Notes under the pieces: generated by a model | What the model saw: only the letters and a program-made list of their open reading frames with translations | Databases searched by the model: none | Told to the model about the DNA's origin: nothing | Assembly: GCA_025964615.1 (NCBI GenBank) | Contig: JAOPYM010000182.1 | Coordinates: 1 to 38,394, forward strand | Direction of reading: 5' to 3' | Source of the DNA: Actinomycetes bacterium | GTDB taxonomy: Bacteria; Actinomycetota; Actinomycetes; Streptosporangiales; Streptosporangiaceae | DNA length: 38,394 nt | Part shown: piece after piece, positions 1 to 38,394 of the stretch | Layout: the number at the start of each line of letters is the position of its first letter | Numbering within the stretch: position 1 is the stretch's first letter | Position numbers and translations under genes: made by a program

Positions 1-560
1 TCCTCGGTGGCGTCCTCCATGGCCCGGGCGATCCCCACGTACCGCCCGGAGATCCCCAGCTCGTCGGAGAGTTCGAGCAGCCGGACCGTACGCGGGTCGC
101 GGATGTGCTGGGCGTGGTGGTACCCGGGCATCCGCTCGCGGCGCTCCCGCATCTCCGCCACGATCTTCGCCGCGGCCTCCTCGTCGGACAGACCATCCTG
201 CGCGGCGCGGGCGGCGACCCCGAGGAACATCTCGGCGGGCCGGTCGGCCGTGCCGTGCAGTTTGCCGATGGTGGCGACGCCGGCGGCGACGGCCGCGTTG
301 AGCTCGGCGCCGCCGGAGGTGGCGAACCGGACCGTGGCCGACGACGGCGACATGGCGTGCTCGGCCATGCTGACCATGATGGCGTCGGTCATCCGGCCGA
401 CCGCAGGGGCCGGGAGCTCGCCGCGCAGGACCAGGTGGAAGTGCTCGGCGAAGGAGATGTTGCCGGTCAGTTCATTGACGTCATAGCCGCGGATGACGAT
501 GCGGTCCCGGTTCTTCCACGCGATCCCGGTCTCCCAGGCGAATGGCTTTTTCTCGGTCAC
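1..560 (-). CDS. citrate synthase-like protein, probable citryl-CoA lyase (C-terminus beyond window)
   Basis: The start is a GTG at 560-558 that overlaps the TGA of the upstream CoA-transferase gene (GTGA), so the two are translationally coupled. About 186 codons are visible; the C-terminus lies outside the window. The N-terminal part reads RGYDVNELTGNISFAEHFHL followed by a GELP segment, which is the opening pattern of the citrate synthase fold. A later GKLHGTADRPAEMFLG block and a DPRT after a His-rich segment (PGYHHAQHIRDPR) correspond to the CoA/oxaloacetate-site regions of that fold. Short family members without the large N-terminal domain are usually annotated citryl-CoA lyase, which cleaves an acyl-CoA tricarboxylate. 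Neighbouring CoA-transferase subunits would supply the CoA ester. The true substrate is not visible from sequence. Confidence 0.75.
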   Translation of the reverse strand, partial: MTEKKPFAWETGIAWKNRDRIVIRGYDVNELTGNISFAEHFHLVLRGELPAPAVGRMTDAIMVSMAEHAMSPSSATVRFATSGGAELNAAVAAGVATIGKLHGTADRPAEMFLGVAARAAQDGLSDEEAAAKIVAEMRERRERMPGYHHAQHIRDPRTVRLLELSDELGISGRYVGIARAMEDATE

Positions 561-1309
561 TGATTCTTCCTTTCCGGGAAGTACACGCATGCGGGGTCGA
601 GAACCTCGCGGAGCAGTTTCAGTTCCGCGGCCGAAGGCGGCATGACCGTGCCGAGCGTCTCGGCGGCCTCCGGTGTGAATCCGGTGTTATTCCGTACGGC
701 ATCCAGCGTGGCCCCGGGCATCAGCCCGGTCACCCGCAACGCGGAGTCGGTGGCCTCCATGACGCACAGGTCGGTGATGACCTTGACCTTCAGCGCCGGC
801 AGCCCGGCCTTCGCACGGTGGCCGGGACCGTCCAGGAACCCTGGGCTCGTCACGTAGTCGCACCGCTGCGGGAACCGGCGCCGCTCGTGGTCGGTGAGGA
901 TCACCACGGTCGCGCAGTGGCTGGCGATGTCGTTGGCCCCGCCGCTGCCCGGCAGCCGCTTGCCCGCCACCCAGGTGGAGTTGATGTTGGCATACCGGTC
1001 GATCTGCGCGCCGCCGAGGAATCCCGTCTGCACGAGACCGCGCTGCACGAGACCGCCGAGCGCCTCGAACAGGGATCCGTGCCTGGACGCCCCGTTCATC
1101 AGCCTGGGGTCGACGACGGAGATCGGTGTCGGTACGACCCGGGGGAACACCACCCCGGACTCGATCACCAGCCGGGCCTGCGGCGCGTGGGTGCGCTGGG
1201 CGAACGTGGCGGCGAGCAGCGGCAGCCCGGTGCCGACGATGACGACGTCGCCGTCGCGGATCTGCCGCGCCCCCTCCACCACCAGGATCTCGCGGGGCAG
1301 GGCCCTCAC
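557..1309 (-). CDS. CoA-transferase family I, beta subunit
   Basis: This 250-residue protein resembles the beta subunit of class I CoA-transferases of the glutaconate/IpdB type. It carries the segment RLVIESGVVFP, where the Glu is the expected acyl-accepting residue, and the conserved LPGSGGANDIAS glycine-rich stretch that shapes the CoA site. A later VITDLCVME segment is also typical. It would transfer CoA between an acyl-CoA donor and a carboxylic acid, in the cytosol, as a heterodimer with the adjacent alpha subunit. Its ATG overlaps the alpha-subunit stop (ATGA at 1309-1306) and its own stop overlaps the next gene, so the three are clearly one operon. The family call is firm; the acid it activates is unknown. 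Confidence 0.88.
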   Translation of the reverse strand: MRALPREILVVEGARQIRDGDVVIVGTGLPLLAATFAQRTHAPQARLVIESGVVFPRVVPTPISVVDPRLMNGASRHGSLFEALGGLVQRGLVQTGFLGGAQIDRYANINSTWVAGKRLPGSGGANDIASHCATVVILTDHERRRFPQRCDYVTSPGFLDGPGHRAKAGLPALKVKVITDLCVMEATDSALRVTGLMPGATLDAVRNNTGFTPEAAETLGTVMPPSAAELKLLREVLDPACVYFPERKNQ

Positions 1310-2214
1310 AGCATGCTCCTCATCGAGGAGGACATGGCAAGACGGCGTACGGCGTCCGGGTCGCGCAGGTCGAGGTAGTCGTCGAACCGCTCCGGTTCCA
1401 GGACGTACCGCCGGATCCAGTGGTCGAACTCGGCGCCGCCTGCGCGGGCGACCGCCTGGTAGGCCTTGATCTCATCCTCGGCGAAGTCGTAGCGCCGGTA
1501 GGCCGAGGTGGGGTACGCCCCGTACGGCTGGTGGACGACGGCCGAGACGTACGCCTCGGAGATCGTCACCCGTTCGGGCCGTTCACCGAGCGAGCCCGGC
1601 GGCACGATCTCCTCCGCGGAGATGATCGTCGCCCGGGAGGCCCGGACCATGTCGACCTCGTGGCTGGTCACGCCCTCGATGACGGCGTTGCCCAGCGGGT
1701 CGGCCTGGTGCACGTGGATGAGCGAGACGTCCGGGGTGAGCGCGCGCATCAGCACGATCGGCTGCCCGTCGAAGTCCATGAGCCGCGCGATGTCCAGGTC
1801 GATGAGCCCGCGCAGCACGTCGGTGCCGAGCAGGCTCCGGGTCGGCATGAACGGCACTCCGATCGCCCCGGCCGCGAATCGGGTGGCCATGGCCAGGTGG
1901 CTGTGGTCCCGTACCTCGATCGAGCCGGCCTCGGCGGCCCGCCGCCACGCGAACAGCGTCCCGTACCGCTCCAGGTTGCCCGACCCGTGCTCGGTCCTGG
2001 CGACCAGGCCGCAGGCCACCAGGATGTCCAGCGGCACCGACAGGTTGCAGCCCACGACGGCCAGGTCCCCGAGGCCCTGGCGGGCCACCTCGTGCACCAG
2101 CGCCATCGGGCATCGGTTGATGTTCTGCCCGCCCATCCCGACGACCGCCCCCGGCGTGACGAACCGGGCGACCGCCTCAGCGGCGGTCACCAACTTATGC
2201 ACGCCGACCGCCAT
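1306..2214 (-). CDS. CoA-transferase family I, alpha subunit
   Basis: About 302 residues. The N-terminal region contains VTPGAVVGMGGQNINRCP, the glycine-rich opening of CoA-transferase alpha subunits, then GSGNLERYGTLFAWRRAAEA and MPTRSLLGTDVL, typical of the glutaconate CoA-transferase A/IpdA group. A VHQADPLGNAVIEG block follows. It pairs with the beta subunit encoded immediately downstream. The start is chosen at ATG 2214, which overlaps the end of the aldehyde dehydrogenase by 28 nt; a GTG at 2202 is a reasonable alternative and would shorten the overlap. Further upstream in-frame codons are shadows of the dehydrogenase. The substrate is unknown; the neighbouring lyase suggests a branched di- or tricarboxylate (inference). 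Confidence 0.87.
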   Translation of the reverse strand: MAVGVHKLVTAAEAVARFVTPGAVVGMGGQNINRCPMALVHEVARQGLGDLAVVGCNLSVPLDILVACGLVARTEHGSGNLERYGTLFAWRRAAEAGSIEVRDHSHLAMATRFAAGAIGVPFMPTRSLLGTDVLRGLIDLDIARLMDFDGQPIVLMRALTPDVSLIHVHQADPLGNAVIEGVTSHEVDMVRASRATIISAEEIVPPGSLGERPERVTISEAYVSAVVHQPYGAYPTSAYRRYDFAEDEIKAYQAVARAGGAEFDHWIRRYVLEPERFDDYLDLRDPDAVRRLAMSSSMRSML

Positions 2215-3620
2215 TCGGTGTAGAAGTCCCAGACCTGCGGGGAGCACTCGGGCGGGCCGAACTGGGAGAGCTTGGAACCCATGTGGGGCAGGTGGGCGTA
2301 CGCCCCGACACCGGGCCGGTTGACGTGCAGCATGCCCGCCTCGAACCGGTCGAGCGCCTCGAAGGCCTTCGCCATGTCGGAGGTGAAGATGGTCCCGGAC
2401 ATGCCGTACCGGACCGAGTTGGAGATCCGCATGGCGTCGTCGAAGCCGTCGCAGTCGACCACCGAGAGCACTGGGCCGAAGATCTCCTCCTGGGCGATCT
2501 CGGAGTCCCAGGGCACGTCCCGCAGCACAGTCGGCTGCACGTAGTACCCCTGCGGAAGGGCCGCCCTGTAACCGCCGCAGGCGACCTTGGCCCCGGTCTC
2601 CTGGGCCCGGGTGATCGCCGAAAGGCAGGCGTCGAGCCGCTGCTCGTTGACCACCGGGCAGACATCGAGGCCGGGCCGCAGCGCTGAGACCGCCTCGACC
2701 AGCTTGGCGAGGAACACTTCCTTGACCCGGATGTCCACGACGACGCGGGAGGTGGCCGAGCAGCGCTGCCCGGCCTGCCCGAACGCACCGAACACGGCGG
2801 CCCTGACGGCCTTGTCCAGGTCGGCGTCCGCAAGGACCAGGACGGCGTTCTTGCCGCCCAGCTCCAGCTGGGAGCGCATCAGCCGGGGAGCGCCACCTTC
2901 GTGGATCTTCAGACCGACCGGCAGGGAACCGGTGAAGCTGATCCCCGCCACCTGCGGATTGGCGACCAGCGCCTCACCGGCGGCGATGTCGCCCTGCACC
3001 AGGTTGAGCACTCCGGCCGGCACGCCCGCGTCGGCGAACACCTCGGTGAGCAGCGCCGCCGACAGCGGGGTGAACGGTGAGGGCTTGAACACCGCCGTAC
3101 AGCCCGACAGCAGGGCGGGCGCGACCTTCCACATCGGGATGGCCAGCGGGAAGTTCCAGGGTGTGATCAGCCCGACGACGCCGAGCGGCGTGCGGAAGGT
3201 GTACGAGAGGGTGCGCGGTTCCTCGGCCGGGGTGGTGACCCCGTTCAGCCGGCGGGCCTCACCTGCGGTGAAGTCGATGATCGCGAGGGCCCGCTTGACC
3301 TCGCCGCGCGCCTCCGGCAGCAGCTTTCCCTGCTCGCGGTTGATCGCACGGGCGAAGTCCTCGGCCCGTTCCTCGATCAGCCGCTCGGCCGTACGGAGGA
3401 ATTCGGCTCTCTTGACGGGCCCCAGTGCCTTCCATGCGGGAAAGGCCTCGGCGGCGGCGCCGACTGCGTTGTCGACGTCCGGGCCGCCCGATTCGGCGAA
3501 ATCCCCGACGTGGTCGGAGACGTCGGCCGGATTGATGTTCGGCCTGGTCCGGCCGCTCTCCGGGACACGCCACTCGCCACCGATGAAATTCTGGGTATAG
3601 CGAACCGAAATGGCCGCCAT
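2187..3620 (-). CDS. NAD(P)-dependent aldehyde dehydrogenase
   Basis: About 477 residues, the normal length for the ALDH superfamily. The catalytic landmarks are all present: TPWNFPLAIPMWK with the oxyanion Asn, LELGGKNAVLV with the general-base Glu, GQAGQRCSATSR with the nucleophilic Cys, and QEEIFGPVLS near the C-terminus. The C-terminal end (FYTEWRSACISW) recalls alpha-ketoglutarate semialdehyde and succinate-semialdehyde dehydrogenases, but the aldehyde cannot be assigned. I place the start at ATG 3620, preceded by a GAGAGG ribosome site; the open frame extends further upstream but loses ALDH similarity and is Arg/Pro-rich. It heads the leftward operon with the CoA-transferase and lyase, suggesting oxidation of a semialdehyde to an acid that is then CoA-activated (inference). 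Confidence 0.92.
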   Translation of the reverse strand: MAAISVRYTQNFIGGEWRVPESGRTRPNINPADVSDHVGDFAESGGPDVDNAVGAAAEAFPAWKALGPVKRAEFLRTAERLIEERAEDFARAINREQGKLLPEARGEVKRALAIIDFTAGEARRLNGVTTPAEEPRTLSYTFRTPLGVVGLITPWNFPLAIPMWKVAPALLSGCTAVFKPSPFTPLSAALLTEVFADAGVPAGVLNLVQGDIAAGEALVANPQVAGISFTGSLPVGLKIHEGGAPRLMRSQLELGGKNAVLVLADADLDKAVRAAVFGAFGQAGQRCSATSRVVVDIRVKEVFLAKLVEAVSALRPGLDVCPVVNEQRLDACLSAITRAQETGAKVACGGYRAALPQGYYVQPTVLRDVPWDSEIAQEEIFGPVLSVVDCDGFDDAMRISNSVRYGMSGTIFTSDMAKAFEALDRFEAGMLHVNRPGVGAYAHLPHMGSKLSQFGPPECSPQVWDFYTEWRSACISW

Positions 3621-3781
3621 GACAATCCTCTCGGTCGAAAGTCTCAGCTCCGCCAAGCTTCGCGTCAGGACGGCACACCCACAAGCTGGGAAAAGGCGAT
3701 GCCGCCGATAACGAAGAGCTATATGCGGAGCCGCCCTGGGAGGCCACATGCGGGGGGCCTGGGTCTCGCAGGCTGGCCGTC

Positions 3782-3808
3782 GAACGGGACGAACGGGACG
3801 AACGGGAC
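3782..3808. repeat. three tandem copies of GAACGGGAC
   Basis: Three perfect consecutive copies of the 9-mer GAACGGGAC lie in the divergent intergenic region, 160-190 nt upstream of the aldehyde dehydrogenase start. The unit length is a multiple of three, which keeps an upstream reading frame open and explains a misleading N-terminal extension. It may be a slippage product or a set of direct binding sites. Confidence 0.8.
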
Positions 3809-3877
3809 GCCGCCGGGCCGGGGCCCGCGCAGGGCTCACCCTGCCGCCGACCTGCGGAGAGCGCCACGCACGCTCAT

Positions 3878-3925
3878 CCTATGGCCCCGATAGGAAACCG
3901 TTATGGTCTGATATCTTGCCATAGG
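3878..3925. promoter_or_regulatory. nested palindromes, candidate shared operator of two divergent operons
   Basis: Within 48 nt there are two adjoining palindromes. The first is CCTAT-N7-ATAGG (3878-3894). The second is TATGG-N3-GATATC-N3-CCATA (3902-3923), centred on a perfect GATATC. In addition CCTATGGC (3878-3885) and GCCATAGG (3918-3925) are exact inverted copies of each other. The block lies between the leftward dehydrogenase operon and the rightward ABC importer operon in a 483-nt gap that otherwise holds only a tandem 9-mer. A dimeric repressor or activator binding both sites could coordinate uptake and catabolism. No regulator gene is visible nearby. Confidence 0.5.
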
Positions 3926-4103
3926 CGCACAACGTGGGATCGTCTGAACGCGAGAAAAGGTTGTCCCCTACCCCCCGCTACACGATGTCACGCCAAAGCC
4001 GGGAACAAACCCCAAATATTAATCTGGATGTCACTTTAGCGCAATCCGGCAGCCGCCCGGTATTGACCTACTTTGCCCCGACCCTCATGAAGGAGCATGC
4101 GAA

Positions 4104-5240
4104 GTGAAACGAACGATCACCCAGCTGGGCATCGGTGCCGCGGTCGCCGCGGTGGCCCTCACGGGATGCAGCTCTTCGAGCAGCAGCACCTCGGGGCCCG
4201 ACCCCAAGTCGGCGAAGGCCACCTCGGTCGCCGACTTCGGCGGTCTCGACAAACTCGTCGCAGCGGCCAAGAAAGAGGGCAAGCTGCACGTCATCACGCT
4301 GCCCCGCGACTGGGCGAACTACGGCCCGATCATGGACGCCTTCACCCAGAAGTACGGGATCAAGATCGAGAGCGAGAACCCGGACGGTTCCAGCCAGGAC
4401 GAGATCACCGCGATCACCAGCCGCAAGGCCTCCGACCGCGCCCCCGACGTCGTCGACGTCGGTCTCTCCTTCGCCAACCAGGGTGCCACGCAGGGCCTCT
4501 TCGCGCCGTACAAGGTCGCGACCTGGAGCACCATCCCGGACGCGCAGAAGGAGCCCAGCGGGCAGTACTACAACGACTACGGCGGCCTGATCTCGATCGG
4601 CTGCGACACCGGGAAGGTCAAGGTCTGCCCGACCAGCTTCGCCGACCTGGCCAAGCCGATCTACAAGAAGCAGGTCGCGATCCGCGGCAACCCCGCCCAG
4701 TCCAACACCGCGCTCAGCGGCGTGTACGCGGCGGCGCTGGCCAACAAGGGCACGCTCGACAACATCCAGCCCGGCATCGACTTCTTCGCCGCGCTGAAGA
4801 AGTCCGGGAACTTCGTGCCGGTCGAGGGCAAGGAGGCCACCGTCGAGACCGGTGAGACCCCGATCCTCATCGACTGGGACTACAAGAACCTCGGCTACAC
4901 CTCGGCGCTCGCCAAGAAGAGCATCACGTACAAGACCATCGTGCCGAGCGACGCGGCCTTCTCCGGCTTCTACAACCAGGCCATCAACAAGTGGGCGGCG
5001 CACCCGGCCGCAGCCCGGCTCTGGGAGGAGTTCCTCTACAGCGACGAGGGCCAGAACTTCTGGCTCAAGGGCTTCGCCCACCCGGTCCGGCTGGACGCGA
5101 TGAAGACCGCGGGCACGGCCGACCCGGCGGCGCTCGCGCTGCTGCCCGCCTCGTCCGGTGGGGCCACCGCGCCCAGCCAGGCGCAGATCGACGCGGCCAA
5201 CAAGACCGTCACGGCCGGCTGGCCCAAGGCCACGTCCTAG
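4104..5240 (+). CDS. ABC importer substrate-binding lipoprotein
   Basis: 378 residues. The N-terminus has a lipoprotein signal peptide: Lys-Arg charge, hydrophobic stretch, then the lipobox LTGC followed by a serine run, so it should be anchored outside the membrane by the acylated Cys near residue 22. The mature part resembles the extracellular solute-binding family that includes iron, polyamine and 2-aminoethylphosphonate binders (for example the DVVDVGLSFANQG segment). The GTG start at 4104 is supported by AAGGAG eight nucleotides upstream. It is the first gene of a tight transporter operon (3-nt gap to the permease). The ligand is not predictable; divergence from a CoA-transferase/aldehyde dehydrogenase cluster suggests an organic acid or amino-acid-like compound (inference). 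Confidence 0.88.
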   Translation: MKRTITQLGIGAAVAAVALTGCSSSSSSTSGPDPKSAKATSVADFGGLDKLVAAAKKEGKLHVITLPRDWANYGPIMDAFTQKYGIKIESENPDGSSQDEITAITSRKASDRAPDVVDVGLSFANQGATQGLFAPYKVATWSTIPDAQKEPSGQYYNDYGGLISIGCDTGKVKVCPTSFADLAKPIYKKQVAIRGNPAQSNTALSGVYAAALANKGTLDNIQPGIDFFAALKKSGNFVPVEGKEATVETGETPILIDWDYKNLGYTSALAKKSITYKTIVPSDAAFSGFYNQAINKWAAHPAAARLWEEFLYSDEGQNFWLKGFAHPVRLDAMKTAGTADPAALALLPASSGGATAPSQAQIDAANKTVTAGWPKATS

Positions 5241-5243
5241 CCC

Positions 5244-6146
5244 ATGGCGACTGTCCTCCCCACGGGTCTCGACGCCGGCCTCACCGGCGTCGAGGCCCCC
5301 GCGCCGTCGGCCCGCCGCCGCGGGTTCGCCTGGCTCGCGGTCGCGCCCTTCTTCCTCTACATGGCGGTCTTCTTCGCCGTCCCCGTCCTGATGCTCGTCC
5401 TCGGTGCCTTCCAGTCCGGCGGCGCGCACTCCTCCTACACCCTCGACACCCTGCGGCAGGCCAACGAGGGACCCTCGCTCAACGCGCTCCTGGGCAGTGT
5501 CCGGCTGTCGGCGGGCACCGCGGTCGTCGGCGCTCTCGGCGGCGTCGGTGTGGCGCAGCTGATCATCCACACCCGGGCGCTGAAGCGCATCGTGCTGACG
5601 GCCTCGGGCGTGCTCGCCAACTTCGGCGGGGTGCCGCTGGCGTTCATGTTCATCGCCACGCTGGGCAACGCCGGGTTCGTGACCGTGAAGCTGCATCTCG
5701 GTGACACGGGGTTCACCCTCTACAGCTTCTGGGGCCTGGCCCTGATCTACCTGTACTTCCTGATCCCGCTGATGGTGCTGGTGGTATTGCCGGCCCTGGA
5801 GGGACTGCGGGTGCAGTGGCACGAGGCGGCCACCAACCTGGGTGCCTCACGCTGGCAGTACTGGCGCCACATCGGCGGCCCGGTGCTGCTGCCGTCGGTA
5901 CTCGGCGGTTTCGTGCTGCTGTTCGGCAGTGCGTTCTCGGCGTTCGCGACCGCGCGGGCCGCGATGGGGGCCAGCTCGGTCCCGCTGGTCACGCTCTACA
6001 TCGCCAACAACCTGTCCAGCAACGTGTCGACCAACGGGCAGAACATCGCGTTCGCGCTGAGCGTGGACATGATCGTCGTGGCCGGTCTGGTGATGGCCGT
6101 CTACCTGCCCCTGCAGCGGAGGACGACCCGATGGCTCAACCAGTGA
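5244..6146 (+). CDS. ABC importer permease subunit 1
   Basis: 300 residues with about six hydrophobic segments, the first (WLAVAPFFLYMAVFFAVPVL) close to the N-terminus. The cytoplasmic coupling loop EAATNLGASRWQYWRHIGG fits the EAA motif (E-A-A-N3-G) of binding-protein-dependent permeases of the polyamine/iron/phosphonate type. It should pair with the second permease to form the membrane channel and dock the ATPase. The ATG start is three bases after the binding-protein stop, and its 3' end overlaps the next permease gene by 16 nt, indicating strong co-translation. Confidence 0.9.
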   Translation: MATVLPTGLDAGLTGVEAPAPSARRRGFAWLAVAPFFLYMAVFFAVPVLMLVLGAFQSGGAHSSYTLDTLRQANEGPSLNALLGSVRLSAGTAVVGALGGVGVAQLIIHTRALKRIVLTASGVLANFGGVPLAFMFIATLGNAGFVTVKLHLGDTGFTLYSFWGLALIYLYFLIPLMVLVVLPALEGLRVQWHEAATNLGASRWQYWRHIGGPVLLPSVLGGFVLLFGSAFSAFATARAAMGASSVPLVTLYIANNLSSNVSTNGQNIAFALSVDMIVVAGLVMAVYLPLQRRTTRWLNQ

Positions 6147-6946
6147 CGGCGCGGCTCGGCCGGGGAGCCGCGTGGGCGGCGTTCGCCGCGTACTTCCTCG
6201 TCCCGATGGGCGCGTCGATCTACTTCACGCTGTTCGACCGCGACAACCACTTCAGCGCGACGCCCTACACCGGGCTGTTCCAGGCCAGCGGTTTCGTGCC
6301 GGCGCTGCAGATGTCGGTCGAGATGGGCGTACTGACCGTCGTCGTGCTGCTGGCGCTGCTGCTGCCCGCGATGGTCACCATCCAGCTGTCCATGCCGAGG
6401 CTGCGGCCGATCGTGGAGACGCTCTGCACGATGCCGCTGGTCATTCCGCCGATCGCCTTCGTGGCCGGGATCATCGCGCTGCAGACCAGGCTGTCGGACG
6501 CCGACCCGTACGGCCCGCTCTCGCAGCTGGTCAACAACCAGCTCATGCAGACCGGCCTGCCGCTGCTCCTGGTGTTCTCCTACGTCGTGCTGGCGCTGCC
6601 GTTCGCCTACCGTGCGCTGGACGCGGGGCTGCGGCTGCTGCCGCTGCGCACCCTGGTGGACGCGGCCCGCGGGCTCGGCGCCTCCTGGCCGACGGTGCTG
6701 CTCCGGGTGATCATGCCGAACCTGCGCACCGCCATCCTGAACGCCGCGATCCTGACGCTGGCCCTGGTACTCGGCGAGTTCACCCTCGCCACGCTGCTCG
6801 GATTCACTCCCTTCCCGGTCTGGATCGTGACCTCCGGCGGCGATCACGCCCAGCAGTCGACCGCCGCCTCGATCGTGAGCCTGCTGGTCACCTGGGGTGG
6901 CCTCCTCATCCTGTCCGTATTCGGTGACCGGCGGAGGACCGCCTGA
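6131..6946 (+). CDS. ABC importer permease subunit 2
   Basis: 271 residues with several membrane segments, beginning with an in-out helix around FAAYFLVPMGASIYFTLF. The coupling motif is DAARGLGASWPTVLLRVIMP (Asp replacing the first Glu of the EAA loop, which is common). The start is ATG 6131, inside the end of the first permease gene; longer open frames upstream are shadows of that gene. It is the second half of the heterodimeric channel. The stop TGA at 6944-6946 touches an ATG that is an alternative, weaker start for the ATPase gene. Confidence 0.9.
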   Translation: MAQPVTARLGRGAAWAAFAAYFLVPMGASIYFTLFDRDNHFSATPYTGLFQASGFVPALQMSVEMGVLTVVVLLALLLPAMVTIQLSMPRLRPIVETLCTMPLVIPPIAFVAGIIALQTRLSDADPYGPLSQLVNNQLMQTGLPLLLVFSYVVLALPFAYRALDAGLRLLPLRTLVDAARGLGASWPTVLLRVIMPNLRTAILNAAILTLALVLGEFTLATLLGFTPFPVWIVTSGGDHAQQSTAASIVSLLVTWGGLLILSVFGDRRRTA

Positions 6947-6956
6947 TGCCGTCCGT

Positions 6957-6963
6957 AAAGGAG
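6957..6963 (+). promoter_or_regulatory. strong ribosome binding site fixing the ATPase start
   Basis: AAAGGAG lies nine nucleotides before GTG 6973. This argues for initiation at the GTG and against the ATG at 6946 that overlaps the preceding stop codon. Confidence 0.6.
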
Positions 6964-6972
6964 AACACCATC

Positions 6973-8025
6973 GTGACCACAGCTGCCGCCGTGGAACTGC
7001 GCGGCCTGCGCAAGTCGTACGGCGAGGTGGTCGCGCTCGCGAACCTGGACCTGTCCATCGAGCCCGGCGAGCTGATCGCGCTGCTCGGCCCGTCCGGCTG
7101 CGGCAAGACCACCGCGCTGCGCACCCTCGCCGGCTTCGAGACGACCGACGAGGGCAAGGTCCTGGTAGACGGCGACGACATCACCCGGCTGCCCGCCAAC
7201 AAACGCGACATGGGCATGGTCTTCCAGGCCTACAGCCTGTTCCCCAACATGACGGTGCTCGACAATGTCTCCTTCGGGCTGCGGATCCGCAAGGCGAACT
7301 CCGCGGAGCGGACCCGGCGCGCCACCGAACTCCTGGAGCTGGTCGGGCTGCCCGAGCACGCGGCCCGCTTCCCGCACCAGCTCTCCGGTGGCCAGCAGCA
7401 GCGGATCGCGCTGGCCAGGGCGCTGGCGATCCAGCCGCGCGTGCTGCTGCTGGACGAGCCGCTGTCCGCCCTGGACGCGCTGGTACGGGTGCAGCTGCGC
7501 GATGAGATCAGGCGGGTGCAGACCGAGCTGGGCATCACCACCCTGTTCGTCACCCACGACCAGTCGGAGGCGCTGTCGATCGCCGACCGGGTCGGCGTGA
7601 TGTACCAGGGCAAACTGGAGCAGCTCGCGGCACCGGCGGAGCTGTACTCGCGGCCCGCCACCGCGTTCGTCGCCGAATTCGTCGGCACGATGAACCGGCT
7701 CCCCGGGCTGATGAACGGCGGCACGGTGACGGTCGCGGGCCGGAGCCTGCCGGTCGACGGTACGGCCCCCGCCTCGGGTTCCGAGGTGGATGTGCTGGTA
7801 CGGCCCGAGGCGATCACTTTGCGGCCCGCCGAGGACGGCGGGGGCCTGATCATCGCCACCACCTTCCTGGGCTCGGTGACCCGGGTCCGCGCCCGCCTCG
7901 CCGACGGCATCGAGGTATCCGCCGACCTTCCCAGTCACCAGGCCTCCGCCCTCACCGCCGGCACCCACGTAACCCTCGAACTCGACGAGCAACCCGTCCT
8001 CGTCGCCGCCCCCCTCCCCCGTTGA
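6973..8025 (+). CDS. ABC importer ATP-binding subunit
   Basis: About 350 residues from GTG 6973. The nucleotide-binding domain has Walker A GPSGCGKTT, a Q-loop at MVFQAYSLFPNMTV, the signature LSGGQQQRIALARAL, Walker B LLLDEPLSALD and the switch His in FVTHDQSEA. The remaining ~110 residues form a TOBE-like C-terminal domain, as in PotA/FbpC-type ATPases, often used for regulation. It powers the importer encoded by the three preceding genes. The final codons CGT TGA are supplied by the outer arm of a family A inverted repeat, so the 3' end of the gene and the repeat overlap. Confidence 0.93.
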   Translation: MTTAAAVELRGLRKSYGEVVALANLDLSIEPGELIALLGPSGCGKTTALRTLAGFETTDEGKVLVDGDDITRLPANKRDMGMVFQAYSLFPNMTVLDNVSFGLRIRKANSAERTRRATELLELVGLPEHAARFPHQLSGGQQQRIALARALAIQPRVLLLDEPLSALDALVRVQLRDEIRRVQTELGITTLFVTHDQSEALSIADRVGVMYQGKLEQLAAPAELYSRPATAFVAEFVGTMNRLPGLMNGGTVTVAGRSLPVDGTAPASGSEVDVLVRPEAITLRPAEDGGGLIIATTFLGSVTRVRARLADGIEVSADLPSHQASALTAGTHVTLELDEQPVLVAAPLPR

Positions 8026-8084
8026 CTCGTGGCGTTTACCGCACAGTTGAGGCGAGCGGTGCGGGAAACGCCACGACTCAACGG
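8019..8084. repeat. family A inverted repeat, copy 1
   Basis: Left arm 8019-8044 and right arm 8058-8084 pair with each other over most of their length; the right arm contains the core GGTGCGGGAAACGCC and the left arm its complement with one change (TTTACC in place of TTTCCC). The left arm supplies the last Arg codon and TGA stop of the ATPase gene. RNA from either strand would form a long hairpin, so it could act as a terminator, although no T-run follows. Confidence 0.85.
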
Positions 8085-8161
8085 GCTCACTTGCGCTCAA
8101 CGTGACGAGAGCCACAATATGAAGACTTTTCACCTTTAGCTCGGTCTGGCAGGCTGGACGC

Positions 8162-9346
8162 ATGAACCTCCGGGAGCGCTACGACGCCGCCACCGCCGAC
8201 CTCGAGGCCCCCTTCGCGATCGTCGACCTGGACGCCTTCCGCGCCAACGCCGCCGATCTGCTCCGGCGCGCCAAGGGCAAGCCGATCCGGGTGGCCAGCA
8301 AGTCGGTGCGCTGCCGCCCGCTCCTCGACGCGGTCCTCGCCATGGACGGCTTCGAGGGCATCATGGCGTTCACCCTCGCCGAAGCGCTCTGGCTCGCCAC
8401 CGAGCGCACCAGTGACGACATCCTGGTCGCCTACCCCACGGTCGACCGTACCGCGCTCGCCGAGCTGGCCGCCGACGCGCACGCCTGCGCCACCATCACC
8501 GTCATGGTCGATTCCGTCGAGCACCTCGACCTGCTCACCAAGATCGCCGACGCCCACCCCATCAGGGTGTGCATCGACATCGACGCCGCCTACCGGGCCC
8601 TCGGCGGGAAGGTCAGGGTCGGCGCCCGCCGCTCCCCTGTCGTCACCCCCTGGCAGGCCGCCGAGCTGGCCAAGGAGGTCCTCAAGCGCCCCGCGCTCAA
8701 GCTCGTCGGCCTGATGGCGTACGAGTCCCAGATCGCCGGCGTCGGCGACAACCCGCCCGGCAAGCCCGCCATGGCCCGCGCGATCCGCATCCTGCAGGGC
8801 CGCTCCCGGCTCGAGCTGGCCCGCCGCCGCAACGCCATCGTCAAGGCCGTACAGGCCGTGGCCGAGCTGGAGTTCGTCAACGGCGGCGGCACCGGCAGCG
8901 TCGAGACCACCGCCAGGGAGAGGGCCGTCACCGAGGTGGCCGCCGGCTCCGGGCTCTACCAGCCGCATCTGTTCGACTACTACACCAACTTCACCGGACG
9001 GCCCGCCGCGCTGTTCGCGCTCCCGATCGTCCGGCGCCCAGGCCCCGGCGTCGTCACCGCGCTCGGCGGCGGCTACCTGGCCTCCGGTCCCGGCGACAAG
9101 ATCAGGCTGCCCCGGCCGTACCTCCCCGAAGGGCTCTCCTACGACCCGCAGGAGGGCGCGGGCGAGGTGCAGACACCGCTCCTCGGCGCCGTCACCGACC
9201 AGCTCCGCATCGGCGACCGGGTCTGGTTTCGGCACACCAAGGCCGGCGAGCTCTGCGAACGCTTCGACGCGCTGCATTTGGTCGAGGGCGACCGTGTCGT
9301 CCAGACCGTTCCCACCTATCGTGGGGAGGGCAAAACCTTCCTCTGA
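8162..9346 (+). CDS. PLP-dependent amino acid deaminase/aldolase-like protein (alanine racemase fold)
   Basis: 394 residues. The N-terminal barrel has the fold-type III pattern: AIVDLDAFRANAADLLRRA, then VASKSVRC with Lys47 as the expected pyridoxal phosphate Schiff-base lysine. Relatives are annotated D-threonine aldolase or D-serine deaminase-like; the C-terminal half (FVNGGGTGSVETT, then a DSD1/beta-domain-like region) fits these better than alanine racemase. The reaction is therefore probably cleavage or deamination of a D- or hydroxy-amino acid, cytosolic. A short gap after the ABC operon with a repeat between them makes it the first gene of a separate unit with the SIMPL, kinase and glycosidase genes. 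The -10-like CAGGCT lies six bases before the ATG. Confidence 0.8.
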   Translation: MNLRERYDAATADLEAPFAIVDLDAFRANAADLLRRAKGKPIRVASKSVRCRPLLDAVLAMDGFEGIMAFTLAEALWLATERTSDDILVAYPTVDRTALAELAADAHACATITVMVDSVEHLDLLTKIADAHPIRVCIDIDAAYRALGGKVRVGARRSPVVTPWQAAELAKEVLKRPALKLVGLMAYESQIAGVGDNPPGKPAMARAIRILQGRSRLELARRRNAIVKAVQAVAELEFVNGGGTGSVETTARERAVTEVAAGSGLYQPHLFDYYTNFTGRPAALFALPIVRRPGPGVVTALGGGYLASGPGDKIRLPRPYLPEGLSYDPQEGAGEVQTPLLGAVTDQLRIGDRVWFRHTKAGELCERFDALHLVEGDRVVQTVPTYRGEGKTFL

Positions 9347-9356
9347 AGGGAGCCCC

Positions 9357-10022
9357 ATGTCGGAGCCGGTGATCAGCGTTCGCGGCGAGGCCGTGCTCGA
9401 GGTCGAACCGGAGATCGCGCGGCTCAGCGTCCGCGTCGAGTCCAAGGACCCCGACCGCCGCAAGGTCCTGGACCGGCTCACCGCCCGCAACGCGGAATGC
9501 CTCGATCTGATCAAGTCCTACGGGGACGCGGTCGAACGGATCGAGACATCCCGGATCTCCGTCGTCCCCGTGCTCAAGTACCGCAAGCGGGACGAGAACG
9601 TCCAGCATTACCAGGGATCCACCTGGATCCGGCTGACCGTCGGCGACTTCGCCGTGCTCGGCGAACTGGTGACCAGGCTCGCCAACCTGGAACTGACCGC
9701 CGTCGACGGGCCGTACTGGGAGCTTCGCCCGAGCAGCGACGTGTATCGGCGGGCCCGCGAGCAGGCCGTGCACGAGGCGCTCAACCGGGCCCGCGCGTAT
9801 GCCGACGCGCTCGGCTGCAGGCTCACCGGGCTGGTCGAACTTGCCGACTCGGGGATGGGCCCGCACGACTCGATGCGGCCGCAGGCAACGCGCTACGCGC
9901 TGATGGCCTCGGCGCCGAGTGCGGGCGGCGAACCGCAGCCCATCGAGCTCGAACCCGAGACGCAGGTGGTCAGTGCGACCGTGGAGGCCCGCTTCACCGC
10001 CAGCGCCCCGGAGTCCCTGTGA
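9357..10022 (+). CDS. SIMPL (DUF541) domain protein
   Basis: 221 residues from ATG 9357, preceded by GAAGGGAG. It starts directly with ISVRGEAVLEVEPEIARLSV, the conserved opening strand pattern of SIMPL/DUF541 proteins, and continues with the YRRAREQAVHEALNRARAYA helix typical of the family. Unlike many SIMPL proteins it has no signal peptide, so it should be cytosolic. Family members have been linked to stress and receptor signalling in various organisms but have no general biochemical role. It overlaps the downstream kinase by four bases (GTGA), so co-expression with the kinase and glycosidase is expected. Confidence 0.85.
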   Translation: MSEPVISVRGEAVLEVEPEIARLSVRVESKDPDRRKVLDRLTARNAECLDLIKSYGDAVERIETSRISVVPVLKYRKRDENVQHYQGSTWIRLTVGDFAVLGELVTRLANLELTAVDGPYWELRPSSDVYRRAREQAVHEALNRARAYADALGCRLTGLVELADSGMGPHDSMRPQATRYALMASAPSAGGEPQPIELEPETQVVSATVEARFTASAPESL

Positions 10023-11086
10023 CCCTCGAAGACCCCTGCGCCGAACGGGCCCTGGCCGGAGAGCTGCTGCACACCGGCGGCGGGCTCGACGTCTTCCTGA
10101 CCGGCCAGGTCTTCATGGACATGATCTTCACGGGACTGCCGTTCATGCCCCCGCCCGGCACCGAGCTGATCACCGGCGGCCTCGGCTCGGCCCCCGGCGG
10201 CGTCGCCAACATCGCCGTCGCGATGAGCCGCCTCGGCCTGCGGGTCGGGCTCGCCGCCGCCGTCGGCGACGACCTGTTCGGCGCCTACCTGTGGCGTACC
10301 CTGCAGGAACAGGAGGGCGTCGACCTGCGCTGGTCCCGCCAGGTGACCGGCTGGCCCACCCCGGTCACGGTCTCACTGGCGTACGACTCGGACCGCAGCA
10401 TGATCACCTACGCGCCGCCACCGCCCATCGACCTGGCGGGCCTGGTCGATGCGCCGCCCCGCGCCAGGACCTGCCTGGTCGGCCTCGACACCCCCATCCC
10501 CGGCTGGGCCCTGGAGATGCGGCGCAACGGCGCCACAGTCTTCGCGGACGTGAGCTGGGACCCCACCGAGGCCTGGTCGGGGGACGTCCTGGACCGGCTC
10601 GCGGACGTGGACGTCTTCCTGCCCAACGCCGTCGAGGCCATGGCGTACACCTCCACGGCCACCCCCGAGGACGCCCTTGAAGCACTCGCCCCGCGCTGCC
10701 GCACCGTCGTGGTCAAGTGCGGCGGGCGGGGCGCCATCGCCGGCGAGGACGGGGTACGGGCAGCCGCCCCCGCACTGCCGGTGACCGCGCTCGACCCGAC
10801 CGGGGCGGGCGACGTGTTCGCAGCGGGCTTCGTCTTCGGTACCCTCGCGGACTGGCCCCTCGAACAGCGGCTGCGCTTCGCCAACCTCTGCGCCGGACTG
10901 TCCGTACGGCACTACAGCGGGTCCCTCGGTGCCCCCTGCTGGGGCGAGATCGCCGCCTTCGGGGAGACCGCGGAGGTGCCGCCGGAGACACTGGAGGAGT
11001 ACGCCTTCATCGTCCCGTACATCCCCGACACCGACCTCGCCACCGACTCCGTCACCCGCGCCGAGCCCACCCTGAGGAACGCATGA
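10019..11086 (+). CDS. PfkB-family carbohydrate kinase
   Basis: 355 residues from GTG 10019, which overlaps the SIMPL stop. The two PfkB signatures are present: a glycine-rich N-terminal block GGLGSAPGGVANIAVAMSRL, and the C-terminal DPTGAGDVFAAGF with the catalytic Asp and anion hole. It should phosphorylate a sugar or nucleoside hydroxyl with ATP in the cytosol. Its stop overlaps the start of the GH4 gene (ATGA), a very tight coupling. Because GH4 enzymes often need phosphorylated glycosides and no phosphotransferase system is in the window, the kinase may make the substrate of the next enzyme (inference). Confidence 0.9.
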   Translation: MTLEDPCAERALAGELLHTGGGLDVFLTGQVFMDMIFTGLPFMPPPGTELITGGLGSAPGGVANIAVAMSRLGLRVGLAAAVGDDLFGAYLWRTLQEQEGVDLRWSRQVTGWPTPVTVSLAYDSDRSMITYAPPPPIDLAGLVDAPPRARTCLVGLDTPIPGWALEMRRNGATVFADVSWDPTEAWSGDVLDRLADVDVFLPNAVEAMAYTSTATPEDALEALAPRCRTVVVKCGGRGAIAGEDGVRAAAPALPVTALDPTGAGDVFAAGFVFGTLADWPLEQRLRFANLCAGLSVRHYSGSLGAPCWGEIAAFGETAEVPPETLEEYAFIVPYIPDTDLATDSVTRAEPTLRNA

Positions 11087-12357
11087 GCACCAGGATCGCG
11101 ATCATCGGGGCGGGCAGCGGCTACATGCCCGGGGTGATCCGGGGACTGCTGCACCGGGCCGCCGACCTCCGGGGCGTGGAACTGTCGTTCTACGATCCGG
11201 ACGGTGACCACCTCGCGCTGATGGCCCGCCTCGCCACGGCCATGTTCGCCGCGCGGGACGCCGATCTCACCGTCGTCGCGCACACCGACCTGAAGGCCGC
11301 GCTGGACGGCGCCTCCTGCGTCTTCACCACCTTCCGGCCCGGCGGGATGACGGCCCGGCACCTGGACGAGTCGATCCCGCTGTCGTACGGCGTGGTGGGG
11401 CAGGAGACCGCGGGGCCCGGCGGATTCCTGATGGCCTGCCGCTCCGTGCCCGTACTCCTGGAGATCGCCCGGCTGGCCGATCCCGGCGCATGGATCGTCA
11501 ACTACACCAACCCCACCAGCATCGTCACCGACGCGGTCGCCCGGCACACCGACGCGAAGATCATCGGGCTCTGCGACCAGTACATCGGGGACACCGAGAT
11601 GTGGGCGGACCTCCTCGGCCTGCCCTTCGACAGGCTGGAGGCCGACTGGATCGGGCTCAACCACGCCACTTGGGCCACCCGGCTCCGGCTCGACGGCACC
11701 GAGCTCGACCTGACCTCGGCGCTGGACGGCCTGGAGATCCCCGACGGTGGAGCCACCCCCTGGCGGGACCCGTCCCGGATGGCCTCGCTGGCCAAGGCCC
11801 TGGGCCTGCTGCCCAACTCCTACGCCAAGTACTACTTCTTCCACGACCAGGTCGTCGGAGAACTGCGGGACAAGGGCACCACCCGGGCCCAGGACATCCT
11901 CGCCATGCTGCCCGCCTATTACTCCCAGATCGCCGCAGAGGCCGCGAAACGGGAGCCCGACCCGAACCGGGACCGTGGCGGCGGCGAGCACGGCGAGTTC
12001 GCGATCGACGTCATCTGCGCCCTGCTGCGCGACGAACGCCGCCGGTTCATCGTCAATACCCGCAACGACGGCGCGATCTCGTCACTCGACGCGGACGCCA
12101 CCGTCGAGGTACCCGCCCTGGTCGGCCGCTCCGGACCCGTACCACTGGTGATGGGGCCGCTGCCCGGGTCGGTGCGCGGCCTCACCCAGGCCATCCAGTC
12201 CTACGAGCGGCTGGCCGCCGACGCCGCCGCGACCGGCTCACGGCGGACCGCGCTGCAGGCCCTGATGGCCCACCCGTTCATCCGGAACAAGGAGACCGCC
12301 GAGCAGATCCTGCACGACGGTCTCGCGGCCCACGCCGCCTATCTACCGCAGTTCTGA
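11083..12357 (+). CDS. GH4 family glycosidase, 6-phospho-beta-glucosidase-like
   Basis: 424 residues. The N-terminal Rossmann segment IAIIGAGSGYMPGVIRGLL binds NAD, as in GH4 enzymes, which hydrolyse glycosides by a redox mechanism. The NPTS motif (VNYTNPTSIVTDAV), a metal-site Cys in IIGLCDQYIG, and the metal-site His in IGLNHATWATRL are all in the right order. GH4 enzymes include 6-phospho-alpha/beta-glucosidases, alpha-galactosidases and glucuronidases; the 6-phospho-beta group fits best but is not proven. The Cys is followed by Asp-Gln, which differs from the commoner Cys-Asn/His and may matter for specificity. It is last in its operon and is followed by a family B repeat. Confidence 0.88.
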   Translation: MSTRIAIIGAGSGYMPGVIRGLLHRAADLRGVELSFYDPDGDHLALMARLATAMFAARDADLTVVAHTDLKAALDGASCVFTTFRPGGMTARHLDESIPLSYGVVGQETAGPGGFLMACRSVPVLLEIARLADPGAWIVNYTNPTSIVTDAVARHTDAKIIGLCDQYIGDTEMWADLLGLPFDRLEADWIGLNHATWATRLRLDGTELDLTSALDGLEIPDGGATPWRDPSRMASLAKALGLLPNSYAKYYFFHDQVVGELRDKGTTRAQDILAMLPAYYSQIAAEAAKREPDPNRDRGGGEHGEFAIDVICALLRDERRRFIVNTRNDGAISSLDADATVEVPALVGRSGPVPLVMGPLPGSVRGLTQAIQSYERLAADAAATGSRRTALQALMAHPFIRNKETAEQILHDGLAAHAAYLPQF

Positions 12358-12359
12358 CC

Positions 12360-12416
12360 TGCTGGCTCGCTCCGCTCGCGGTGCTCGGGCCTTGACGCGC
12401 GGCCTTCCCTCGTCAC
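12360..12416. repeat. family B intergenic repeat, partial copy 1 (inverted)
   Basis: The segment GGGCCTTGACGCGC followed by TTCCCTCGTCACT is the reverse complement of the right half of the family B repeat seen at 38241-38315. It fills the gap between two convergent genes and is GC-rich enough to fold. A GCTCGCTCCGCTCGCGG stretch precedes it. Confidence 0.7.
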
Positions 12417-12718
12417 TAGCGGCGCCTGCGTCCCCACAGGACGAGCACCGTCGCCGCGAGGGCGACACCGGCGCCCACCATGATGGCTTTGTTGCGGCGC
12501 GCGATGGCCCGCGGGTCCTCCCGGTCGACGGGCCCCACGATCGTCCCGACCGCGGCCGTCACCTGCGCGGCCTCCTCCTTCAGCCGCGCGACGCCCCTGG
12601 ATGCCACATTCCGCGGGCTGACCCGCTCGGCGAGCGCGTCGATCGTGCGCGCCAGCTCATCGCGGGTACGCTCGATCTCCCGCTCCAGCGACTCGGGGTC
12701 GCGGGCTCTGTCGGCCAT
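12416..12718 (-). CDS. DUF3618 small membrane-associated protein
   Basis: 100 residues. The N-terminal ESLEREIERTRDELARTIDA and LAERVSPRNVA blocks are the DUF3618 signature, forming an amphipathic, coiled-coil-like stretch. A single C-terminal membrane helix (IMVGAGVALAATVLVLWG) ends in RRRR, so the protein is probably tail-anchored with its N-terminus in the cytosol. Its function is unknown. AAGGA lies before the ATG. It diverges from the peroxiredoxin gene; I recall this pairing from other actinobacteria, but that cannot be verified here. Confidence 0.85.
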   Translation of the reverse strand: MADRARDPESLEREIERTRDELARTIDALAERVSPRNVASRGVARLKEEAAQVTAAVGTIVGPVDREDPRAIARRNKAIMVGAGVALAATVLVLWGRRRR

Positions 12719-12855
12719 GGACGTGTCCTTATCGTTTGCGGACCGTGTATCTGATCAGAGTGTTTCAGGACCTTACCCCGTACGTCGTGCCCGGGTACCG
12801 TCGGCGCGGCCGACCCGATGTACGGTGGATGCACCATTACCGGAAGGATCTTCCT

Positions 12856-13323
12856 GTGACCGAGCGGCTGCAGCCTGGCGACGTGGCCCCCGACTTCACC
12901 CTCCCCGACGCCGACGGCAACGCGGTGTCGCTGTCGTCGCTGCGCGGCAGGCGGGTGATCCTGTACTTCTATCCGGCGGCCATGACCCCCGGGTGCACCA
13001 AGGAGTCGGTGGACTTCCAGGAGGCCCTGCCGGAGCTCGCCTCCGCCGGGACCGAGGTCATCGGCATCTCCCCGGACAAGGAGCCAAAGCTGGCCAAGTT
13101 CCGGGAGCGCGACGGGCTCACCTTTCCGCTGCTGTCCGACCCGGACACCAAGGTGCTCCAGGCGTACGCGGCGTACGGCGAGAAGATGCTCTACGGCAAG
13201 ACCACCGTGGGCGTCATCCGCTCGACCTTCCTCATCGACGCGGACGGCAAGATCGAGAAGGCCTACTACAACGTGAAGGCGACGGGGCACGTAGCCCGCC
13301 TCCGCAAGGACCTCGGCCTGTAG
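12856..13323 (+). CDS. bcp: Bcp/PrxQ-type peroxiredoxin, single cysteine
   Basis: 155 residues from GTG 12856, with GGAAGGA seven bases upstream; the open frame extends further 5' but the family N-terminus (LQPGDVAPDFTLPDADG) begins here. It has the thioredoxin-like peroxiredoxin fold with the peroxidatic Cys47 in TPGCTKES. In E. coli Bcp the resolving Cys lies five residues later; here that position is Val52, and no other cysteine occurs in the protein, so it should work as a one-Cys enzyme resolved by an external thiol. It reduces hydroperoxides in the cytosol. A TACGGT -10-like box lies about 30 nt before the start. Confidence 0.9.
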   Translation: MTERLQPGDVAPDFTLPDADGNAVSLSSLRGRRVILYFYPAAMTPGCTKESVDFQEALPELASAGTEVIGISPDKEPKLAKFRERDGLTFPLLSDPDTKVLQAYAAYGEKMLYGKTTVGVIRSTFLIDADGKIEKAYYNVKATGHVARLRKDLGL

Positions 13324-13390
13324 CGCCATCAACCTCTTGGCGATGACGCCGTCCAAGGTACTAGGCTGTCGAGGCACTGGGAAGTGCACT

Positions 13391-13476
13391 GCGGGCGTGG
13401 CGTAACGGCAGCCGCGATAGGTTTAGGTCCTATTGGTGGAAACACCGTGGGGGTTCGAATCCCCCCGTCCGTACCA
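13391..13476 (+). tRNA. tRNA-Leu, anticodon UAG
   Basis: A class II tRNA of 86 nt including an encoded CCA. The acceptor stem GCGGGCG pairs with CGTCCGT (two G-U pairs). The anticodon stem ATAGG/CCTAT encloses the loop TTTAGGT, giving anticodon TAG. A long variable arm (GGTG GAAA CACC) and the T arm GGGGG TTCGAAT CCCCC follow. The long variable arm and anticodon agree on leucine. Confidence 0.95.
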
Positions 13477-13613
13477 TTGTTCGTCCAAGGGCCCGGTCTT
13501 GATGAGTAATTCCCGGGTCACCATCTGAAAAAGAAGTCGGTGCGGAGGGCAAGTGCCTGACGTAAGGTGGAGGGACTCGGCTTGACCCGCTGACGATCCC
13601 CCCCGGACAGCGT

Positions 13614-14480
13614 ATGGACTCCTGGTTCGCGCGTCGGCCGGTTCGCGACATGCGACCCGGAGAGCACGCCGGGCTGGCCTACGCCACTCGCGAGGAGCGC
13701 GATCACATTGTCGGCGCGTTCGTGCGGTACGGGCTGAGCGCCGCACACAAGGTCATTTACGTGAGCGATGCACAGGCGGGCGAACTGCCCGGTCTCGACG
13801 ACATCGACCCCCTGCCGTACCTGGAAAATGGACGGCTGCGGCTGCTGGGCAGCGCCCGCGCGTGCCTGACCGGCGGGGTCTTCGACCCGGACCGGCTGTA
13901 CGGCACGCTCAGCAGTGAGATCACCCGTGCGCAGGCCGAGGGGCACCGCGACATCCGGGTGACCCTCGACTCGTCCTGGGTGCTCGAACAGCCGGGGGGC
14001 TTCGACCGGCTGCTCGCCTGCGAACGGATGTTCGGCGAGGCGTTCACCCCGAGCACGACCGTCATGGCGGTCTGCCAGATCGACGCGGCGGCCTGTTCGA
14101 GGGAGCAGCTCCAGGCGCTGGGCGAGGTGCACAAGGTGGTCGCGGTGCCCGATCCGCAGTTCGAGGACCCGGTGCTGCGGATCACCCCGACCTTCCAGCC
14201 GTGCGGGCTTCTGCTCGACGGCGAGATCGACGCGTCCCGGCACGCGATCTTCACCGAGGCGCTGTGGTCAGTGGCGCAGGACGAACGCGAGGTCCATCTG
14301 GATCTGGCGCAGTTGCGTTTCATCGATCTGGGAGGGCTCCGGATGCTGGCCGAGTTCGCGGTGGGCCGGGCCGAGCGGGGCCCACTCGTACTGGATCATG
14401 TGCCCTCGCAGCTCCGGAATGTCATGGAGATCGTGGGCTGGCATCTGCTGCCCGGGCTGCGGCTTGGTGAGGTCGCATGA
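13614..14480 (+). CDS. MEDS-STAS protein, anti-anti-sigma-like (copy 1)
   Basis: 288 residues. Residues ~8-175 look like a MEDS domain (DcmR-like sensory domain): RPGEHAGLAYATREERDHIV, then VIYVSDA, and a C-terminal TVMAVCQIDAAACSREQL. Residues ~195-285 form a STAS domain (GLLLDGEIDASRHAIF, then VHLDLAQLRFIDLGGLRML). In SpoIIAA/RsbV-type antagonists the loop DSSG carries the phosphorylated Ser; here it reads D238-L-G-G, so that Ser is absent. The ATG at 14477 of the next gene overlaps its stop. It would bind the partner HATPase protein in a partner switch, perhaps gated by a small ligand at MEDS in place of phosphorylation (inference). Confidence 0.82.
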   Translation: MDSWFARRPVRDMRPGEHAGLAYATREERDHIVGAFVRYGLSAAHKVIYVSDAQAGELPGLDDIDPLPYLENGRLRLLGSARACLTGGVFDPDRLYGTLSSEITRAQAEGHRDIRVTLDSSWVLEQPGGFDRLLACERMFGEAFTPSTTVMAVCQIDAAACSREQLQALGEVHKVVAVPDPQFEDPVLRITPTFQPCGLLLDGEIDASRHAIFTEALWSVAQDEREVHLDLAQLRFIDLGGLRMLAEFAVGRAERGPLVLDHVPSQLRNVMEIVGWHLLPGLRLGEVA

Positions 14481-15388
14481 ACCACGAGGTGCTGCCGTAC
14501 CGGGCCACAAGGGACTTCCTGTCCGGTGCTCTGCCGTTTCTGCGCGCGGGGGTGCGCGGCGGTGAGACGGTGCTGGCGGCGACCGGCCCCGGCAACCTCT
14601 CGCTGCTGCGTGACGGGCTCGGCGGGGACGCGGCCGGGGTCGACTTCGTGGAGGCCACCGAGTTCTACCAGCATCCGGCCCGTACCCTCGCCAAGTGTGT
14701 GAAGGCGGCCGACGAGCTGGCCCGCCGCGGACAGCGGTTGCGGCTGCTCGGCGAGCCGATCTGGTGTGAGCGCTCACCGCTGGAGGTGGCGGAGTGGCAG
14801 CGGGCCGAGGCCATCGTCAACATCGCGTTCGCGGGCACCGGTGCGTCCATTCTGTGCCCCTATGACCTGACACTGCCGCTGCCGATCCTCGACGGTGCGC
14901 GCCGTACCCATCCAAGGACGGTCTTCGGCGCCAACGGCGGCTACGTGGATCCCTGGTCGTACCTCTCGGCCTTCGACCACCGGCCGCTGCCGCCGGCGCC
15001 GGAGTCCGCGGAGTCGCTGCGGGTCGACATGGCCGACCTGTTCTGGCTGCGCGCGTTCGTGGCGGAGTACGGGCGGGGGGCGGGACTGGGTGACACGCAG
15101 ATTCAGGGACTGCTGATGTCGGTCACGGAGGTGGCCACCAACGCACTGCGGCACGGAACCCCGCCGGTCGTGCTCAGGTTGTGGACCGAACCCGGGGATC
15201 TCATATGTGAGGTGAACGATGGTGGACAGTGGAGTCCGCAGCCCGGTGTCGGCTCTGTCCCCCCGGAGACGGGTGCGCCCGGCCGTTTCGGTCTGTGGGC
15301 CGTACGGCTGCTCTGTTCGATCGTGCAGGTCCGGACCGGGAGTGCCGGGACGACGATCCGGATGCGACTACCCGCGGCCGTTGTGTGA
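14477..15388 (+). CDS. MEDS-HATPase protein, anti-sigma-like kinase (copy 1)
   Basis: 303 residues. The first ~165 are a MEDS-like region (GALPFLRAGVRGGETVLAAT, GEPIWCERSPLEVAEWQRAE, ASILCPYD). Residues ~180-300 are a GHKL/HATPase domain: the N-box SVTEVATNALRHGTPP with Glu218 and Asn222, the D-box VNDGGQW, and the G-box GRFGLWAVRLL. This arrangement is that of SpoIIAB/RsbW-type anti-sigma kinases. Catalytic Glu and Mg-binding Asn are kept, so ATP binding is expected. It is coupled to the preceding STAS gene by a 4-nt overlap. Its sigma factor or other target is not in the window. Confidence 0.82.
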   Translation: MNHEVLPYRATRDFLSGALPFLRAGVRGGETVLAATGPGNLSLLRDGLGGDAAGVDFVEATEFYQHPARTLAKCVKAADELARRGQRLRLLGEPIWCERSPLEVAEWQRAEAIVNIAFAGTGASILCPYDLTLPLPILDGARRTHPRTVFGANGGYVDPWSYLSAFDHRPLPPAPESAESLRVDMADLFWLRAFVAEYGRGAGLGDTQIQGLLMSVTEVATNALRHGTPPVVLRLWTEPGDLICEVNDGGQWSPQPGVGSVPPETGAPGRFGLWAVRLLCSIVQVRTGSAGTTIRMRLPAAVV

Positions 15389-15475
15389 CATACCGAAAGC
15401 GCACTTCGCTCCCGCAAACCGCACACGGCGACGTAGCCTGGTCAGATCTGTCGGTACGGCGGCGGACGGGACACG

Positions 15476-16351
15476 GTGAACTTCTACGAACGGCCTGTCA
15501 GCGAGCTGCGTCCAGGAGATCATGCCTGGCTGGCCTACACGAACAACGAGGAGCAGGCGACGATCGTCGGCGACTTCGTGTACGACGGGCTGAGAACCCA
15601 GGAGAAGGTCGTCTACGTCACCGACTCGCGCCCACATGAACTGCCCGGGATGCTCTCCCGGTTCGGCATCGACCCGACACCGTTCGCCGAGGTCGGGCAG
15701 CTCCGCCTGATCACCCTGGAGCAGTCCTGCCTCACCCGTGGCCGTTTCGACCCGGATCGGCTGCTCACCACCCTCGACCGCGAGGTCGACGTGGCATTCG
15801 ACCAGGGGTTCCGGGCCGTCAGGCTGACGGCCGACCTCAGCTGGGCGCTGCGCCAACCGGGCGGCGCGGATCTGATGCTCGGCTGCGAGCACCGCTTCGA
15901 CGCGGCCGTCGGGGCGAGCACCATGGCGCTGGCCATCTGCCAGCTGGACCGCGGCCAGTGCTCTCCCGAGGAGCTGGCCGCGCTCCGCGACAAGCACGAG
16001 GTCCTCGTGGAAGTGAACCCGGAGTTCGACGACGGCGTCCTCAAGATCACTCGTACGTTCCGCCCGCTCGGCCTGCGGCTTGAGGGCGAGCTGGACGGGG
16101 TCCGGCACGCGGTGTTCGCGGACACGCTCACCAATATCGTCCCCAGGGCCCAGAAGATCCATCTGGACTTCAAGCGGCTCGACTTCATCGACCTGGGCGC
16201 GCTGAACCTGCTCGCGACCTGGGCGATGCGAATGCCAGGCGGTTACGGCCTGGTCCTGGACAACCTGCCGCCCGACGTGGCGGACGTGATCGACATGCTG
16301 GGCTGGCACCGATTCCCTGGGCTCTCCCGCGGTCAAGGGGAGCAGCAGTGA
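15476..16351 (+). CDS. MEDS-STAS protein, anti-anti-sigma-like (copy 2)
   Basis: 291 residues from GTG 15476. It parallels the gene at 13614 throughout: RPGDHAWLAYTNNEEQATIV, VVYVTDS, a Cys-containing TMALAICQLDRGQCSPEEL stretch, then the STAS domain from ~200 (GLRLEGELDGVRHAVF, IHLDFKRLDFIDLGALNLL). Like copy 1 it has Leu-Gly-Ala after Asp239 where the phosphorylatable Ser of classical antagonists would be, so the loss is shared by both copies. The 87-nt gap upstream contains GTAGCCT, a possible -10, so the second pair may have its own promoter. It overlaps the next gene by four bases. Confidence 0.82.
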   Translation: MNFYERPVSELRPGDHAWLAYTNNEEQATIVGDFVYDGLRTQEKVVYVTDSRPHELPGMLSRFGIDPTPFAEVGQLRLITLEQSCLTRGRFDPDRLLTTLDREVDVAFDQGFRAVRLTADLSWALRQPGGADLMLGCEHRFDAAVGASTMALAICQLDRGQCSPEELAALRDKHEVLVEVNPEFDDGVLKITRTFRPLGLRLEGELDGVRHAVFADTLTNIVPRAQKIHLDFKRLDFIDLGALNLLATWAMRMPGGYGLVLDNLPPDVADVIDMLGWHRFPGLSRGQGEQQ

Positions 16352-17274
16352 GCAGAGACGAGAAGCTTGTGCATGAGGCCCTGCTCTACCGGGGCAGGGA
16401 CGAGTTCCTGGCCACCGTGCTCCCCTTCGTCCGCGACGCGCTCGAGGCTGATGTCATGATGCTGGCCGTGGTCCCGCAGCCGGCCATCGAGGCCTTGCGC
16501 GACTCGCTGGGCTCCGCGTCCACATCGGTCGGGTTCCTCGATGCGTCGACGTTCTACGAGCACCCGGTCCGGACCATCGCGGCGTACAGCCAGGTCGTCA
16601 CCCAGGCCGCGCCGCGCCGGGTGTGGGCGCTGGCAGAGCCGTCCTGGCAGGGGCGTAGCCCGGCCGAGGTCATGGAGTGGGCCCGGTACGAATCGATCGT
16701 GAACGCGGCGTTCGAGACCTCAGGTGCCCGGGTGATCTGCCCGTACGATGTCGGCGAACTGAGCGGTGAGGTGGTGGCCGAGGCCAAGCGGACGCATCCC
16801 AGGCTGCTCGACGCCACCGGGAGGTGGACCAGTCTCGGCTATCTGCCGCCCAAGGACTTCAACCGCGAGTGCGACCGGTCGCCGCTGCCGCCGCCGCCGC
16901 CGAGGGCGGAGAGGCTGCGCTTCGAGAAGGCCGAGGATCTGCGTGGCCTGCGGCGGTTCGTGGCCGACTACGCCACGCGGCGCAGGATGGCCGATTCGGC
17001 GCTGGCCAAGCTGCATATCGCCATGGACGAGGTCGCGGGCAACGCGGTACGGCATGGCACGCCGCCGATGGAGCTGCGGGTGTGGACCGAAGGCGGCCGG
17101 CTGATCTGCGAGGTCGCCGACTACGGCCACTGGCATCCGGACGCGCTGGTCGGATTCCTGCCTCCCGGGGAGGGCCTGGGACTCTGGGGCGCCCGCATGC
17201 TGGTCGACCTGGTCCAGATCCGCGCCGGCTGGTCCGGTACGTACATCCGCCTGCACACCCGCCTGAGCCGTTGA
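16348..17274 (+). CDS. MEDS-HATPase protein, anti-sigma-like kinase (copy 2)
   Basis: 308 residues from GTG 16348 (overlapping the previous stop as GTGA). MEDS-like segments match copy 1 (FLATVLPFVRDALEADVMML, AEPSWQGRSPAEVMEWARYE, ARVICPYD). The HATPase domain has the N-box MDEVAGNAVRHGTPPMEL with Glu228 and Asn232, the D-box VADYGHW (Tyr in place of the usual Gly between Asp and Gly), and G-box GLGLWGARML. A PPPPP linker region separates the two domains. The last two codons, CGT TGA, lie in the outer arm of a family A repeat shared with the convergent rdgB gene. Role as for copy 1; the two pairs may recognise different ligands or partners. Confidence 0.82.
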   Translation: MSRDEKLVHEALLYRGRDEFLATVLPFVRDALEADVMMLAVVPQPAIEALRDSLGSASTSVGFLDASTFYEHPVRTIAAYSQVVTQAAPRRVWALAEPSWQGRSPAEVMEWARYESIVNAAFETSGARVICPYDVGELSGEVVAEAKRTHPRLLDATGRWTSLGYLPPKDFNRECDRSPLPPPPPRAERLRFEKAEDLRGLRRFVADYATRRRMADSALAKLHIAMDEVAGNAVRHGTPPMELRVWTEGGRLICEVADYGHWHPDALVGFLPPGEGLGLWGARMLVDLVQIRAGWSGTYIRLHTRLSR

Positions 17275-17350
17275 GTCGTCCAACAAAGGCAGGCGTTTCC
17301 CGCACCGTTCGAGCTTCAGGTGCGGGAAACGCCAGCTTCTGTTGGACGAG
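17268..17350. repeat. family A inverted repeat, copy 2 (variant with split arms)
   Basis: The core arms GGCGTTTCCCGCACC and GGTGCGGGAAACGCC are perfect 15-bp complements around a 12-nt loop. The outer arms GTCGTCCAACA and TGTTGGACGAG also pair, separated from the core by unpaired stretches. It lies between convergent genes: the left arm supplies the Arg-stop of the HATPase gene, and the right part encodes the last codons and stop of rdgB on the other strand. Confidence 0.85.
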
Positions 17351-17948
17351 CCAACGAGACCGCGAGGGCCCGGAAAGCCTTGCCGCGGTGGCTGATCGCG
17401 TCCTTCTCCGCGGCGGTCAGCTCGGCGCTGGTACGGGTCTCGCCGTCGGGAACGAAGATCGGGTCGTAGCCGAAGCCGCCGTCGCCCCTGGGGGCCTCAA
17501 TGATCCGGCCGTCCATCCGGCCCTCCACCACCACCTGCTCGCCGCCGTCGGGTCGTACCAGGGCGGCGGCACAGACGAAATGCGCGCCCCGATCGGCGGC
17601 GGCGACGTCGGCGAGCTGGTCGAGCAGCAGCTCCAGATTGGCGCGGTCGCGGTCTGGAGCGCCGAAGTCCGGGGTCCCGAACCGGCCGGACCAGCGGGCC
17701 GACAGCACCCCGGGCATCCCGTTGAGCGCGTCCACGCAGAGCCCGGAGTCGTCGGAGACCGCGGGCAGGCCGGTGTGGGCGGCGATGGCACGCGCCTTGA
17801 GCAGCGCGTTGCCCTCGAAGGTGAGCTCGGTCTCCGGCACCTCGGGGGCATCGGGGAAGGCCTCAAGGCCCAGCACGTCGATGCCGCCGAGAATGCGGCG
17901 CAGCTCCTCGATCTTCCCCTGGTTCCGGGTGGCCAGCACGATCTTCAT
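17316..17948 (-). CDS. rdgB: non-canonical purine NTP pyrophosphatase (Ham1/RdgB)
   Basis: 210 residues. The N-terminus KIVLATRNQGKIEELRRIL and the motif TFEGNALLKARAIA, followed by VSDDSGLCVDALNGMPGVLSA, are diagnostic of ITPase/XTP pyrophosphatase. GDGGFGYDPIFVP and the C-terminal ISHRGKAF complete the family signature. It removes dITP/XTP from nucleotide pools. It follows rph by about 24 nt and is likely in the same operon. The last residues (about PTEAGVSRT) are encoded by the family A repeat and do not look like a conserved C-terminus, so the repeat seems to have replaced the original end of the gene. Confidence 0.95.
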   Translation of the reverse strand: MKIVLATRNQGKIEELRRILGGIDVLGLEAFPDAPEVPETELTFEGNALLKARAIAAHTGLPAVSDDSGLCVDALNGMPGVLSARWSGRFGTPDFGAPDRDRANLELLLDQLADVAAADRGAHFVCAAALVRPDGGEQVVVEGRMDGRIIEAPRGDGGFGYDPIFVPDGETRTSAELTAAEKDAISHRGKAFRALAVSLARPTEAGVSRT

Positions 17949-17972
17949 GTCTTCTGCCTCCCGGCGTGATAC

Positions 17973-18689
17973 TCAGGCGAGTGCCTGGGTCTGGAGGCGG
18001 GTGAGGTCGGCGCAGCCGCCGAGTGCGAGGTCGAGCAGCGTGTCGAGCTCGGCCCGGTCGAAGGGCTGGCCCTCCGCGGTGCCCTGCACCTCGACGAACC
18101 GGCCGTCTCCCGTGCAGACCACATTCATGTCGGTCTCGGCCTTGACGTCCTCCTCGTAGCAGAGGTCGAGGCGCGGCTCCCCGTCGATGATGCCCACGCT
18201 GATCGCGGAGACGGAGGCGATCAGCGGGTCGCCCTTGGTCATCTTGCGCTCGCGCATCCAGGTCACGGCGTCGGCCAGCGCGATGTACGCGCCCGTGATC
18301 GCGGCGGTCCTGGTGCCGCCGTCGGCCCGCAGGACGTCGCAGTCAAGGAGGACGGTGTTGTCGCCGAGGGCCTTGAAGTCCACACAGCCCCGGATGGCCC
18401 GCCCGATCAGCCGGGAGATCTCCTGGGTGCGCCCGCCGACCTTGCCCTTGACCGACTCGCGGTCGTTGCGGGTGTTGGTGGCGCGTGGCAGCATCGCGTA
18501 CTCCGCGGTAACCCAGCCGAGCCCGCTGTCGCGCCGCCAGCGCGGCACCGATGCCTGGACGGAGGCGGTGCAGAGCACCCGGGTGCCGCCGAACTCGATG
18601 AGCACCGACCCCTCGGCATGATCGAGCCACCCACGCTGAAGGCCGACAGGACGGAGCTGGTCGTTAGCGCGACCATCAGGACGAGACAT
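17973..18689 (-). CDS. rph: ribonuclease PH
   Basis: 238 residues from ATG 18689. [14 protein letters not shown] is the standard N-terminus; [19 protein letters not shown], then [13 protein letters not shown] and the [20 protein letters not shown] block mark the phosphorolytic 3'-exonuclease that trims tRNA and other RNA ends. The open frame upstream of 18689 is a read-through of a family A repeat and is not part of the gene. A TAGGGT -10 box lies seven bases before the ATG, predicting a leaderless mRNA. rdgB follows closely on the same strand. Confidence 0.96.
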
Positions 18690-18696
18690 GACCCTT

Positions 18697-18702
18697 ACCC
18701 TA
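18697..18702 (-). promoter_or_regulatory. -10 box of leaderless rph
   Basis: TAGGGT on the minus strand ends seven nucleotides before the rph ATG, which puts the expected transcription start at the initiation codon. Confidence 0.5.
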
Positions 18703-18716
18703 CCGACAGCTCCCTG

Positions 18717-18782
18717 CCGTTGACTCGTGGCGTTTGCCGCCCCGGAAGCCGAATCGGTGCGGGAAACGCCACGGGTCAACGG
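18717..18782. repeat. family A inverted repeat, copy 3
   Basis: Left arm from 18717 and right arm 18756-18782 carry the core GGTGCGGGAAACGCC and a diverged complement (GGCGTTTGCCGC). It separates the leftward metallo-hydrolase gene from rph. The right arm, read on the minus strand, gives the CGT TGA that ends the metallo-hydrolase gene. Confidence 0.82.
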
Positions 18783-19531
18783 CCCAGTTCGTAGACCGCG
18801 CCGGTGCGGGCGACTTCGATGTTGCCGCGGAAGGTGGTGTTCTTGGCCTCGGCTAGGGAGATCGCCGGGTCGTTCCACGGCAGGAGGTGCGTGAGGACGA
18901 GCATCCCGACGTCCGCGCGGGCGGCATGCTCCCCGGCCTCGCGTCCGGTCAGGTGCATGTCCGGCGGGTTCTCGCGGTGTTCCAGGAACGAGGCCTCGCA
19001 GAGCAGCAGGTCCGCGTCCCGTGCGAGGTCGACGAGCGCGGAGGACACGCCGGTGTCACCCGAGTAGGCCAGGACCACGCCGCCGTGTTCGATGCGGAAA
19101 CCGTAGGCGTCGACGGGGTGGTTCATCGCCGCGGTGGTCACCTGGAACGGCCCGATCTCGACGGAGCGTTGCTTCAGGGTGATGAAGTCGAATGTCTCGC
19201 GCATCCCGGGGTCGGAGGCGAAGTCGTACGCGCGCGCCATCCGGTCGGCGGTGTCGGCCGGGCCGTACACGGGGATGCTCGGCTTCTTCCCACCCGGGCA
19301 GTACGTCCGGGCGACCCAGTAGCCGGTGAGGTCCACGCAGTGGTCCGCGTGCAGATGCGAGATGCAGACCGCGTCGATGGCGAACATGTCGTGGTAACGC
19401 TGCAGGGAGCCCAGTGCGCCGTTCCCGAGATCGAGCAGCATCGCGAACCCGTCCGCCTCGACCAGGTAGCACGATGCGGGGCTGTCCGGCCCCGGAAAGC
19501 TGCCGGAGCAGCCGATGACGGTCAACCGCAT
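18776..19531 (-). CDS. metallo-beta-lactamase fold hydrolase, RNase Z/cyclic phosphodiesterase-like
   Basis: 251 residues. The N-terminus [20 protein letters not shown] and the zinc motif [13 protein letters not shown] (HxHxDH) define the MBL fold; [11 protein letters not shown] carries the bridging Asp and THLLPWNDP the distal His. The overall pattern is that of the actinobacterial group annotated as ribonuclease Z-like or 3',5'-cyclic nucleotide phosphodiesterase; it lacks an obvious tRNA-binding exosite arm, so the substrate is uncertain. AAGGAG precedes the ATG. It lies 10 nt after murI and 87 nt before rph, in an order I recall as common in actinomycetes. Its final Arg-stop comes from a family A repeat. 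Confidence 0.88.
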
Positions 19532-19541
19532 GGGGACTCCT

Positions 19542-20393
19542 TCAGGTCAGGCTCGGCGGGGTGGGTTGGCGCTGCGCGTGGAGCCGGAAGGCACTCGTGT
19601 CGGTGGAGGTCTCGACGTACCCGATCACCGGCCCGAGGAAGCGGCGGCCGAGTACAGCGAAAACGGCGGGATCACCAGTGGCGCGGAACCTGTGATCCGG
19701 AGGGGGCATCATCTCCGGCCGGGCCAGCCCCTGATCATGCAGCACGCGGTAGACGTCCTTGGCGGTCTCATCGGCACTCGATACCAGCGTCACCCCGTCT
19801 CCCATGACATACGAGATGACGCCCGCGAGCAACGGGTAGTGCGTGCACCCGAGGATCAAGGTGTCGCAACCCGCCTCGATGATGGGCTGGAGGTAGCCGC
19901 GCGCCACCTGGAGGAGTTCGTCGTCCATCGTCACCCCCCGCTCGACGAACTCGACGAACCTCGGGCAGGCGACGCTGGTGAGCTCGATGTGCGGGGCGGC
20001 CGCGAAGGCGTCCTCGTAGGCGCCGCTGGTCACCGTGGCCCGGGTCGCGATGAGCCCCACCCGGCCGTTGCGGGTGGCCTGGGCGGCGCGCCGGGTCGCC
20101 GGGAAGATCACCTCGACGACCGGCACCGCGTACCGTTCCCTGGCATCGCGCAGCATCGCGGCGCTGGCGCTGTTGCAGGCGATCACCAGCATTTTCACGC
20201 CCTCCATGACCAGCTGGTCGAGGCAGTTGAGGGCGTACGCGCGGACGTCGGCGATCGGTTTGGGGCCGTACGGCTGATGGGCGGTGTCCGCGACATAGAG
20301 AACGGGCTCACCCGGCAGCTGATCGAGGACTGCGCGGGCGACGGTGAGGCCACCGACCCCGCTGTCGAATATCCCGATCGGCGCATTGGACAT
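19542..20393 (-). CDS. murI: glutamate racemase
   Basis: 283 residues from ATG 20393 (an upstream in-frame codon would add a few residues before [12 protein letters not shown], but this start fits the family). [10 protein letters not shown] provides the Asp near the active site; [10 protein letters not shown] and [11 protein letters not shown] carry the two catalytic cysteines. It makes D-glutamate for peptidoglycan precursors in the cytosol. A TAGCCT box lies eight bases upstream of the ATG, consistent with a leaderless or near-leaderless transcript. It heads the murI, metallo-hydrolase, rph, rdgB run. Confidence 0.95.
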
Positions 20394-20467
20394 GGTCCAA
20401 GAGGCTAGGCGAAACATCGCGTTAACAGGGCTTCGTGCGGTCTACATCACAGTGATGTTTTACGCAT

Positions 20468-21256
20468 TCACTTCCCGCGCCCCACGCGCGCGAGCTGGCG
20501 GCCCTGCGCGACGAGCCGGCCTGCGGAGTCCCAGATCTCGACCTCCTCGTCGAACCAGCCGTCACTGACCAGGTGGCCGCTGCCGTGCACCGTCAGCCAC
20601 CCGGGCGCCGGAACCGCCCGCATGTACCAGGTCAGCTCCACCGTGGGCGCCCAGCCGATCCCCCCGGTATTGAGGACCACCGGAGGCAACGCGTCGATGG
20701 CCAGCGCCAGCGAGCACCCGTCGGGCTCCTCGCCGTCGCGCAGCCGGAAGTAGGCGGCCTGCTCCAGGCGGCCGCTGGGCCTGCCGTCCAGCCAGCCCAT
20801 CATGGCCGGATCGAAGCGCATGTCGACCTGGTCGGCGAAACCGCGCTCCCCCCGGCCGGAGTCGAAGGTGAGGCACTCCTCGATGGGGGGCAGCCGCAGT
20901 GCCTCCGCGGACCAGGTGGGGGGTGCTTCGGGGTCGAGGGTGCCGGTGGTGATGGTGGCGTCCACCGCGGGCCGGCCGTCCTGGACGAGGGACAGCCGTG
21001 CGGTGGTGGCGGTACGGCCCGTCTTACGTGATTCGACCCACACTTCGGCGGGTCCAGGCCGGCCGGGGCGCAGGAAGTTCGCGCTGGTCGCCATGGGGTG
21101 CTCGTGGGGGGATGCGTCGACCGCGGCACGCACCAGTACGGCCATCAGATAGCCGCCGTTAATGATCTCCCCGAACCCGAACCCCGGGTCGAGTTCCACC
21201 TGATAGCGGCCCTCTTCGACCCGCTGAACCGCACTGGCCTTCGCGAACCTGCTCAC
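20468..21256 (-). CDS. acyl-CoA thioesterase, double-hotdog family
   Basis: About 262 residues from GTG 21256, with GGGG five bases upstream; GTG 21262 is an alternative. The N-terminal half contains FGEIINGGYLMAVLVRAA, the helix-containing 'sausage' of hotdog thioesterases, and the C-terminal half repeats the pattern (VELTWYMRAVPAPGWLTVHG, then GWFDEEVEIWDSAGRLVAQG). This two-hotdog layout is that of TesB-like/acyl-CoA thioesterase-related proteins. It should hydrolyse or bind acyl-CoA esters in the cytosol; the chain length is unknown. It diverges from the DUF3825 gene across a 150-nt region that contains a perfect palindrome. Confidence 0.82.
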   Translation of the reverse strand: MSRFAKASAVQRVEEGRYQVELDPGFGFGEIINGGYLMAVLVRAAVDASPHEHPMATSANFLRPGRPGPAEVWVESRKTGRTATTARLSLVQDGRPAVDATITTGTLDPEAPPTWSAEALRLPPIEECLTFDSGRGERGFADQVDMRFDPAMMGWLDGRPSGRLEQAAYFRLRDGEEPDGCSLALAIDALPPVVLNTGGIGWAPTVELTWYMRAVPAPGWLTVHGSGHLVSDGWFDEEVEIWDSAGRLVAQGRQLARVGRGK

Positions 21257-21349
21257 ACGCACCCCGCATACCCGGTTTCTAGAATCCCGTTCGAGTGGAA
21301 ACTGTAGCCTCCGGGGATCCGACACCGAACGGCCGGATCCCACCCATGG

Positions 21350-21368
21350 GGCGTATGGGGCATACGCC
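21350..21368. promoter_or_regulatory. perfect palindrome, candidate operator
   Basis: GGCGTATG-GGG-CATACGCC, with perfect 8-bp arms, lies about 40 nt before the DUF3825 gene and about 90 nt before the divergent thioesterase. Its position between two divergent starts favours a protein-binding site for a dimeric regulator over a terminator. Confidence 0.5.
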
Positions 21369-21407
21369 ACCTATTAGTGTGGGGACTCCCCAACGCGGAG
21401 AAGACCT

Positions 21408-22388
21408 GTGACGCTGCACGAATCGAAGCACGCCGGCTATACCGACCTTGGTCGACTGCACCAGCACTTCATCGGCGAGCCGCCACTGCCGGCTCCGGCT
21501 CCGCCGTTCCCGCAGGTGCCGGGCGGGCCCACGCCGCCCATCGCGGGCCAGGTGGCCGCGCAGGTCGCCTCCCAGGCCTCCCGGCGTCCGCAGCGGGCGC
21601 TCTACAAGCACGCAGACCTCGGCTCCCTGCGCGCGGGCGGCGGCGGACGGTCCCCCTCCGGCGAGGACCAGGACTGCTTCGACCTCCTCGCCCGGCTGGC
21701 CGAGCCCGAGGCCTGGTCCTCGCAGGGCGACCCCACCTGGGTGCTGCGTGAGTACGTGGAGTGGACCTTCGAACGGCTGCACCAGCAGCGTCAGGTCCCC
21801 ACCTCGCCGGACGGGGCGTACAGCGTCTTCAACACCGGCCTGGCCACCCCGCAGCAGGAAACCGTCTTCGGCCTGTTCGCACCCAACCGCAACCCCGACG
21901 GGCCGCCCTGGCAGTTCGCCGGGTGGCTGGCCGAGAGCGACCGGCAGCTGCTGTCGACCTTCCCCGAGCTGCCCGGGTACGCCAGCTACACCGAGACGCC
22001 GAGCGATTTCGTGTACGACTCGCGGCGCGAACTCACCGTCAGCCCGAAACACCTCCTCGAGTCCCAGGAGAACCTGGGGGCCCTGCCCGACCCGCTGCGC
22101 AGCAACCCCTACCAGGCCGGCCTGGTCCTGGAGGGGGCGATCCGCCGGGCCGAGGCCAGGGTCAGGCGCAGCTACCGGGCGGCGGTGCCGAGCTGGGACC
22201 CGCTGTCGGAGAAGGTGCAGTTGCTCCTGCCGCTCTCGCTGACCACCCCCGAGACCGTCGACGTGGCCCTCGTGGTGACCCAGGAGGGTGAGTCGTACCG
22301 GGGCCAGGTCGTGCTCGGCCTGGACCTCGCCTACGCCCGCGCCCGCCAGATCGCCCGCCCGGAAGAGTGGTTGAACGGGAGGGGTTAG
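21408..22388 (+). CDS. DUF3825 domain protein
   Basis: 326 residues from GTG 21408, with GGAG upstream. Residues 1-70 are Pro/Ala-rich and look disordered. From ~105 the pattern fits DUF3825: WVLREYVEWTFERL, the FNTGLATPQQETVFGLF block, WQFAGWLAES, LPGYASYTE, DFVYDSRREL, LLLPLSLTTPETVDVAL, and the terminal AYARARQIARPEEWL. DUF3825 was described next to RNA-binding OST-HTH/LOTUS modules, which suggests an RNA-linked role, but no enzyme activity is established and no LOTUS domain is visible here. It is single-gene, controlled perhaps by the upstream palindrome, and converges on cysM across a family B repeat. Confidence 0.75.
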   Translation: MTLHESKHAGYTDLGRLHQHFIGEPPLPAPAPPFPQVPGGPTPPIAGQVAAQVASQASRRPQRALYKHADLGSLRAGGGGRSPSGEDQDCFDLLARLAEPEAWSSQGDPTWVLREYVEWTFERLHQQRQVPTSPDGAYSVFNTGLATPQQETVFGLFAPNRNPDGPPWQFAGWLAESDRQLLSTFPELPGYASYTETPSDFVYDSRRELTVSPKHLLESQENLGALPDPLRSNPYQAGLVLEGAIRRAEARVRRSYRAAVPSWDPLSEKVQLLLPLSLTTPETVDVALVVTQEGESYRGQVVLGLDLAYARARQIARPEEWLNGRG

Positions 22389-22442
22389 TGCTTGGGCCGC
22401 GTCGTCGCGACGGGGGAAGACGGCGCGTCAAGGTCCAAGCAC
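22388..22442. repeat. family B intergenic repeat, copy 2, with perfect closing arms
   Basis: The repeat is closed by GTGCTTGG (22388-22395) and its exact complement CCAAGCAC (22435-22442). Inside lie GCCGCGTCGTC and GACGGCGCGTCAAGG, the two halves of family B. It lies between convergent genes and could terminate transcription from both sides. Confidence 0.78.
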
Positions 22443-22453
22443 CGCGCCAGAGA

Positions 22454-23675
<1,222 letters not shown>

Positions 23676-23762
23676 CTCGGTGATCTCCTTCGCGTCGTTC
23701 AGTGCCCGCGCGTGACAACACGGCGGGTACCGGGGGAATTCCAGACAGGTCGGGGACGCGCC

Positions 23763-23825
23763 TCAGCGACAGTCGTACACGACCACGGCGCGAGAGTGCC
23801 CGAACAGGTAGTTCTGCACTGCCAT
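23763..23825 (-). CDS. 20-residue ORF between mec and cysO, candidate cysteine leader peptide
   Basis: The frame reads MAVQNYLFGHSRAVVVYDCR then TGA, with a Cys codon (TGT, rare in this GC-rich DNA) at position 19. It begins five bases after the mec stop. A TAATGT -10-like box, embedded in the end of mec, lies exactly seven bases before the ATG, which would give a leaderless mRNA; AGGGG just before the ATG is a weaker alternative signal. About 87 nt separate its stop from cysO. Cysteine-rich leaderless short ORFs are known as attenuators of cysteine genes in mycobacteria; this one has only a single Cys codon, so the analogy is suggestive. It could also be a functional small protein or chance. 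Confidence 0.5.
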   Translation of the reverse strand: MAVQNYLFGHSRAVVVYDCR

Positions 23826-23830
23826 GACCC

Positions 23831-24247
23831 CTACATTACCGAACCCGAGATGACCACCTCTTCCTCGGTCACCTCACCGTCCAGGATGCGGTACGAACGC
23901 AGCTCCGCGTGCTCGGGGTCACGGGTCGAGACGAGAACGTAGTGCGCGTTCGGCTCGGAGGCGTAGGCGATGTCGGTGCGGGACGGGTAGGCCTCGGTGG
24001 CGGTGTGCGAGTGGTAGATCACGACGGGCTCCTCGTCCCGGTCGTCCATCTCCCGCCAGACCTTCAGCTGCTCCAGCGAGTCGAACCGGTAGAAGGTCGG
24101 CGAGCGCTCAGCGTTGGTCATCGCCACGAACCGCTCCGGCCGGTCCGAGCCGTACGTCCCGGCGATCACACCGCAGGCCTCGTCCGGGTGATCGGCGCGC
24201 GCGTGCGCGACCATCTGGTCCACCAGGGCCTGTGTGATCGTCAGCAT
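23831..24247 (-). CDS. mec: CysO-cysteine peptidase Mec (JAMM/MPN family)
   Basis: 138 residues of the Mov34/MPN/PAD-1 family. The zinc-binding JAMM motif is HSHTATEAYPSRTD, with an upstream catalytic Glu in HPDEACGVIAG. It releases cysteine from the CysO-Cys adduct and so recycles CysO. The start ATG 24247 follows a TAGCCT -10 box by seven bases, suggesting a leaderless mRNA that begins in the 18-nt gap after the DUF2017 gene. The end of the gene (codons GTA ATG TAG) doubles as a second -10-like element for the short ORF downstream. Confidence 0.95.
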   Translation of the reverse strand: MLTITQALVDQMVAHARADHPDEACGVIAGTYGSDRPERFVAMTNAERSPTFYRFDSLEQLKVWREMDDRDEEPVVIYHSHTATEAYPSRTDIAYASEPNAHYVLVSTRDPEHAELRSYRILDGEVTEEEVVISGSVM

Positions 24248-24254
24248 GCGGCCA

Positions 24255-24260
24255 AGGCTA
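24255..24260 (-). promoter_or_regulatory. -10 box of leaderless mec
   Basis: TAGCCT on the minus strand, seven nucleotides before the mec ATG, inside the short gap after the DUF2017 gene. Confidence 0.45.
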
Positions 24261-24265
24261 CAAGC

Positions 24266-24793
24266 TCACCAGAGGCTGCGGACCAGGGTGTCTTGCAGGA
24301 GCCCGAGCCAGTCATAAACGGCGTACAGGGCGTACCTGGGATCGTCCCAGTCGAGTTCCTCGGCCCGCTCGTAGAAGTCCTCGGTGACCTCCAGGCGGGT
24401 GCCGAGCGTGAGACGCAGATCGTTGAGGCAGCGCAGCCAGGCGTGCGCCTGCACGTCGTCGAGGACGATCTTCGTTTCGGCGAGCCCCTTCAGGACGGTC
24501 TCGGCGGCCTCGCGCTTGCCGTCCCGTAGCCCGGATTCGGTGTAGCGCCGGAACTCCCCGGCGGCGTCGGGATCGTCCCGGTATCCGTCGGGGAAGAGCC
24601 TGGCCAGGGCGGGATCCTCGGGTGCCTCGGTGCTCTCGGAGATACCGAGTTCGGCGAGACCGGGGTCGCCCGCGGGCAGCGCCTCCATGAGTTCGAGCAG
24701 CTGCTCGACCAGGCCGCGCAGGACCGCGCCCTCCTCAGGCGCGAGATCCAGGCCGATGCGCCCGTCCCCTACGCGGCGAAATCCGTTAGTCAT
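24266..24793 (-). CDS. DUF2017 family protein
   Basis: 175 residues, acidic, with no signal peptide or membrane segment. [20 protein letters not shown] near the start and the C-terminal [19 protein letters not shown] match the DUF2017 family of actinobacteria. Its start overlaps the end of clpS by eight bases, so the two are coupled. The pairing with the Clp adaptor suggests, without proving, a link to regulated proteolysis. No enzyme motif is visible. Confidence 0.88.
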
Positions 24794-25073
24794 CCTTCTT
24801 CACCGTGGCCCACAGGCCGTACGAGTGCAGGATCTCCACGTCACGTTCCATCTCCTCACGGGTGCCGTTGGCGACCACCGCCCGCCCCTTGTGATGGACG
24901 TCGAGCATGAGCTTCTCGGCCTTGGCCTTGCCGTAGCCGAAGACCTTCTGGAAGACGTACGTGACGTACGACATGAGGTTGATCGGGTCGTTCCAGACGA
25001 TCGCGATCCAGGGCACGTCCAGGCGCTCGACCGTTTCCGGCCGTTCGACCTCGACAGGAGCCGGAGCGGTCAA
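24786..25073 (-). CDS. clpS: ATP-dependent Clp protease adaptor ClpS
   Basis: 95 residues from a TTG at 25073, chosen because GGGAGG lies six bases upstream and the family N-terminus ([12 protein letters not shown]) begins here; the open frame continues upstream only as antisense of pncB. The core [20 protein letters not shown] carries the N-degron pocket residues, and [18 protein letters not shown] completes the ClpS fold. It delivers N-end-rule substrates to ClpA/ClpC. It diverges from pncB, with only about 52 nt between the two starts. Confidence 0.93.
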
Positions 25074-25112
25074 CGGACGCCTCCCTTCGCCGGCGGGACC
25101 TGCTCCTGGTCC

Positions 25113-25118
25113 TAGTGT
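25113..25118 (+). promoter_or_regulatory. -10 box of leaderless pncB
   Basis: TAGTGT ends seven bases before GTG 25126, so transcription would start at the initiation codon. Confidence 0.5.
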
Positions 25119-25125
25119 TCCACTC

Positions 25126-26421
25126 GTGGACCTTGACAGGAGCACAGCGCTGCTCACAGACCATTATGAGCTGACAATGCTGCAGGGAGCCCTGCGGAGC
25201 GGCACGGCACACCGAAGATCGGTTTTCGAGGTGTTCGCGCGGCATCTGCCCGAGGGGCGCCGCTACGGCGTGGTCGGGGGCACGGGCCGGCTGCTCGACG
25301 CCCTGGAGTCGTTCATCTTCGACGACCCCGCCCTGGAGTACCTCACCTCCATGAGGGTGATCGACGACGAGACGGCCGCGTGGCTGGCGTCGTACCGGTT
25401 CTCCGGGGACATCTGGGGCTACGCGGAGGGCGACTGCTACTTCCCGGGATCGCCGATCCTGGTGGTGGAGGGGACTTTCGCCGAAGCGGTGCTGCTTGAG
25501 ACACTGATTCTGTCGATCTTCAATCACGACAGTGCGATCGCCTCCGCCGCCTCACGGATGGTGCACGCGGCGGGCGGGCGGCCGCTGATCGAGATGGGGT
25601 CGCGGCGTACCCACGAGATGGCCGCGGTGGCCGCCGCGCGGGTCGCGTACGTGACGGGGTTCGCGACCACGTCGAACCTGGCGGCGGGACGCCTCTACGG
25701 GGTGCCGACGGCGGGCACGGCGGCGCACGCGTTCATCCTGCTGCACGACAGCGAACGGCACGCGTTCGCCTCCCAGCTGGAGTCATCGGGGCCCGGGACC
25801 ACGCTCCTGGTGGACACCTACGATGTGGAGCGGGCGGTGCGGATGGCTGTCGAGCTGGCCGGTCTCTCGCTGGGTGCGGTACGGATCGACAGCGGCGATC
25901 TGGGGGTGATGGCCCGTTCGGTACGGGCCCAGCTCGACTCTCTGGGCGCCACGGGCACCCGGATCGTGGCGACCAGCGACCTGGACGAGTACACGATCGC
26001 CGCGCTGGCCGCCGCGCCCGTCGACGCCTATGGCGTCGGCACGTCGCTGGTGACCGGGTCGGGTGCGCCGACCGCCGCCCTGGTCTACAAGCTGGTCGCC
26101 CGCGTCTCGGCACCGGGCGAGCCGCTCCGCCCTGTCGCCAAGCACTCGGTGGGCAAGCCAAGCCGGGGCGGGCGCAAGTGGGCGGTACGGCACCTGGACG
26201 CTTCCGGCTTCGCCCAGACCGAGGTGGTCTCCACCTCCGAGCCCTCCCTCGGCCCGCACGATCGCCCCCTGCTGGTCCCGCTGGTCGCGGCCGGTCAGGT
26301 GGTCGGCCGTGAGCCCCTCTCGGCGGCCCGCGCCCGGCACACCGCCGCCGTCGCGGAACTCCCCCCGCACGCCCGCCAGCTCTCCCGCGGCTACGCCGCC
26401 ATCCCCACCGAACACCGTTGA
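25126..26421 (+). CDS. pncB: nicotinate phosphoribosyltransferase
   Basis: 431 residues from GTG 25126. [20 protein letters not shown] and [17 protein letters not shown] are the N-terminal signature; [18 protein letters not shown], then [18 protein letters not shown] and [19 protein letters not shown] line the phosphoribosyl and base sites. It makes NAMN from nicotinate and PRPP. Its neighbour pncA would supply nicotinate, so the two form an NAD salvage pair. No ribosome site precedes the GTG; the promoter box suggests a leaderless mRNA. The final CGT TGA lies in a family A repeat. Confidence 0.95.
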
Positions 26422-26480
26422 CTCGTGGCGTTTCCCGCACCGCCTCGCGAACCGGTGCGGGAAACGCCACGACTCAACGG
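26415..26480. repeat. family A inverted repeat, copy 4 (most perfect)
   Basis: Two 27-nt arms (26415-26441 and 26454-26480) are complementary with a single mismatch around a 12-nt loop. Both arms contain the core GGCGTTTCCCGCACC or its complement and end in CCGTTGA/TCAACGG. The left arm supplies the Arg-stop of pncB; the right arm ends two bases before the -10 box of pncA. Confidence 0.92.
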
Positions 26481-26482
26481 TG

Positions 26483-26488
26483 TAGCGT
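26483..26488 (+). promoter_or_regulatory. -10 box of leaderless pncA
   Basis: TAGCGT ends six bases before the pncA ATG and immediately follows the family A repeat. Confidence 0.45.
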
Positions 26489-26494
26489 CGGCTT

Positions 26495-27073
26495 ATGAGC
26501 CGGGCTCTGATCATCGTGGACGTGCAGAACGATTTCTGCGAGGGCGGGTCACTGCCGGTGGGCGGGGGTGCGGAGGTCGCCACGGCGATCTCGGAGTACG
26601 TCGCCGAACGCCGCGACGACTACGCCCATATCGTCGCCACCAGGGACTTTCATCTCGATCCACGCGATCATTTCTCTCCTTCACCCGACTTTGCGGCGAC
26701 ATGGCCGCCGCACTGCGTGATCGGGACCCAGGGCGCGGACTTCCACCCGAACCTGGCGCTGGCCCCGATCGAGGCGGTGTTCAGCAAGGGCCGCACCGAG
26801 GCCGCCTACAGCGGCTTCGAGGGCGTCTCAGCCGATGAGGTGCCGCTCGGTGACTGGTTGCACGAGCGCGGCGTGGACTCCGTCGACGTGGTGGGCATCG
26901 CCACCGACCATTGCGTGCGGGCCACCGCGGTCGACGCCGCCCGCGCCGGGCTCAGCACCAGGGTCCTGCTCGGCCTCACCGCCGGCGTCGCCACGGCGTC
27001 CACCGAGCGGGCCCTCGCGGAGCTGGATGCCGAGGGCATCTGGCTCGAAGGGGATCCGGTCGTGAGGATCTGA
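26495..27073 (+). CDS. pncA: nicotinamidase
   Basis: 192 residues. IIVDVQNDFCEGGSL has the catalytic Asp, TRDFHLDPRDHFS the metal-binding Asp and His residues with a further His in WPPHCVIGT, FSKGR the catalytic Lys and GIATDHCVRATA the nucleophilic Cys. It converts nicotinamide to nicotinate for the adjacent pncB product. It starts with no clear ribosome site and a TAGCGT -10 six bases upstream. Its TGA overlaps the gluconokinase ATG by one base (TGATG), so the kinase is translationally coupled. Confidence 0.95.
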   Translation: MSRALIIVDVQNDFCEGGSLPVGGGAEVATAISEYVAERRDDYAHIVATRDFHLDPRDHFSPSPDFAATWPPHCVIGTQGADFHPNLALAPIEAVFSKGRTEAAYSGFEGVSADEVPLGDWLHERGVDSVDVVGIATDHCVRATAVDAARAGLSTRVLLGLTAGVATASTERALAELDAEGIWLEGDPVVRI

Positions 27074-27573
27074 TGATCATCATTGTGATGGGGGTGTCCG
27101 GGAGCGGGAAGTCCACCATCGGGGCGATGCTGGCGGGCCGGCTCGGCTGGGAGTACGCCGACGCCGACGACTTCCACCCGAGGGCCAACGTCGAGAAGAT
27201 GCACGCCGGGCATCCGCTCACCGACGAGGACCGGTGGCCCTGGCTGGAGAAGATCGCCGCCTGGATCGACGAGCACCACGACAGGAACGCCGTGGTGACC
27301 TGCTCGGCGCTCAAACGGTCCTACCGGGACCTGCTGCGCCGCCCCGAGACGCGCCTGGTCTACCTCGACGGCTCCCGGGAACTGATCACCCGGCGGCTGG
27401 TCGCCAGGCACGGCCACTTCTTCCCCACCGCCCTGGTGGAGAGCCAGTTCCGCGACCTGGAACCCCCGGAGCCGGACGAGCACGCCCCGTACGTCCCGAT
27501 CGACGAACCCGCCACCGAGACCGTCGAGAGGATCATCAAAGGCCTGGGCCTGAGCGCGTGCAGCCTGGACTGA
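27073..27573 (+). CDS. gluconokinase
   Basis: 166 residues. The P-loop IIIVMGVSGSGKSTIG starts at the N-terminus, followed by EYADADDFHPRANVEKM and GHPLTDEDRWPWLEKIAAWI, which are specific to GntK-type gluconokinases; CSALKRSYRDLLR is the next conserved block. It phosphorylates gluconate to 6-phosphogluconate. It is the last gene of the unit with pncA and is followed by a family B repeat. The link to NAD salvage appears positional only. Confidence 0.93.
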   Translation: MIIIVMGVSGSGKSTIGAMLAGRLGWEYADADDFHPRANVEKMHAGHPLTDEDRWPWLEKIAAWIDEHHDRNAVVTCSALKRSYRDLLRRPETRLVYLDGSRELITRRLVARHGHFFPTALVESQFRDLEPPEPDEHAPYVPIDEPATETVERIIKGLGLSACSLD

Positions 27574-27576
27574 ACG

Positions 27577-27673
27577 GCCCGGACGGGCCGCGTCGTCTGG
27601 ACTCAGGAGCGAGGGAAGACGGCGCGTCAAGGCCCACCCGGCGCCGCGGCCATGAACACAGCCCGGACGGGCC
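27577..27673. repeat. family B repeat, copy 3, flanked by 13-nt direct repeats
   Basis: The core (27585-27635) runs from GGGCCGCGTCGTCTGG to GACGGCGCGTCAAGGCCC with inverted ends GGGCC/GGCCC. Similarity to the copy at 38241 continues further right to a CATG-ACACAG-like segment. The whole is bracketed by two identical copies of GCCCGGACGGGCC (27577-27589 and 27661-27673), which look like a target-site duplication or terminal repeats. It lies between two convergent genes. Confidence 0.75.
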
Positions 27674-27678
27674 CATGT

Positions 27679-29421
27679 CTACGATCTCTTAGCCGCCCAG
27701 TCGCGGATCTTGCTGATGCGGTTGCGGAGGTCTTCGCTGGAGGCCTGCGCGGCCGGCGGGCCTCCGCAGGTGCGGCGCAGCTCGTTGTGGATGACGCCGT
27801 GCGGCTGGCCGGTCCGGTGGTTCCAGGCGCCGACGAGGCCGTTCAGCTCCTTGCGGAGGGCTTGCAGGTCCTCGGCGAGAGTGTGCTCCGGCTCTGCGGT
27901 CCGCTGCTTGCGCAGGGCGGCCTGCTGCTCGGCCTGGCGCTGCCGCAGCAGCTGCGTCACCTGTTCCGGATCAAGCAGCCCGGGGATGCCGAGAAACTCC
28001 TCCTCCTCGGCCGAACCCGCCGCGGCCTGGGTACCGAACTCGCCGCCGTCGTAGAGCACCCGGTCGAACCTGGCGGACGCCTCGACCGTCTCGAACGGCA
28101 GCTCCTCACCCACGTCAGGGGTGTCGCGCTGCCGGTTGGCCTCCTCCAGAAGGTCGTCGTCCAGGCCGTCCTCGCGCCTCGGGCGGTCGAGCACGTGGTC
28201 GCGCTCGACCTCCATCTCGGCGGCGTGGCCCATCAGCGTGGGAACCGACGGCAGGAACACCGACGCGGTCTCGCCCCGGCGCCTGGACCGCACGAACCGG
28301 CCGACCGCCTGGGCGAAGAACAACGGCGTGGACGTCGACGTCGCGTAGACCCCGACCGACAGGCGTGGGATGTCGACCCCTTCGGAGACCATCCGGACCG
28401 CGACCATCCAGCGGTCCTCCGACTCCCCGAAGGTCTTGATCTTCTTGCTGGCCCCCGGGTCGTCGGAGAGCACGACCGTGGCGCCCTGCCCGGTGATCTC
28501 GCGGAGCATCTTCGCGTACGACCGGGCCGTCTCGTGATCGGTGGCGATCACCATGCCGCCCGCGTCGGGCACACCGCGCCGTACCTCGGTGAGCCGCCGG
28601 TCCGCCGCCGTGATCACCTGCCGGATCCAGTCGCCCTTCGGGTCCAGCGCAGCCCGCCAGGCCTGCGAGGTCTGGTCCTGAGTGAGCGGCTGGCCGAGGG
28701 CCGCGGTGATCTCATCGCCCGCCCGTGTCCGCCATTTCATCTCCCCGGAGTACGCCAGGAAGATCACGGGCCGGACGACTCCGTCGGCGAGCGCCGGGCC
28801 GTACCCGTAGGTGTAGTCGGCCCGGCTGCGCCGGATGCCGTCCGCACCCTCCTCGTAGTCGACGAACGGGATGGGGTTGATGTCGGTACGGAACGGGGTG
28901 CCGCTCAGCCCGAGCCGCCGGGCCGCCGGTTCGAAGGACTCGCGGATCGCGTCGCCCCAGGACCGCCCGTCGCCGGCGTGGTGTACCTCGTCGAGGATCA
29001 CCAGCGTCTTGCGGAGCTCGGTCCGGTTGCGGTGCAGCGCGGGCCTGGCCGCCACGGTCGCATACGTCACCGCGACCCCGTGGAAGTCCTTGGCTGTGCG
29101 CCCCTGAGCGTTCTGGAACTCCGGGTCGATCCGGATTCCCACCCGGCTCGCGGCTTCGGCCCACTGCCGCTTCAGATGCTCTGTGGGGCACACCACAGTG
29201 ATCGCGGCGATGACACGCCGTTCGAGGAGCTCGCGGGCGAGCCGCAGCGCGAAGGTCGTCTTCCCCGCACCGGGGGTGGCGACCGCCAGGAAGTCGCGGG
29301 GGCCGGTGCTGAAGTACGACTCAAGGGCCTGCTGCTGCCAGGCGCGCAGGGAGCCTGCGGTGCCCCAGGCGGCACGTTCCGGGAAGGCGGGAGGCATGCT
29401 GGAAGCGGCAAAGGTACTCAC
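27679..29421 (-). CDS. superfamily 2 DNA/RNA helicase
   Basis: About 580 residues. Helicase motifs are in order: a Q-like RAWQQQALES, motif I ATPGAGKTT, Ia VVCPTEHLKRQW, motif II LVILDEVHHAGDG (DEVH), motif III SGTPFR, then in the second RecA domain VIATDHETARSYA, VRMVSEGVDIPRL and motif VI QAVGRFVRSRR. The C-terminal ~180 residues are charged, with a coiled-coil-like Gln/Arg-rich part (LLRQRQAEQQAALRKQ). Start chosen at GTG 29421; GTG 29430 would abut the TAGCCT -10 box. The layout resembles a helicase conserved across actinobacteria; the substrate is unknown. It is not adjacent to nuclease or methylase genes. Confidence 0.9.
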   Translation of the reverse strand: MSTFAASSMPPAFPERAAWGTAGSLRAWQQQALESYFSTGPRDFLAVATPGAGKTTFALRLARELLERRVIAAITVVCPTEHLKRQWAEAASRVGIRIDPEFQNAQGRTAKDFHGVAVTYATVAARPALHRNRTELRKTLVILDEVHHAGDGRSWGDAIRESFEPAARRLGLSGTPFRTDINPIPFVDYEEGADGIRRSRADYTYGYGPALADGVVRPVIFLAYSGEMKWRTRAGDEITAALGQPLTQDQTSQAWRAALDPKGDWIRQVITAADRRLTEVRRGVPDAGGMVIATDHETARSYAKMLREITGQGATVVLSDDPGASKKIKTFGESEDRWMVAVRMVSEGVDIPRLSVGVYATSTSTPLFFAQAVGRFVRSRRRGETASVFLPSVPTLMGHAAEMEVERDHVLDRPRREDGLDDDLLEEANRQRDTPDVGEELPFETVEASARFDRVLYDGGEFGTQAAAGSAEEEEFLGIPGLLDPEQVTQLLRQRQAEQQAALRKQRTAEPEHTLAEDLQALRKELNGLVGAWNHRTGQPHGVIHNELRRTCGGPPAAQASSEDLRNRISKIRDWAAKRS

Positions 29422-29507
29422 GATTCCCACAGGCTACCCAGGCCCACTGACAAGACGTGCCGCCCTTCGAGGTTCTCGAAATCCGGGCCGTCCTGTGTTA
29501 ACACGAC

Positions 29508-30377
29508 TCATTTGGCGCGGTATGCGAGCCATACTGCGTGGATGAGTTCGCCCTGTCCGGCCGTGAACCCGGTCATGCAGTCGTCATAGGCGTAGTCCAT
29601 GAAGTTGTGCACGGGGTCGGTGCCGGGCTGCGGGCAGGTGTCCTTGAACGACGGGCAGCCCTGGGTGGGCCCAGCCTCGTAGGGAGTGTCGTCGACCCCG
29701 TCACCGGGCGCTTGGCAGCCGTTCTGGAAGGGGTGGAAGAGCCCCAGCCAGTGCCCGATCTCGTGCACCGCGGTGTCACCCCGGTTGAAGTGCGGGGTTT
29801 CGCCGCCAGGCAGGGTCCGGTAGTCGATCACGACCCCGTCGATACCGGGGCTCGCGCGGTACGCCTGCGGGAAGGTCGAGAACCCCAGCACGTCGGTCCC
29901 GACGGCGGCGGTGTACAGGTTGAGCGTGCCCGGGCCGCCCCGGCTCAGCTGGCTCTTGATGGCCCGATCGTACAGCTGGGGATGCTCGAACCAGTCGGAG
30001 TCGGTGGTCAAGTCGGTACTGACCAGCCGGAACGACAACGTGGCCGTGGAGTAGGCGCGGTTCAGGGTGGCGATCTGCGCGTTGACCTCGGCCGGGGTGA
30101 GCCGCCCCCGGTCGGCCGAGGCGATCACATGGAACCGCACCGGCACGACGATCGGCCCGTCCAGGCGGACCCGTTGGCCCGCCAGCCTGCGCCGCAGGTC
30201 GGCCAGCATGGCGACGACCTGACCGTGGGTGAAGTTCTCACGGTCGCGCGGCGTCCGGTGGCCGCCGCGCTGCGCCGGGCGGCATGCCGCCTCGGCGGTG
30301 GTACGGCCCAGGGCGGGCGGAGATCCGATGATCGCCGCCACGGCCCCGAGCATGACAAAGAGAACCCGCCGCCGCAT
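29508..30377 (-). CDS. secreted zinc metalloprotease, M43 pappalysin-like
   Basis: 289 residues. A signal peptide (MRRRVLFVMLGAVAAIIG, then Pro-Pro-Ala-Leu-Gly) predicts export. The zinc motif is AVHEIGHWLGLFHPF near residue 205 (HExxHxxGxxH), and a Met-turn NFMDYAYDDC follows about 60 residues later, both typical of metzincins of the M43B/cytophagalysin type. Several Cys residues in between (QNGCQAPG, TQGCPSF, KDTCPQPG) could form disulfides. It should act outside the cell on unknown proteins. It has no pro-domain inhibitor motif that I can see. The neighbour helicase is probably unrelated. Confidence 0.9.
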   Translation of the reverse strand: MRRRVLFVMLGAVAAIIGSPPALGRTTAEAACRPAQRGGHRTPRDRENFTHGQVVAMLADLRRRLAGQRVRLDGPIVVPVRFHVIASADRGRLTPAEVNAQIATLNRAYSTATLSFRLVSTDLTTDSDWFEHPQLYDRAIKSQLSRGGPGTLNLYTAAVGTDVLGFSTFPQAYRASPGIDGVVIDYRTLPGGETPHFNRGDTAVHEIGHWLGLFHPFQNGCQAPGDGVDDTPYEAGPTQGCPSFKDTCPQPGTDPVHNFMDYAYDDCMTGFTAGQGELIHAVWLAYRAK

Positions 30378-30438
30378 GTATCCCCCGAAACCGGACGCGG
30401 CGCAGCGGCCCCGTCAGCCAACGACCTGGCTGACCAGG

Positions 30439-30702
30439 CTATTCGTCTCCGTCGCCGCCAGACATGCTTTCGAAGATCTCTTTGCACTCCGGGCACACCG
30501 GATACTTCTTGGGGTCGCGGGTCGGCACCCAGACCTTGCCGCACAGGGCGACCAGCGGCGTGCCGTTGACCGCGCTTTCGGGCAGCTTGGCCTTCTTCAC
30601 GTAGTGCGCGAACCGCTCATGGTCCCCGTCACCGTGCGAGAGGTCGGGCCGTACGTCACTGTCTGGCCGAAGGATCGTGTCCGAGCCGGGCGTCATAGTC
30701 AC
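30439..30702 (-). CDS. DUF3039 small zinc-ribbon-like protein
   Basis: 87 residues. HERFAHYVKKAKLPESAVNG, then VALCGKVWVPTRDPKKYPVC and PECKEIFE match DUF3039, a family of small actinobacterial proteins. Three cysteines (LCG, VCPEC) could bind zinc together with a nearby His. Start GTG 30702 is supported by a TAACCT -10 box six bases upstream, predicting a leaderless mRNA. The function is unknown. YqgE lies upstream on the same strand, 150 nt away. Confidence 0.9.
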   Translation of the reverse strand: MTMTPGSDTILRPDSDVRPDLSHGDGDHERFAHYVKKAKLPESAVNGTPLVALCGKVWVPTRDPKKYPVCPECKEIFESMSGGDGDE

Positions 30703-30708
30703 AGACCC

Positions 30709-30714
30709 AGGTTA
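30709..30714 (-). promoter_or_regulatory. -10 box of leaderless DUF3039 gene
   Basis: TAACCT on the minus strand, six bases before GTG 30702. Confidence 0.45.
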
Positions 30715-30855
30715 GTTGAGGGTCACCCCCGCGCAGGCCGCCATCCCGCCTCTCCCCGAGAAGCTTGGCGTCCGCGGCCGGCTGCGGGGCGCATCGGGAA
30801 GGTACGGCACGAGTTGGAGAAGAGGCGCGGGCAAGGAGGGAGCCCCTCGGCCGGC

Positions 30856-31428
30856 TCAGTTGAGGGTCGGGTCGTCGGGGAAGGTGGCGACCAGGGCGAG
30901 ATCTCCGCCCTGCCTGCGGAGCACCGCCGGCCAGAGGCGGTCGGGGTCGTCCATGAAGGCGTCCCCGGCCTCGCCGGGCACCACGTACCAGGCGCCCACA
31001 TCGATCTCGGCCTCGAGCTGACCCGAAACCCAGCCCGAGTAGCCCGCGAAGACCCGCAGCTGGAGGACTTCGGCGGCGATCAGCGCGGGCGGGCTGTCCA
31101 GGTCGAGCAGGCCCACCGGGGTGCCGTTGAGCGGACGCCAGCCGGACGGGGCCTGCCCGCCCTGCACCCTGGCAAGCGCGAGGGCACCGTCGAGCGACAC
31201 GGGCCCGCCTTGGAAGACGACCGGCGGTCCTGTGACCAGGTCCGCCCAGGAGCCGAGGATCTCTCCGACGGGCACGTCCGTGGGCCGGTTGAGGACCACC
31301 CCCACCGTGCCCTCCGCGTCGTCGTGCTCGAGGAGCAGGACGACGCTCCGCCGGAAACCAGGGTCTTCGAGCAGTGGCGTGGCGACCAGGAGCTGTCCCA
31401 CTGCGATTCCGTCGTCCATGGTCTCCAT
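30856..31428 (-). CDS. YqgE/AlgH family protein
   Basis: 190 residues. VGQLLVATPLLEDPGFRRSV and VVLLLEHDDAEGTVGVVLNR are the family N-terminal signature; FQGGPVSLDGALAL and VFAGYSGWVSGQLEAEI follow in the expected order. The fold is known but no general biochemical role is established. The start could be ATG 31428 or ATG 31419 (Met-Asp-Asp); neither has a strong ribosome site. It diverges from the LPxTG-like gene. Confidence 0.92.
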   Translation of the reverse strand: METMDDGIAVGQLLVATPLLEDPGFRRSVVLLLEHDDAEGTVGVVLNRPTDVPVGEILGSWADLVTGPPVVFQGGPVSLDGALALARVQGGQAPSGWRPLNGTPVGLLDLDSPPALIAAEVLQLRVFAGYSGWVSGQLEAEIDVGAWYVVPGEAGDAFMDDPDRLWPAVLRRQGGDLALVATFPDDPTLN

Positions 31429-31591
31429 GATGCCGCGTGCGAGTACTCGTTACCTTCACGCCAGGTCCAACCGAGTTGGCCCGTTACGTACCACTGGCGG
31501 CTGGGTACTCGGCAGAATGCGAGCTGAGGCAAATAATGATCTAGTTTACCTTGGCCGCACATGACCATGACCGGTCAACACGGAGGACGCG

Positions 31592-32326
31592 ATGCAGCTG
31601 CCCAGGGTGATCATCGCCGCGGTGTTCTTCATTATCGGGGCGGTCATCGCGGTTCCGGCGCTGATGCGCACGACGTCGTCATCACAGGCGTCAGGGACCC
31701 CCAGCCATACGATGACGCCATCCGGCTCCACCTCCAGCGCCTCTCCCCGGCCGGGCACGAAGATGACACTGCGGACCACGGCCAAAGGGTCTGTGACACC
31801 CACGCAGAAGCCCGCCCACAAGGTCACCGTGACCCCGACGTCGACGACCACGGTGGTCCCGCCGGCCGTACCGCTGACCGCCACCATCTCGGCCGTCCGC
31901 TGCCCGTCGAGGACCGTGGTCGTCACCACCCGCAACCTGGGCACCCAGACCCAGGACTACAAAATCGACCAGCCCGGGTCGAGCACCCTCTACGACCGGA
32001 TCGACCCCCGCGGCACCCGGGTCAACAAACTGACCCTCACCGAGGGCACGGCGACCGACATCACGGTCACCTGGAGCGGTCACACAGTCAAGGCCGCGAC
32101 CCGTACGGCACACTGCGTGCTCAAGACCACACCGCCGCCCACCAAGCTGCCGCACACCGGCATCGACCAGGCCGGCCTGTACGCGAAGATCGCCACCGGC
32201 GTCGCCGCGATGATCACCGGCGTCATCGTCTTCTGGTACGGCGGGATCTGGCCGCGCCGGCGGGACGCGATGCTGTCCTCTTCGCGGACCACCCCGGACG
32301 ACGTCCTGATCGACGGCCCGAAATAA
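31592..32326 (+). CDS. surface protein with LPxTG-like motif
   Basis: 244 residues, GGAGG upstream of the ATG. A hydrophobic N-terminal segment (VIIAAVFFIIGAVIAVPAL) serves as signal peptide or anchor, then ~70 residues of Ser/Thr/Pro, then a compact domain with two Cys (AVRCPSRTVVVTTRNLG ... TAHCVLK), probably a beta-sandwich like other C-terminally anchored actinobacterial proteins. LPHTG (186-190) is followed by a membrane helix and WPRRRD, as in sortase substrates. The tail of about 20 residues after the Arg cluster is unusually long for a sorting signal, so membrane retention is possible. Confidence 0.75.
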   Translation: MQLPRVIIAAVFFIIGAVIAVPALMRTTSSSQASGTPSHTMTPSGSTSSASPRPGTKMTLRTTAKGSVTPTQKPAHKVTVTPTSTTTVVPPAVPLTATISAVRCPSRTVVVTTRNLGTQTQDYKIDQPGSSTLYDRIDPRGTRVNKLTLTEGTATDITVTWSGHTVKAATRTAHCVLKTTPPPTKLPHTGIDQAGLYAKIATGVAAMITGVIVFWYGGIWPRRRDAMLSSSRTTPDDVLIDGPK

Positions 32327-32344
32327 GGTCTCTGACCTGCGCTC

Positions 32345-32372
32345 CTCAGTCCAGACGGCGCGGTTCAAGCAC
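32345..32372. repeat. family B intergenic repeat, short copy 4
   Basis: TCAGTCCAGACG (the complement of the family's left half) is fused to GGCGCGGTTCAAGCACC (its right half), as if the middle had been deleted. It lies between convergent genes. Confidence 0.6.
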
Positions 32373-33770
32373 CTAGCTAGAAGGCCTGCCGCCCGCCGCG
32401 TCGCGGACTGCGGCGGCGACCGCTGTGGCGACATCCGGGTGGAAGACGCTCGGCACGATGTAGTTGGGGCCGAGTTCCGCGTCCGTCACCACGGCGGCCA
32501 GCGCCTGCGCCGCCGCGTACAGCATCTCGGTGCTGACCGTACGGCTCTGCGCGTCGAGCAGGCCGCGGAACACCCCGGGGAAGGCCAGCACGTTGTTGAT
32601 CTGGTTCGGGTAGTCGCTGCGCCCGGTCGCGACGACCGCGGCGTGCTCCCTGGCGTCGTCGGGGGACACCTCAGGCTCGGGGTTGGCGAGCGCGAAGACG
32701 ATCGAGTCCGTGTTCATCGTGGCGATGTCGTCACCGGTCAGGATGCCGGGCGCGGAGACCCCGATGAACACGTCGGCGCCGGCCACCGCGCCGCGCAGGT
32801 CACCGGCGTAGTTCTCGGCGTTGGTGTGCTCGGCGATCCACCGCAGCGACGGATCCAGGCCCTCCCTGCCCTCGTGGACGGCCCCGAGGAAGTCGCAGAC
32901 CACCAGGTTCTTGGCCCCGGCGTGCATGAGCAGCTTCAGGATCGCGGTACCGGCCGCCCCCGCGCCCGCCATCGTGATCCGTACCGTGCCCAGGTCCTTG
33001 TCGACGACCCGCAGCGCGTTGGTCAGCGCCGCGAGCACGCAGATCGCGGTGCCGTGCTGGTCGTCGTGGAAGACCGGGATGTCGAGCAGCTCGCGCAGTC
33101 TGGCCTCGACCTCGAAGCACCGCGGCGCGGAGATGTCCTCCAGGTTGATGCCGCCGAACGCCGGAGCGATGATCTGCACCGTCCGGACGATCTCGTCGGT
33201 GTCCTGGGTGTCCAGGCAGATCGGCCACGCGTCGATCCCGGCGAACCGCTTGAACAGCGCGGCCTTGCCCTCCATCACCGGCAGCGCGGCCGCCGGTCCG
33301 ATGTTGCCCAGGCCGAGCACCGCCGAGCCGTCGGTGACCACGGCCACGCTGTTGCGCTTGATGGTCAGCCGCCGGACGTCCTCGGGGTTGCGCGCGATGG
33401 CCAGCGACACCCGGGCGACCCCCGGGGTGTAGGCCATGGACAGCTCATCGCGGTTGCGCAGCGGGACCTTCGACCGCATCTCGATCTTGCCGCCGAGGTG
33501 CATCAGGAAGGTCCGGTCACTGACCTTGTGGATCTTGACTCCGTCGATCGTCTCGAGCGACACGACGATGGCCTCGGCGTGCTCGGTGTCGCGGGTGGCG
33601 ATCGTCACGTCGATCCGCAGTGCCTCGACCCCGGCGGTGGTCACGTCGAGGGCGGTGACCACTCCCCCGGCGTCCTCGACCACATGGGTGATCTGACCTA
33701 CTGTCCTCCCGCCCGCCGGGACCTCGAGACGGACGGTGATCGAATACGACACGCTGGGCACGCTGGCCAC
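32373..33770 (-). CDS. NAD(P)-dependent malic enzyme with N-terminal ACT domain
   Basis: 465 residues. Residues ~5-80 form an ACT regulatory domain ([20 protein letters not shown]). The malic enzyme core follows: [15 protein letters not shown] with the catalytic Tyr, [19 protein letters not shown], the metal and Lys region [28 protein letters not shown]-like [14 protein letters not shown], and the NAD site [17 protein letters not shown]. It decarboxylates malate to pyruvate. GTG 33770 is preceded by GAAGGAG. The ACT domain suggests control by an amino acid or similar ligand. Confidence 0.95.
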
Positions 33771-33803
33771 GTCAACAGCTCCTTCGCTGTGAGCAGAGGC
33801 CTC

Positions 33804-34727
33804 TCAGAATAGTGCCGACTGCAGAGCGCGCCGGGCCTTGCCGACACGGGGGTCGTCGGACGGCAGCACCTCGAGGAGCCCGAGCAGATGGGTGCGGACC
33901 AGGTCCCGGTCCTCGCCCGAGGTACGGCGGACGGCCGCGACGAGGCGTTCGAAGGCGGCCTCGATCCGGCCCGACACCATCTCGACGTCCGCGGCGCGGG
34001 TCTGCGCCACCGCGTCGCCGGGGCGGTCCTCGGCGTCGCTGAGGACCTGCTGTGCGTCGTACGACCCGACCCGACGGCTCAGCTCGACCAGGGCGAGCCC
34101 GCTCTTGGCGTCGGCGTCCTGCGGGGCCTTGTCCAAAATCGCCTTGAAGGCGGCCGCTGCCGCGTCCAGGTCGCCGCGCTGCAGGGCGTCCTCGGCCTCG
34201 GCGAAGGCCGGGTCCCCCTCGGGCTGCGGCTCCCCCTCGGCGGCCGGCTCCATACCCTCGGGGAGCAGGCCCTCCTCCTTCAGCGCGGCGAACAGCTGGT
34301 CGACGCCCTGCCGGATCTGCGCCTCGGGGGCGGCCCGGTCCAGGAAGGGGATGAGCTGCCCGGCGACCATGGCGGCGACGAAGGGGATGTCCCTGATGCC
34401 CATCTGCTGGAGGTACGCGGTGAGCTGCTGGTTGACGTCGATGTCCACCCGCGCGAGGATCCAGCGCCCGGCCGCCTCGACCGCCAGCTTCTCCAGGATC
34501 GCGTCGAGCTGGCTGGACTCCGCCGACCGCGCGGAGCCGAAGGTCACGAGTACCGGGACGGTGCGGGACCGTTGCACGGCCTCGGTGTTGAAGCTGTCGT
34601 CGGTGACGTCGACGACGTACGGGCTGGTGCCGCCGGGGGCCGCCTGGCGCTCCTGCTGCCGCTTGGCGGCCGCCTGCCGAGCGCCGAGGTCGACAGCACC
34701 GCGCAACGAAAAGTCCGGTGAAGGCAT
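33804..34727 (-). CDS. CnoX/YbbN-like thioredoxin-TPR chaperone without CxxC
   Basis: 307 residues from ATG 34727 (the frame extends upstream, but PSPDFSLRGAVDLGARQ is the family N-terminus). Residues ~40-150 are a thioredoxin domain (VVDVTDDSFNTEAVQRSRTV, then MGIRDIPFVAAMVAGQLI). The usual WCGPC is replaced by GSARSAESSQL, so it cannot be a disulfide reductase. Residues ~170-305 are TPR-like helices (AEDALQRGDLDAAAAAFKAIL). This architecture is that of CnoX/YbbN, a holdase that works with GroEL/DnaK in E. coli and also lacks CxxC. It lies just upstream of the malic enzyme. Confidence 0.88.
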   Translation of the reverse strand: MPSPDFSLRGAVDLGARQAAAKRQQERQAAPGGTSPYVVDVTDDSFNTEAVQRSRTVPVLVTFGSARSAESSQLDAILEKLAVEAAGRWILARVDIDVNQQLTAYLQQMGIRDIPFVAAMVAGQLIPFLDRAAPEAQIRQGVDQLFAALKEEGLLPEGMEPAAEGEPQPEGDPAFAEAEDALQRGDLDAAAAAFKAILDKAPQDADAKSGLALVELSRRVGSYDAQQVLSDAEDRPGDAVAQTRAADVEMVSGRIEAAFERLVAAVRRTSGEDRDLVRTHLLGLLEVLPSDDPRVGKARRALQSALF

Positions 34728-34852
34728 GTGCCCATCCTGCCCCATCTGCGCCCGCCTCCGTACGCCCACGTGCGGCCCAGCGGAAAGCCGACCTCAAATC
34801 CCTCTATAGCGGCACCTGGCAAAAGGTTGTTCCGGTCGAGCCCAAAAGGGAG

Positions 34853-34882
34853 CTGACAGCGGTTCCCAAGCCTGGTTATAGT
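34853..34882 (+). promoter_or_regulatory. sigma-70-like promoter of the ABC exporter operon
   Basis: CTGACA (34853-34858) and TATAGT (34877-34882), 18 nt apart, each match the consensus at five of six positions. Transcription would start near 34889 and give a leader of about 120 nt before the ATPase gene. Confidence 0.65.
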
Positions 34883-34926
34883 TCCGCTGTCGATGCGTGT
34901 TGCGACGGCAAAAGGGGGGCCTGAGG

Positions 34927-34973
34927 CCCGCACTCCGGGGGGAGCGCGGGTAAAGAATCCAGAACTCCCCGGA
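34927..34973 (+). other. leader RNA with two mutually exclusive hairpins
   Basis: CCCGCACTCC (34927-34936) can pair with GGAGCGCGGG (34941-34950) with one A-C mismatch. Alternatively TCCGGGGGGAG (34934-34944) can pair with CTCCCCGGA (34965-34973), leaving two G bulged. The two pairings share bases and cannot coexist. It lies in the leader of the ABC exporter operon. I do not recognise it as a known riboswitch class. Confidence 0.4.
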
Positions 34974-35010
34974 CCCCGCCCACCGCACGGCGATAACGGG
35001 GGGTTCATCA

Positions 35011-35718
35011 ATGATCGCGGATGTTTCCACGATCGTGGCCCGAGGGATGGGGATTCGCCGCAGCGGGCGGTGGCTCCTGCGCCCGGCGGCTTTCGGCATC
35101 GCCGGAGGTGTGATCGGCCTGGCCGGTCCGTCAGGAGTAGGCAAATCAACCCTACTTGCCACGTTCGCTACTCTGCGCCGTCCACATGTCGGCGCACTCG
35201 ACGTACTCGGATATGACATCGGGAACGCCACAGACCTGCGTTCCGTGCGAGCGCGGATCGGTTATCTGCCCGCGAGATTCTCGTGGGCCGCCAATCTCAC
35301 AGCGCGGGAGTTCGTCGCCTATGCCGCCTATTACAAACGCATGCCCGCGGCGTCGGTGGACGCCGTACTGGAGCGCATGGAGCTGACCGAGGTCGCCTCG
35401 ATCGAGCTGGGTCTGCTGCCCGCCGACGTCCGGCTGCGCGCCGGGCTCGCCGCCACCTGCGTGCACGAGCCCGACCTGGTCCTGCTCGACGAGCCGCTGA
35501 CCGGTCTCGACGACCAGCGGACGGCCGAGCTCGTCCCGCTCATCCGATCGCTGGCTCCGGCCGTCCTGCTGACGGCCACCGATCCCGGCTGGTGCGATCG
35601 GGTGCTCACCCTGTCGCGCGGGCGGCTCGCCGAGCCGGAAACCGTGTTCGCGGCAGCCCTGCGCCCGTACTCCATCCCCATGCCGTGCCAGCAGGCCCGA
35701 GTCCCCGCCCATGCATGA
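35011..35718 (+). CDS. ABC exporter ATP-binding protein with degenerate signature
   Basis: 235 residues. Walker A is GPSGVGKSTLL, the Q-loop region RIGYLPARFSW, Walker B DLVLLDEPLTGLDD. The signature LSGGQ is not recognisable: the place before Walker B reads LPADVRLRAGLAATCVHEP. A switch His is also unclear (LTATDPGW). ATP binding is likely but hydrolysis may be altered, or the signature has diverged. The 8-nt overlap with the permease shows they work together. A strong promoter and leader precede it. Confidence 0.82.
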   Translation: MIADVSTIVARGMGIRRSGRWLLRPAAFGIAGGVIGLAGPSGVGKSTLLATFATLRRPHVGALDVLGYDIGNATDLRSVRARIGYLPARFSWAANLTAREFVAYAAYYKRMPAASVDAVLERMELTEVASIELGLLPADVRLRAGLAATCVHEPDLVLLDEPLTGLDDQRTAELVPLIRSLAPAVLLTATDPGWCDRVLTLSRGRLAEPETVFAAALRPYSIPMPCQQARVPAHA

Positions 35719-36955
35719 GCTGGGGCGGGTGCTCCGGCTTGACGCCCGGCGCACCACGATCCTGGTCGCGGTGCCGGTTCTCGCCCTGCTCGGCGTCGCG
35801 GCCGCCTGGCGGGAGCTGATCCCCGGCGTCGCGTACTGGGACAACACGGTGGTGGCGGTCAGCGCCTCGGTCCGGCTGCTCGGACCGGTGGCGGCGGCCC
35901 TGTCGGCCTGGGTAGCGGTACGCGAGCACCGGCTCGACTACCTGCGCAGCCTGACGCCGCGCTCACCTGCCACCGGGCCGCTGGTCGACCTGCTGCTGCT
36001 CGGCGGGGTGGCCTTGCTGGCGTACGGCCTGGTGGCGCTGACCATCATCATCCAGACCGTCCTGCGGGCGGGCACCTGGGAGCTGCCCCCGGCCGGGCTG
36101 CTCGCCGGGGCGGCGGCGCTGGCCCTGCACGTCGTGCTCGGATACCTGGCCGGGCGGCTGATCCCAAACCCGCTGACCGTGGTGGCGGTCGCGGCGGCGA
36201 CCCGGCTCTGGGACACTCTGCGCTGCACCGGGTCGTCCTGGCTCGGCCTGCTCCCGCCGGCGGCCATCGGCCAGGTCGGGCCGTTCGCCGCGCTCCGCCC
36301 CGGGCTGTTCGCCGATCAGCTGCTCTGGTCGGCCGGGCTGAGCTCCGCCCTGGTGCTCGGATATGTCCTGGTGGTCTCCAGGCAGGGTCGCCTGGCGGTG
36401 CCGCTGGCCGCCGCGGTGGCGCTCACGGCGGCCGCCACGGTCAGGCTGCACGACTATGGCGGCGCGGCCGTCGTCCCCGCGGCGGCCGGCTACGTGTGCC
36501 GGGACTGGCCGTTGACGGTCTGCGTCCATCCGGCGCTCCAGGGCGCACTGCCGGACCTGGAGGCCGCGGCCACCCCGCTGGCCGCACGCCTTGCCGGGAC
36601 CGAGGGCGGCTTCACCCGGGTCTTCCAGCTGCCCGGCGGGGATCCGGTGGCGGTACGGGCGGGTGTCGCCTGGACCCATCTGCGGGACCTGGCCCCCGGG
36701 TACGAGCAGCGGGCCGCCCGCGAGATCCGCGCCGGGCTCGCCGATCCTGATGCGTGCACGCGGCCCACCCCGGGACGGGCCTACAGCGCGCTGGTCGATG
36801 CGTGGCTCACCGACGAGCCATCGCCGGCCGTCCCGGACGCGGCGGCCGGACGGCGGTTCGCCAGATGGAGCGAGCAGCGCAGGCGCGGCTGGTTGCGTGC
36901 CCACTATCCGGGTTACCGGCAGTGCGCCCTCACCCCGGCCGACTTCCCACGCTGA
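35711..36955 (+). CDS. ABC-2-type membrane protein with extracytoplasmic C-terminal region
   Basis: 414 residues. About six membrane helices occupy residues ~15-255 (first TTILVAVPVLALLGVAAAW). From ~255 the chain becomes soluble: VVPAAAGYVCRDWPLTVCVH has two Cys and is followed by PALQGALPDLEAAATPL, probably facing outside; the pattern recalls a domain found on other actinobacterial ABC membrane proteins, but I do not name it. It is coupled to the ATPase by an 8-nt overlap. Substrate unknown. The end is close to the convergent DUF3817 gene. Confidence 0.8.
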   Translation: MHELGRVLRLDARRTTILVAVPVLALLGVAAAWRELIPGVAYWDNTVVAVSASVRLLGPVAAALSAWVAVREHRLDYLRSLTPRSPATGPLVDLLLLGGVALLAYGLVALTIIIQTVLRAGTWELPPAGLLAGAAALALHVVLGYLAGRLIPNPLTVVAVAAATRLWDTLRCTGSSWLGLLPPAAIGQVGPFAALRPGLFADQLLWSAGLSSALVLGYVLVVSRQGRLAVPLAAAVALTAAATVRLHDYGGAAVVPAAAGYVCRDWPLTVCVHPALQGALPDLEAAATPLAARLAGTEGGFTRVFQLPGGDPVAVRAGVAWTHLRDLAPGYEQRAAREIRAGLADPDACTRPTPGRAYSALVDAWLTDEPSPAVPDAAAGRRFARWSEQRRRGWLRAHYPGYRQCALTPADFPR

Positions 36956-36997
36956 CATTTCACGCCGGCCGCCACCCGCCGCCGGGCGCGCTGAGGT

Positions 36998-37378
36998 TCA
37001 GGCGCGCGCGGGCGCGGGGGCGCGGAGCCAGTTCCGTTCGACGTAGTACGGGGCGAAGGGGAGCACCCCCGCGGCCAGGGCCAGCAGGGTCCGGCTGCCG
37101 TTCCAGCCGGCCTGCTCGCGGGCCAGCAGCACCAGTCCGACGTACCCGAGGAACAGCACACCGTGGATCGGCCCGAGGATCTTCACGCCGAGGGGGGCGG
37201 CCGCGCCGTACTTCACCGCAGTGGCGACCAGCAGCAACAGGAACGAGGTCGCCTCCGCGAGGGAGACGAGACGCAGGGCGCGCAGAATATCCACGGCCGT
37301 ACCAACGAGGCCGGTGCGGCGGATGGTTCCAGCGGCTCCTATGGTCCTGCTCACAGGAATGCCGGACATCCGGGACAC
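36998..37378 (-). CDS. DUF3817 small membrane protein
   Basis: 126 residues from GTG 37378, with AGGA six bases upstream; the family domain proper begins near LRALRLVSLAEATSFLLLLV, so later starts (ATG 37369, GTG 37294) are possible. Three membrane helices: ATSFLLLLVATAVKYG, ILGPIHGVLFLGYVGLVLL, and LLALAAGVLPFAPYYV. The GPIHGVLFLGY block is the DUF3817 hallmark. Function unknown. It diverges from the DUF2127 gene; the two starts are about 23 nt apart. Confidence 0.85.
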   Translation of the reverse strand: MSRMSGIPVSRTIGAAGTIRRTGLVGTAVDILRALRLVSLAEATSFLLLLVATAVKYGAAAPLGVKILGPIHGVLFLGYVGLVLLAREQAGWNGSRTLLALAAGVLPFAPYYVERNWLRAPAPARA

Positions 37379-37387
37379 CGGTGGTCC

Positions 37388-37393
37388 TAAAGT
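37388..37393 (+). promoter_or_regulatory. -10 box of leaderless DUF2127 gene
   Basis: TAAAGT ends seven bases before GTG 37401, predicting transcription starting at the initiation codon. Confidence 0.5.
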
Positions 37394-37400
37394 TGCCCTC

Positions 37401-38207
37401 GTGGACTGGAGCCTGCTGACCTGTGCGCGTAAGGGTCACATCACCTACGCGCCCGACGAACCGCAGCTGCAAGCGAAGCTGCACGCATCGACCCCGGTGG
37501 GCGAGGCATGGCGCTGCCTGCGCTGCGGCTCGTACACCCTTGGCGAACCGCACGGCAGGGGGCCCGCGGCGAACGCACCGCTGGTGATGCGCGGCAAGCA
37601 GCTGCGCGACGGCCTCATCATGCGGTTCTTCGCGATCGAGCGGATCTTCCGCGGCATCATCGTCGGGGCCGCGGCCATCGCCGTGTGGAAGTTCTCACAC
37701 AGCCAGCACTCCGTCGAGAAGATCTTCGACGACAACCTGCCGCTGTTCAAGCCGATCGCCGGCAAGTTCGGCTGGGACCTGGCCAACTCCAAGCTCGTCA
37801 CCATGGTCCATCAGAGCCTCACGATGAAGTCGTCGACGCTGCGGCTCGTGGCGATCGCACTGGCGGTCTACGCGCTCATCGAGGTCATCGAGGCTGTCGG
37901 GCTGTGGATGCTCAAGCGGTGGGGCGAGTACTTCGCGGTGCTCGCCACCTCGTTCGGGCTGCCGATCGAGATCTACGACCTGATCGACAAGGTCACCGTG
38001 CTCCGGGTGGGCACGTTCGCGGTCAACATCGGCCTGGTGGTCTATCTGCTGATGTCCAAACGGCTGTTCGGGATCCGCGGCGGCAAGAAGGCGCACGAGG
38101 CGCACATGCGCAGCGCCTCCCTGCTCGAGGTCGAGGAGGCCACCGAACGGCCCGATCTGCACCATGCCGTACCGCATCCGTCCGCCGACGAGACACCCGC
38201 CCCGTAG
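37401..38207 (+). CDS. DUF2127 membrane protein with N-terminal zinc-knuckle-like segment
   Basis: 268 residues from GTG 37401. A short N-terminal part has cysteines in LLTCARKGH and WRCLRCGSY, suggesting a small metal-binding region. Four membrane helices follow (FRGIIVGAAAIAVWKF, LRLVAIALAVYALIEVIEAV, the YFAVLATSFGLPIEIYDLI region, VNIGLVVYLLMSKRLF). ALIEVIEAVGLWMLKRWGEY and PIEIYDLIDKVTVLR are the DUF2127 signature. Function unknown. A family B repeat follows the stop. Confidence 0.85.
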   Translation: MDWSLLTCARKGHITYAPDEPQLQAKLHASTPVGEAWRCLRCGSYTLGEPHGRGPAANAPLVMRGKQLRDGLIMRFFAIERIFRGIIVGAAAIAVWKFSHSQHSVEKIFDDNLPLFKPIAGKFGWDLANSKLVTMVHQSLTMKSSTLRLVAIALAVYALIEVIEAVGLWMLKRWGEYFAVLATSFGLPIEIYDLIDKVTVLRVGTFAVNIGLVVYLLMSKRLFGIRGGKKAHEAHMRSASLLEVEEATERPDLHHAVPHPSADETPAP

Positions 38208-38240
38208 CCGCCTGGACGGTGTGGCCGTGGGAGCCCGGGC

Positions 38241-38351
38241 GGGCCGCGTCGTCTGGACTGAGGAGCGAGGGAGCGAAGCGAGTGAGTGACGAGGGAAGAC
38301 GGCGCGTCAAGGCCCGCCCGGTGCCGTGCCGGAGGCGCGGCCATGGGCACA
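38241..38351. repeat. family B repeat, copy 5 (longest)
   Basis: The core (38241-38315) has ends GGGCC/GGCCC and the halves GCGTCGTCTGGACTGAGG and GACGGCGCGTCAAGG. Compared with the copy at 27585 it has an extra ~24-nt segment rich in GCGAG/GTGAG. Similarity continues to about 38351 with CGCGGCCATG and CACAG. The remaining bases to the window end hold no gene that I can support. Confidence 0.75.
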
Positions 38352-38394
38352 GCGAGGGATGGCCGAGCGTGAACGCACGGGCGCGCATGTGAAG

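Follow-up and report, generated by a model that had tools for sequence, protein, structure and literature searches.

A conserved short open reading frame with a single rare cysteine codon precedes cysO-cysM in Streptosporangiales and is a candidate cysteine-responsive leader

The gap between mec and cysO in Streptosporangiales harbors a family of short open reading frames (ORFs) whose best explanation, at a probability that we put at about 0.68, is a cysteine-responsive leader peptide controlling cysO-cysM translation. In sequence comparisons across the order the ORF itself, its TGT cysteine codon, the spacing of its start from a -10 box, an ACGAC element close to the cysO Shine-Dalgarno and a sigma-R-type promoter located between leader and cysO are all conserved, and together they point to a CysO/CysM route that would respond both to cysteine supply and to thiol-oxidative stress.

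Results

The window (the whole 38,394-nt stretch of Streptosporangiaceae DNA analysed here, contig JAOPYM010000182.1) carries on its minus strand, on which all of its features described below are located, the gene order clpS, aosR-like, mec, cysO, cysM. The neighbor of mec in this series (24266-24793) resembles the oxidative-stress regulator AosR at 97 bits, below the cut-off of 260. The names mec, cysO and cysM assigned in the original prediction proved sound, as the respective products are desampylase-like (23831..24247, stop TAG at 23833-23831), a MoaD/SAMP1-like sulfur carrier (23403..23675) and a member of the CysK/CysM family (22454..23401). Between the mec stop at 23831 and the cysO start at 23675 we find the anticipated 20-codon ORF ending Cys-Arg (23763..23825), which encodes MAVQNYLFGHSRAVVVYDCR and terminates in TGA. 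Also as anticipated, a TAATGT hexamer (23833..23838) ends 7 nt ahead of its ATG and overlaps the final codons and stop of mec, and the penultimate codon is a TGT (23769..23771), the presumed stall codon. The conserved core of the peptide, VQNYLF..VVVYDC, begins at leader codon 3 (GTG, 23819), so that codons 1 and 2 belong to a variable N-terminus. In the proposed scheme cysO and cysM would be the first and second genes controlled, with mec as the upstream gene supplying promoter DNA.

A search with a degenerate DNA pattern that permits either TGT or TGC at the cysteine codon located the leader in 215 of 347 Streptosporangiales genomes and in 32 of the 70 genera of the order, with one copy in each positive genome of this order-wide table and 38% of the genomes without it. 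The pattern was absent from four genomes of the order's two other families, and among 396 genomes drawn across the phylum it matched the window's own genome only. At least 119 contigs were matched; among the matches listed, TGT occupied the cysteine position in all 119, at least 114 of the 119 were followed directly by cysO, and the 80 listed matches with titles derive exclusively from Streptosporangiales genera (Actinomadura, Nonomuraea, Streptosporangium, Microbispora, Planotetraspora, Herbidospora and related genera) or actinobacterial MAGs. Within the family, where Mec was present in all 151 sampled genomes, the same peptide end, (P)VQ-x-(F/Y)-LF-(G/A/S)-H-x4-(V/I)VYDC, was recovered from 57 of the 100 mec-cysO gaps in which cysO could be located. 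The homologues share the consensus VQx(F/Y)LFxHxxxxVVYDC behind an N-terminus of 1 to 48 residues, and the conserved 17-residue stretch stops at the cysteine codon, beyond which none to about a dozen residues follow that vary in length and sequence. Most relatives have one cysteine codon, and the few that have up to three do not carry them contiguously. The peptide found no match in NCBIfam or Pfam and the RNA none in Rfam, neither the window peptide nor any of four relatives could be assigned to an NCBIfam family, and the literature searched, which covered few subscription papers, contained no description of the peptide. The leader is apparently a conserved, undescribed peptide family that recurs beyond chance, and conservation of both the frame and the cysteine, set beforehand as one of the tests that could refute the prediction, was found across the 32 genera.

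Constraint on the ORF acts at two levels. Residues V1, Q2, L5, F6 and H8 of the core are nearly invariant as amino acids in 113 distinct cores, with Q2, F6 and H8 fixed by the search pattern and V1 free of it, and the codons for V1, L5 and H8 vary while the residue is kept. Over core codons 1-11, dN/dS is 0.21, while the two alternative frames give 2.2 and 0.9. Core codons 13-17, GTC GTC TAC GAC TGT, are in addition constrained at the nucleotide level: the cysteine codon is TGT in 113 of 113 distinct sequences, a set that spans many genera but consists of related loci, so that the counts are not independent. TGT is indeed rare, making up 9.5% of cysteine codons in the flanking genes of relatives, from which codon usage was taken; in contrast to the fixed TGT, His-8 is encoded by CAT in 19 of the 113 cores. 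The valine codons beside the cysteine codon are nearly always GTC, with GTG nearly as common in genes.

The start of the ORF is constrained in position as well. An in-frame ATG (126 loci) or GTG (11 loci) lies 6 or 7 nt after a TANNNT hexamer in 137 of 139 distinct loci, where dinucleotide shuffles predict 1.6, and the ORF is therefore very probably leaderless, in agreement with the original prediction. TAAACT is the commonest -10 among the relatives, and no clear -35 was seen for the leader promoter. This arrangement agrees with the TAnnnT -10 of Streptomyces lividans, a species where leaderless mRNAs make up 17% of transcripts (PMC8079986).

A second, putative promoter, overlooked in the original prediction, is located between the leader and cysO. 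In the window, a GGAAT -35 (23738..23742) and a GTT -10 core (23717..23719) with an 18-nt spacer form a GGAAT-N18-GTT motif (23742-23717) that matches the sigma-R/SigH pattern. Across the family, G(G/A)AA(T/C)-N18/19-GTT is present in 121 of 138 leader-carrying gaps versus 1.4% of shuffles, nearly always as GGAAT-N18-GTT, and a sigma-R-type promoter is also found in 31 of 43 non-carriers. In the same scan, the compact loci L010, L018 and L020 and Herbidospora species retain the leader and lack the promoter. In Mycobacterium tuberculosis, the motif recognised by SigH is GGAAYR-N17-GTT, and mec-cysO-cysM is under direct SigH control (PMC4803200). As sigma-R would initiate downstream of the leader, the resulting transcript would not contain it. 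Among family members free of the leaderless ORF (L003, L004, L007, L021, L023, L025 and L028), most mec-cysO gaps retain the sigma-R promoter.

Further downstream, the gap contains a short element complementary to the end of the ORF. In the window this ACGAC (23694..23698) lies 3 nt 5' of the cysO Shine-Dalgarno AAGGAG (23685..23690), with a median of 7 nt across the family, and is the complement of GTCGT in leader codons 15-16 (23779..23783), which correspond to core codons 13-14, the last valine codons of the ORF. Within 60 nt of cysO, 84% of carriers have ACGAC (13% in shuffled sequences) versus 26% of non-carriers (17% shuffled), and k-mers counted de novo across the gap recover it in 116 of 138 cases against 24 expected, together with CGTACG-type words, the Shine-Dalgarno and the sigma-R boxes. 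The form of the element follows that of the peptide, as HTP-type peptides, which have Pro at core position 10, are accompanied by GACGAC in 86% of cases (15% shuffled) and the other peptide group by CGTA-N0-2-CGAC in 57% (0.6% shuffled), the latter being able to pair additionally with the UACG that follows GUCGU; in non-carriers the two forms reach 7% and 0%. Moreover, all six ORFs with GTGGT have ACCAC in the gap, one of them with ACGAC as well, a compensatory change found in both Herbidospora and genus g50, which count as two lineages (Fisher p about 1e-5, ignoring relatedness). The single case of a third GTG lineage, L286, has no ACCAC and retains ACGAT, a wobble complement to the preceding GUCGU. 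These comparisons provide good support for GUCGU/ACGAC pairing as a predicted feature of the family.

Energy calculations are mixed. A ribosome placed at UGU renders opening of the cysO start region 2.3 kcal/mol cheaper on average over 137 loci, with a gain above 2 kcal/mol in 47% of loci, and the real codons exceed synonymous versions on average, significantly so in a paired test, and individually in 78 of the 137 loci. Among loci that possess the element, 47% have a probability above 0.5 that it pairs with the ORF end, and the predicted folds of L010, L182 and L190 contain the ORF-element helix. A whole-segment duplex test with swapped or shuffled partners was weakly informative because other GC-rich pairings dominate the energies, and RNAalifold, applied to the two peptide groups, gave no more than a local hairpin of 4 bp or weak pairs and no convincing long-range consensus, since the spacing between element and Shine-Dalgarno varies and the alignment does not keep the element in register. 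With a gain of 0.3 kcal/mol and a pairing probability of about 0.26, the prediction for the window's own copy is weak, and the pairing is less supported here than for the family.

Discussion

These data support a model where RNA polymerase would start at the A of the leader ATG (23825) from the TAATGT box, yielding a leaderless mRNA that carries leader, cysO and cysM. With cysteinyl-tRNA plentiful, the ribosome would pass the single UGU and depart, and the exposed end of the leader ORF could then pair through GUCGU (and, in some lineages, UACG) with ACGAC near the cysO Shine-Dalgarno, lowering cysO initiation. When cysteinyl-tRNA is scarce, we infer that the ribosome would wait at UGU and cover the GUCGU arm, so that the Shine-Dalgarno remains accessible. 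During thiol-oxidative stress, a second mRNA initiated by sigma-R beyond the leader would lack the GUCGU arm and so escape leader control. The proposal that a leader tunes CysO/CysM separately from Mec is supported in part: the conserved ORF, its association with cysO rather than mec and the attenuator-like element all favor it, and the sigma-R promoter would add an input that it did not foresee. Translational coupling through overlapping stop and start codons was considered separately and put aside, because the gap measures 46-252 nt.

The closest functional parallel is provided by the mycobacterial polycysteine attenuators, leaderless short ORFs reported by Canestrari et al. 2020 and described in PMC9031893 and PMC13236596. 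In both systems a short ORF, leaderless in mycobacteria and very probably so here by its start spacing, precedes a cysteine gene, with a cysteine codon near its end and a proposed stall that would unmask a downstream ribosome-binding site. The mycobacterial ORFs feature a contiguous cysteine tract, while the cysO leader has one cysteine codon, lies inside an operon and is separated from its target gene by a sigma-R promoter; as it has no such tract, we propose that it works like a mycobacterial polycysteine leader without being a member of that class. The peptides themselves are unrelated, the cysO leader having no NCBIfam match. In NCBIfam, the mycobacterial polycysteine leaders include NF042933 (Ms5788A) and NF042936 (Ms4527A).

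A different family, NF042934 ('putative leader peptide', cis_reg_atten), resembles the cysO leader in being a short leader ORF with a TGT cysteine codon near the C-terminus. Its motif, R.HVDL.R..SA.C, differs from the VQ..LF.H....VVYDC of the cysO leader, and the window peptide gave no match above 27 bits to the NF042934 profile. In Streptomyces (genus inferred from gene content), 21 of 24 mec-cysO gaps contain an NF042934 leader, RLHVDLCRLASAIC, recognised by profile in one case (39.6 bits) and by motif in the others, and the last cysteine codon is TGT in 19 of the 21. The two groups differ in promoter position: in Streptosporangiales the sigma-R promoter comes after the leader, whereas in Streptomyces it overlaps the leader's beginning. 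At L249 (1970-2150) and in other Streptomyces-like gaps, GGAAT-N18-GTT and the start codon of the NF042934 leader overlap, and a sigma-R transcript would therefore begin inside the leader. The genome from which the window derives has four NF042934 leaders above the cut-off and one just below, all five ending in a TGT cysteine codon no more than 4 residues from the stop and four of the five with a single cysteine, which suggests a genome-wide set of cysteine leaders. These are found on contigs C128, C185, C512, C247 and C558 (loci L260-L264); by eye, the leader that scores below the cut-off is followed by a sulfite/nitrite reductase-like gene and others by transporter-like or DUF proteins. The original prediction had regarded a single cysteine codon within the operon as a different design, a view that found no support, as the NF042934 leaders of the same genome also end in a TGT cysteine codon, in four of five a single one, and Streptomyces carries such a leader in its mec-cysO gap; a TGT cysteine codon near the stop is accordingly the usual design outside mycobacteria.

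Similarities extend to the Streptomyces leaderless leader peptides LeuL, TrpL and ThrL, which likewise combine a TANNNT -10, a leaderless start (very probable here) and a downstream amino-acid gene, but as a rule contain at least two regulatory codons, with TrpL2 having one Trp, and include no cysteine leader (PMC8079986). The promoter of cysO-cysM used by sigma-R in Streptomyces and SigH in mycobacteria, with the same GGAAT-N18-GTT upstream of cysO, is already known; here it occurs together with a leader, which a transcript made under stress would bypass. Three features are new: the peptide family itself, its constant location at cysO and the placement of the sigma-R promoter behind the leader.

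A single cysteine codon is by itself a weak starvation sensor. A tentative alternative is nascent-chain arrest, in which VQxFLFxHxxxxVVYD in the exit tunnel might hold the ribosome at the cysteine codon or sense cysteine or a related thiol metabolite. It overlaps with the leader explanation, as the downstream effects on cysO would be the same, and differs from a bare codon-starvation sensor. The retention of V1, Q2, L5, F6 and H8 despite codon variation at V1, L5 and H8, the dN/dS of 0.21 over core codons 1-11, and a run of 17 conserved residues that ends exactly at Cys behind an N-terminus of 1-48 residues are what a tunnel-acting chain predicts; these codons, however, lie in RNA that possibly folds with cysO, such that part of the conservation could be at RNA level, and NF042934 leaders likewise conserve a motif. 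The cysO leader could conceivably be a cysteine-sensing arrest peptide, whose chain would sensitise one UGU to cysteine supply and for which the downstream sigma-R promoter would serve as a thiol-stress override.

The remaining readings are less likely. Control of cysO-cysM essentially by the known sigma-R/SigH thiol-stress promoter, to which the leader would add little, accords with GGAAT-N18-GTT being common in both carriers (121 of 138) and non-carriers (31 of 43) and with the direct action of SigH on the M. tuberculosis operon, but L010, L018, L020 and Herbidospora species keep the leader without that promoter, and we regard this account as unlikely. Conservation at the protein level and one dedicated locus per genome would suit a small protein conserved for itself and working in trans, yet the ORF essentially always adjoins cysO, its N-terminal length changes freely, its TGT, TAC and GAC codons are fixed as nucleotides and a complementary element co-occurs with it, all of which render a trans product very unlikely. 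An incidental ORF covering a DNA operator, GTCGTCTACGAC, in which the inverted repeat GTCGT-CT-ACGAC is conserved at DNA level and ACGAC would be a repressor half site, is highly improbable and the least likely of the readings weighed: in lineages with GTGGTC or ATCGTC the repeat is disrupted and the peptide kept, in those with GTGGTC the element downstream has changed so as to fit the ORF arm instead, and conservation extends to the start, the frame and the TGT of the ORF. We set the operator aside because the repeat-breaking lineages retain the RNA complement. A cysteine-responsive leader remains the reading that we prefer.

Overall, the leader family reaches across 32 genera of an order that includes many antibiotic producers, and two layers of control are indicated on the CysO/CysM route, cysteine supply through the leader and thiol stress through sigma-R. 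If the leader reading is true, a single rare cysteine codon and a conserved nascent chain would do the job of the mycobacterial cysteine tract, and two unrelated leaders would occupy the same slot in different orders. If the arrest reading is true, the slot that in Streptomyces holds the unrelated NF042934 leader would here be filled by an arrest peptide devoted to cysteine.
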